Shown here in pieces: positions 1-32,420 of a stretch of 32,420 nucleotides of DNA. The notes below the pieces were generated by a model. That model saw nothing but the letters and a program-made list of their open reading frames with translations, did no database searches and had not been told where the DNA came from. The first letter of the stretch is position 1, and every line of letters begins with the position of its first letter. The position numbers were made by a program, and so were the translations under genes. The stretch lies in NCBI GenBank assembly GCA_031283185.1, contig JAITCH010000008.1, positions 1 through 32,420 on the forward strand, given 5' to 3'. Source of the stretch: Rickettsiales bacterium (lineage in GTDB: Bacteria; Pseudomonadota; Alphaproteobacteria; Rs-D84).

Positions 1-135
1 TCATCCCGCCGCGGCATTTCCGTCCACTACACTTTGGAAACCGGGGCACACTCATTGGCAGACGCCAACTTCGCCCCCGGCTTTCCTCGGTATTGGACGG
101 CCTGCCGCGCCGTTGCGATGTCGCTGAATTTTTTG
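1..135 (+). repeat. HP-A long hairpin copy 1, left end cut by window
   Basis: This is a long imperfect hairpin of the same architecture as the four complete copies at 5095, 9956, 22061 and 24497. The left arm starts inside the TCATCCCGCCG segment at position 1, and the right arm ends in the TTTTTTG tract at 129-135. The inner stem pairs GGAAACCGGGG with CCCCCGGCTTTCC. An apical mini-hairpin TTGGC-AGAC-GCCAA lies in the loop. By comparison with complete copies, about 21 nt of the left end lie outside the window. It is followed at once by an HP-F hairpin (CCCGCTGACGCGGG, 146-159) and an HP-B copy. Confidence 0.75.
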
Positions 136-140
136 AGCGT

Positions 141-237
141 TATTACCCGCTGACGCGGGATTATGACCACTACCCCGTCCGCCTACGCTTCGCTACGGCG
201 CGACACCCCTTCGCCAGCGAAGGGGACTTTTGTGCGA
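141..237 (+). repeat. HP-F hairpin plus HP-B compound repeat
   Basis: TTACCCGCTGACGCGGGA (HP-F) is joined to a full HP-B copy: ACTACCCCG, the variable hairpin GTCCGCC..GGCGCGAC, then CCCC-TTCGCCAGCGAA-GGGG and the tail ACTTTTGTGCGA. The same three-part junction of HP-A right arm, HP-F and HP-B recurs at 10138-10256 and 17997-18148, so this is a composite unit and not a chance neighbourhood. Confidence 0.8.
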
Positions 238-271
238 AACATAAGCGAAAGAGAATTAATAGAGTGAAAAA

Positions 272-1111
272 ATGAAAAAGTATTTAATCCTGATTTTATG
301 TATTGTAGTTATGGGATGTGATAAAAAAGATCCCATCCTGCCAGGCGTTCGTATCCCCATCTTCGATTCGGGTATCAAAGTCAGTGAATCAAAAGCAAGT
401 GTCAAAGAATTAATTGGAAAATCTGATGTCCCCGCCGCCGGAGTCGTCCGCGCCTCCACCTTGATAGCCAGTCTAATCCATATGTCCGAAGACAACATAA
501 TAACACGCGATTTCGACAAGCACATCATATTCTCGGGCTTTCCCACCGCTACAAAAACCGGCCCCGCCATTCAACCCGTCATCGCAGGCGACTATCTTTA
601 CGCAGGACTATCCACCGGGGAAATCCTTAAAATCCACACGGCCTCTGGTCATGTCGTCTGGTCAATCGACTTATCATCTCGCACCATCCTTACCGGCGGC
701 AGCCCGGTCGCGGATGTGTCCGCCCTCCGCGTCTTGGGCAACTTTGTTTATGCATCCACATACGGCGGCATCATCGCAAAAATCTCCGCCGAAGATGGAC
801 GCGTAATTTGGGCCGCGCCATTCGGAACAAAACGACCGATCTTCGTTCTGGGAAATCTTGTCGCGGTCGTCGCTTTGGATGGGCGGGTGGTTGCTTTGGA
901 TGGGCGGACGGGCGGGTTGGTGCGCGAATGGAATCTGGATGAGGTCGGTGATGCGGAAGATGTGATTTTAGTGCGCGGCAAAGATGGCGCGCTGGGGTTT
1001 GAAGTGCGCGTGCCACAAAAAGGTTTCGGAATCAAATTTATTAACTGCATTGATAAGCCGAATTGTCCAATCAAACAAGGCAAGGATTTGTTGTATTTTA
1101 TTGGGGTTTAG
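272..1111 (+). CDS. BamB-like outer-membrane lipoprotein (PQQ-type beta-propeller)
   Basis: The protein is 279 residues long. A hydrophobic leader ends in the lipobox VVMGC (lipid Cys 16), so it is a predicted lipoprotein. The mature N-terminus DPILPGVRIPIF resembles the start of alphaproteobacterial BamB, the BAM-complex scaffold for outer-membrane protein insertion. Propeller-blade motifs recur: YAGLSTGEILKIHTASGHVVW (about 110-130), IIAKISAEDGRVIWAAPFG (about 169-187) and VVALDGRTGG (about 209-218). It is shorter than most BamB proteins (roughly 380-450 residues in my recollection) and shows only about half the blades, so it could be a reduced form or another PQQ-repeat lipoprotein. Weak purine-rich ribosome binding sequence AGAGTGAAAAA precedes the ATG. 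The gene stands alone between repeat blocks. Confidence 0.6.
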   Translation: MKKYLILILCIVVMGCDKKDPILPGVRIPIFDSGIKVSESKASVKELIGKSDVPAAGVVRASTLIASLIHMSEDNIITRDFDKHIIFSGFPTATKTGPAIQPVIAGDYLYAGLSTGEILKIHTASGHVVWSIDLSSRTILTGGSPVADVSALRVLGNFVYASTYGGIIAKISAEDGRVIWAAPFGTKRPIFVLGNLVAVVALDGRVVALDGRTGGLVREWNLDEVGDAEDVILVRGKDGALGFEVRVPQKGFGIKFINCIDKPNCPIKQGKDLLYFIGV

Positions 1112-1132
1112 GGAAGAGGGTAGATGGGTCTA

Positions 1133-1400
1133 ACCACCCCGTCCGCCTACGCTTCGCTACGGCGCGACACCCCGCCACCATTGGCGGGGAATTTATTCGG
1201 CGAGATCCCGGGGTCAAGCCCCGGGATGACTTGTTAAACCACTACCCCGTCTGCCTTCGGCATCCACCCCTTCGCCAGCGAAGGGGACTTTTGTGCGATT
1301 ATCAAGCACCAACTACCCCGTCTGCCTACGCTTCGCTACGGCGCGACACCCCTTCGCCAGCGAAGGGGAATTTTGTGCGATTGCATTAAACGAAGGGGAA
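1133..1400 (+). repeat. Block of three HP-B copies with one HP-C
   Basis: HP-B at 1133-1194 carries the GCCACCATTGGCGGGG second hairpin. HP-C lies at 1202-1230, HP-B at 1238-1299, and HP-B with an extra partial tail unit at 1309-1400. Together they fill the whole gap between the BamB-like gene and cvpA. The composite HP-B + ATTTATTCGGC + HP-C + HP-B arrangement of 1113-1250 is repeated almost exactly at 32229-32370. The block ends directly on the stop codon of cvpA (minus strand). Confidence 0.85.
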
Positions 1401-1403
1401 TTT

Positions 1404-2090
1404 TTATTCCGCAGTGTCGGAGAGGGTATCAATTTGCAACAACTGACTATCTAGACTATCCCGTTCGGTCGCTTTATAACCAGCCTCTTCATCCGCGTCT
1501 ATATTCTGGCCGCTACGAACTTTCGGATTAATTAATGTTTCGTAAGTTTCTATAACCTTCTCTTTGCCTTTGAGGTCATCGCGGATCATTTTGTCGGGAC
1601 CGGGAATAAACCATTCGTAAATTTTGAGTGCCGTAATCTGCATAATCGGACGCGTCTTCGCCGCGCTTACATACTGCGGCAATGGCAAGCCACTCCAATA
1701 CCACAACATCGCTATATATATAAAGCCATTGATTATCACCCCGCGCGCCAGCCCGAATAGTATGCCGAGACTACGATCCGCCGACCTGAGTATCGTTGAA
1801 TGGATATAATCGCGTATGCGCTGTGCAAAAAAACTGAACAATATCAATATCGCAAAAAACACAATGAAATATGATGCTAGCAATGTTGATACGGTCGGCT
1901 CGGGCAGGGCAAACATCTTTTGCAACTGCGCCTCTATGGCGGAACTGGTAAATCGTGCCATAATCGCCGACACGATCCACGACATAGTCGCAACGGTTTC
2001 GAATACCCCGCCGCGCGCAAACGCCCAGAATGTCGAGGCAAGCACCACCGCTATATAGATGTAATCCGTAATCATAAAGTCTGCAAGCAT
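1404..2090 (-). CDS. cvpA: CvpA family inner-membrane protein
   Basis: The protein is 228 residues, with about four hydrophobic segments near residues 7-25, 30-48, 67-88 and 108-130. It matches the CvpA family pattern, including the Gly-Leu/Phe-rich segment LGILFGLARGVIINGFIYI before the last helix and a charged cytoplasmic tail. In E. coli CvpA is linked to colicin V production and envelope stress. In Alphaproteobacteria it is a common small membrane protein. The start is supported by AAAGGAAACTTAAA directly before the ATG; an internal ATG six codons in is less well supported. The charged C-terminus ends exactly at the edge of an HP-B repeat. Confidence 0.8.
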   Translation of the reverse strand: MLADFMITDYIYIAVVLASTFWAFARGGVFETVATMSWIVSAIMARFTSSAIEAQLQKMFALPEPTVSTLLASYFIVFFAILILFSFFAQRIRDYIHSTILRSADRSLGILFGLARGVIINGFIYIAMLWYWSGLPLPQYVSAAKTRPIMQITALKIYEWFIPGPDKMIRDDLKGKEKVIETYETLINPKVRSGQNIDADEEAGYKATERDSLDSQLLQIDTLSDTAE

Positions 2091-2115
2091 TTTAAGTTTC
2101 CTTTTTTGTTCGGCC

Positions 2116-2207
2116 GAGATTGCCCGATCAAGTCGGGCAATGACTTATTAATTTTGGCGGGCTGCGCCCGCGATTTTTAGCCCTAGCCCCGCCTGCGCGG
2201 GGCTGAC
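2116..2207 (+). repeat. HP-C plus GCGGGC hairpin plus HP-D
   Basis: HP-C copy (GAGATTGCCCGATCAAGTCGGGCAATGAC, described by its two arms around TCAAG) lies at 2116-2144. A GCGGGCTGCGCCCGC hairpin at 2157-2171 is followed by ATTTTTAGCC and an HP-D hairpin AGCCCCGCCTGCGCGGGGCT at 2185-2204. The 2157-2207 part reappears as one composite at 29217-29266. This fills the gap between cvpA and mltA. Confidence 0.8.
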
Positions 2208-2225
2208 AAAAATTGCCTATCTATA

Positions 2226-3284
2226 TTACTTTGGGAGTAGGATATACATCCCGCCTTGGTAGGATTGATGCGAGGCAAACTGCATCGCGCTTTCATCCGT
2301 CCCAAAGAATATGTCCGCCCGTATCCAACCTTTGATTGCCTCTCCGCGGTCTTGTGCAACCATTAGTCGCTGAAACTTTGTCCCGTCATAAAGTTTCGTA
2401 TCAAGAAACATCGGCACGCCAAGTGCGTAAATGCTGTCGTCTACGGCGATTGACCGAATCTTGGAAAGTGGCACTCCCAATTTTCCAATTACATCGTGCT
2501 CTGGACTTTCAACGAAATACACAAACCTCGGGTTGCCATCAATAACCTCTCGCGCAAGCCGTGCATCCGTTTTAAGGTGCGTCCAGACCGAACTGGCAGA
2601 ATAGCCGTCCTTTGGCCTGATATTCTTATCCATTAATTGTTTCCCGATACTATTAAACGGCATATCATTCGTTCCGGCAAAGTTCAATTTCACCAATGTG
2701 CCGTCCTGCAATTGCAACATCCCCGAGCCTTGGATTTGCAGATTCTGCACATCCACAGGATGCGCGTAATACAGCGTTGTCCCGATGCCCTGCGCGAGGA
2801 TCGTCTTTTTATCCACGCCCTTGAAATTGCGGCCGTCTTTCGGCAAGCCCATCAATGGCTCTGAAAATTCGCTTGTTTTGGTGCGCGAGCCTTTTATGGT
2901 CGGCGAAAAATATCCCGTGAAAAGTCCCTCGGTTTTGCCGCTGTCGTCCGCTATCTTATAAGCCTGGAAATTATTTTCAAACCATCTACGCGCCGTTTCT
3001 GCGCTGGCACCTTCGCCCGGGATAGACCTGCATTTCTCTATCATCCGCCCGGAATCCGGCACAACCCGGCCATTAAATACCATTTTGCTTTTGCAAGTGT
3101 TCTTGAACGACTTCAACGCGTATCTATGGTCGTCTGAGCCCCAGCCGGGCACCGAGGAATATGGAACCTTGGTTAAATTGCCGGACACCCTTTGGTCGCC
3201 GCCGCCGTGCGTCCCGGGCATATCAAACCAACTGCACGATGAGAGTGCAAGGGGAAGTAAAAGTATTAATAATAGGTTTTTCAT
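2226..3284 (-). CDS. mltA: Membrane-bound lytic murein transglycosylase A
   Basis: The protein is 352 residues from the ATG at 3284. This start is preferred over the upstream TTG at 3305 because AAAGGAAAACC precedes the ATG and because the protein then begins with a classical lipoprotein signal (lipobox ALSSC, Cys 17). MltA cleaves the MurNAc-GlcNAc bond with formation of 1,6-anhydroMurNAc on the inner face of the outer membrane. Diagnostic stretches are VPGW..DDH near the N-terminus, LFTGYFSPTIKGSRTKT, and the C-terminal 3D/barwin-like block IAVDDSIYALGVPMFLD followed by MVAQDRGEAIKGWIRADIFFG. The Asp of AQDRG (about residue 312) corresponds to the catalytic Asp of the family. No truncation or internal repeat is seen. 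Confidence 0.92.
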   Translation of the reverse strand: MKNLLLILLLPLALSSCSWFDMPGTHGGGDQRVSGNLTKVPYSSVPGWGSDDHRYALKSFKNTCKSKMVFNGRVVPDSGRMIEKCRSIPGEGASAETARRWFENNFQAYKIADDSGKTEGLFTGYFSPTIKGSRTKTSEFSEPLMGLPKDGRNFKGVDKKTILAQGIGTTLYYAHPVDVQNLQIQGSGMLQLQDGTLVKLNFAGTNDMPFNSIGKQLMDKNIRPKDGYSASSVWTHLKTDARLAREVIDGNPRFVYFVESPEHDVIGKLGVPLSKIRSIAVDDSIYALGVPMFLDTKLYDGTKFQRLMVAQDRGEAIKGWIRADIFFGTDESAMQFASHQSYQGGMYILLPK

Positions 3285-3303
3285 TGGTTTTCCTTTAATC
3301 GGC

Positions 3304-3332
3304 AAGATTCCGGGGTCAAGCCCCGGAATGAC
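3304..3332 (+). repeat. HP-C hairpin upstream of mltA
   Basis: Arms ATTCCGGGG and CCCCGGAAT flank TCAAG, with the usual trailing GAC. It lies about 20 bp upstream of the mltA start codon and in the same orientation as all other HP-C copies. Confidence 0.8.
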
Positions 3333-3354
3333 ATTATTATTTGTTCGGTGGGGG

Positions 3355-3384
3355 TTGAAATTACAATTTCCTGCGCTATATTAT
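3355..3384 (+). promoter_or_regulatory. Candidate secB promoter
   Basis: TTGAAA (3355-3360) is followed by an 18-nt spacer and TATTAT (3379-3384); TATATT at 3377 gives a 16-nt spacer. It sits in the only repeat-free part of the mltA-secB divergent region and reads toward secB. Confidence 0.45.
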
Positions 3385-3443
3385 TAGTATAACATAAAAC
3401 AGGTCAGTCAGGCAAGACTGATTACCCGCCCAGAAAAGGGTCG

Positions 3444-3473
3444 AACCACCCCGCCACCATTGGCGGGGAATTA
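3444..3473 (+). repeat. Short HP-B copy abutting the secB ribosome binding site
   Basis: Only the second hairpin is present (CCCCGCCACCATTGGCGGGG) with the ACC lead and AATT tail. The terminal GGGGAATT runs straight into AAAAGGAAAATAAA and the secB ATG. Confidence 0.8.
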
Positions 3474-3486
3474 AAAGGAAAATAAA

Positions 3487-3930
3487 ATGGCAAATGCAAA
3501 TGAACTGAAACTTATAACACAATTCTTGAAGGATTTTTCCTTTGAGAGTCCCAACGCGCCCGCGCTGTTCTTCCAAAAGGAAAACTCGGCCGCGAAAATG
3601 GAAATTAACCCGGATATTCAAATCAAAGGTGCGGAAAATAACCTTTATATGGTCGACCTCGTCACAAAAGTCCATTCCAAGTTGGAAGCGGGTGATAAAT
3701 CCATATTTATGATTGATGCAACTTATTCGGGACTCGTTTCCGCGAAATACGACAATGAGGCGGAGTTGCAGCACGCATTGTTGGTGCAGATTCCGGCTTT
3801 GTTATTCCCGGGACTCCGCGGGTTGGTTTTGCGCGTCACGGCTGAGTCGGGATTCCCGCCGTTTGCGATGCAATCCGTCGACTTTGAGGCGTTATATCAG
3901 CAGAGAAAGGCTGTCGCGAAGAAGAAATAA
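3487..3930 (+). CDS. secB: Protein-export chaperone SecB
   Basis: The protein is 147 residues, the normal SecB length. SecB forms a homotetramer that keeps precursors unfolded and hands them to SecA. Family features include an early KDFSFESPNAP block, the core strand pattern NLYMVDLVTKVHSKLEAGDKSIFMID, a gap to YSGLV, and the conserved tail LLFPGLRGLVLRVTAESGFPPF ending in the FEALYQQR helix. The start is fixed by AAAAGGAAAATAAA before the ATG. The gene is followed within 100 bp by a strong intrinsic terminator, so it appears to be monocistronic. Confidence 0.93.
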   Translation: MANANELKLITQFLKDFSFESPNAPALFFQKENSAAKMEINPDIQIKGAENNLYMVDLVTKVHSKLEAGDKSIFMIDATYSGLVSAKYDNEAELQHALLVQIPALLFPGLRGLVLRVTAESGFPPFAMQSVDFEALYQQRKAVAKKK

Positions 3931-3946
3931 GGTGTGCGTGGAAATT

Positions 3947-4002
3947 ACCCCCACCCTGTCCGGCAAAGCCGGACATCTCGCCCCCATTCCTGGGGGCAGG
4001 AA
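3947..4002 (+). repeat. HP-B-like hairpin pair (GGGCAGG-ending variant) after secB
   Basis: CCCCCACCC is followed by the hairpin TGTCCGGCAAAGCCGGACA and then CGCCCCCATTCCTGGGGGCAGG. This variant ends in GGGGGCAGG instead of GGGGAATT. It recurs at 11265, 14949 and 27543, with shortened forms at 13228 and 18149. Confidence 0.7.
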
Positions 4003-4014
4003 AATAAAATGTTC

Positions 4015-4046
4015 GGGGCGGGGTCGGGAGACCCCGCCCCGCTTTT
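4015..4046 (+). terminator. Intrinsic terminator of secB
   Basis: A perfect 11-bp stem GGGGCGGGGTC / GACCCCGCCCC closes on a GGGA tetraloop and is followed by GCTTTTG. It lies between secB and rpoH in the plus direction. Confidence 0.75.
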
Positions 4047-4071
4047 GTGGGGGAAGGGATTTTAAGGGGAT

Positions 4072-4098
4072 TTGATTTTTAGAAATTTGTGGTAGAAT
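4072..4098 (+). promoter_or_regulatory. Candidate rpoH promoter
   Basis: TTGATT (4072-4077), a 15-nt spacer and TAGAAT (4093-4098). A start site about 7 nt downstream would fall at 4105, exactly on the upstream in-frame ATG. The transcript would then be leaderless for that ATG, or carry an 84-nt leader before the ATG at 4189. Confidence 0.45.
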
Positions 4099-4138
4099 CA
4101 ATTTATGAAAATAAAAAATGACGATTTTATTAAGTCTA

Positions 4139-4187
4139 ACCACCCCGCCGCCGAAGGCGGCACCCCGCCACCATTGGCGGGGAATTA
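4139..4187 (+). repeat. HP-B copy at the 5' end of rpoH
   Basis: Two hairpins, CCGCCGCCGAAGGCGG and CCCCGCCACCATTGGCGGGG, end two bases before the ATG at 4189. The repeat is open in the rpoH frame, so it is either translated (residues 11-27 of the longer form) or forms the 5' untranslated leader. The second hairpin locks the only purine-rich GGCGGGG ahead of the ATG in an 8-bp stem. Confidence 0.8.
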
Positions 4188-4188
4188 T

Positions 4189-5085
4189 ATGGTGCAAAGT
4201 AAAAATGGAAATTGGTTGGAGTCATACATCAACTATGTGAAAAATGTTCCGATGCTGTCCGAGGCCGAGGAAAATGACCTGATCGCGCGCGTCAAAAAAT
4301 TCAAAGACAGAGAGGCCGCTGAAAAAATTATAACAGCGCATCTTCGGATGGTCGTATCCACCGCTTATGAAATGCAAACATACTCTGGCTTTGCTATGCA
4401 AGATATGATTGCAGAAGGAACCATCGGGTTGCTGAAAGCACTCGACAAATTCGACCCAGACAAGGGTGTGCGATTCTCCGTCTACGCCAACTATTGGATT
4501 CGCGCGGAAATCTATTCTATGATTTGGGACAACTGGTCGTCCGTTAAAATCGCAGAAAATCCCGCGCGGAAAAAAATCTTTTTCAACATTGGACGCGCGC
4601 GCCGAGCCCTTGGGATAACCAACGCAGTTCTTGGACGCGGCGATATGGAACGCATCGGGGAATTTTTGGATGTCCCGGTCAAGGAAGTTGAATTTATGTC
4701 CACACGGATGGTGCGGGACTCTTCATTAAATGCGCCTGCGCGTGGCGAAGATGGCGATCAGGAAATTCAAGACCGGCTTGCATCCCACGACGAAATGATC
4801 GGCGATGTTTTAGAGAAAAAAGAATTCACCGCGCGAGGATCGGCAATTTTACAACGGCACCTCGCCGCCCTGCCGGAACGCGACCGCGACATAATCACAC
4901 GCCGGCGATTGTTGGAAAAGCCCGAGACGCTGGAAGAAGTCGCGGCGCGATATAGTATTTCCAAAGAACGCGTGCGGCAGATTGAGAATCGTGTGTTTGA
5001 GGGCTTGAAAGCGAATGTGTTGGCGGATGCGGAGAATCTACGCATCGGTGAAAAGCCCGTTGTGCTAATTGAAAATGAGGAGTGA
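4189..5085 (+). CDS. rpoH: RNA polymerase sigma factor RpoH (sigma-32 family)
   Basis: The protein is 298 residues from the ATG at 4189, the usual RpoH length. An in-frame ATG at 4105 would add 28 residues, mostly translated repeat. Sigma-70 region 2 is clear (HLRMVVSTAYEM, EGTIGLLKALDKFDPDKGVRFS, YWIRAEIYSMIWDNWS). The RpoH-specific box is present as ARKKIFFNIGRARR. Region 4.2 carries the helix-turn-helix ETLEEVAARYSISKERVRQI. RpoH directs the heat-shock regulon in Proteobacteria. It is transcribed alone between the secB terminator and an HP-A hairpin that starts 9 nt after the stop codon. Translation may be controlled by the repeat hairpin in front of it. Confidence 0.92.
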   Translation: MVQSKNGNWLESYINYVKNVPMLSEAEENDLIARVKKFKDREAAEKIITAHLRMVVSTAYEMQTYSGFAMQDMIAEGTIGLLKALDKFDPDKGVRFSVYANYWIRAEIYSMIWDNWSSVKIAENPARKKIFFNIGRARRALGITNAVLGRGDMERIGEFLDVPVKEVEFMSTRMVRDSSLNAPARGEDGDQEIQDRLASHDEMIGDVLEKKEFTARGSAILQRHLAALPERDRDIITRRRLLEKPETLEEVAARYSISKERVRQIENRVFEGLKANVLADAENLRIGEKPVVLIENEE

Positions 5086-5094
5086 GAATAAGGT

Positions 5095-5249
5095 CAAAAA
5101 ACATAAGGGGTGTTTTTCATCCCGCCGGGCTAAATCCTTGATCGTCATCAAATGCCGGGATCTTATGGGCATACAGCCCACCGCGACCCGGCATTTGATG
5201 ACGCTGAATGATTTTTCCTCGGCGTTGCGACACCCCTAAATGTTTTTTG
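5095..5249 (+). repeat. HP-A long hairpin copy 2 (155 nt)
   Basis: The outer stem pairs CAAAAAACATAAGGGGTGT with ACACCCCTAAATGTTTTTTG. The middle stem pairs GTCATCAAATGCCGGG with CCCGGCATTTGATGAC. An apical mini-hairpin TGGGC-ATACA-GCCCA sits in the loop. It begins 9 nt after the rpoH stop and could end the rpoH transcript. Its right-arm terminal 30 nt are repeated without the left arm at 10138-10167 and 24669-24698. Confidence 0.85.
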
Positions 5250-5320
5250 CACGAGATTTATTATGTGCGAGGATGTGGTCTGGTTTTATAAATAAGTGGA
5301 CGCAACGCGTATGACAAAAT

Positions 5321-5346
5321 ATCTCGGCCTGCGCCGGGATGACGGG
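5321..5346 (+). repeat. HP-D short hairpin
   Basis: CTCGGCCTGCGCCGGGATGACGGG, preceded by GTGGACGCAACGCGTATGAC. The same preface precedes the HP-D copy at 7701, so the two share a longer unit. It ends just before the start codon of the DciA-like gene. Confidence 0.7.
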
Positions 5347-5355
5347 AATAATAAG

Positions 5356-5682
5356 ATGAAAAAAATAATAAATTTAGACATCAGAAAAGAACGGAGTCAG
5401 TTTGCTTTCGCCGCGGTCAGCAGCCTGTTGAAAGCGTTAGGGGGTAATGCCTTTGATGCGGAGTTGGTTGGTCGTTGGCGCGAGATTGTTGGAGCCTATG
5501 CTGACGACTTGGAAGTCGCTAGCGTTGGGCGCGCGGGTAAAGATGGTTTGCGGATGCTGAGTTTGCGCGTGCTGGTGCCTGCCAAAATTACTATGCTGAG
5601 TTATGAGGCGGAGGCGGTGCGGGCGTTAGTCAATAAGCATTATGGAAAGGAAGTGATTGGGAAGGTAAAAGTTAAAAGGTAA
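5356..5682 (+). CDS. DUF721 / DciA-like protein
   Basis: The protein is 108 residues from the ATG at 5356. A start 20 codons upstream would only add translated HP-D repeat (KYLGLRRDDGN), so it is rejected. The core AELVGRWREIVGAYADDLE carries the W-x-x-I-V-G signature of the DUF721 family, whose best known member DciA helps load the replicative helicase DnaB in bacteria lacking DnaC. The C-terminal half, LRVLVPAKITMLSYEAEAVRALVNKHYG, fits the compact alpha/beta KH-like domain of the family. The strong initiation signal is missing; only a weak GGGAATAATAAG precedes the ATG. Assignment to DUF721 is likely. The exact role in helicase loading is an inference from the family. Confidence 0.62.
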   Translation: MKKIINLDIRKERSQFAFAAVSSLLKALGGNAFDAELVGRWREIVGAYADDLEVASVGRAGKDGLRMLSLRVLVPAKITMLSYEAEAVRALVNKHYGKEVIGKVKVKR

Positions 5683-5699
5683 AAATGGAAGAGGGGTCT

Positions 5700-5800
5700 A
5701 ACCACCCCGTCCGGCTTCGCCGTCCACCCCGCCACCATTGACGGGGAATTTTATTTTGCATTTTACAATTTGAGATCCCCGCCGTCGCGGGGATGACGGC
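5700..5800 (+). repeat. HP-B copy plus HP-D copy
   Basis: HP-B (5700-5750) has the short first hairpin GTCCGGCTTCGCCGTCC. It is followed by TACAATTTGAGATC and an HP-D hairpin CCCCGCCGTCGCGGGG. The TACAATTTGAGAT preface also precedes the HP-D copy at 7083. The hairpin CGGCACCGAAGGTGCCG at 5798-5814 adjoins the trxB stop codon. Confidence 0.75.
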
Positions 5801-5819
5801 ACCGAAGGTGCCGTTTCTG

Positions 5820-6737
5820 TTAAAGGAGTTCGGAACATTCCATCGCAGCTTGGGCACCTTGGCCAGCAGCAATTACTACTTGCTTTGGGCTTTCACTACG
5901 GACATCGCCTGCTACGAATATCTTGGTGTCGGCAATACGAGTGCGATTAGGCAATGTTATCAAGTGTCCTGTCGCGTCGCGCGGCAGATCGCTGGAAAGC
6001 ATTTGTGTATTCGGTGTATGTCCGATTGCAATAAATATGCCGTCGAGGTTTATTTGGCGAGATCCCGGGGTCAAGCCCCGGGATGACATTATTACAGAAT
6101 TGACGCCCATTTGATCGCCACAAATTTCAACTACCTCGGAATTGAATTCAACTTCTATATTCGGTGCGGCGGCGATTCGATCAATTAATACCTTTTCCGC
6201 ACGGAAAAAGCCGCCTTGTCTATATGATATAATAACTTTTGCGGCGATATGGGACAAATGCAGGGCTTCCGAAAGAGCAGAATTCCCGCCGCCAACCACC
6301 ATTACCACGCGATTTTTATAGAAATTTCCATCGCAGGTTGCACAATAACTGACCCCACGGCCTGAAAACTCCGCCTCGCCCGGCACCCCTAGTCGCCTTG
6401 GGCTTGCGCCCGTAGCCACTATAACGCTCCGCGCTTCTATAACATCCCCCGTATTGGTTTTGATGGTATAATTGTCGCCGGTGGGCAGAACCGACTCGGC
6501 CAGCCCAGGCTTGAACTGCGCGCCAAATGCAACTGCTTGATTTTGCATTATTTCCGCCAGTTCCCCGCCCGTTACCCGCCCGGGTGCGCCGGGGTAATTC
6601 TCTATCTCCGCAATCTCGGACATCTGCCCGCCAGGAATGCCCAAAAGCGTTAAAACACTGCGGCCCGCACGGCTGAGATACAAGGCAGTAGCCAATCCCG
6701 CGGGTCCTGACCCTAAAATAACCGAATCGTAAATCAT
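5820..6737 (-). CDS. trxB: Thioredoxin reductase
   Basis: The protein is 305 residues, close to the family norm (about 310-320). It is an FAD/NADPH flavoenzyme that reduces thioredoxin in the cytoplasm. The FAD motif GSGPAG is at residues 9-14, and the redox-active CATC at 132-135 sits inside the NADPH domain. The NADPH motif VGGGNSALSEALHLS starts at about 148. The C-terminal FAD-binding signature VAGDVRSESPKQVVIAAGQG is present. The start is supported by AAGGGGGCAAAAACC before the ATG. An HP-C repeat (6059-6087) encodes VIMSSRGLTPGSR (about 215-227), the beta-hairpin just before DGIFIAIGHTPNT. The overall loop length there is nearly normal, so the repeat appears to replace native sequence. 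Confidence 0.94.
   Translation of the reverse strand: MIYDSVILGSGPAGLATALYLSRAGRSVLTLLGIPGGQMSEIAEIENYPGAPGRVTGGELAEIMQNQAVAFGAQFKPGLAESVLPTGDNYTIKTNTGDVIEARSVIVATGASPRRLGVPGEAEFSGRGVSYCATCDGNFYKNRVVMVVGGGNSALSEALHLSHIAAKVIISYRQGGFFRAEKVLIDRIAAAPNIEVEFNSEVVEICGDQMGVNSVIMSSRGLTPGSRQINLDGIFIAIGHTPNTQMLSSDLPRDATGHLITLPNRTRIADTKIFVAGDVRSESPKQVVIAAGQGAQAAMECSELL
6059..6087 (+). repeat. HP-C hairpin inside trxB
   Basis: Arms GATCCCGGGG and CCCCGGGATGAC flank TCAAG. It is identical to the intergenic copy at 1202-1230, lies in the reading frame of trxB on the opposite strand, and introduces no stop. Confidence 0.9.
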
Positions 6738-6954
6738 GGTTTTTGCCCCCTTGATGCATAAATAGTATTCGTTTTGGTGGGCGTGAGCAAGGCAAAGTTA
6801 GTTAAAAGTGAGCTTGAGAGCAAAAAAATGGACAAAAATGGGAAGTGTGGGGGAGATTTTGAGGGTCGGAAATCGTGGTAAGTGCTTGAAAATTCTAGTG
6901 TCTAGTGAAAAATTTGCAAAATTGAAAAAAATCCTAGGGAAAACAGGGGGCGAA
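6738..6954. other. Intergenic region between trxB and the nrd promoter
   Basis: No gene is recognised. The plus strand is strikingly purine-rich, which creates long low-complexity open frames on the minus strand (Pro/Phe/Ser/Leu-rich) that look spurious. trxB's own promoter should lie near 6745-6800, but I cannot pick it with confidence. Confidence 0.5.
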
Positions 6955-7001
6955 ATACTATATATTGTGGTTGCACAGAGGGAGGGCACTATATATAGTG
7001 T
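6955..7001 (+). promoter_or_regulatory. Two NrdR-box-like palindromes overlapping the nrd promoter
   Basis: Box 1 at 6955-6970 is ATACTATATATTGTGG. Box 2 at 6986-7001 is GCACTATATATAGTGT and contains a perfect 14-bp palindrome. Start-to-start spacing is 31 bp, i.e. three helical turns. Known NrdR boxes (consensus about ACACWATATATWGTGT) occur as such pairs about 31-32 bp apart before ribonucleotide reductase operons, where the NrdR-(d)ATP complex represses transcription. A promoter fits between them: TTGCAC (6971-6976), 17-nt spacer, TATAGT (6994-6999), with the -10 inside box 2. It reads toward the glycyl-radical module and nrdD. Confidence 0.8.
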
Positions 7002-7082
7002 TTTTAGAGGGGAAAGAGGGAAAATGTAAGAAGGTGGATGGAAGAGGGAAGAAAGTAGATTTAAGAAGGAAATATACAATTT

Positions 7083-7137
7083 GAGATTCCCGCCTTCGCG
7101 GGAATGACGGCGGGGGAAGGTCGGCCGGGATGACGGA
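7083..7137 (+). repeat. HP-D hairpin with trailing GGGATGACGG unit
   Basis: ATTCCCGCCTTCGCGGGAATGAC is followed by GGCGGGGGAAGGTCGGCCGGGATGACG. A similar two-part unit lies at 7766-7818. Confidence 0.75.
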
Positions 7138-7152
7138 AATAACAAAAGCAGA

Positions 7153-7245
7153 GAAACAAACAAAACGCACGAGAGATAATAAAAACAAAAAAAAGAGATA
7201 AATAAGCGCGGAAGAAAAAGAAACAAACAAAACGCACGAGAGATA
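7153..7245 (+). repeat. 26-nt direct repeat in purine-rich leader
   Basis: GAAACAAACAAAACGCACGAGAGATA (given here by its core CAAAACGCACGAGAGATA) occurs at 7153-7178 and again at 7220-7245. It lies in an A/G-rich tract between the NrdR boxes and the glycyl-radical gene. It is the only direct repeat here that is not palindromic. Confidence 0.7.
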
Positions 7246-7286
7246 TAAAAAAACAAAGAATAAACAAAACTCCAAGGAGAGGAAGG

Positions 7287-7490
7287 ATGCATATGTTTAG
7301 TGGACAAGACAATAGCAAAAGAACACGATGTGAAATTTGGACCCGCGCTATGGGTTATTGTAGACCAGTAGCAAATTTCAATCGAGGAAAAAAATCCGAG
7401 TTCGCTGAACGCAAGTTCTTTACAGAATCAAAGGCAAATTGTATGTCCTGTTCCGCAACAGATTGCGGTGAGTGCCGGTTGGCAGCATAA
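7287..7490 (+). CDS. Stand-alone glycyl-radical module of anaerobic ribonucleotide reductase
   Basis: The protein is 67 residues. It contains CEIWTRAMGYCRPVANFN followed by RGKKSEFAERKFF. This matches the C-terminal glycyl-radical segment of class III RNR (R-x-x-G-Y-x-R-P-V-x-x-F/W-N-x-G-K), with Gly 23 as the expected radical site. It ends in a CxxC-x4-CxxC cluster (Cys 52, 55, 60, 63) that may bind zinc. The nrdD gene downstream ends just before the place where this segment normally follows, so the two together would make one complete enzyme. The start is well supported by AAGGAGAGGAAGG before the ATG. NrdG would generate the glycyl radical on this small chain. YfiD/GrcA, a spare glycyl-radical part for pyruvate formate-lyase, is a precedent for such modules. 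Confidence 0.8.
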   Translation: MHMFSGQDNSKRTRCEIWTRAMGYCRPVANFNRGKKSEFAERKFFTESKANCMSCSATDCGECRLAA

Positions 7491-7926
7491 AGAGAAATTA
7501 AAAGGGTGTGGTGTGGGAAAACACCAACCACCCCGTCCGCCTACGCTTCGCTACGGCGCGACACCCCGCCCCAGGCGGGGAATTAAAAGGAGTCGCCGGA
7601 GGCGACCACTTTTTTAGCCCTATTCCCGCCTTCGCGGGAATGACAAATTGAGTAGGTGAGTGCGGCGAATATATATGTGGACGCGACACTTATGACAAAA
7701 TATCCCCGCCTTCGCGGGAATGACAAAATTTTCTTGGAAAATTTTGTAAAAAAGATAAATACAAATATCCCGGCCAAAGCCTGGATGACGGCGTGGGAAA
7801 GGTCTGCGCTGGGATGATGATTAGAAAATTTGGGATTGGGAGAGAGACAAACCACCCCGTCCGCCTACGCTTCGCTACGGCGCGACACCCCTCCACCTTG
7901 GAGGGGAATTAATAAAGGAAAAGTGA
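7491..7926 (+). repeat. Repeat-filled gap between the glycyl-radical gene and nrdD
   Basis: Contents in order: HP-B (7525-7583); a GTCGCCGGAGGCGAC hairpin with T tract (7592-7615); HP-D (7617-7644); a second HP-D with the GTGGACGCGACACTTATGAC preface (7676-7724); a third, decayed HP-D plus trailing unit (7766-7818); and a second HP-B (7850-7910) whose GAGGGGAATT end runs into the nrdD ribosome binding site. I see no gene in it. Open frames here are translations of the repeats. Confidence 0.8.
7592..7615 (+). terminator. Possible intrinsic terminator after the glycyl-radical gene
   Basis: A 6-bp stem GTCGCC-GGA-GGCGAC is followed by CAC and six T. If active it would lower nrdD expression relative to the small radical protein. 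The stem is short, so this is tentative. Confidence 0.4.
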
Positions 7927-9948
7927 ATGACGGAAATTAAAAAACCAATCCCCACCAAAGTTATTAAACGAGATGGAACAACAGCAGACTTTGATATTAA
8001 AAAAATATCGGTCGCCATTGAACTCGCAGGTCGTGCAAATGCTCCGTTCAATGAAGAGCAGGTCGTCGCCGTAACAAATGGTGTCGTAGATCTAATCAAT
8101 GCCGCTCACGCCGATGGATCCGATATATTTATTGAAAAAATTCAAGATATGGTCGAACAATCGCTTGTCGCCAACGGCTACATTGATGTCGCGCGCGCCT
8201 ACATACTCTATCGTGAAAAACGCAACCAAGTTCGCAGTGGTGAAAAAATAAAAATTGATGTCGAAAAATCCGTGAACGAATACCTTGATCAAATGGATTG
8301 GCGCGTTAACGAAAATGCAAATGTCGGTTATTCCTTGGGCGGTTTAATCCTGAACATTTTCGGAAAGGTATCGGCAAACTATTGGCTTTCCTGTGTATAT
8401 CCCTCCGAAATCGGCGAAGCGCATCGCAACGGCGATTACCACATTCACGATTTATCAATGCTATCCGGATATTGCGCCGGCTGGTCTTTGCGCACTGTTA
8501 TAGAAGAAGGATTCGGCGGAGTCCCAGGCCATATTGAAGCCGCGCCGCCCAAGCACCTGTCGGCGGCCGTCGGTCAAATGGTCAACTTTTTGGGCACGCT
8601 CCAAAACGAATGGGCGGGTGCGCAAGCGTTCTCTTCGGTCGACACCTACCTTGCGCCCTTTGTGCGTCTTGATAAACTGACCTACAAAGAAACGAAACAA
8701 AAAATTCAAGAGTTGGTTTTCAACTTGTCCATTCCTTCGCGGTGGGGCACTCAAACTCCATTCACCAATTTTACCTTTGATATGGTTTGCCCGACCGACC
8801 TTGCATCGCAAAAGCCGAAAATCGGCGGCGAGTTCTGCGACTTTACTTATGGCGAACTACAAAACGAAATGGATATGATCAACAAAGCATACATTGAAGT
8901 GATGACTACCGGTGATGCAAAGGGTCGCCCATTTACCTTCCCGATTCCGACATACAATATCGGCAAGGACTTCAAATGGACCGGTGAAGTCGCCGATATG
9001 CTGTTCGAAATGACGGCGAAATATGGTATGCCTTATTTCCAGAACTTCCTAAGTTCTGATATGAAGCCCACGGATGTGCGTTCTATGTGCTGCCGCTTGC
9101 GGTTGGATGTGCGCGAATTATTGAAACGCGGAAATGGCCTTTTCGGTTCTGCTGAGCAAACGGGTTCCATCGGCGTCGTGACGATTAACTGCGCGAGACT
9201 CGGCTATAATTTCAAGGGCAATTTGGAAGGGCTTTATTATCAACTTGATCGGTTGATGAATCTTGCGAAAACCAGTTTGGAAATTAAACGCAAGACGGTG
9301 CAACGGCTGATGGACGGCGGACTTTATCCGTTCACGAAGCGGTATCTCGGCACCTTCCGCAATCACTTTTCCACAATCGGCGTCAATGGCATCAATGAAA
9401 TGATTCGCAATTTTACCAATGACGAATACGATATATCCGATGACCGCGGACAGAAACTTGCGCTTGATTTCTTGGAACATATGCGGAATAAAATGCAGGA
9501 GTTCCAGGAAGAGACGGGGAATTTGTATAATTTAGAGGCGACGCCGGCCGAGGGCACAACTTACCGGTTGGCAAAGGAAGACGCAAAGGCATTCGGCGGC
9601 GCGATCATTCAAGCCGGAACGAAAGACGCGCCTTACTACACCAACTCGTCCCAACTGCACGCGGGCTATACAGACGATCCGTTTGAGGCGTTGGATTTAC
9701 AGGACGAGTTGCAATCTAAATACACGGGCGGAACGGTCTTGCACCTTTATATGGCGGAACGGCTGTCGTCTGGCGATGCCGCGCGTGAAATCATTCGCAA
9801 GGTTTTCCAGAATTATCATGTGCCATACATTACCATTACCCCGACATTTTCAATCTGTCCGAAGCACGGGTATATGGCGGGAGAACATGAGTTCTGTCCG
9901 GTGTGCGACGGCGAACTCATCAAAAAAGTTAATCCGGCGAATGTGTAA
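7927..9948 (+). CDS. nrdD: Anaerobic (class III) ribonucleoside-triphosphate reductase, catalytic chain without the glycyl-radical segment
   Basis: The protein is 673 residues. It reduces ribonucleotides to deoxyribonucleotides without oxygen. An ATP-cone allosteric domain occupies about residues 10-100 (KVIKRDGTTADFDIKKI). The barrel carries family blocks GDYHIHDLSML, GGVPGH, FTNFTFD, FTFPIPTYNI, FGSAEQTGSIGVVTINC, NLYNLEATPAEGTTYR and YYTNSSQLHAGYTDDPFEA. The C-terminus has the metal-site pattern C644-P-K-H647-G-Y...C657-P-V-C660 and then stops at NPANV. The normal TRVxGYxRPV radical loop and GK-x-x-E tail are missing and are encoded by the 67-residue gene upstream. AAAGGAAAAGTGA precedes the ATG. 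It is likely co-regulated with the upstream gene and nrdG via NrdR. Confidence 0.93.
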   Translation: MTEIKKPIPTKVIKRDGTTADFDIKKISVAIELAGRANAPFNEEQVVAVTNGVVDLINAAHADGSDIFIEKIQDMVEQSLVANGYIDVARAYILYREKRNQVRSGEKIKIDVEKSVNEYLDQMDWRVNENANVGYSLGGLILNIFGKVSANYWLSCVYPSEIGEAHRNGDYHIHDLSMLSGYCAGWSLRTVIEEGFGGVPGHIEAAPPKHLSAAVGQMVNFLGTLQNEWAGAQAFSSVDTYLAPFVRLDKLTYKETKQKIQELVFNLSIPSRWGTQTPFTNFTFDMVCPTDLASQKPKIGGEFCDFTYGELQNEMDMINKAYIEVMTTGDAKGRPFTFPIPTYNIGKDFKWTGEVADMLFEMTAKYGMPYFQNFLSSDMKPTDVRSMCCRLRLDVRELLKRGNGLFGSAEQTGSIGVVTINCARLGYNFKGNLEGLYYQLDRLMNLAKTSLEIKRKTVQRLMDGGLYPFTKRYLGTFRNHFSTIGVNGINEMIRNFTNDEYDISDDRGQKLALDFLEHMRNKMQEFQEETGNLYNLEATPAEGTTYRLAKEDAKAFGGAIIQAGTKDAPYYTNSSQLHAGYTDDPFEALDLQDELQSKYTGGTVLHLYMAERLSSGDAAREIIRKVFQNYHVPYITITPTFSICPKHGYMAGEHEFCPVCDGELIKKVNPANV

Positions 9949-9955
9949 ATAAGGT

Positions 9956-10110
9956 CAAAAAATCTAAGTGCAATTTTTCGTTTGCGGTCTATATCGGTGA
10001 TTATCTTCGGAAACCCGACACGCCGCGGGCAGCCAGCCCAGACGGGCGGTCGGGTTTACTCGATTCTGACCGATCTATCCTCGCAAACGCGATTGCACTA
10101 AGATTTTTTG
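9956..10110 (+). repeat. HP-A long hairpin copy 3 (155 nt)
   Basis: The outer stem pairs AAGTGCAATTTTTCGTTTGCGG with the complement of CGCAAACGCGATTGCACTAAG (described by its ends). The inner stem pairs AAACCCGAC with GTCGGGTTT, and an apical GGGC-AGCCA-GCCC hairpin lies in the loop. It starts 8 nt after the nrdD stop codon. The flank ATAAGGT before it is shared with the rpoH copy. It is followed by a solo right arm, HP-F and two HP-B copies. Confidence 0.85.
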
Positions 10111-10137
10111 CGGGTTATTGATTGGGTGGGTTGATAT

Positions 10138-10328
10138 GGCGTTGCGACACCCCTAAATGTTTTTTGCACGATATTACCCGCTGACGCGGGAGTATGACCA
10201 CTACCCCGGCGGCGTTCGCCGCCACCCCTTCGCCAGCGAAGGGGACTTTTGTGCGATTGTCAGGCACCAACCACCCCGTCCGCCTACGCTTCGCTACGGC
10301 GCGACACCCCTCCACATGAGAGGGGAAT
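10138..10328 (+). repeat. Solo HP-A right arm, HP-F and two HP-B copies before nrdG
   Basis: The 30-nt arm GGCGTTGCGACACCCCTAAA..TTTTTTGC at 10138-10167 is identical to the right end of the HP-A copy behind rpoH, 5 kb away, but its left arm is absent. HP-F follows at 10174-10190, HP-B at 10197-10256 (first hairpin GGCGGCGTTCGCCGCC) and HP-B at 10268-10328. The last one ends in GAGGGGAATTAAAAAGGA, placing the repeat against the nrdG ribosome binding site. With the HP-A copy upstream this accounts for the whole nrdD-nrdG gap. Confidence 0.85.
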
Positions 10329-10343
10329 TAAAAAGGAATGGAA

Positions 10344-11192
10344 ATGCTTAGTATTGGAGGAATGACGCAATTTACTACTATCGATTATCCCGGTGAACTT
10401 TCAGCGGTCGTGTTTTTGGCGGGATGTGTTTGGAAATGTAAGTATTGCTCTAATCCGGGCTTATTGGAATTTCGTGCAGCAAATGAAAATGATGCGGAAA
10501 ATTGGGACTATATTTTAGAGTTCCTTGAAAAGCGCAAGCGCGCTCTTGGGGCAGTAGTATTCTCGGGCGGTGAGGCAACTGCACAAGCAGACGACTTGGT
10601 GCGTGCTATTGAGCAAATTCGCGCGGTGTCGGCGCACTATAAAATCGGGATTCACACAAACGGAGCATTGCCGGAAAAATTGCGGGTGCTGCTGCCTTTG
10701 GTAGACTGGGTTGGGTTAGATGTTAAGACTGGCGCGAATGGGTATGACGAGTTAGTCGGGGCGCAGGGTGCTTGGAACAGGGTTTGTGAGTCGTTGGAGA
10801 TGTTGGTGGGGTGGGGAAAGTCGAACCACCCCGCCGCCTGCGGCGGCACCCCCCCACCCTTGGGGGGGAATTCCACTACCCCGTCTGCTTCGCAGACACC
10901 CCTTCGCCAGCGAAGGGGACTTTTGAGCGAGACACAAGCCAAGGGGAATTATAAGTTTGAAGTGAGGACAACGATTGATCCAAGAGTGGATACGAAGGAT
11001 TCTATTTTGGAGTTGGCGCGAGTTTTGGCGGGGAAGGGGGTGAAGAACTATGCTTTGCAACGGCTACGGGCGGTTGGGCTTGCGGAAAGTGAGGGCGCGG
11101 AACTGGGGGCGCGGAGCGCGGAATTCTTTCAAGACGCGGAGTTTCTTGGAAAAGTAGGGGAGTTGTTTGACGGGTTTGTGGTGAGGAATTAA
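10344..11192 (+). CDS. nrdG: Anaerobic ribonucleotide reductase activating protein, radical SAM
   Basis: The protein is 282 residues from the ATG at 10344. The ATG two codons earlier lies directly on the AAAAAGGA sequence and so is less likely. The radical-SAM cluster motif CVWKCKYC (C-x3-C-x2-C) is near residue 28, with FSGGEA as the SAM-binding GGE and KIGIHTNGA after it. This pattern fits the NrdG2-type activase that uses SAM and a 4Fe-4S cluster to put a radical on Gly of the NrdD module. Two tandem HP-B repeats (10824-10950) add about 43 residues (SNHPAACGGTPPPLGGN through RQRRGLLSETQAKGN) between the VGLDVKTG strand and the strand KFEVRTTIDP. Without them the protein would have the usual family length. 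Whether the expanded protein works is not known. Confidence 0.86.
   Translation: MLSIGGMTQFTTIDYPGELSAVVFLAGCVWKCKYCSNPGLLEFRAANENDAENWDYILEFLEKRKRALGAVVFSGGEATAQADDLVRAIEQIRAVSAHYKIGIHTNGALPEKLRVLLPLVDWVGLDVKTGANGYDELVGAQGAWNRVCESLEMLVGWGKSNHPAACGGTPPPLGGNSTTPSASQTPLRQRRGLLSETQAKGNYKFEVRTTIDPRVDTKDSILELARVLAGKGVKNYALQRLRAVGLAESEGAELGARSAEFFQDAEFLGKVGELFDGFVVRN
10824..10950 (+). repeat. Two tandem HP-B copies inside nrdG
   Basis: The first copy (10824-10872) has hairpins GCCGCCTGCGGCGGC and CCCCCCACCCTTGGGGGGG. The second (10873-10950) has GTCTGCTTCGCAGAC and CCCCTTCGCCAGCGAAGGGG plus a tail unit. Together they keep the nrdG frame open. Confidence 0.9.
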
Positions 11193-11227
11193 GGTGATAA
11201 AATGTTCGGGGTGGGGGACTATAATGC

Positions 11228-11350
11228 GAGATCCCGGTGTCAAGCACCGGGATGACTTATTAAACCCCCACCCCCGGTCGCATAAAAGCGACCGCCCCGC
11301 CCCTCAAGGGGGCAGGGATTTTTCTGCACTGCTTTGGAAAGGAGGCAGGG
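11228..11350 (+). repeat. HP-C plus GGGCAGG-ending HP-B variant
   Basis: HP-C at 11228-11256 (arms ATCCCGGTG / CACCGGGAT). From 11265, CCCCCACCCCCGGTCGCATAAAAGCGACC is followed by CCCGCCCCTCAAGGGGGCAGGG (described in parts) and a partial second copy ending GGCAGGGGGAATTTTTT at the stop codon of the minus-strand gene. It separates the convergent nrdG and virB6-like operon and may serve as their bidirectional terminator. Confidence 0.75.
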
Positions 11351-11358
11351 GGAATTTT

Positions 11359-12621
11359 TTAGGGTTTCTTTTTCGTGATAAGGGGTTTGAGCAATTTTAA
11401 TGTATTGTTATATATCGCAGTGGTATTCTGTTCCAACAACTTTGCAAATTTATCATCCACCGCGCCGCCCATCTTCTTAGCCAAGACATCCGCTTTATAA
11501 ATCATATATGCCGTTAACGCCCCACCAATCAACAAATTCAAGAAGTCTTTCGGCACAGCCCTCATAAACAAGAAACTTATCGCCGCTACCAACGAAATGG
11601 ACACAATGTAAATTACTACTTGAATCATCTTTTGGATGAGTGCTGAAATGCCATCCCCTCCGAATATACCAGCAAACGATTTCATCGCATCGCTCAATAT
11701 CATTGTATCGCCCCAATCGTCCCCCTTAAATATCTCTGAAAATATCGTGAATGGCAAGAACATCAACATCAGCACCACATCCACCACCACGCCCAATGTG
11801 ATAAACGCAAACTTGAATATGCACCACAAAAATACCACCGCGCCAGCCGCGCCTATCACCGCCTCTAATACCCCCTTGGTCATCATCCCTAGAAATGTCC
11901 CGATCCCATTATAAAAGAAACTGGTCGTCCGTCCCGTCAAACATATTATATCCCCAACACTTTGCGAAGTTAAAAACTTTATGTCCCCGCCGCTCGCCTT
12001 GACCCAGGCCGCTACATCCGCGCAAGTCTCTGATACCCTTCCCACACCAGTATCGCTTAGAAACAAATTGCTCGCCGCGTTGCCCAATGCACTGACCCCG
12101 CCCATAAACATCATAAACAACTCCGCCGGATTGGACGCCAAGAGCGCAGTTCCAATAACTACAAATATCAATTTCTTTGCCGCAGATTCCAGAAACGGCA
12201 TCAACTGAATCTTCGTCCGCATCAGATCCCAAGCCTTTATCCCCAACCAAAACGCAAAGAATATCCAGATCATAAAGATAATCAAGTCCAGTAAATTGTC
12301 GTAAATAATGCTCGCCACCTGGGACAAGCCGCCCACTATGATTAATGATGCGTGCACATCCAATGGCGCGTTATTCGCACGAAAATCCGCAGAGGTTGGG
12401 AAGTCTAATGCCGGTTTTTGAGCAAGAGGGATTTGGAGGGGGGAAGGAGAATTATTTTGTGTCGGCTGCGCCGACTGGTTGTTGACCACTACCCCGGCGG
12501 CATTCGCCGCCACCCCTTCGCCAGCGAAGGGGACTATTGAGCTAGCGGAGGGGACTATGGTGCCTGCCGCATCGGCAGCGAAAGGAAATAATAAGAAAAG
12601 AGCAAATAGAATACGAATCAT
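11359..12621 (-). CDS. VirB6/TrbL-like membrane protein, paralogue e (last in operon)
   Basis: The protein is 420 residues. It has an N-terminal signal sequence (ILFALFLLFPFAADAA), an HP-B-derived insert at about residues 22-51 (IVPFAGEGVAANAAGVVV), then about six hydrophobic segments (for example about 112-128, 150-165, 250-275, 285-300, 345-365). The general layout fits VirB6/TrbL, the polytopic inner-membrane channel component of type IV secretion systems. The tail LLEQNTTAIYNNTLKLLKPL is shared with the first gene of this operon, showing that they are paralogues. Its ATG overlaps the stop of the gene before it by 4 bp. No other T4SS genes are in the window, so the system it serves is unknown. 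Confidence 0.65.
   Translation of the reverse strand: MIRILFALFLLFPFAADAAGTIVPSASSIVPFAGEGVAANAAGVVVNNQSAQPTQNNSPSPLQIPLAQKPALDFPTSADFRANNAPLDVHASLIIVGGLSQVASIIYDNLLDLIIFMIWIFFAFWLGIKAWDLMRTKIQLMPFLESAAKKLIFVVIGTALLASNPAELFMMFMGGVSALGNAASNLFLSDTGVGRVSETCADVAAWVKASGGDIKFLTSQSVGDIICLTGRTTSFFYNGIGTFLGMMTKGVLEAVIGAAGAVVFLWCIFKFAFITLGVVVDVVLMLMFLPFTIFSEIFKGDDWGDTMILSDAMKSFAGIFGGDGISALIQKMIQVVIYIVSISLVAAISFLFMRAVPKDFLNLLIGGALTAYMIYKADVLAKKMGGAVDDKFAKLLEQNTTAIYNNTLKLLKPLITKKKP
12462..12556 (+). repeat. Hairpin plus HP-B copy inside virB6-like gene e
   Basis: GTCGGCTGCGCCGAC and TGGTTGTTGACC lead into an HP-B copy with first hairpin CGGCGGCATTCGCCGCC and a tail unit. The same preface (TGTCGGG..CCCGACTGGTTATTGACC) stands before the HP-B copy at 18915. 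The frame stays open just after the signal peptide. Confidence 0.85.
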
Positions 12622-13910
12622 TTGAACCAGCCTGCGATTGTCTTGCCAATCCCTAATGTATACTTCCCTGCGTAAGTTATCCCGCGCCGCAATGCACCCT
12701 CGGCATTAGTTCCGAAATTTATAAACGCGTCCGGCTTGCTAAATCTGCCCATCAACTTAGCCTCTACCACATTATAATAAAACAAAAACACAAATGTAAG
12801 CGTCAGCAACGCCGCAAACGGACTGCTGGGATGATTGTTCACCGCAAACATTATCATATAATAAAACACTGATAACTTTAACGCCAACGACACCATCGCA
12901 ACCGCCAGCCCCAGCGTCTGGCTGAGCGCATTACTGGTAATGTTCTTGGCAACCGGCCAGACATTATCAAACGCATAGCCAGCAATTATCACAGGTAAAA
13001 ACATTATGAAAAATAATATCGTAAATAATATATTCATTAGCTCGAAAAATAACTTCACCCCGTAAAGTGCGAAAAATACCGCAAGTGCCAGACCGAAAAA
13101 CCAAAGTATCGGCTTGTTTATACCGGCGTTGTTCATCGTGTCAAAGCCCTTGGCCGCGCCAGCCAAAGTTATCGTTGTGATGATGTTGGAAAAGCAGAGG
13201 AGAGGTTCGGTCGCCGATTCAGTAATGCCACCACCCTGTCCGGCGGAGGCAGGAGAATTATTTACCACTACCCCGCCGCTACGCGGCACTCCTTCGCCAG
13301 CGAAGGGGACTTTTGAGTTCTCGGACAGCGAAAGAGAATTTGGACATAGCGAATCGGGGAGGCCGGCAATGCCAAGCGATATATATGTCCCCATCGATAA
13401 TATCGGTTTCAATGTTATCTCGGTCGCAATCCTGGGCATCGTGCTTCCAAGACTGCCAATCGCCCCGAGTATTACGCCCACTATGACTATACGCACGCCC
13501 TGTCGCCAAAGCGTATCTATCCACTTCGTAAAGTCAAATGTCCGCTCCCCAAGATCCTCTATTTGCGCCGTTTGATCCGCCGACTTTTTCAGAAGTTGAA
13601 ACGCCGTAATCGTCGCAAAAACCCCAAACCCCAACAACATCATTACCCATATGTGATTCACAAATACTTCATACACACTCAACGCCGCATTGTCCATCGC
13701 CCCCACAAGCTGCCTGATATGCGGGCAAAATATACACGCCGTTTGCGATTGCCCGAAAATGTCCGCAAGCGTTATCGTGCCGAGATCCTGTCCAGTAAGC
13801 GTCTTGCCATAATAATAAAGCACCGCGGAAGTTGCAAAAATCCACGCCACGCCCTGCACAATGTAGGGGAGCGCGAGTCTTATTAAAATGCCTACGGCTG
13901 GTAATGCCAT
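12618..13910 (-). CDS. VirB6/TrbL-like membrane protein, paralogue d
   Basis: The protein is 430 residues with multiple hydrophobic segments (about 8-33, 88-107, 139-156, 240-255, 270-300, 340-365, 370-385). A CIFCPHIRQLVGAMDNA stretch (CxxC at about 59-62) lines up with CWSC and CWAC motifs near the N-termini of two neighbouring paralogues. Two fused repeats encode about residues 197-228 (KVPFAGEGV, SPASAGQGGG), between the ITLKPIL segment and a central hydrophobic block, probably an extramembrane loop. The C-terminus ends in basic residues (YAGKYTLGIGKTIAGWFK). It overlaps the next gene by 4 bp and is separated from the gene before it by a repeat-filled 306-bp gap. Confidence 0.62.
   Translation of the reverse strand: MALPAVGILIRLALPYIVQGVAWIFATSAVLYYYGKTLTGQDLGTITLADIFGQSQTACIFCPHIRQLVGAMDNAALSVYEVFVNHIWVMMLLGFGVFATITAFQLLKKSADQTAQIEDLGERTFDFTKWIDTLWRQGVRIVIVGVILGAIGSLGSTMPRIATEITLKPILSMGTYISLGIAGLPDSLCPNSLSLSENSKVPFAGEGVPRSGGVVVNNSPASAGQGGGITESATEPLLCFSNIITTITLAGAAKGFDTMNNAGINKPILWFFGLALAVFFALYGVKLFFELMNILFTILFFIMFLPVIIAGYAFDNVWPVAKNITSNALSQTLGLAVAMVSLALKLSVFYYMIMFAVNNHPSSPFAALLTLTFVFLFYYNVVEAKLMGRFSKPDAFINFGTNAEGALRRGITYAGKYTLGIGKTIAGWFK
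13228..13340 (+). repeat. Two repeats inside virB6-like gene d
   Basis: A GGGCAGG-type variant remnant (CCACCCTGTCCGGCGGAGGC) at 13228-13260 is followed by HP-B with CCGCCGCTACGCGGC and TTCGCCAGCGAAGGGG at 13264-13340. Orientation is plus, against the gene. Confidence 0.8.
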
Positions 13911-13916
13911 TGGTTG

Positions 13917-14216
13917 TCCTTTGTGTTTGCCCTTACCGCCCGCCGTGCGTGAAACGCACCGGCGTGGCTCCTCTCCCGGCGGAGCCGGGCGAGGCTCTTA
14001 CAATATATCCCGGCCTCCGCCGGGATGACGACACTTTGTGTCGTTTCGGCTGCGGGTGGAGACCCACCCCGCCACCATTGGCGGGGAATTTTATTCGGCG
14101 AGATCCCGGTGTCAAGCACCGGGATGACTTATCACCACTACCCCGTCCGCCTACGCTTCGCTACGGCGCGACACCCCTTCGCCAGCGAAGGGGACTTTTG
14201 AGCCAGCGGAGGGGAA
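13917..14216 (+). repeat. Repeat-filled gap inside the virB6-like operon
   Basis: Contents: hairpin GTGCGTGAAACGCAC; CCCGGCGGAGCCGGG hairpin; HP-D at 14007-14030; ACGACACTTTGTGTCGT at 14028-14044; short HP-B (14051-14093); HP-C (14100-14128); full HP-B with tail (14133-14216). The last unit ends in GGGGAATTA, whose TTA is the stop codon of the minus-strand gene. No gene is seen. It splits what is otherwise an overlapping operon. Confidence 0.8.
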
Positions 14217-15440
14217 TTATTTCTTTATCAACTTCTTTACCTCTGCATATACTTTCGTCGTTAGTTGCGCGGCATTCTTATATGCCGCATTGCCAATGTC
14301 TTCCTTCTCCGTTATCCCAAACGCCGACTTTATCTCCGCCGCCACTTTACCTATATTATTAATGATAAATCCAATTACCACAATCAAAATTACAAAGCCA
14401 CTCGCAGATTTTAATATGTCCGGCGACTTGAAATTTATATTGCTAAAATCACCGGCAAGCGCACTCGCCGTCGTCTGATCCCCCAGACCAATAAATCCAG
14501 AAATGACCGAAATAATCACTATATACAAAATCATCATCGACCCAAGCGTGATAATCGAACTTACCACATCCTTGAAAAATGTCGCCGACATACCGCCAAT
14601 CCCCTTTACCCATTCCGGCGATTCCGAATCCCGAATCACAAACGCCGCAAGCATTATCGGAAACAAAAACGCAAAAAATGTCAGCGACAACACCGCGTCC
14701 AAAAACATAAATAAAAATTTTAAGAATATCAGCGCGAACCTTCCCGCTATATAAATCCCAAGCAAAAACAATAAAATCGTTTCCAAGATCGCTGCAAAGT
14801 CCAATAGCAAAATGCTTTGTAGAATCTTCCAATCTAATGACGCGTTCACCATCCCGAGCCCAAATAATATGAGGTTCTGAAAGCCAATCGTGGTAGTTCG
14901 CATAGTGGAGAGGATGGAGTGTTTTAAGTCAGAAGAATAAAACCCATTGCCCCCACCCTGTCCGGCAGAGCCGGACATCCCGCCCCCGGTTCCGGGGGCA
15001 GGAGAATTTTGCCGAGATTGCCCGGTCAAGCCGGGCAATGACTTATTATTTGTTCCGGGGGCAGGAGAATTATTTTGGGGAATTTTGGAGAGGGTGCTGG
15101 TCATCATCGCAATGGGTTCGATGGTAGCAGATGTTAACATCTTTGGAAACTCAATCCCTATGCTTAACAATGCGGAAATAATTAATGCGGGCAGTAAGAC
15201 CGGCTTTACCAATCTTTTATAAAACAACGGATCTTTATCCGAATCCTTCAACTTAATTACCATCAAATACACGACATAAAATGCAATAAACGCCGCCATA
15301 ATTATCAGCGCAAATTGCGATATTCTTGGATATGCCGCCGCAGCCGCGCCCGATACAGTATCAAACATCGCGTCAAATACAGGGCAGGCCCAGCACTGCA
15401 TCGTATGTCTTATTAAAAAGTCAAACGCTTCATTCATCAC
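14217..15440 (-). CDS. VirB6/TrbL-like membrane protein, paralogue c
   Basis: The protein is 407 residues. The N-terminus RHTMQCWACPVFDAMFDTVSG carries the CxxC seen in two other paralogues, followed by a hydrophobic segment (about 42-62). Further hydrophobic stretches lie at about 84-97, 185-200, 210-245, 250-275 and 300-335. A repeat-derived, Gly/Pro/Asn/Gln-rich insert occupies about residues 121-166 (NNSPAPGTNNKSLPGLTGQ and GGGMSGSAGQGGG), between two membrane regions. The basic tail TTKVYAEVKKLIKK resembles those of its neighbours. It overlaps the upstream gene by 4 bp. Function as a type IV secretion channel component is inferred from architecture only. Confidence 0.62.
   Translation of the reverse strand: MMNEAFDFLIRHTMQCWACPVFDAMFDTVSGAAAAAYPRISQFALIIMAAFIAFYVVYLMVIKLKDSDKDPLFYKRLVKPVLLPALIISALLSIGIEFPKMLTSATIEPIAMMTSTLSKIPQNNSPAPGTNNKSLPGLTGQSRQNSPAPGTGGGMSGSAGQGGGNGFYSSDLKHSILSTMRTTTIGFQNLILFGLGMVNASLDWKILQSILLLDFAAILETILLFLLGIYIAGRFALIFLKFLFMFLDAVLSLTFFAFLFPIMLAAFVIRDSESPEWVKGIGGMSATFFKDVVSSIITLGSMMILYIVIISVISGFIGLGDQTTASALAGDFSNINFKSPDILKSASGFVILIVVIGFIINNIGKVAAEIKSAFGITEKEDIGNAAYKNAAQLTTKVYAEVKKLIKK
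14949..15072 (+). repeat. Three repeats inside virB6-like gene c
   Basis: GGGCAGG-type HP-B variant (14949-15010), HP-C (15014-15041, arms ATTGCCCGG / CCGGGCAAT) and the tail half of another variant (15054-15072, TTCCGGGGGCAGGAGAATTA). The last duplicates the end of the first, which suggests insertion of HP-C into the variant with duplication, or two independent insertions. Confidence 0.8.
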
Positions 15441-16597
15441 TTTTTTAACTTCTTCTTTATATACGCCGTCGTTTTGTCTGTAGCGTATTTCGCCGTCTTC
15501 TTCGTCAAATCATACAATGCCGTATTGTTCGCGCCGCCATACTGCGCGATCTTTTCCTTGGCAATTTCATAGAACTTATTCATTATCAGCAAGCACAGCA
15601 CGCTTCCCAAGATCGTCATAATCCCAGTTCCCCAGCCGCCGCCAGATAAATTCGCAGTCCCGCTGCCAACCACGCTCGCAATCAATATCATATTAATCGT
15701 AGTCGCAATGCCAGCCACAATCATCGTAACAATTAACTTCCGAAGACTCTCAATTATATCCCCAAGCGCGTCCCCGGGATTAAACCAATCGTCCCCCTCA
15801 GTCGCCTTTAAGCAATACGAAAAGACCTTGAATGGAAACAATATAATCGCAAAACAGAAATCCAATATACCTTGGAGCAATATAGACGCCAGCCGCAGAC
15901 CAAACATAAAAAATGTCCCAGCCATAAACAGCCCAACAATGAAATTGAATATGCCTTTGCCTAGATCGGGGGGACTAACCACCCCGGCGGCGTTCGCCGC
16001 CACCCCGCCACCATTGGCGGGGAATTTCATATTGATTATGGATAAGCCAAGCGCAACCATCTGATTATTCTTATACACAATACTCGCAATAGGATTCGCA
16101 AAGTCCGAACACAACTTCTCGTCAAAAAACTCCCTCGTTGCGCCAGGTAAACACTGCGCCCGAGACGCCGTCGACGACGGCACCACAAACTCGGTTATCA
16201 TCGTCCCAACACGCAACATCGGATTTATAATCGTATCCGTTATCAATGATGGACGAATAGTAAGCAACAACAATGTCGCAATGCTCGCACGCACTATCTG
16301 CTTTACCAATCGCATCGGTATGCCGCGAATCAAATCAGTCGGCTTTGCCCAATAGCCCCCTCCGTTCATCCCTAGAAAACTGAGCCAATTCGCTGGAAAA
16401 AACTGCTTGGTAGTAAATACCGCAGAATTAAACACAATAACAATCCAAAGCAATCCAGACAGCACAGGCACAAAATAATCATACACCCCCGCCGCCGCGC
16501 CCATCATAGCCTGTATAACAAGCGGCACGAATTTGTCGAACGAGGTCGCGTTCAACCAATCAGGCACCATCGGTAAAGATACAAGCGCGTCTATCAT
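15437..16597 (-). CDS. VirB6/TrbL-like membrane protein, paralogue b
   Basis: The protein is 386 residues. Hydrophobic segments lie near 25-60, 105-120, 212-235, 240-262, 285-310 and 322-345. An HP-B copy encodes KFPANGGGVAANAAGVVSPP at about residues 190-209, right before the segment GIFNFIVGLFMAGTFFMFGL. The tail ANNTALYDLTKKTAKYATDK is the counterpart of the NTTALYN tails of the first and last genes. Two isolated Cys residues (QCLPG and KLCSDF) sit in the loop before the repeat and could form a periplasmic disulphide. It overlaps the preceding gene by 1 bp and the next by 4 bp, so the genes are translationally coupled. Confidence 0.62.
   Translation of the reverse strand: MIDALVSLPMVPDWLNATSFDKFVPLVIQAMMGAAAGVYDYFVPVLSGLLWIVIVFNSAVFTTKQFFPANWLSFLGMNGGGYWAKPTDLIRGIPMRLVKQIVRASIATLLLLTIRPSLITDTIINPMLRVGTMITEFVVPSSTASRAQCLPGATREFFDEKLCSDFANPIASIVYKNNQMVALGLSIINMKFPANGGGVAANAAGVVSPPDLGKGIFNFIVGLFMAGTFFMFGLRLASILLQGILDFCFAIILFPFKVFSYCLKATEGDDWFNPGDALGDIIESLRKLIVTMIVAGIATTINMILIASVVGSGTANLSGGGWGTGIMTILGSVLCLLIMNKFYEIAKEKIAQYGGANNTALYDLTKKTAKYATDKTTAYIKKKLKK
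15976..16026 (+). repeat. HP-B copy inside virB6-like gene b
   Basis: ACCACCCCGGCGGCGTTCGC..CACCCC then GCCACCATTGGCGGGGAATT. In frame, no stop, plus orientation against the gene. Confidence 0.88.
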
Positions 16598-17949
16598 TAT
16601 GGTTTCTTCTTTACTATCATTTTCTTTATGCTGTTATACAGCGCAGTCGTATTCGCCTGCACATTTTTTAATAACTCGTCCGGCAAACTCGCATCACTTA
16701 CCAACTTCTTGATCAACTCCGTCATACCGCCCAAGAACATCGCAATGAATATACCGAAAAATGCCAATGTCGTTATCTTGCCCGCAAGCAATCCATCCGT
16801 CCCAATTATCGCAGCCGCTTCGTTCGCGCGAAACGACGCATTCAAATCATTTAATCCCGCGCCACTTATCAACTGACCCACCATCCCAAGCGCAAATGTC
16901 ATAAACACTGCAATCATACCAACACCAACCGCCGTCTTTATTGTGTCAGTAATTATCGCCATTATGTCTTTATCCTCGACCTTCCACAAGCCGTTATTCG
17001 CAAACAGCCACCCAAGCAATGTCATCGGAAGAAATATAATGTCAATCGCAAACTTAATAATGAACTCTAAAAACGCCATCGCAATCGGAACAATCATCCA
17101 CGCATACACAAACATAAACATTAACCCAAGCAAGATCCATCCCACATTCGGGAACAACGGAATGTCCGCGACCTTGATATTAATCTTATACATATGCTTG
17201 GCGTCAAACGCGCTATTGAATATAAGCCACCCAGCCGTCATCCCAGATGCACTAAGCATATGCAACTGCGCGATGGAACACAACATTTTATGTCGGAAAG
17301 TCGGTGAAAACACACCAACACTTCCGCTCTGTCCGGCAAAGCCGACAGCCCCGCCGCCTATCCCTGGCGTCGCTGGATTAACAGGCTCTGAAATCGCGGT
17401 CGCAACCAAGCACGCTTCTAAACTTGCATCGTTCGGATCCAAAGCCTCGGACAGGACATTCTGAAAACTTAACGCCGCATTGAAACTTGGCTCTACTATC
17501 AACCCAGACACCATCCTGGGCAATGGCAACATCAGCAATATCGTTATAAACGCCAATTTGACCAAGTGCCGCCCCAAACGGCCAGTTTGCTTCCACATAT
17601 TCGTCTCTGGCTTTGCCGTCAGATACCCGCCCATCAATATCCATGCAAAATATATCGGCGTTAAAATTACCGCGAGGAGTGCGACAAATTCCCCCAAGTT
17701 CGCATACGCCGCCGCCGCTGTCGCTGAAATCCCATTCGTAACGCCGCCGAAAATTTGACACGACCAGCAACTGCTGAAAAAATCCAACGCCGCCGATGTA
17801 TTCGTCTCTACAAAACTGCGATACACCACCGCGCTTAGCACCGCTACCGCCGCCGCAATCGGTAAAACCGGCAAGGCTGCGCTGGCCGCGAAAATCGCGC
17901 CGAAGGCCGAGACGGCAGATAACAAAGTAAGACGCAGTTTGTTCATCAT
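16597..17949 (-). CDS. VirB6/TrbL-like membrane protein, paralogue a (first in operon)
   Basis: The protein is 450 residues. An N-terminal hydrophobic stretch (about 5-42) is followed by SCWSCQIFGGVTNGISATAA (CxxC at about 60-63), then hydrophobic segments near 86-110, 130-150, 285-325, 355-378 and 408-425. A decayed repeat encodes TPGIGGGAVGFAGQSG (about 200-215). The tail NVQANTTALYNSIKKMIVKK is nearly the same as that of paralogue e. GGGAGA lies just before the start, and TATAAT lies 16 bp upstream. It leads a five-gene minus-strand cluster of the same family, as with the multiple tandem VirB6 genes known in Rickettsiales. Homology to those proteins is not proven from sequence inspection alone. 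Confidence 0.65.
   Translation of the reverse strand: MMNKLRLTLLSAVSAFGAIFAASAALPVLPIAAAVAVLSAVVYRSFVETNTSAALDFFSSCWSCQIFGGVTNGISATAAAAYANLGEFVALLAVILTPIYFAWILMGGYLTAKPETNMWKQTGRLGRHLVKLAFITILLMLPLPRMVSGLIVEPSFNAALSFQNVLSEALDPNDASLEACLVATAISEPVNPATPGIGGGAVGFAGQSGSVGVFSPTFRHKMLCSIAQLHMLSASGMTAGWLIFNSAFDAKHMYKINIKVADIPLFPNVGWILLGLMFMFVYAWMIVPIAMAFLEFIIKFAIDIIFLPMTLLGWLFANNGLWKVEDKDIMAIITDTIKTAVGVGMIAVFMTFALGMVGQLISGAGLNDLNASFRANEAAAIIGTDGLLAGKITTLAFFGIFIAMFLGGMTELIKKLVSDASLPDELLKNVQANTTALYNSIKKMIVKKKP
17324..17375 (+). repeat. Decayed GGGCAGG-type repeat inside virB6-like gene a
   Basis: CTGTCCGGCAAAGCCGACAG followed by CCCCGCCGCCTATCCCTGGC resembles the 14949 copy but with several mismatches in the second hairpin, so it seems to be an older insertion. 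Confidence 0.6.
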
Positions 17950-17964
17950 TCTCCCTTGGTTCTT

Positions 17965-17993
17965 ATTATAAATGGAAAAACGAGGTGGGGGAA
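17965..17993 (-). promoter_or_regulatory. Candidate promoter of the virB6-like operon
   Basis: On the minus strand TATAAT (17965-17970) lies 16 bp before the ATG, with a C-rich TTCCCC about 17 nt further upstream. The block TTGTCCTTCCCCC...TTTATAAT closely resembles the one before ftsE, and both adjoin a mini HP-A hairpin. Confidence 0.45.
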
Positions 17994-17996
17994 GGA

Positions 17997-18187
17997 CAAA
18001 AATGGTCTAAACATTTTTGAGGGTATTACCCGCTGACGCGGGATTATTACCACTACCCCGTCCGCCTTCGCTTCGCTACGGCGCGACACCCCTTCGCCAG
18101 CGAAGGGGACTTTTGAGCGACTGCATCAAGCGAAGGGGAATTTTTAACCCCCACCCCTCCCCCGCCACTCAAGAGGGCAGGGTATTT
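17997..18187 (+). repeat. Mini HP-A, HP-F, HP-B and variant
   Basis: Mini HP-A: CAAAAATGG-TCTAAA-CATTTTTG at 17997-18019. Then HP-F (18027-18044), HP-B with an extra tail unit (18049-18148) and a GGGCAGG-type variant (18149-18187) that abuts the plsC stop codon. This fills the gap between plsC and the virB6-like operon. Confidence 0.8.
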
Positions 18188-18188
18188 A

Positions 18189-18842
18189 TTATATATTATT
18201 GATTGCGGTGGTGAGGGTTTCGAGAGAGGTGTTATAAGGTAAAGGAGTGCCAAAAATGATCTTTGCCGTGCCGGGAACTATTCTCCCGTGCTTTGGATAA
18301 AACAATCCAGTATCTAATGATACAGGCGTAATAGGCGACCGAGACGCCTCTGCAATTTTTAGGATCCCTCTCTTTAACGGGCGAATCTCCCCGGGTTTTG
18401 TCCGAGTCCCTTCGGGGAAAATTATCAATGGTCGCCCCTTGGTTATCTCCGCCGCAGCGCGCGATGCCAATGTCGTCAAATTGGTCGCGCCGCGCCGCCT
18501 GTCGACCGCAATCATCCCAGCCCTATAAAATGTCCAGCCGTATATCGGCACCATTGCTAGCTCCCTCTTAATTATAAACATAGCAGTCGGCATCAAGCGC
18601 AGCAATATCCCCGTTTCCATCGCAGACATATGTTTCGACGCAATAATCCCAGAAGTCGGAACATTACCAATGACTTCATAATGCACGCCGCCGAAAATTC
18701 TGAGTATATGCAATGCAGTGCCGCTCGTCACGCGCATCGCCCACAATGCCGTGCGCGGCGTAAGCACGCCAACGAACATCGTCAAGCCGCCGCCGACTAC
18801 AAACCATAGGTTTAATAAAAGTTTTGTTAGAGTGCTACGCAT
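18189..18842 (-). CDS. plsC: 1-acyl-sn-glycerol-3-phosphate acyltransferase
   Basis: The protein is 217 residues. It transfers an acyl chain to lysophosphatidic acid to make phosphatidic acid at the inner membrane. A hydrophobic N-terminus (about 8-28) anchors it. Acyltransferase motif I is KHMSAMET (His 71 with Glu 76, the HX4E variant seen in many alphaproteobacterial PlsC proteins), motif II YRAGMIAVDRR (about 106-116), and motif III IFPEGTRTKPGE (about 141-152). No clear ribosome binding site precedes the ATG; upstream there is a GGTAAAA heptamer repeat at 18855-18885. The gene is preceded by the YdcF-like gene but separated from it by a repeat. Confidence 0.88.
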   Translation of the reverse strand: MRSTLTKLLLNLWFVVGGGLTMFVGVLTPRTALWAMRVTSGTALHILRIFGGVHYEVIGNVPTSGIIASKHMSAMETGILLRLMPTAMFIIKRELAMVPIYGWTFYRAGMIAVDRRRGATNLTTLASRAAAEITKGRPLIIFPEGTRTKPGEIRPLKRGILKIAEASRSPITPVSLDTGLFYPKHGRIVPGTAKIIFGTPLPYNTSLETLTTAINNI

Positions 18843-18854
18843 AGAAGAAGTATA

Positions 18855-18885
18855 AAGGTAAAAGGTAAAAGGTAAAAGGAAAAAG
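18855..18885 (+). repeat. GGTAAAA heptamer tandem repeat
   Basis: AAAGGTAAAAGGTAAAAGG and on to AAAAAG: about four heptamer units just upstream of the plsC start codon. A similar run lies at 5662-5685. Length change here could alter the plsC leader. Confidence 0.6.
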
Positions 18886-18888
18886 TGT

Positions 18889-18999
18889 GGTGTCGGGCGA
18901 AGCCCGACTGGTTATTGACCACTACCCCGCCCGGCAGAGCCGGGCACCCCTTCGCCAGCGAAGGGGACTTTGTGCGACTGCATCAAGCGAAGGGGAATT
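18889..18999 (+). repeat. HP-B copy with preface hairpin and tail unit
   Basis: GTCGGGCGAAGCCCGAC hairpin, TGGTTATTGACC, then HP-B with CCCGGCAGAGCCGGGC and TTCGCCAGCGAAGGGG, plus one extra tail unit. Ends directly before the stop of the minus-strand YdcF-like gene. Confidence 0.8.
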
Positions 19000-19005
19000 C
19001 GAGGG

Positions 19006-19539
19006 TTAGGAGGAGCGGGTGGTGATGCCAAGCATAGTCATTACATATTTCCCAAATTCTGACACCCATAAATCCATCCTTTGTCGCCGGGTCAAATTTT
19101 CCGATGAAACAGCGCAAATCTCTATCTTCGTAAACGGCATCGCGCGCCTCGTCAACAACAATGTTCGCCATACATGATAATCCGAAGTAATTATCGCCAC
19201 ATCATCAAACCCATTCCGAATAACCCAATCACGAACCGCCATACTATTATCATATGTCGTCTTGCTCTCCGTCTCTATCTCTATATCCAAATTGCTGGGC
19301 AATTTCAAATCGGTCGATCCCGCGCCTGAAATCAGCAGTCTCGCACGAGGCTTTGACCGCGCAAACTCTATCGCCTTTGGTATCCGCTGTTTATCACCAG
19401 TCAAAACAGCAATATGATTCGACTGAATCCACTTACATTCCGGCACTGCATTATAAAATATCAATCCAAGCGCAAACACAGCTGACAACAATAATCCCGA
19501 CGGGCTGGTAAAGACCTTGATGGCTGTTGATAGAATCAT
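19006..19539 (-). CDS. YdcF/SanA-like DUF218 protein
   Basis: The protein is 177 residues. One N-terminal membrane segment (about 13-31) is followed by a DUF218 domain: IAVLTGDKQRIPKAIEFAR, LLISGAG, the acidic/Asn motif TESKTTYDNS, and ITSDYHVWRTLLLTRR. Members of this family (YdcF, SanA) are envelope-associated proteins of uncertain biochemical function, some linked to vancomycin resistance or cyclic enterobacterial common antigen. The ATG overlaps the ftsX stop by 4 bp, so it is probably translated from the ftsEX transcript, an arrangement that hints at a cell-envelope role. No repeat lies within it. Confidence 0.78.
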   Translation of the reverse strand: MILSTAIKVFTSPSGLLLSAVFALGLIFYNAVPECKWIQSNHIAVLTGDKQRIPKAIEFARSKPRARLLISGAGSTDLKLPSNLDIEIETESKTTYDNSMAVRDWVIRNGFDDVAIITSDYHVWRTLLLTRRAMPFTKIEICAVSSENLTRRQRMDLWVSEFGKYVMTMLGITTRSS

Positions 19540-20390
19540 TCAAAGCCCCCTTCCAATAATGTCCTTGCCGTAGTTTTGCGCGCCAACATAAACGCCGCCG
19601 CAGACAACGCTATCGGAATCAGACCCATAATCAACATATCAGTCGAATTTATCGCCATTTGTGAAATTATCCCCGTCTTTTGCGCGTTCGCAATCTCCAC
19701 AACCCCATATGCCGCCAAGCCCCCAGCTGCCAATCCCAACACCCCGCCAATCGCACTTAACTTTAACATAGCCGCACTAATGCTCCCTATTATAAACGAA
19801 TCATACGCCCCTACAACATTTAATATCTCTATGTCCCTTTTGTGAATCCTGATCATACTTCTTATCGCATATATCAGACCAAGCGAACTTGCCAACATAA
19901 CAAATAAAATTATAACCCCAGCAAGCACCCTTATCGCCGTCCCAAACACCACCATATTGCCAATCGCATCCGAATGCGCTATGAACTTTACCGACTTTAA
20001 CCCCGTCGTCTTTTCCCCTACAATTCGTAAATCATGCTGCTCGTGAAATGTTAAGTCAATCTGCGCTGGTAAATATCCCGTCAAATTATAATCCCCACGC
20101 ATCCACGGACGCAACATATTCCCCAATTCCGTATCCCCTAACTGCCGCACCGATTTTACGCGCGCAGCCTCGTCTTTTAATATGCGCTTTACCCCTTCCA
20201 AATCGCCGTGCTGCAATACCTGGATCGTCGCCTTTAATTCCCAACTTTTGCTCCATTTATCCACCGCATTATCAAGCGCGAGCGACACCCCCAAGCACAA
20301 TACAATTATAAATGTCATAAATGCCGACATCGCCGCAAGATACGCCGACTGGTCAGGTGATGGGCGGAAAAGGGTTGGGTTATTAGACAT
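19536..20390 (-). CDS. ftsX: Cell division protein FtsX
   Basis: The protein is 284 residues from the ATG at 20390. This ATG overlaps the end of ftsE by 8 bp and has GGGGGTTCA before it; a start 14 codons upstream would lie deeper in ftsE. FtsX is the membrane subunit of the FtsEX ABC complex that controls septal peptidoglycan hydrolases. Four membrane segments fit: about 20-40 near the N-terminus, then about 145-175, 200-235 and 245-270, with a periplasmic domain between the first two. The segment IHKRDIEILNVVGAYDSFI is the usual MacB/FtsX coupling region that contacts FtsE. Followed by an overlapping DUF218 gene. Confidence 0.88.
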   Translation of the reverse strand: MSNNPTLFRPSPDQSAYLAAMSAFMTFIIVLCLGVSLALDNAVDKWSKSWELKATIQVLQHGDLEGVKRILKDEAARVKSVRQLGDTELGNMLRPWMRGDYNLTGYLPAQIDLTFHEQHDLRIVGEKTTGLKSVKFIAHSDAIGNMVVFGTAIRVLAGVIILFVMLASSLGLIYAIRSMIRIHKRDIEILNVVGAYDSFIIGSISAAMLKLSAIGGVLGLAAGGLAAYGVVEIANAQKTGIISQMAINSTDMLIMGLIPIALSAAAFMLARKTTARTLLEGGFE

Positions 20391-21201
20391 TGAACCCCCG
20401 AAGAATTGAATCAAGGGTGGAGTTATTACCACTACCCCGTCCGGCTGCGCCGTCCACCCCTTCGCCAGCGAAGGGGACTTTTGTGCTGGGTTTCATTAAT
20501 GTGAGGCGGCGAGAGTCAATGTGTATCCGCGGATAATCATATGTCTCTAATAACTTTTTACTATGTGTCGCAAAAATAATCGCAGTCCCAGCTTGGTTCA
20601 ATTTTACAAATAAATCCATAAGGCGTTTTTCATTCTCGTCATCCAAATTCCCAGTCGGTTCGTCCGCAAGGAGAATATCTGGCTGAGTAACAACTGCCCT
20701 TGCTATCGCCACGCGCTGCTGCTGTCCGCCAGATAAATTCCGCGGCAATGTCGCCGCATACGGCGCAAGCCCAATCCAATCAAGTATGCGGTCGGTAAGG
20801 CGTTTGATGCGGACGCGATCCACCCCCCGCGCCACCAATGGCAACGCCACATTATCAAACACATTCATCGTATCTATAAGGTGATAGTCCTGAAACACAA
20901 TCCCAATTTTGCGGCGCATATCGGAAATTTGGCGGCGGCTTAGCCCCTTGATATTTTTCCCAAACAATCTTATCGCGCCGCGGGAATTCGGGTGCGTCAT
21001 ATTTATCAATCGCATCAATGTCGTCTTGCCCGCGCCGCTTGACCCCGTCAAAAAGAAAAACGATTTGTCATTAATCCCAAACGATACATCGGAAAGTATT
21101 TCAGGGCCGCGGCCATATCGCGCGCCGACTTCTTGGAACGACACTATAAGTCTGCTGGGCGCAGGCTTGGCAATATGTAAAGAGTCCATTAGGTTTTGCA
21201 T
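20383..21201 (-). CDS. ftsE: Cell division ATP-binding protein FtsE
   Basis: The protein is 272 residues, longer than usual (about 220-230). It is the ATPase of the FtsEX complex. Walker A GSSGAGKT is at 53-60, the Q-loop FQDYHLI near 103, the signature LSGGQQQR at 156-163, Walker B ILLADE at 176-181 and the switch His at 213. At the C-terminus an HP-B copy encodes KVPFAGEGVDGAAGRGSG (about 241-258), after which STLDSILRGFNV follows. An N-terminal extension of about 17 residues before the ABC fold is also present. TATAAT lies 10 bp before the ATG, so the leader may be very short. It is the first gene of ftsE-ftsX-DUF218. Confidence 0.9.
   Translation of the reverse strand: MQNLMDSLHIAKPAPSRLIVSFQEVGARYGRGPEILSDVSFGINDKSFFFLTGSSGAGKTTLMRLINMTHPNSRGAIRLFGKNIKGLSRRQISDMRRKIGIVFQDYHLIDTMNVFDNVALPLVARGVDRVRIKRLTDRILDWIGLAPYAATLPRNLSGGQQQRVAIARAVVTQPDILLADEPTGNLDDENEKRLMDLFVKLNQAGTAIIFATHSKKLLETYDYPRIHIDSRRLTLMKPSTKVPFAGEGVDGAAGRGSGNNSTLDSILRGFNV
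20428..20486 (+). repeat. HP-B copy inside the 3' end of ftsE
   Basis: ACTACCCCGTCCGGCTGCGC..CACCCC then TTCGCCAGCGAAGGGGACTTTT. The frame remains open and a 12-codon native-looking tail follows. Confidence 0.88.
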
Positions 21202-21210
21202 TTCAACAGC

Positions 21211-21239
21211 ATTATAAAATAAAAAGCGCGGGGGGGAAA
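21211..21239 (-). promoter_or_regulatory. Candidate ftsE promoter
   Basis: Minus-strand TATAAT (21211-21216) has a C-rich TTTCCC 17 nt upstream and lies 10 bp before the ATG. The whole block from TTGTCC to TATAAT parallels that before the virB6-like operon. Confidence 0.45.
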
Positions 21240-21242
21240 GGA

Positions 21243-21440
21243 CAAAAAATCCGAAGGATTTTTTGCACGATTATTACCACTACCCCGTCCGCCTACGCTT
21301 CGCTACGGCGCGACACCCCTTCGCCAGCGAAGGGGACTTTTGTGCGACTACATCAAGCGAAGGGGACTTTTGTGCGACTGCATCAAGCGAAGGGGACTTT
21401 TGTGCGACTACATTAAGCGAAGGGGACTTTGTGCGGCGGG
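21243..21440 (+). repeat. Mini HP-A, HP-B and 30-bp tandem array
   Basis: Mini HP-A CAAAAAATCC-GAA-GGATTTTTTG (21243-21265) is joined to HP-B (21278-21347). From 21326 the tail unit AGCGAAGGGGACTTTTGTGC..GACTACATCA is repeated in tandem with a 30-bp period: 21326-21355, 21356-21385, 21386-21415 and a partial unit to 21436. Units differ by single bases. The array runs up to the stop codon of the yqaA-like gene. Confidence 0.85.
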
Positions 21441-21447
21441 GAATTAT

Positions 21448-22023
21448 CTATATGAAGGATAGGACAAAGATGCCCAGAATCGCAAAGGTTATCCCAGCCG
21501 CCACCATCGGCCAAAAATACTTTTCCAGCACCTTCTTGAACTGATTATTATACCGATACACTATAAACGCCGTAATCGCAAACCTTCCCGTTCTGAATAT
21601 CCCCGTCGTTAACAAATACAACGCTGGCGAAAATCCCAAAAACCCGGCGCAAATAGTCAAAATCTTATATGGCACCGGCGTGAACGCAGCAAGGAAAATT
21701 ACAAACATCCCATGTCTCGCAAACATATCCTGCGCCATCTCAAACTGCTCTGGACTGCTGAAATTATCCACCAGCCACACACCCACCGAACTATACAGAA
21801 AACTTCCGATCAAATATGCAATCGCGCCGCCAACCAATGACCCCAACGCCGCAAGCACAATAACCGCCCAAACCCGCCTTTTCTTCGATACAATCGGCGG
21901 CGCAATAAAAGCCTCTGGTGGGATAAATAAAAATATCGACTCGCACATAGTCATAAAAAATACTACGCCAAGCGCAGCATGCGAACCGGAATTCTTGATA
22001 AGCCAATCTTTCAATTTAGTCAT
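21448..22023 (-). CDS. YqaA/DedA-family membrane protein
   Basis: The protein is 191 residues. It shows the DedA/VTT-type layout: hydrophobic segment with E..FLFIPPEAFIAPPIV (about 28-46), a membrane hairpin AALGSLVGGAIAYLIG (about 58-73), the conserved FIVFLAAFTPVPYKILTICAG region (read as FVIFLAAFTPVPYK at about 107-120) with its conserved Pro and Lys, and two more membrane segments. The YqaA branch is suggested by TPVPYKILTICAG. DedA proteins act in membrane homeostasis and lipid carrier transport; the substrate here is unknown. It is transcribed away from rbfA, with an HP-A hairpin between. Confidence 0.82.
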   Translation of the reverse strand: MTKLKDWLIKNSGSHAALGVVFFMTMCESIFLFIPPEAFIAPPIVSKKRRVWAVIVLAALGSLVGGAIAYLIGSFLYSSVGVWLVDNFSSPEQFEMAQDMFARHGMFVIFLAAFTPVPYKILTICAGFLGFSPALYLLTTGIFRTGRFAITAFIVYRYNNQFKKVLEKYFWPMVAAGITFAILGIFVLSFI

Positions 22024-22060
22024 AACTTGATATTACAGCTTTTTCAGTGTAGAGTAAAGA

Positions 22061-22213
22061 CAAAAAATGCAAGCGCGGTTTTTCGTTTGTGGTCTATATC
22101 GCCGATTATCGGCGGAAAACGGGGGTAACTCATGTATTTAATATACACATCGCCCCCGTTTTCCTTGATTCTCGACAATCTATCCTCACAAACGCGACCT
22201 TGCTAGCATTTTT
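22061..22213 (+). repeat. HP-A long hairpin copy 4 (153 nt)
   Basis: The outer stem joins CAAAAAATGCAAGC..TTTCGTTTGTGG with CCTCACAAACGCG..GCTAGCATTTTT. The inner stem is GGAAAACGGGGG / CCCCCGTTTTCC, and the apical hairpin TGTAT-TTAAT-ATACA lies in the loop. The middle segments GGTCTATATCG and CTATCCTCACAAACGCG match the nrdD copy almost base for base, while outer and inner stems differ. Located between yqaA and rbfA, 26 bp before the rbfA start. Confidence 0.85.
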
Positions 22214-22238
22214 AGAGATTATCAATTTGGAGCACGAG

Positions 22239-22574
22239 ATGGAACATACAAGATCAGATAAAGTTGCAAGTGTCGTCTTGCGTCATGTGGCGGGAATCTT
22301 ATCGCGTGGATTTGCAGAAGGAATTCTGGGTGGTGTTTCATTGTCGGGAGCGGAAGCCCACGGGGGCTTGCAATTCGTTCGCCTATGGTATTATGTTCGT
22401 GAAGGTGAAGATCGCAATGCCGTGCAAAGCGCGCTGGACAAGGTCGCGCCCGCCGTGCGGCGTGAACTTGGCTCCATTATGAATCAAAAGTTTGTGCCCG
22501 ATATTCGGTTCGCTTATGATGAAACTTTGGAGAAGGCGAAGAGGTTGGAAGAGGTGTTGGAGAAGTTGAAGTAA
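22239..22574 (+). CDS. rbfA: Ribosome-binding factor A
   Basis: The protein is 111 residues from the ATG at 22239, which has GGAG seven bases ahead. A much longer open frame begins at 22089 but its first 50 codons run through the HP-A hairpin, so that start is rejected. RbfA binds the 30S subunit and helps 16S rRNA 5'-end maturation. Family features: an N-terminal helix with R-x-x-K-V-A (TRSDKVASVVLRHVAGIL), the central KH-like fold, and the C-terminal block ALDKVAPAVRRELGSIM then KFVPDIRFAYDETLEKA. The protein ends in a charged helix. lepA follows after an HP-B pair. Confidence 0.85.
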   Translation: MEHTRSDKVASVVLRHVAGILSRGFAEGILGGVSLSGAEAHGGLQFVRLWYYVREGEDRNAVQSALDKVAPAVRRELGSIMNQKFVPDIRFAYDETLEKAKRLEEVLEKLK

Positions 22575-22590
22575 GATGGAAGAGGGGGCG

Positions 22591-22682
22591 AACCACCCCG
22601 TCCGCCTACGCTTCGCTACGGCGCGACACCCCTCCACCCTTGGCGGGGAATTACCCCCACCCCTCCACCTTGGAGGGGAATT
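22591..22682 (+). repeat. HP-B copies between rbfA and lepA
   Basis: A full HP-B (22591-22652) whose second hairpin TCCACCCTTGGCGGGG is mismatched is followed by a short TACCCCCACCCC-TCCACCTTGGAGGGGAATT copy. The last GGGGAATT runs into AAAGGATTGAAA and the lepA ATG. Confidence 0.8.
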
Positions 22683-22694
22683 AAAGGATTGAAA

Positions 22695-24491
22695 ATGGAA
22701 CAGAAGTTTATTAGAAATTTTTCGATAATCGCTCATATAGATCACGGCAAATCTACTTTGTCGGACAGATTAATTGAGAAGACGGGAAGTATTGAATTAC
22801 GCGAGATGAAAGATACTATTTTGGACTCTATGGATATTGAACGCGAACGCGGAATTACAATTAAGGCGCAAACCGTGCGCTTGAATTATAAGGCGAAAGA
22901 TGGGTATAACTATCAACTGAATTTAATCGATACTCCGGGTCATGTGGATTTTACATACGAAGTATCGCGGTCGCTTGCCGCGTGTGAAGGCGCCGTGCTG
23001 CTCGTCGATGCGACACAAGGCGTGCAAGCGCAAACCCTGGCCAATGCTTATCTCGCCATTGATAACAATTTGGAAATTTTGCCGGTGCTGAACAAAGTCG
23101 ACCTGGCGTCCGCTGATGTTCCGATGGCCGAAGGTCAAATAAAAGATGTGATCGGAATTGATGCTTGCGGTGCCCTGCAAGTATCTGGAAAAACGGGTTT
23201 GGGCGTAGACGAATTATTAGAAGCAATCGTGCATAAGTTGCCCGCGCCGGAAGGTGATGCGTCTGGCGCGAGCCGCGCGCTGTTAGTCGATTCGTGGTAT
23301 GATTCTTATTTAGGCGTAGTCGTATTAGTGCGCGTTGTAGACGGCGAACTTCGCAAAGGGCAATCAATCCGATTCCTGGCGACCGGCGCAGACTACAAGG
23401 TCGATCGCATCGGATACTTCACGCCGAAAATGGAAAATTGCGATGCGCTGGCCGCCGGTGAAATCGGTTTCATTATAACTGGTATGAAGACAATTCGTGA
23501 TTGTATGGTTGGCGACACAATTGTTGATTCGCGCTCTGTCGGCGCGCTCGCGCTGCCCGGTTTCAAGCCGTCAATCCCTGTCGTATTCTCTTCGTTCTTT
23601 CCCGTGGAGGCCGACGATTATCCCGCGCTGAAAGAGGCCGCGGAAAAATTGTCGCTGAACGATTCTTCGTTTGTATTCCAGACTGAAAAATCATCTGCGC
23701 TGGGCTTTGGATTGCGATGCGGATTTTTAGGCTTGCTTCATATGGAAGTGATTTCCGAACGGCTGAGTCGTGAATTTAATCTGAATTTAATGACCACCGT
23801 GCCGTCTGTGCTTTATAAGGTGAAACTCCGCGGCGGTGAAGAAGTTGAGGTGCAGACGCCCGCCGACCTTCCCGCGCCGGAAGTTATAGAAACAATCTCC
23901 GAGCCCTTTGTTCGCGCGACCATTATGATGCCCGATAAATATATGGGCGGCATCCTGAGCCTGTGTGCAGAACGGCGCGGAATCCAAGAAAATCTGACCT
24001 ATGTCGGGGGACGCGCGATGCTTGTCTATCGGTTGCCGCTGGGCGAAGTCGTTTTTGATTTTTATGATCGCGTCAAAAGTATTTCGCAGGGTTATGCCAG
24101 TTTTGACTATGTGTTGGCCGACTATGAAATCGGAGATTTGGTGAAAGTATCAATCTTGGTCAATGCCGAAGTCGTGGAGCCCCTTTCGTTTTTATGCCAT
24201 CGTTCCAACGCCGACGATCGCGGACGCGTCATTATTGAACGATTAAAGGATTTAATTCCGCGCCACCAATTTAAGATTCCGCTGCAAGCGGCGATCGGTG
24301 GGAAAATTATCGCGCGCGAGACTATCGCCGCTTTCCGAAAAGATGTTACGGCGAAATGTTATGGCGGCGACATTACGCGAAAGCGCAAGTTGTTGGAAAA
24401 GCAGAAAGAGGGGAAGAAGAGGATGCGGTCTTTTGGCGCAGTAGAAATCCCGCAAAGTGCCTTTATCAACGCGTTGAAGGTGAAGGAATAA
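22695..24491 (+). CDS. lepA: Elongation factor 4 (LepA GTPase)
   Basis: The protein is 598 residues from the ATG at 22695; AAAGGA lies seven bases ahead. A TTG two codons upstream is less likely. This is the usual LepA length. It is a translational GTPase that acts on ribosomes under stress and in initiation. The G domain has P-loop [12 protein letters not shown], switch [14 protein letters not shown]3 DTPGHVDF and G4 NKVDL. Downstream come the EF-G-like domain II, the domain III segment [22 protein letters not shown] split here across families' hallmark GFRCGFLG-type motif ([13 protein letters not shown]), and the LepA-specific C-terminal domain with [19 protein letters not shown]. An HP-A hairpin starts 5 nt after the stop. 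Confidence 0.96.
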
Positions 24492-24496
24492 TCGGA

Positions 24497-24647
24497 CAAA
24501 AAATGTCGGGCGGCTTTTCGTCTGCCGGGCTATAACGCCGATTAGCGGCGGAAACGCTCCTAGAAGTATCCACACATACTCCGTTGTCGCGTTTCCTTGC
24601 TACTCGGCGTTCTATCCCTGGCATCGCGGCCGCCCGGACATTTTTTG
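24497..24647 (+). repeat. HP-A long hairpin copy 5 (151 nt)
   Basis: The outer stem pairs CAAAAAATGTCGGGCGGC with GCCGCCCGGACATTTTTTG (one bulged C). The middle stem pairs GGCTATAACGCCGATTAGC with the complement of ACTCGGCGTTCTATCCC, and the inner stem is GGAAACG / CGTTTCC. The apical hairpin is AGTAT-CCACAC-ATACT. It follows the lepA stop codon and may terminate its transcript. Confidence 0.88.
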
Positions 24648-24660
24648 CGAGATATTTAAT

Positions 24661-24755
24661 TTTTCCTCGGCGTTGCGACACCCCTAAATGTTTTTTGCGG
24701 GTTATTTAATTTTTCTTCGGCATCGCGGCCGCCCGGACATTTTTTGCGAGATATT
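24661..24755 (+). repeat. Two solo HP-A right arms
   Basis: 24669-24698 is identical to the last 30 nt of the rpoH-side HP-A copy, and 24721-24755 repeats the right end of the lepA-side copy including its GCGAGATATT flank. Neither has a left arm. Three right arms of two different types therefore lie in a row after lepA. Confidence 0.85.
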
Positions 24756-24805
24756 AAGCGGCGGTTCGTCCGGCTTTGCCGGACTTGCCCGCACGCATTA
24801 TGGAT

Positions 24806-24834
24806 TTGTAATTTTGATAAAAATCTGATATAAT
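24806..24834 (+). promoter_or_regulatory. Promoter of the Cys-rich secreted protein gene
   Basis: TTGTAA (24806-24811), a 17-nt spacer and a perfect TATAAT (24829-24834). It reads into the leader peptide and the large gene. This is the best promoter match I see in the window. Confidence 0.65.
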
Positions 24835-24857
24835 AAATTTACACAAAGGGGCGAAAA

Positions 24858-24899
24858 ATGGCAGAAACCTACACACACACACACACAATGAAGATTTAA
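24858..24899 (+). CDS. Possible 13-codon leader peptide MAETYTHTHTMKI
   Basis: A short open frame with a good ribosome binding site (AAAGGGGCGAAAA before the ATG), 24 bp after the -10 element. Its middle is an (AC)8 tract at 24871-24886 that encodes alternating Thr and His. It is followed at 24930 by a terminator-like hairpin. Its position between promoter and hairpin is what one expects of a transcription attenuator, and loss or gain of an AC unit would change where the small frame ends. There is no evidence beyond this layout that it is translated. Confidence 0.35.
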   Translation: MAETYTHTHTMKI

Positions 24900-24929
24900 T
24901 AAGCCGTCTTTTTGCACAGATTTTTTTCA

Positions 24930-24964
24930 GCGCAAAGGCATCCGCCTTTGCGCGGATTTTATTC
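24930..24964 (+). terminator. Terminator-like hairpin in the leader (possible attenuator)
   Basis: A perfect 10-bp stem GCGCAAAGGC-ATCC-GCCTTTGCGC (24930-24953) is followed by GGATTTTATT. It lies between the promoter and the large gene, so full expression of the gene would need read-through. Confidence 0.5.
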
Positions 24965-24988
24965 CAAAATTTAAATAACCAAAATTTC

Positions 24989-25068
24989 CGGAACTTAAAA
25001 GGCCGTATGTCAGCCAAGGGTAGCATTCATAACCACTTTTGGCCGTGTGCGGCCTTTTAAATCCCGGA
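24989..25068 (+). promoter_or_regulatory. Structured 5' leader with long-range stem before the large gene
   Basis: CCGGAACTTAAAAGGCCG pairs with CGGCCTTTTAAATCCCGG across about 45 nt. Inside are CCAA / TTGG and short unpaired stretches (TATGTCAGCC, GTAGCATTCATAACCAC). The structure ends right before AAAAGGAAATAAAA and the ATG at 25082. It does not match a riboswitch class that I recognise and is not one of the dispersed repeats. Confidence 0.5.
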
Positions 25069-25081
25069 AAAGGAAATAAAA

Positions 25082-27523
25082 ATGATTCGCTTGGTCGGAT
25101 TTTTATTGTTTGCTATGGTCTGCACCTTGCCAATCTTTAACGCATTTGCCGCCACATCTGAAGAAATTTCTCACACAAAGTTTTTTATAAAAGAAGCCAA
25201 AGCAAATAAATGTGTTAATTCGAAAAATGAGCAAAACATCTATTGTTGCAGCAAGGAAGAACATGTTGGGAATATGATTGGTGGATATAAAATTTCCACA
25301 AAAGATATATCAAAATATTTATACCCAGATGGAACAATGAATGGTAATGGAATAAGTAAATTTTTCAAATGCGAAAATGGGAGTTGGGGTGGCGAGGATT
25401 TAAATGGTTTAAATAAGATTATAAATAATGCCAAGGATATCTCAACCAAAATTGAAAGTATGGAGGAATATAAGAAATCGATTGGTTCGAGTGTGGGTGG
25501 TGGTGGTAATTTGTCCAATAAAGATATATACGAAAAGTACTCGGATTGCAGAGATAGTGTTAAGAACATAACAGAAAAAGAATATGCTAATGCAAAGCAT
25601 TGTTGCACAGATAAAGTGAAACAAATAGGGAACTTAAAAAAAATTGGAAATGAAAATGTCTACTTTTATCCTGCGGGGTCATATAGTGTCGGTGAAAGAA
25701 CATTAATTTGTGCAAATTCAAAATGGAGCGAAAGTGGAACACAACAACAGGGTGGTAATGGAGCAGCACGGCAGGGGGCAAATAGTGAAGCAGTATCCGA
25801 AGAAGATACTAAATGCAAAGAGGCCTTTGACAAAGTATTAAAAGGAATTGAACAAAAAGTCTATAAAAATAATTATGATTATACAAATCGCAAAGGCGAA
25901 AAGATTGATAAAAATAAATTTAAACTTATTCAATCAGAATTTAAATTTGATGGACAAAATGTTATCCCCATGATTCCGACCCTGATCGCAATTACTGTTG
26001 CTGAAAATGAAAAATATACGAAAATTATGAACAATCAAGATAATAAAAAATACTGCGACATATTAACTGAATTAGTGAATTTTATTAAATTAAATTTATC
26101 TAACAATAGAATCATTACCAACACAACAAAGGAGTCGCCACCTGAGCTAACGGGATGTAATAAAGGCTTTGTTTTGATAGATAAAAAATGTGAAAAATGC
26201 GATGAATTTAAGAATAATGTAAAATATGAGACAAGAAATAATTATATGACTATTAAAACATTATTGGAACCAATCAATGCTAGTGATTCTGCTATAAAGA
26301 TATGCAAAGAATTAAAGGAAAATAAAGCAGAGAATTATCTAAATGTGTCAGACGATCAGATCGTTAAAGACTATGCTGAAGAAGTTATTAAATCAAGAGA
26401 TTTGTTCTATCATGCAATTAAAAATTCATGCGAATTTTCAGAAATAGTTGCAAAGTCTCAAATCGCTGGTTTGCCCCGCCGTTACTTTTGCGTGCCTGAA
26501 ATCTCTGAAAAAGATTGTAATAATAATAATAATTTGAAAAAGATATCGGAGTATGCTGATAAAATAAAAAAAATCGCCTGTAAAGAATCGCAATTTAGGA
26601 AAAACTTGATAGCAAGTGCTTATAAACACAATCCAAACAATCCTAAATCAAATAATAATGATTGGGAGTTCAGCGCAAAAAAAGCCCTTGAGAGTGTTAT
26701 TGCTACTTTGAAAAGAATTGAAGAAAATGAGAAAAAAAATGAGCCAGAGAAATTGAGATGCAAGAGATATTTTGAATCTTTCGAAAAGCCAGCTTCTAAT
26801 GATGAAATTGATCTTTTTTGCAATGAAGAATCTATTAGAAAAATTGCCGCTGATAATAATATTAAAGATGCCAATAAAGAGAGGCAAGTCAATATGGCCT
26901 TGAGTATGTATCAAAAAACCGGAAAATGGATATTTTTTAAGAATTGTTCCAATATATTGAATGACCTGATTGGTGGATTAGAAAACCATTGTTCTAAAAA
27001 CTATGATGCAATAGGTAAAAGTATTTTAAAGAGAGATCTTTGTTCAGAACCTGAGCCAAAGGATGAATGTAGCTCCATTTTTGTTGAGAGAATCAAATGG
27101 CAACCTAATGAATCATCTAATTTTTGGAACCCAAAAAATATTAACAACTTTTTAAACAAATGTTATAATAATATCCAAGATCTTAAATGCATTAATGATG
27201 TTGGAAAAGAAGATGATATTACAATAAATGATTGTGATGATGGTGATAATTGCAATCCTATAAAATCAACCCTTGCAGATCTGTCGGCGTTTCAATTGGA
27301 TAAGGCATCGTGGATGACCAAGACTGATGGTGGGGTAAATTGGAAACGCCTCGGGTTCGACGCCCTCGGCGGTGTCGCGGTCGGTGCCCTCGGGGGCTTT
27401 GTCACCAATGCCATCGTTAAAAACTCTCAGGTCGACAAGGGATTTGATGCTGTGCGATGCAAAGTCGCAGGGCAAGAAACCAGCGGGTGGGGAGATAGTT
27501 TTAGTATAGGGGCGAAGTTTTAA
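25082..27523 (+). CDS. Large Cys-rich secreted protein of unknown function
   Basis: The protein is 813 residues. A signal peptide (about 1-23, LVGFLLFAMVCTLPIFNAFA) is followed by two related Cys-rich units: C..YCCSKEEHVGN..YLYPDG..FFKCENGSW (about 40-100) and C..HCCTDKVKQIGN..YFYPAGS..LICANSKW (about 148-208). A Gln/Gly linker (GTQQQGGNGAARQG) leads to a long Lys/Asn/Glu-rich, helical-looking region with scattered Cys (CNKGF..KKCEKCDEF, CKELKENK). The end returns to a different composition, with a Gly-rich hydrophobic segment DALGGVAVGALGGFVTNAIV and the tail SGWGDSFSIGAKF. The middle of the gene (about 25150-27260) is clearly more AT-rich than either end and than all neighbours. I do not recognise the family. 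Surface or effector-like functions are guesses. Confidence 0.8.
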   Translation: MIRLVGFLLFAMVCTLPIFNAFAATSEEISHTKFFIKEAKANKCVNSKNEQNIYCCSKEEHVGNMIGGYKISTKDISKYLYPDGTMNGNGISKFFKCENGSWGGEDLNGLNKIINNAKDISTKIESMEEYKKSIGSSVGGGGNLSNKDIYEKYSDCRDSVKNITEKEYANAKHCCTDKVKQIGNLKKIGNENVYFYPAGSYSVGERTLICANSKWSESGTQQQGGNGAARQGANSEAVSEEDTKCKEAFDKVLKGIEQKVYKNNYDYTNRKGEKIDKNKFKLIQSEFKFDGQNVIPMIPTLIAITVAENEKYTKIMNNQDNKKYCDILTELVNFIKLNLSNNRIITNTTKESPPELTGCNKGFVLIDKKCEKCDEFKNNVKYETRNNYMTIKTLLEPINASDSAIKICKELKENKAENYLNVSDDQIVKDYAEEVIKSRDLFYHAIKNSCEFSEIVAKSQIAGLPRRYFCVPEISEKDCNNNNNLKKISEYADKIKKIACKESQFRKNLIASAYKHNPNNPKSNNNDWEFSAKKALESVIATLKRIEENEKKNEPEKLRCKRYFESFEKPASNDEIDLFCNEESIRKIAADNNIKDANKERQVNMALSMYQKTGKWIFFKNCSNILNDLIGGLENHCSKNYDAIGKSILKRDLCSEPEPKDECSSIFVERIKWQPNESSNFWNPKNINNFLNKCYNNIQDLKCINDVGKEDDITINDCDDGDNCNPIKSTLADLSAFQLDKASWMTKTDGGVNWKRLGFDALGGVAVGALGGFVTNAIVKNSQVDKGFDAVRCKVAGQETSGWGDSFSIGAKF
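26516..26532 (+). repeat. (TAA/AAT)5 microsatellite
   Basis: GTAATAATAATAATAAT encodes Asn-5 within DCNNNNNLKK of the large protein. Triplet steps keep the frame, so changes would only alter the length of the Asn run. Confidence 0.6.
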
Positions 27524-27542
27524 GGTTTTCCACATTACAAAT

Positions 27543-27735
27543 TACCCCCACCCGTCGCCTTTGGCGACACCCGCCCCCGATTCCGGGGGCAGGGTATTTT
27601 TATTTATTAACCACTACCCCGGCGGCGAAGCCGTGCCACCCCTTCGCCAGCGAAGGGGACTATTGTGCGATTAACAAGCACCAACCACCCCGTCCGCCTA
27701 CGCTTCGCTACGGCGCGACAAGCCGCGGGAATGAC
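27543..27735 (+). repeat. HP-B variant, HP-B, and a truncated HP-B fused to half of HP-D
   Basis: 27543-27598 is the GGGCAGG-type variant, with hairpins GTCGCCTTTGGCGAC and CGCCCCCGATTCCGGGGGC. 27610-27672 is HP-B. 27683-27720 is an HP-B that stops after its first hairpin (CGGCGCGACA) and continues directly as AGCCGCGGGAATGAC plus AAAAGAAAGGAGG, the right half and flank of an HP-D element as at 29252-29280. The join looks like recombination or deletion between two families. Confidence 0.75.
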
Positions 27736-27769
27736 AAAAGAAAGGAGGATAATTTATTCGGCGAGATCC

Positions 27770-27838
27770 CGGGGTCTCCCGTTCCCACTGGCTACGCTTC
27801 GCTCGCCGGGTGGGGCCCAACGGGTCGCCCCGGGATGA
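27770..27838 (+). repeat. HP-C with another hairpin nested in its loop
   Basis: GAGATCCCGGGG and CCCCGGGATGAC are intact, but the TCAAG loop is replaced by about 45 nt that folds on its own (CCCGTTCCCAC..GTGGGGCCCAACGGG, with GGCTACGCTTCGCTCGCC at its tip). The rest of this gap (27839-27877) holds CCCCGCTTTAAAAGCCGGGC, a possible terminator. With 27543-27735 it explains the entire 354-bp intergenic region. Confidence 0.8.
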
Positions 27839-27877
27839 CTTATTAAACCCCCGCCCCGCTTTAAAAGCCGGGCGAGG

Positions 27878-29302
27878 CTATTTTAATCCTAGGGAGTTGA
27901 ATTTGGTTTCGACTTTCGTAATGGCAGTGGATAGAGCACGGAGGTAATCTGTTAAAGTAGAGTTGGCATTACTCGCAACGGGCTGCATAGTCTTCTCCAT
28001 CTCCGTCTTCGTCCCAGTCGCCGATTCCGATACTATAATCTTCCGCATCAATGTATTCAACTCAACCAGCTGAATGTCTGATAAAATCGCCTCGCGTTCA
28101 TTAAAATTCCAATAATACGATTCATCCGCCGAATCCTGCACCCCCTCTGACACGCTTACCGATGTCGCCACCACACCCGCAGGTCCAACATTCATTATCT
28201 CTCCCGACACGCCCCCATTCGACATTCCCAAGTGTCTCGCAATCGTCATCTGTCCGCGCGCGTCCCCCGCCGCCACCCATTCCAATGTTAAATTCATCGC
28301 AGTCAACCTTGCCATCTCTACTGACCGAAACTTCGCCGCGTTCCCAAGCATCAAGGTCTCGTGCACATTAATATCCGCACTCTCCGATGTTAAATCCCCC
28401 AGCACATTCGCCTCGCCGCTGACCCCGAACGCCCCTTCAAACTGCACATTCTCCGCAAACGACAAACTTTCGCTATGACCCCATTCCAACGCCATCTCTT
28501 CGGCCGCCTGCGCCGCATTCGTCTTTAACGCGCCCACATTTTTCAGATCATGCGAATCTAAATTCAAATCGCTGAGCATCGTCGAATCAATCGTCCTCCC
28601 CGTCGGCACGCGCGCCAAATAATCACCCCTTTTCTGCACCACCGGCGTCCCAAGCACCAAGCCTTCGCCCTTTATCTTCGCATTCCAGATTTTTAGCGGC
28701 TGCTCCCAAGTGCCAAATGCGCCATACACCCGCTCCCCTGAAACAAAGCCCGCCCGTTCGCCGCCAGCAAGCGCGACCTGGCGCGTCATAAGCGGAGTTT
28801 GGCCGCGCGTCTCCGCAATAATAACGCCTTGTAAATAACTGCGCCCGCCCGCATCACGCGCCTTCATAACGCGCGCGCGAATCGGGTGCGACTTATCATC
28901 TGTATATCCAAACTGCGCCAGTTCCCCCGTCCGAACCTGATACACCGCCGCACCAGTGAAATTCGCCAAGCGCGATTCGTTCGCCTCTATATATTCCGTC
29001 AGCGCGTCCCGCGCGGTCGCAAGATGCGCCGTTTGCTCTGCCGCTAGCCGCAGCGTCTCGCGGCTCGCCGCCTGGCGATATATAAATGGCAGCAGGCTCA
29101 TAAAAATTGCAATCAGCATTAGGAGTTCGAGAAGGGAAGAGCCGCGTTCTTTATTATTCGAACCACCCCGTCCGGCTACGCCGTCCACCCCCCCACCCTT
29201 GGGGGGGAATTTTTTGCGGGCTACGCCCGCGATTTTTAGCCCTATTCCCGCCTGCGCGGGAATGACAAAAGAAAGGAGGGAGAATTGATTCTGTATATTC
29301 AT
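27878..29302 (-). CDS. PilV-like type IV pilin/adhesin, paralogue 3
   Basis: The protein is 474 residues from the ATG at 29302, which overlaps the stop of the upstream gene (ATGA). A prepilin-peptidase site KERG-SSLLELLMLIAIF gives a Glu at +5 and a hydrophobic helix, but the leader ahead of it is about 54 residues and is largely translated repeats (FVIPAQAGIGLK, KKFPPKGGGVDGVAG). The pilin body continues to the PilV-type join YLARVPTGRTIDSTMLSDLN followed by LDSHDLKNVGAL, after which a long beta-rich tail begins. This matches the type IVb PilV/shufflon-type minor pilin layout, where the C-terminal part binds the recipient surface. A Gly/Val-rich tail ends in helical SLGLK. Third gene of a three-gene operon. 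Confidence 0.72.
   Translation of the reverse strand: MNIQNQFSLLSFVIPAQAGIGLKIAGVARKKFPPKGGGVDGVAGRGGSNNKERGSSLLELLMLIAIFMSLLPFIYRQAASRETLRLAAEQTAHLATARDALTEYIEANESRLANFTGAAVYQVRTGELAQFGYTDDKSHPIRARVMKARDAGGRSYLQGVIIAETRGQTPLMTRQVALAGGERAGFVSGERVYGAFGTWEQPLKIWNAKIKGEGLVLGTPVVQKRGDYLARVPTGRTIDSTMLSDLNLDSHDLKNVGALKTNAAQAAEEMALEWGHSESLSFAENVQFEGAFGVSGEANVLGDLTSESADINVHETLMLGNAAKFRSVEMARLTAMNLTLEWVAAGDARGQMTIARHLGMSNGGVSGEIMNVGPAGVVATSVSVSEGVQDSADESYYWNFNEREAILSDIQLVELNTLMRKIIVSESATGTKTEMEKTMQPVASNANSTLTDYLRALSTAITKVETKFNSLGLK
29159..29266 (+). repeat. HP-B plus GCGGGC hairpin plus HP-D in the prepilin leader
   Basis: HP-B (29159-29214, second hairpin CCCCCCACCCTTGGGGGGG) is followed by GCGGGCTACGCCCGC, ATTTTTAGCCC and HP-D ATTCCCGCCTGCGCGGGAAT (29244-29263). 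The second part repeats the composite at 2157-2207. All of it lies between the start codon and the peptidase site of paralogue 3. Confidence 0.88.
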
Positions 29303-30681
29303 TCTGCCACCTGCCAATTGGAATTCATTAATTTCGACATATCTATATGCTCCGCAGTCAACAACTCAGTCAATTCATCCGACGAATACGCCATAACGCG
29401 AATCACATGAAACTCCGGCGTATTACCAGGAAACGACCAGTTCCCTAACTTGATCGGAGGCATCATCGTATCCATCATCCTATCACTCGAAATCGTAACC
29501 CCGCCGCCGCCACCCACATTCAACGCCGCCACCGAAATAGTCGGCGTGCTTAATGAATTCGCCGCTACTTCATCAAATGCAGAAATCGTCCGTGCGGAAA
29601 ATGGCTTTATGCTAAGCGTATTTCCCACAAGCAATTCTTCCGTTATGGTCGTTCGATCCGCCACAACCCGTCCCTGCGAACTGAAAGTATTTTCCGACAA
29701 TGTCGACATCCCCGACCCAGGCAAGCCCCCGTGCAACGCCGCCGCCGTCATAGTCTTCACCCCCACAATATCCCCAGCGACCCTTAATGTCTTCACAAAC
29801 GATTTCTCTGGATTCAACCTCAACCCCTTGGCGAACAACACCGACACCGAATCAAATGTGTCCGCTGACAAATGCGGCGCAGTCGCGTCCGATGCGTCAA
29901 TCTCTACACCATCCGCCAATCGCACCCCCACAATCCCAAACCTTTGGCCGCCACTCGACATCAACAGATTCGTATCCATCGCATTTAACTCCGGCGACCC
30001 AGCCACAGGCACACGATGCAAAAATCCATCCCTGTCCAAATCATTCCCAGTCGCAGATACCCGCACCTGCACCGCGCCATCTTCGTTCACCATCGCGCCC
30101 GCGCCGATATGCCGCGCAAATCTTGCCGCCGTCATTTGCGCCGACCCCGTCATCGTAGTCGTCATATATGCGTTAATCGCAAACACACCCAGCGCAGTTT
30201 GTTTCTTTGTTATATGCACCTGCGGCGCGTTGAAAATATCCGGATGCGATGCGCGCGGGCGAGTTGCCCCATAGGCTTCAAATGTCGCAAAAAAATCATC
30301 CGCGGCGATTTTATATTCATATTCATCCGGCCAGACCGACTGATTCAATAGCATAAAATTTCGAATCGCATCGGCGAGAGTCGTAAAACGGCGCGCGGCA
30401 GAAACCTCTGCCAATTCTTGTGTTGTTTGTGCGATGCGGTCATAAACCCACGGCGCGGCAAGTCCAAGTATGCCGATGGCGAGGAGGGTTTCTAGGAGGG
30501 AGGAGCCGCGGATGGAGCGTTGGTAAGCACCAACCACCCCGCGCCCTTCGGACGCACCCCTCCACCTTGGAGGGGAATTTTTATTGACCACTACCCCGTC
30601 CGGCTGCGCCGTCCACCCCTTCGCCAGCGAAGGGGAATTTTGTGTGCGACACCGGCGAAGGGGGATTTTTATCATAAACAT
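29299..30681 (-). CDS. PilV-like type IV pilin/adhesin, paralogue 2
   Basis: The protein is 460 residues from the ATG at 30681, which has GGGGGGAG just before it. An ATG at 30675 overlapping the upstream stop (ATGA) is an equally good start. The site SIRG-SSLLETLLAIGI has Glu at +5, like paralogue 3. The leader of about 57 residues contains two translated HP-B copies (SPSLAKGWTAQPDGVVV, then SPPRWRGASEGRGVV). The body carries DRDGFLHRVPVAGSPELNAM followed by TNLLMSSGG, a close match to the R-V-P-G-x-P-E-L-N-x-M-x-T-x-L junction of PilV proteins. The remaining 270 residues are Ser/Thr/Ala/Val-rich and probably beta-structured. Confidence 0.75.
   Translation of the reverse strand: MFMIKIPLRRCRTQNSPSLAKGWTAQPDGVVVNKNSPPRWRGASEGRGVVGAYQRSIRGSSLLETLLAIGILGLAAPWVYDRIAQTTQELAEVSAARRFTTLADAIRNFMLLNQSVWPDEYEYKIAADDFFATFEAYGATRPRASHPDIFNAPQVHITKKQTALGVFAINAYMTTTMTGSAQMTAARFARHIGAGAMVNEDGAVQVRVSATGNDLDRDGFLHRVPVAGSPELNAMDTNLLMSSGGQRFGIVGVRLADGVEIDASDATAPHLSADTFDSVSVLFAKGLRLNPEKSFVKTLRVAGDIVGVKTMTAAALHGGLPGSGMSTLSENTFSSQGRVVADRTTITEELLVGNTLSIKPFSARTISAFDEVAANSLSTPTISVAALNVGGGGGVTISSDRMMDTMMPPIKLGNWSFPGNTPEFHVIRVMAYSSDELTELLTAEHIDMSKLMNSNWQVAE
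30528..30671 (+). repeat. Two HP-B copies in the prepilin leader of paralogue 2
   Basis: 30528-30582 has GCGCCCTTCGGACGC and TCCACCTTGGAGGGG. 30585-30671 has GTCCGGCTGCGCCGTCC, TTCGCCAGCGAAGGGG and a further tail unit. They are read in two different frames by the gene and yet leave it open. Confidence 0.88.
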
Positions 30682-32159
30682 TGACTCCCCCCTGCAATTA
30701 AACACTTCTTTATCTCTATCCGGCGTTCAAGGCGCGAATACATCGCATACCGGCACGCAATATTTTGCGATACGCTATTCGCATCATATTTATGACCAAG
30801 TTGCTCTATAATCGACCGGCAGGAAATCGTATCGCCATTACTTTTTTCCGGCGATGAAATTATCTTGATCGAATCATTCGAAATGTTTTGCAATCGCATA
30901 TCCGGCAACAACGATGTCCCCGCAGGTCTTATCGATACAATCGTCGGCGACGCCGTATCCCCGCCGACCAGCACCCTTGCCGTTTGATCGCGCAGCGTAA
31001 TATGCGCCGCGGACAATATCCCCGCAAACACCCCGCTGCGTTTCGTCCCCGTATCGTCATACGAAAACACATTCGCATCACTCGTAATCTCTGCAAAATT
31101 CGCAATCGTTATAAGTCCTAAATCACTAAGCGCGGTATTACTTAACTCCGCACTTCCTTGCACGCGCCATTTCAGCGGTCCGATAAACGATGATGACCCG
31201 GGCGACTGATCATAATCCAACACCGACACCAGTCCTGTTTTCAACTCTGCCCCTTGGCCGCCGTATGACGAAATGCTCCGCACCGACATACTTCCCACAT
31301 TCAACTCGCCGCGCGATAAATTCAATGCGCTATCCCCGCTGGACGCGCCTGTGAATGTCGCCGAGGTCGCCGTCAACTCCTTTATGTCATTCGTTGCCTT
31401 GGATTCGTCCGCGCCGCTGATATGCAATTTGCCGAAAAACGCCGCTGAAAACTTCATACGCAACGCCTCTAATGTCCTCGCGCCAACAACATCGTGATAC
31501 TGCATATCCAAATCTGTCTGCATCGCATTCCTTGCCGGATTCGCAGATGTGCGCGCAAGTAAATCCGAACTCGCCGCCGTTAACGGAATCCTCATAAACA
31601 CCGATGTCGTTGCAAAATCCCCAGGCAATTCCCAATCTCCCGTCGCGCCGCGCAACCCAGTCGCATCCGCAAGCCCTGCCCAGAATCCCAGGCGCATTGC
31701 CAAATTCGCCCTGCGCGATTCGCTTAATCCGCCGCCAAACGCCTCTATTAATGGCGTAGGCTCTTCGCCCTGAACCACATAGAATTTTAGATCTTGGCCC
31801 AGTGGTGTCCGAGGGTTCCATCCAAGTGGCAAGCCATATGGTTCCAAAAAGGCGGACAGCGCGGAGCCGGAAATGACCTTGTCCGGGAGTTTGTCATTAT
31901 TGTCGCGGACGAATTCTGACGCCGCTGTATAAAGCGCGATCATATGCTCTGCCGCAGCAGTGGTTTCCGCGTCAGTCGCGCGATTTGCAAGACGACCAAA
32001 TAATGTCGGCATAAACGCAATTACAACCGCAAGTATCAATAACGCTTCAAACATAAAACGGCCGGAGGCAGGAGTGTAGGGAAAAGTCGAACCACCCCGG
32101 CGGCTCCGCCGCCACCCCCCCACCCTTGGGAGGGAATTTTTTTCTTTTAGGGATTTCAA
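30672..32159 (-). CDS. PilV-like type IV pilin/adhesin, paralogue 1
   Basis: The protein is 495 residues from a TTG at 32159. The TTG start is favoured by a strong AGGAGGGAG six bases ahead and a promoter just upstream. A prepilin-type site ASG-RFMFEALLILAVV (Glu at +5) follows a 33-residue leader that is mostly translated HP-B (NSLPRVGGWRRSRRGGS). The pilin part EHMIALYTAASEFVRDNND and the junction FMRIPLTAASS..ARNAMQTDLDMQYHDVVGA again fit PilV. The tail is beta-rich and ends with several Cys (SCRSIIEQ, ACRYAMY, KCLIAGGSQCL), unlike the other two. It is the first gene of the operon; its stop overlaps the next start region. Confidence 0.75.
   Translation of the reverse strand: MKSLKEKNSLPRVGGWRRSRRGGSTFPYTPASGRFMFEALLILAVVIAFMPTLFGRLANRATDAETTAAAEHMIALYTAASEFVRDNNDKLPDKVISGSALSAFLEPYGLPLGWNPRTPLGQDLKFYVVQGEEPTPLIEAFGGGLSESRRANLAMRLGFWAGLADATGLRGATGDWELPGDFATTSVFMRIPLTAASSDLLARTSANPARNAMQTDLDMQYHDVVGARTLEALRMKFSAAFFGKLHISGADESKATNDIKELTATSATFTGASSGDSALNLSRGELNVGSMSVRSISSYGGQGAELKTGLVSVLDYDQSPGSSSFIGPLKWRVQGSAELSNTALSDLGLITIANFAEITSDANVFSYDDTGTKRSGVFAGILSAAHITLRDQTARVLVGGDTASPTIVSIRPAGTSLLPDMRLQNISNDSIKIISSPEKSNGDTISCRSIIEQLGHKYDANSVSQNIACRYAMYSRLERRIEIKKCLIAGGSQCL
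32087..32142 (+). repeat. HP-B copy in the prepilin leader of paralogue 1
   Basis: GAACCACCCCGGCGGCTCCGCCGCC then CCCCCCACCCTTGGGAGGGAATT (named in parts): GGCGGCTCCGCCGCC and CCCACCCTTGGGAGGG hairpins, in frame between start codon and peptidase site. Confidence 0.85.
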
Positions 32160-32183
32160 GACGAGCTCCCTCCTACATCGCGC

Positions 32184-32213
32184 ATTATAGAGAGATTAGG
32201 GTAGGGGGGGCAA
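32184..32213 (-). promoter_or_regulatory. Promoter of the pilV-like operon
   Basis: Minus strand: TTGCCC (32208-32213), 18-nt spacer, TATAAT (32184-32189), about 25 bp before the TTG start. The untranslated leader would be short, about 18 nt, with the AGGAGGGAG ribosome binding site inside it. Confidence 0.6.
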
Positions 32214-32242
32214 GGGGAAAATGGGAGTTGGGAAGATGGGTC

Positions 32243-32420
32243 TAACCACCCCGTCCGCCTACGCTTCGCTACGGCGCGACACCCCGCCACCATTGGCGGG
32301 GAATTTTATTCGGCCGAGATCCCCCGGTCAAGCCGGGGGATGACTTATGACCACTACCCCGTCCGCCTACGCTTCGCTACGGCGCGACACCCCGCCACCA
32401 TTGGCGGGGAATTTTATTCG
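32243..32420 (+). repeat. HP-B, HP-C, HP-B block at the window end
   Basis: HP-B 32243-32305, HP-C 32316-32344 (arms ATCCCCCGG / CCGGGGGAT), then a second HP-B from 32350 running to the window edge. The arrangement and flanks are nearly those of 1113-1250. Confidence 0.85.

Follow-up and report, generated by a model that had tools for sequence, protein, structure and literature searches.

A two-hairpin repeat ahead of an internal ATG of rpoH is probably coding sequence in a reduced alphaproteobacterial genome

In Escherichia coli, translation of rpoH is thermally controlled, and a hairpin near the rpoH start codon is what the locus described here has in common with an RNA thermometer of the E. 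coli type. Repeats that reside within genes offer a different precedent. The Rickettsia palindromic elements (RPEs) are palindromic repeats of 100–150 bp that, in the accessible part of the source, occur in housekeeping open reading frames (ORFs) of a reduced alphaproteobacterial genome and leave the frames unbroken (PMC3767692). Some GTAG- and CGTC-tagged REPs are located inside ORFs, often those of repair genes, e.g. for UvrD-type helicases and DNA ligase, and the same source, as far as it was accessible, cautions that REPs at an apparent N-terminus may in many cases be outside the gene, the true start codon lying downstream (PMC3733652).

We analysed a stretch of 32,420 nucleotides, hereafter the window, from a genome assembled into 15 contigs with 930,384 bases in total. 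The genome belongs to the order Rs-D84, for which genome sizes near 1 Mb are given in the accessible part of PMC12306168. Its rpoH locus carries a copy of a repeat, HP-B, which works like the RPEs and the intragenic REPs, yet is a different element. HP-B shares with RPE-1 to RPE-7 the in-frame position within preexisting ORFs. However, it is only about 50–62 bp long and forms two hairpins, which sets it apart from RPEs as far as the accessible description in PMC3767692 goes, and its host order is probably not Rickettsiales. Like the tagged REPs, HP-B is short, present in many copies and sometimes located within ORFs; in contrast to them it consists of two hairpins and lacks a terminal GTAG or CGTC, CGTC being internal in some copies, beside hairpin 1. 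HP-B itself was not found in print in the literature searched, which consisted mostly of titles and the openings of abstracts. Thus, the kind of repeat is already known, whereas the element, the host group and the density are new as far as this literature shows. Repeats that decorate proteins in the manner of RPEs are thereby extended to another reduced alphaproteobacterial lineage.

The rpoH locus and its start codon

Downstream of secB, which ends at position 3930, the window contains a palindrome (4014–4041), followed by the features listed in Table 1. The two candidate ATG codons are in the same frame at a distance of 28 codons, and this frame is open from 4105 through the repeat into RpoH. 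The product scores 244.6 bits against the RpoH profile NF005143 (cut-off 241) and 239.9 bits against TIGR02392 rpoH_proteo (cut-off 323.1).

Table 1. Features of the rpoH locus (window coordinates).
Feature	Position	Strand	Basis
-35-like hexamer TTGATT, weak, 15 nt spacer	4072..4077	+	sequence; absent from consensus-scan list
-10-like hexamer TAGAAT, TGG before, 6 nt upstream of ATG 4105	4093..4098	+	sequence, ortholog promoter spacing
Most likely start codon of rpoH, on a probably leaderless or near-leaderless mRNA	4105..4107	+	ortholog alignment, ortholog promoter spacing
rpoH coding sequence including the putatively translated repeat, 326 aa	4105..5085	+	
Two-hairpin repeat HP-B, would encode about residues 11–28	4134..4186	+	
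Hairpin 1, variable sequence, covarying stem	4147..4161	+	copy alignment, fold prediction
Hairpin 2, CCCCGCCA-CCAT-TGGCGGGG	4163..4182	+	copy alignment, fold prediction
Internal in-frame ATG, rival start codon	4189..4191	+	without -10-like hexamer upstream

A first-pass annotation of this DNA had placed an HP-B copy between an rpoH promoter and ATG 4189. The copy is indeed there, with AACCACC from 4138 and GGGGAATT ending at 4186, and both hairpins have the form described, the first one being GCCGCC-GAA-GGCGGC. Hairpin 2 does lie just in front of ATG 4189, but at a distance of 6 nt rather than 5 nt. As for the promoter, the -10-like element with its preceding TGG speaks for it, but the -35-like hexamer is only 15 nt away, and the promoter is missing from the consensus-scan list because that scan covered spacers of 16–18 nt.

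Where translation starts can be judged from the orthologs. Two RpoH orthologs were recovered from the same genus, and their N-termini, MNKNKTDF (G002, from a GTG) and MNKTNAKF (G003), align to MKIKNDDF at 4105. In both proteins the residues on either side of the repeat align with the window RpoH, and the repeat itself is missing. The best match in a further genome, G001, is weak and RpoD-sized (E 6.6e-20), i.e. no RpoH ortholog. Across rpoH orthologs, the distance from the start to the conserved core ranges from 14 to about 40 codons.

A second line of evidence is provided by promoter spacing. Scoring as -10-like any hexamer with at least four of six matches, A2 and T6 being required, we found such an element 4–10 nt, mostly 6–9 nt, upstream of an in-frame ATG or GTG at 28 of 30 rpoH loci including that of the window, a count that does not represent 28 independent events since the orthologous loci share kinship. 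The hexamer reaches five or six matches in 27 of the 28 loci and four in the remaining one (L035); two loci (L031 and L038) have no qualifying hexamer. Each rpoH value is the best of several starts, and a control recomputed in the same manner, in which every ATG or GTG within the first 60 codons was tried, yielded 35 of 110 ORFs from the same loci reaching five of six matches. The spacing recurs at ATG 4105 and no -10-like hexamer precedes ATG 4189, so 4105 is most likely the start of rpoH in the window. The pattern also suggests that a leaderless or near-leaderless rpoH mRNA may be a conserved trait of the family.

We therefore favour the first-pass annotation's own alternative, a leaderless mRNA from 4105 with a translated repeat, in whose favour the ortholog N-termini, the promoter spacing and the in-frame copies in many other proteins (see below) all speak. 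On this sequence evidence, the repeat is probably a translated part of the rpoH coding sequence and not a regulatory leader. A short mobile repeat with two hairpins would have entered the N-terminal tail of rpoH without breaking the frame. Transcription would begin at ATG 4105 or within a few bases of it, and the ribosome would pass through both hairpins, giving RpoH about 17–18 repeat-encoded residues in the variable part that precedes sigma region 2. The insertion would be tolerated rather than regulatory, presumably neutral for RpoH function.

Other readings of the hairpins at rpoH

Alternatively, the repeat could be a 5' untranslated leader, RpoH being made from ATG 4189 at a constitutively lower rate as hairpin 2 hides the GGGG tract. 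This is unlikely. In its favour, ATG 4189 is in frame and follows the stem with its GGGG tract after 6 nt; moreover, GGGG is paired in the predicted fold, and the extragenic position ascribed to many N-terminal REPs in the accessible part of PMC3733652 would fit as well. However, the -10-like hexamer is absent near 4189 and found 6 nt before 4105, as in the orthologs, and the residues preceding the repeat align with ortholog N-termini.

It is quite improbable that the repeat acts as RNA, stabilising or attenuating the rpoH transcript irrespective of the start codon. Stable and covarying hairpins would suit such a role, which has been credited to REPs (PMC3733652, accessible part), but HP-B copies face either way with respect to genes and fall into several reading frames, a spread that does not point to a shared function as RNA.

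The temperature-dependent switch on ATG 4189 that the first-pass annotation had put forward, i.e. hairpin 2 as an RNA thermometer whose melting frees the rpoH Shine-Dalgarno sequence, was rejected as highly improbable: hairpin 2 does cover the sole purine tract before 4189, and rpoH of E. coli sets the precedent, but the hairpin (predicted dG37 -15.7 kcal/mol) is predicted to be too stable for opening between about 30 and 42 C, the GGGG tract at 4178–4182 having a predicted unpaired probability of 0.002 at 37 C, 0.003 at 42 C and 0.018 even at 70 C (stretch 4105–4260), and it is an unconserved copy of a generic interspersed repeat, absent from the same-genus orthologs of G002 and G003 and probably located within coding sequence. 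If the repeat is indeed translated, a tempting regulatory reading is corrected here, as a hairpin that precedes what looks like the start codon can belong to the coding sequence.

Form of HP-B and its copies within proteins

A DNA search with the rpoH copy returned 42 places at E <= 0.001 in its own genome, far beyond chance. The unit reads AACCACCCCG, a variable hairpin 1, CACCCC[GTC]CCA, a short loop and TGG[ACG]GGGGAATT, so that a fixed C-rich head and tail frame two hairpins, and this exact pattern matches 97 times in the genome (26 forward, 71 reverse). Among 66 copies, the edges are formed by GGGGAATT on one side and, on the other, by a C that precedes AACC by two bases. In 49 aligned copies, two-hairpin pairing holds in 96.9% of cells as compared to 82.4% in shuffles, and the covariation score is 0.296 as compared to 0.066, values to which the shuffles lend no probability because the copies are related. 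Both sides of the stem change in six of the seven pairs of hairpin 1.

Sorted by the base before AACC and the base in the loop of hairpin 2, the copies fall into a T/A type (20 copies), to which the rpoH copy belongs, and a G/C type (18 copies); T/C was found once and G/A never, and 13 of the 52 copies compared belong to neither type. Seven hairpin 1 stem starts are common to the T/A and G/C types. The G/C type has no stop codon in any frame and is located within ORFs in 16 of 22 cases, as compared to 7 of 26 for the T/A type (Fisher p 0.003), an excess that is in part explained by stops in two of the six frames of the T/A type.

Further two-hairpin types related to HP-B occur throughout the window (147–32414). 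The repeat families listed for the window, with about 13–17 copies each, share hairpin 1 modules and differ in heads and tails, e.g. ACCACTACCCCG with TTCGCCAGCGAAGGGGACTTT, which looks like a modular exchange of parts. At 3447–3473, the hairpin 2 half of HP-B stands alone, the secB ATG (3487) lying about 14 nt downstream, and is followed by AAAAGGAAAATAAA; this arrangement makes it probably a true leader element at that gene.

For the position of copies relative to genes, we examined 56 fuller copies in 34 loci of this genome plus the window, or 66 with a looser pattern, a non-random sample since the loci were picked by likeness to the rpoH copy. REPs are mostly intergenic by the accessible parts of their descriptions; in contrast, 29 of the 66 HP-B copies lie within ORFs of at least 200 aa, distributed over the six frame classes as 12, 6, 1, 1, 5 and 4. 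A Pfam match was obtained for 14 of 20 host ORFs tested, namely a TrbI-like protein, a RecG-like helicase, a UvrD/AddA-like helicase, a porin, a radical SAM protein, LigA, TsaD, XseA, Der, MiaA, a TrmB-like methyltransferase, MltG/YceG, an acyltransferase and RpoH. The gene shortly before the radical SAM host is presumably that for anaerobic ribonucleotide reductase. Many of the genes with an in-frame copy are essential ones. The six host ORFs without a Pfam match are those of L003 and L042 and four in the window (15440–16597, 27881–29317, 29302–30705 and 30675–32159).

In the 14 proteins, 14 of 17 placements are outside the Pfam domain envelopes, and the LigA copy touches a domain boundary by one residue. 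The copies in TsaD and MiaA sit in a loop that varies among species. In alignments, this insert is missing from the equivalent site in TsaD and MiaA of both G001 and G002 and in Der of G002; the G003 versions of Der and MiaA, though found by the searches, were left out of this same-genus comparison. TsaD of G003 (L117) has different inserts of its own, of which one, containing PAKAGV, occupies the same variable loop and a second lies nearer the C-terminus. At L040:1995-2047, a single copy forms the C-terminus of TsaD and is also located within the N-terminal part of the overlapping xseA. MiaA (L132, G000:C5) carries a second in-frame insert, QKSPSLAKGWTAKQDGVVVNNNSN, in its C-terminal part, a sequence with about 40 other matching places in the genome.

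Distribution, orientation and mobility

Three overlapping sets of genomes were searched with the exact pattern, and none of the 59 further genomes from the family, the 200 from the order (201 searched including its own) and the 384 from a class sample has a match. Apparently, HP-B has invaded one of the 201 order genomes searched, densely and recently. The same-genus relatives, which lack the repeat, thus allow the study of target sites and of the tolerance towards inserts.

In a genome contig collection, which may omit records near the window genome, the pattern is present in 29 stretches, all from three named metagenome-assembled genomes (MAGs): the Cloacimonadota MAG Nt197P3bin46 with 30 matches, the Lentimicrobiaceae MAG Th196P4bin9 with five and one Bacteroidetes MAG with a single match. 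Judging from their bin names, we take Nt197P3bin46 and Th196P4bin9 to be termite gut MAGs. Outside any ORF of at least 120 aa lie 27 of the 36 MAG copies. Among viral contigs (IMG/VR), one match was found (L143). Its length and match position are the same as those of the Cloacimonadota contig L081, so the two are probably one contig, the IMG/VR record may be bacterial, and the match does not speak for a phage; a virus as vehicle was dismissed.

Among the matches listed, which cover nine contigs and 66 of the 97 matches (the other 31 were left out), 65 of 66 places follow the majority orientation of their own contig, as compared to a maximum of 52 in 20,000 random trials. In the stretches read, contig C14 has forward copies only, and C15 and C4 have both orientations. 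Relative to their host genes, the in-gene copies point both ways, and the orientation bias is thus not set by transcription. We infer that insertion is tied to the direction of replication, and the fixed orientation per contig makes such a replication-linked mechanism testable. GC skew was considered as an indicator of replication direction but set aside, as its signs conflicted from one contig to another within the stretches read.

Tentatively, and with doubt about the whole as a joint reading, these observations could be combined as follows. A mobile two-hairpin element would have crossed phyla in gut communities and entered a single species of an alphaproteobacterial order with reduced genomes, inserting in an orientation fixed relative to the replication fork. 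A gene-enriched subfamily (TCG...CCCTT) would be open in all six frames, and the fact that the head base changes together with the loop base of hairpin 2 (T with A, G with C), the hairpin 1 between them being interchangeable, would reflect base pairing in target or end recognition.

As to the machinery, HP-B resembles REPs moved by RAYT in that the genome has one RAYT-like gene and in that uniform orientation would fit single-strand transposition. The gene (L126:1423-1920) scores 80.0 bits by hmmscan and 79.7 in the genome search, the cut-off being 80. A PF01797 match was obtained for the window genome alone when 12 relatives were compared, and NF047646 matches occur in 7 of 191 order genomes; the family member G010, whose RAYT scores 85 bits, has no HP-B match. 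In contrast to RAYT-moved REPs, HP-B copies do not flank the RAYT-like gene, the nearest HP-B-like copy being about 0.7 kb off. That HP-B was moved in trans, by RAYT or by a single-strand mechanism of the IS200 type, is our guess. The RAYT-like gene itself is flanked by another palindrome family, GGGTGGGGGTCAGGAGACCCCCACCC, which is similar to the window palindrome between secB and rpoH.

Follow-up and report, generated by a model that had tools for sequence, protein, structure and literature searches.

Three neighbouring prepilin-like genes are located on the minus strand of the window (the whole stretch of 32,420 nt that was analysed); in the operon gene 3 comes first, followed by gene 2 and then by gene 1. 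Their layout and the repeat units mapped within their leaders, for which no strand is given, are as follows.

32184–32213, minus strand: candidate promoter ahead of gene 3 (TTGCCC-18-TATAAT), recognised by its match to the consensus
30672–32159, minus strand: gene 3, first in the operon, PilV/Shufflon_N-like, processing site G/RFMFE; leader 32061–32159, 33 aa, TTG start
32088–32144: dispersed repeat unit in the gene 3 leader, 92% match to a copy in locus L048
29299–30681, minus strand: gene 2, prepilin-like, processing site G/SSLLE; leader 30505–30681, 59 aa; its ATG at 30681 overlaps the stop of gene 3, and its beginning MFMIK matches MFVRK in genome G002
30586–30644: repeat unit 2 in the gene 2 leader; the ftsE-ftsX junction (20428–20485) has a copy with 98% identity to it
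30530–30584: repeat unit 1 in the gene 2 leader, member of the dispersed family
27878–29302, minus strand: gene 1, prepilin-like, processing site G/SSLLE; leader 29141–29302, 54 aa; its ATG overlaps the TGA stop of gene 2 as ATGA
29215–29279: second repeat unit (SFVIPAQAGIG type) in the gene 1 leader, member of the dispersed family
29162–29216: repeat unit in the gene 1 leader; a copy in locus L050 matches it at 94%

Translation places 33 residues between the TTG at 32159 and the Gly at 32061–32063 in gene 3, 59 between the ATG at 30681 and the Gly at 30505–30507 in gene 2 (57 if counted from the ATG at 30675), and 54 between the ATG at 29302 and the Gly at 29141–29143 in gene 1. Together with the mapping of repeats this bears out the sequence-only reading, which had described long, repeat-filled leaders in all three genes. 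Its sizes of 54 and 33 residues were correct, while for gene 2 the conserved MFxxK start gives 59 rather than 57. The feature, placed there at 29159–32142, extends to 27878 when the last gene is taken in full.

As in type IV prepilins with class III signal peptides, all three products have a Gly at position −1 before the cut, a hydrophobic helix and Glu5, and the genome encodes a prepilin peptidase of the A24 family (PF01478 at C7:22819, E 1.2e-15; locus L153, G000:C7 22.0–24.2 kb), which keeps the conserved aspartate motifs IDLRARLIPD and GGGD. A T2SSF protein is encoded as well. The name PilV-like, originally given to all three genes, finds some support for gene 3 only: among 18 homologues of this gene, 4 weakly matched Pfam Shufflon_N (PF04917), the domain of the PilV minor pilin (best E 1.2e-4), the window's own gene 3 protein gave no PF04917 match in the Pfam scan, and genes 1 and 2 matched no Pfam family. 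Predicted models of genes 3 and 1, low in overall confidence, contain a long N-terminal pilin helix (residues 2–54). A fold search of these models against PDB returned nothing at E ≤0.001, the best match of the gene 3 model being C. difficile PilW (E 0.13), and when PDB sequences were searched with profiles, geopilins were matched weakly, by the gene 1 profile only. The difference from known prepilins lies in leader length. Leaders of 6–26 aa are given in a 2014 review (PMC4471445), while a later one treats leader length as variable and very long in S. sanguinis (PMC10191384). The leaders studied here (33, 59 and 54 aa) exceed the range of the short hydrophilic leader set by the former, whereas those of relatives mostly fall within it. 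The leader of gene 1 (29141–29302) also contains a borderline membrane-spanning segment (LLSFVIPAQAGIGLKIAGV, KD19 1.61), which is at odds with a neutral hydrophilic tail.

Homologues were found by an alignment (profile) search of genome contigs; a single-protein search gave none. The three-gene cassette is conserved in most related genomes found (L054–L133). In a survey of related genomes that covered loci on 80 contigs, the three genes usually had leaders of 6, about 15 and about 16 aa, and those of relatives range from 6 to about 20 residues. Within the same genus they are short, for instance MKNQRG (G002), MKHTRG (G001), MFVRKAERG (G002) and MPRIKSELG, and relatives with the same starts as the genome studied here have mostly leaders of 6–9 residues. 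Expanded leaders or junctions nevertheless recur in G003, G004, G005, G010, G011, L060 and L072. Long leaders read from overlapping starts were registered in G003, G004 and G011, whereas in G005, L060, L072 and L089 the enlarged junction is partly spacer and the start lies well downstream of the preceding stop. In a post hoc tabulation 6 of the 12 large junctions were open from the overlapping start, against about 14% expected for each if unconstrained. The gene 1 leader of G011, which belongs to another genus, contains the same repeat family as the genome studied here.

The length of the leaders depends on the start codon used, and the sequence-only reading itself had named a true start near the Gly as the result that would overturn it. 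According to this alternative, the repeats are plain intergenic insertions, translation begins at GTG codons that they carry, leaving leaders of 21, 11 and 16 aa, and the open upstream frame is accidental. In-frame GTGs are indeed available at 32123, 30537 and 29188 in genes 3, 2 and 1, respectively, and in gene 2 of G003 a repeat ending in ATGAC supplies an ATG seven codons before the Gly. However, the Shine-Dalgarno (SD) energies at these nearest repeat-borne GTGs are weak in genes 3 and 2 (+2.0 and −5.0 kcal/mol) in comparison with those of the old starts (−10.7 and −10.0 kcal/mol). In gene 1 the GTG equals the ATG (−7.6 versus −6.8 kcal/mol), though its SD directly abuts the codon, so that for this gene the energy by itself is indecisive. 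The upstream starts are favoured because they are conserved across same-genus relatives: the SD site of gene 3 (GATGTAGGAGGGAG) is found in G002 with one substitution, the start context of gene 1 (GCAGGTGGCAGAATGA) aligns with GCAGGAGGTAGAATGA of G001, and the stop-start overlaps at the starts of genes 2 and 1 are matched in G001–G003, mostly with short leaders. Moreover, a segment of repeat length is open in 42% of frames; being open as well as in frame has a probability of about 0.14 in each gene and, as a rough figure, of about 0.003 for all three, which also argues against an accidental frame. Initiation at the repeat-borne GTGs thus appears unlikely; they look like weaker, though possible, starts, and the comparison retains the upstream ones.

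The repeat units, about 55–68 nt long and built as a hairpin followed by AATTTT, belong to a dispersed palindromic family which covers about 5–6% of the 283 kb sampled from this genome. Within these stretches 174 elements were marked, 85 of them outside and 39 inside ORFs of at least 150 codons; placement followed a crude rule on simple ORF calls, some of which are doubtful. Most repeats sit at gene boundaries. Within the genus, their 67-nt consensus has at least 41 matches here and 0–1 in G001–G003; elsewhere in the bacterial family its presence is patchy. In-frame inserts of 14–67 aa, missing from same-genus relatives, were found in RecG (L138/L139), MutS (L143–L145) and ValRS (L148–L151), the names being our reading of the sequences. 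In being dispersed and palindromic, and in having in-frame insertions in existing genes at sites that are empty in relatives, this family is like the coding elements known as Rickettsia palindromic elements (RPE). The prepilin peptidase has repeat-like residues VIPAKAGISNCNKSLPGLTGQSRQ near its C-terminus, which are absent from G001, G004 and G007, but a short RVKPGMT stretch occupies the same site in G003, so the peptidase case is not clean. The repeat at the ftsE-ftsX junction (window 20423–20486) is seemingly read as a C-terminal tail of FtsE (KVPFAGEGVDGAAGRGSGNN). Repeat-like inserts were also noticed in four adjacent ORFs (window 11359–17949), which we take to be VirB6/TrbL-like; a Pfam scan of two of the four gave no hit.

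Each main leader unit finds its best BLAST match (92–100% over the aligned stretch) elsewhere in the genome, not in either of the other leaders. This is consistent with insertions that took place separately, as had been supposed from the different repeats in each gene. Gene duplication carrying the repeats along was considered and rejected, since the cassette is old and the inserts are absent from most relatives. A role in operon termination was rejected too, since the orientation of the hairpin-plus-T sites within the leaders is that of the opposite strand. Some assembly error at the leader repeats may be present because the genome is fragmented (15 contigs).

Based on these data, we consider it probable that palindromic repeats spread through the genome and landed separately in the three leaders, and that the old starts are still used, the leader being cleaved off and the mature pilins unchanged. 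Short palindromic repeats would have spread both between genes and in frame within them, similar to RPE, and several units would have inserted, each on its own, where the three closely spaced prepilin genes begin. Overlaps join genes 3 and 2 as well as genes 2 and 1 and presumably offered no spacer to take insertions; with the start codons kept, the inserted DNA would for this reason have become extra leader residues. The ribosome probably still initiates at the old upstream start; the added residues would remain on the cytoplasmic side until the peptidase cuts after the conserved Gly, leaving mature pilins unaltered. Low fitness cost would then be the reason why the leader repeats were retained.

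It may be supposed instead that the long leaders are adaptive, their basic, glycine-rich extension having been selected for changed targeting, timing or regulation of minor pilins. The net charge of the three leaders is +6 to +9, and enlarged leaders recur in several genera, as selection would suggest. Against it, leader sequences are wholly different between genomes, as are the inserted repeats, close relatives do without long leaders, G007 is rich in repeats yet short-leadered, and the same repeats are present in unrelated proteins. We therefore regard selection for long leaders as very improbable, still less likely than initiation within the repeats.

The hot spot at leaders proposed in the sequence-only reading is not supported in that form. 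An element search of 20 cassette loci matched five leader or upstream segments, all in this genome (G000) or in G011, while the mature coding parts of these loci, 72,102 nt in all, gave no element match; the six query elements were taken from G000, so that repeats peculiar to other genomes may be missed. Yet the same repeats occur in housekeeping proteins, repeat-like residues are present in the prepilin peptidase, G007 with its 57 element matches has leaders of only 6–12 residues, and in this genome two further prepilin-like genes possess leaders of 6–7 residues. A hot spot restricted to leaders is not supported, given the in-frame repeats in RecG, MutS, ValRS and inside other ORFs. The cause appears to be a genome-wide repeat invasion rather than anything leader-specific, with leaders as one tolerant place among the many that were hit. 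The data fit tolerance at the leaders of this cassette, but it would be inseparable from tolerance at gene boundaries generally, because in an overlapping operon leader and gene start are the same place. That prepilin leaders form a safe-harbour class, removed after translation and absorbing repeats repeatedly across genera, with a peptidase tolerating almost any leader length or sequence, is conceivable but rather doubtful.

The nearest precedent for the in-frame repeat insertion seen here is provided by the palindromic elements of Rickettsia and Wolbachia, which are likewise short and dispersed and have entered existing genes without shifting the frame (PMC3767692, PMC10969869). The likeness to them concerns the mode of insertion of dispersed palindromic repeats. 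Units of the present family are shorter than RPE (about 55–68 versus 100–150 nt) and more numerous (about 174 elements in 283 kb), and they occur in a different lineage, with a patchy presence even within one genus. Bacterial REP/MITE repeats are likewise short, hairpin-forming, dispersed and often placed at gene boundaries, but many copies of the family described here are read in frame. A literature search, with most subscription journals outside its scope, gave no paper joining palindromic elements with prepilins.

Relatives of this genome include Candidatus Enterousia and metagenome-assembled genomes (MAGs) labelled as Rickettsiales or Alphaproteobacteria bacterium. Enterousia belongs to the order Rs-D84 and represents gut bacteria with reduced genomes (PMC12306168); from this kinship we infer a gut source and the same order for the bacterium studied here. 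As far as can be judged from sequence, a gut lineage that belongs to neither Rickettsia nor Wolbachia shows an RPE-like process here, in which prepilin leaders apparently serve as tolerant landing sites. It adds a dense and recent burst of repeats in another alphaproteobacterial lineage with reduced genomes. The insert-free relatives of the same genus open insertion into core proteins to site-by-site study, and the long leaders provide a natural experiment on the amount of added sequence that a prepilin peptidase can tolerate.
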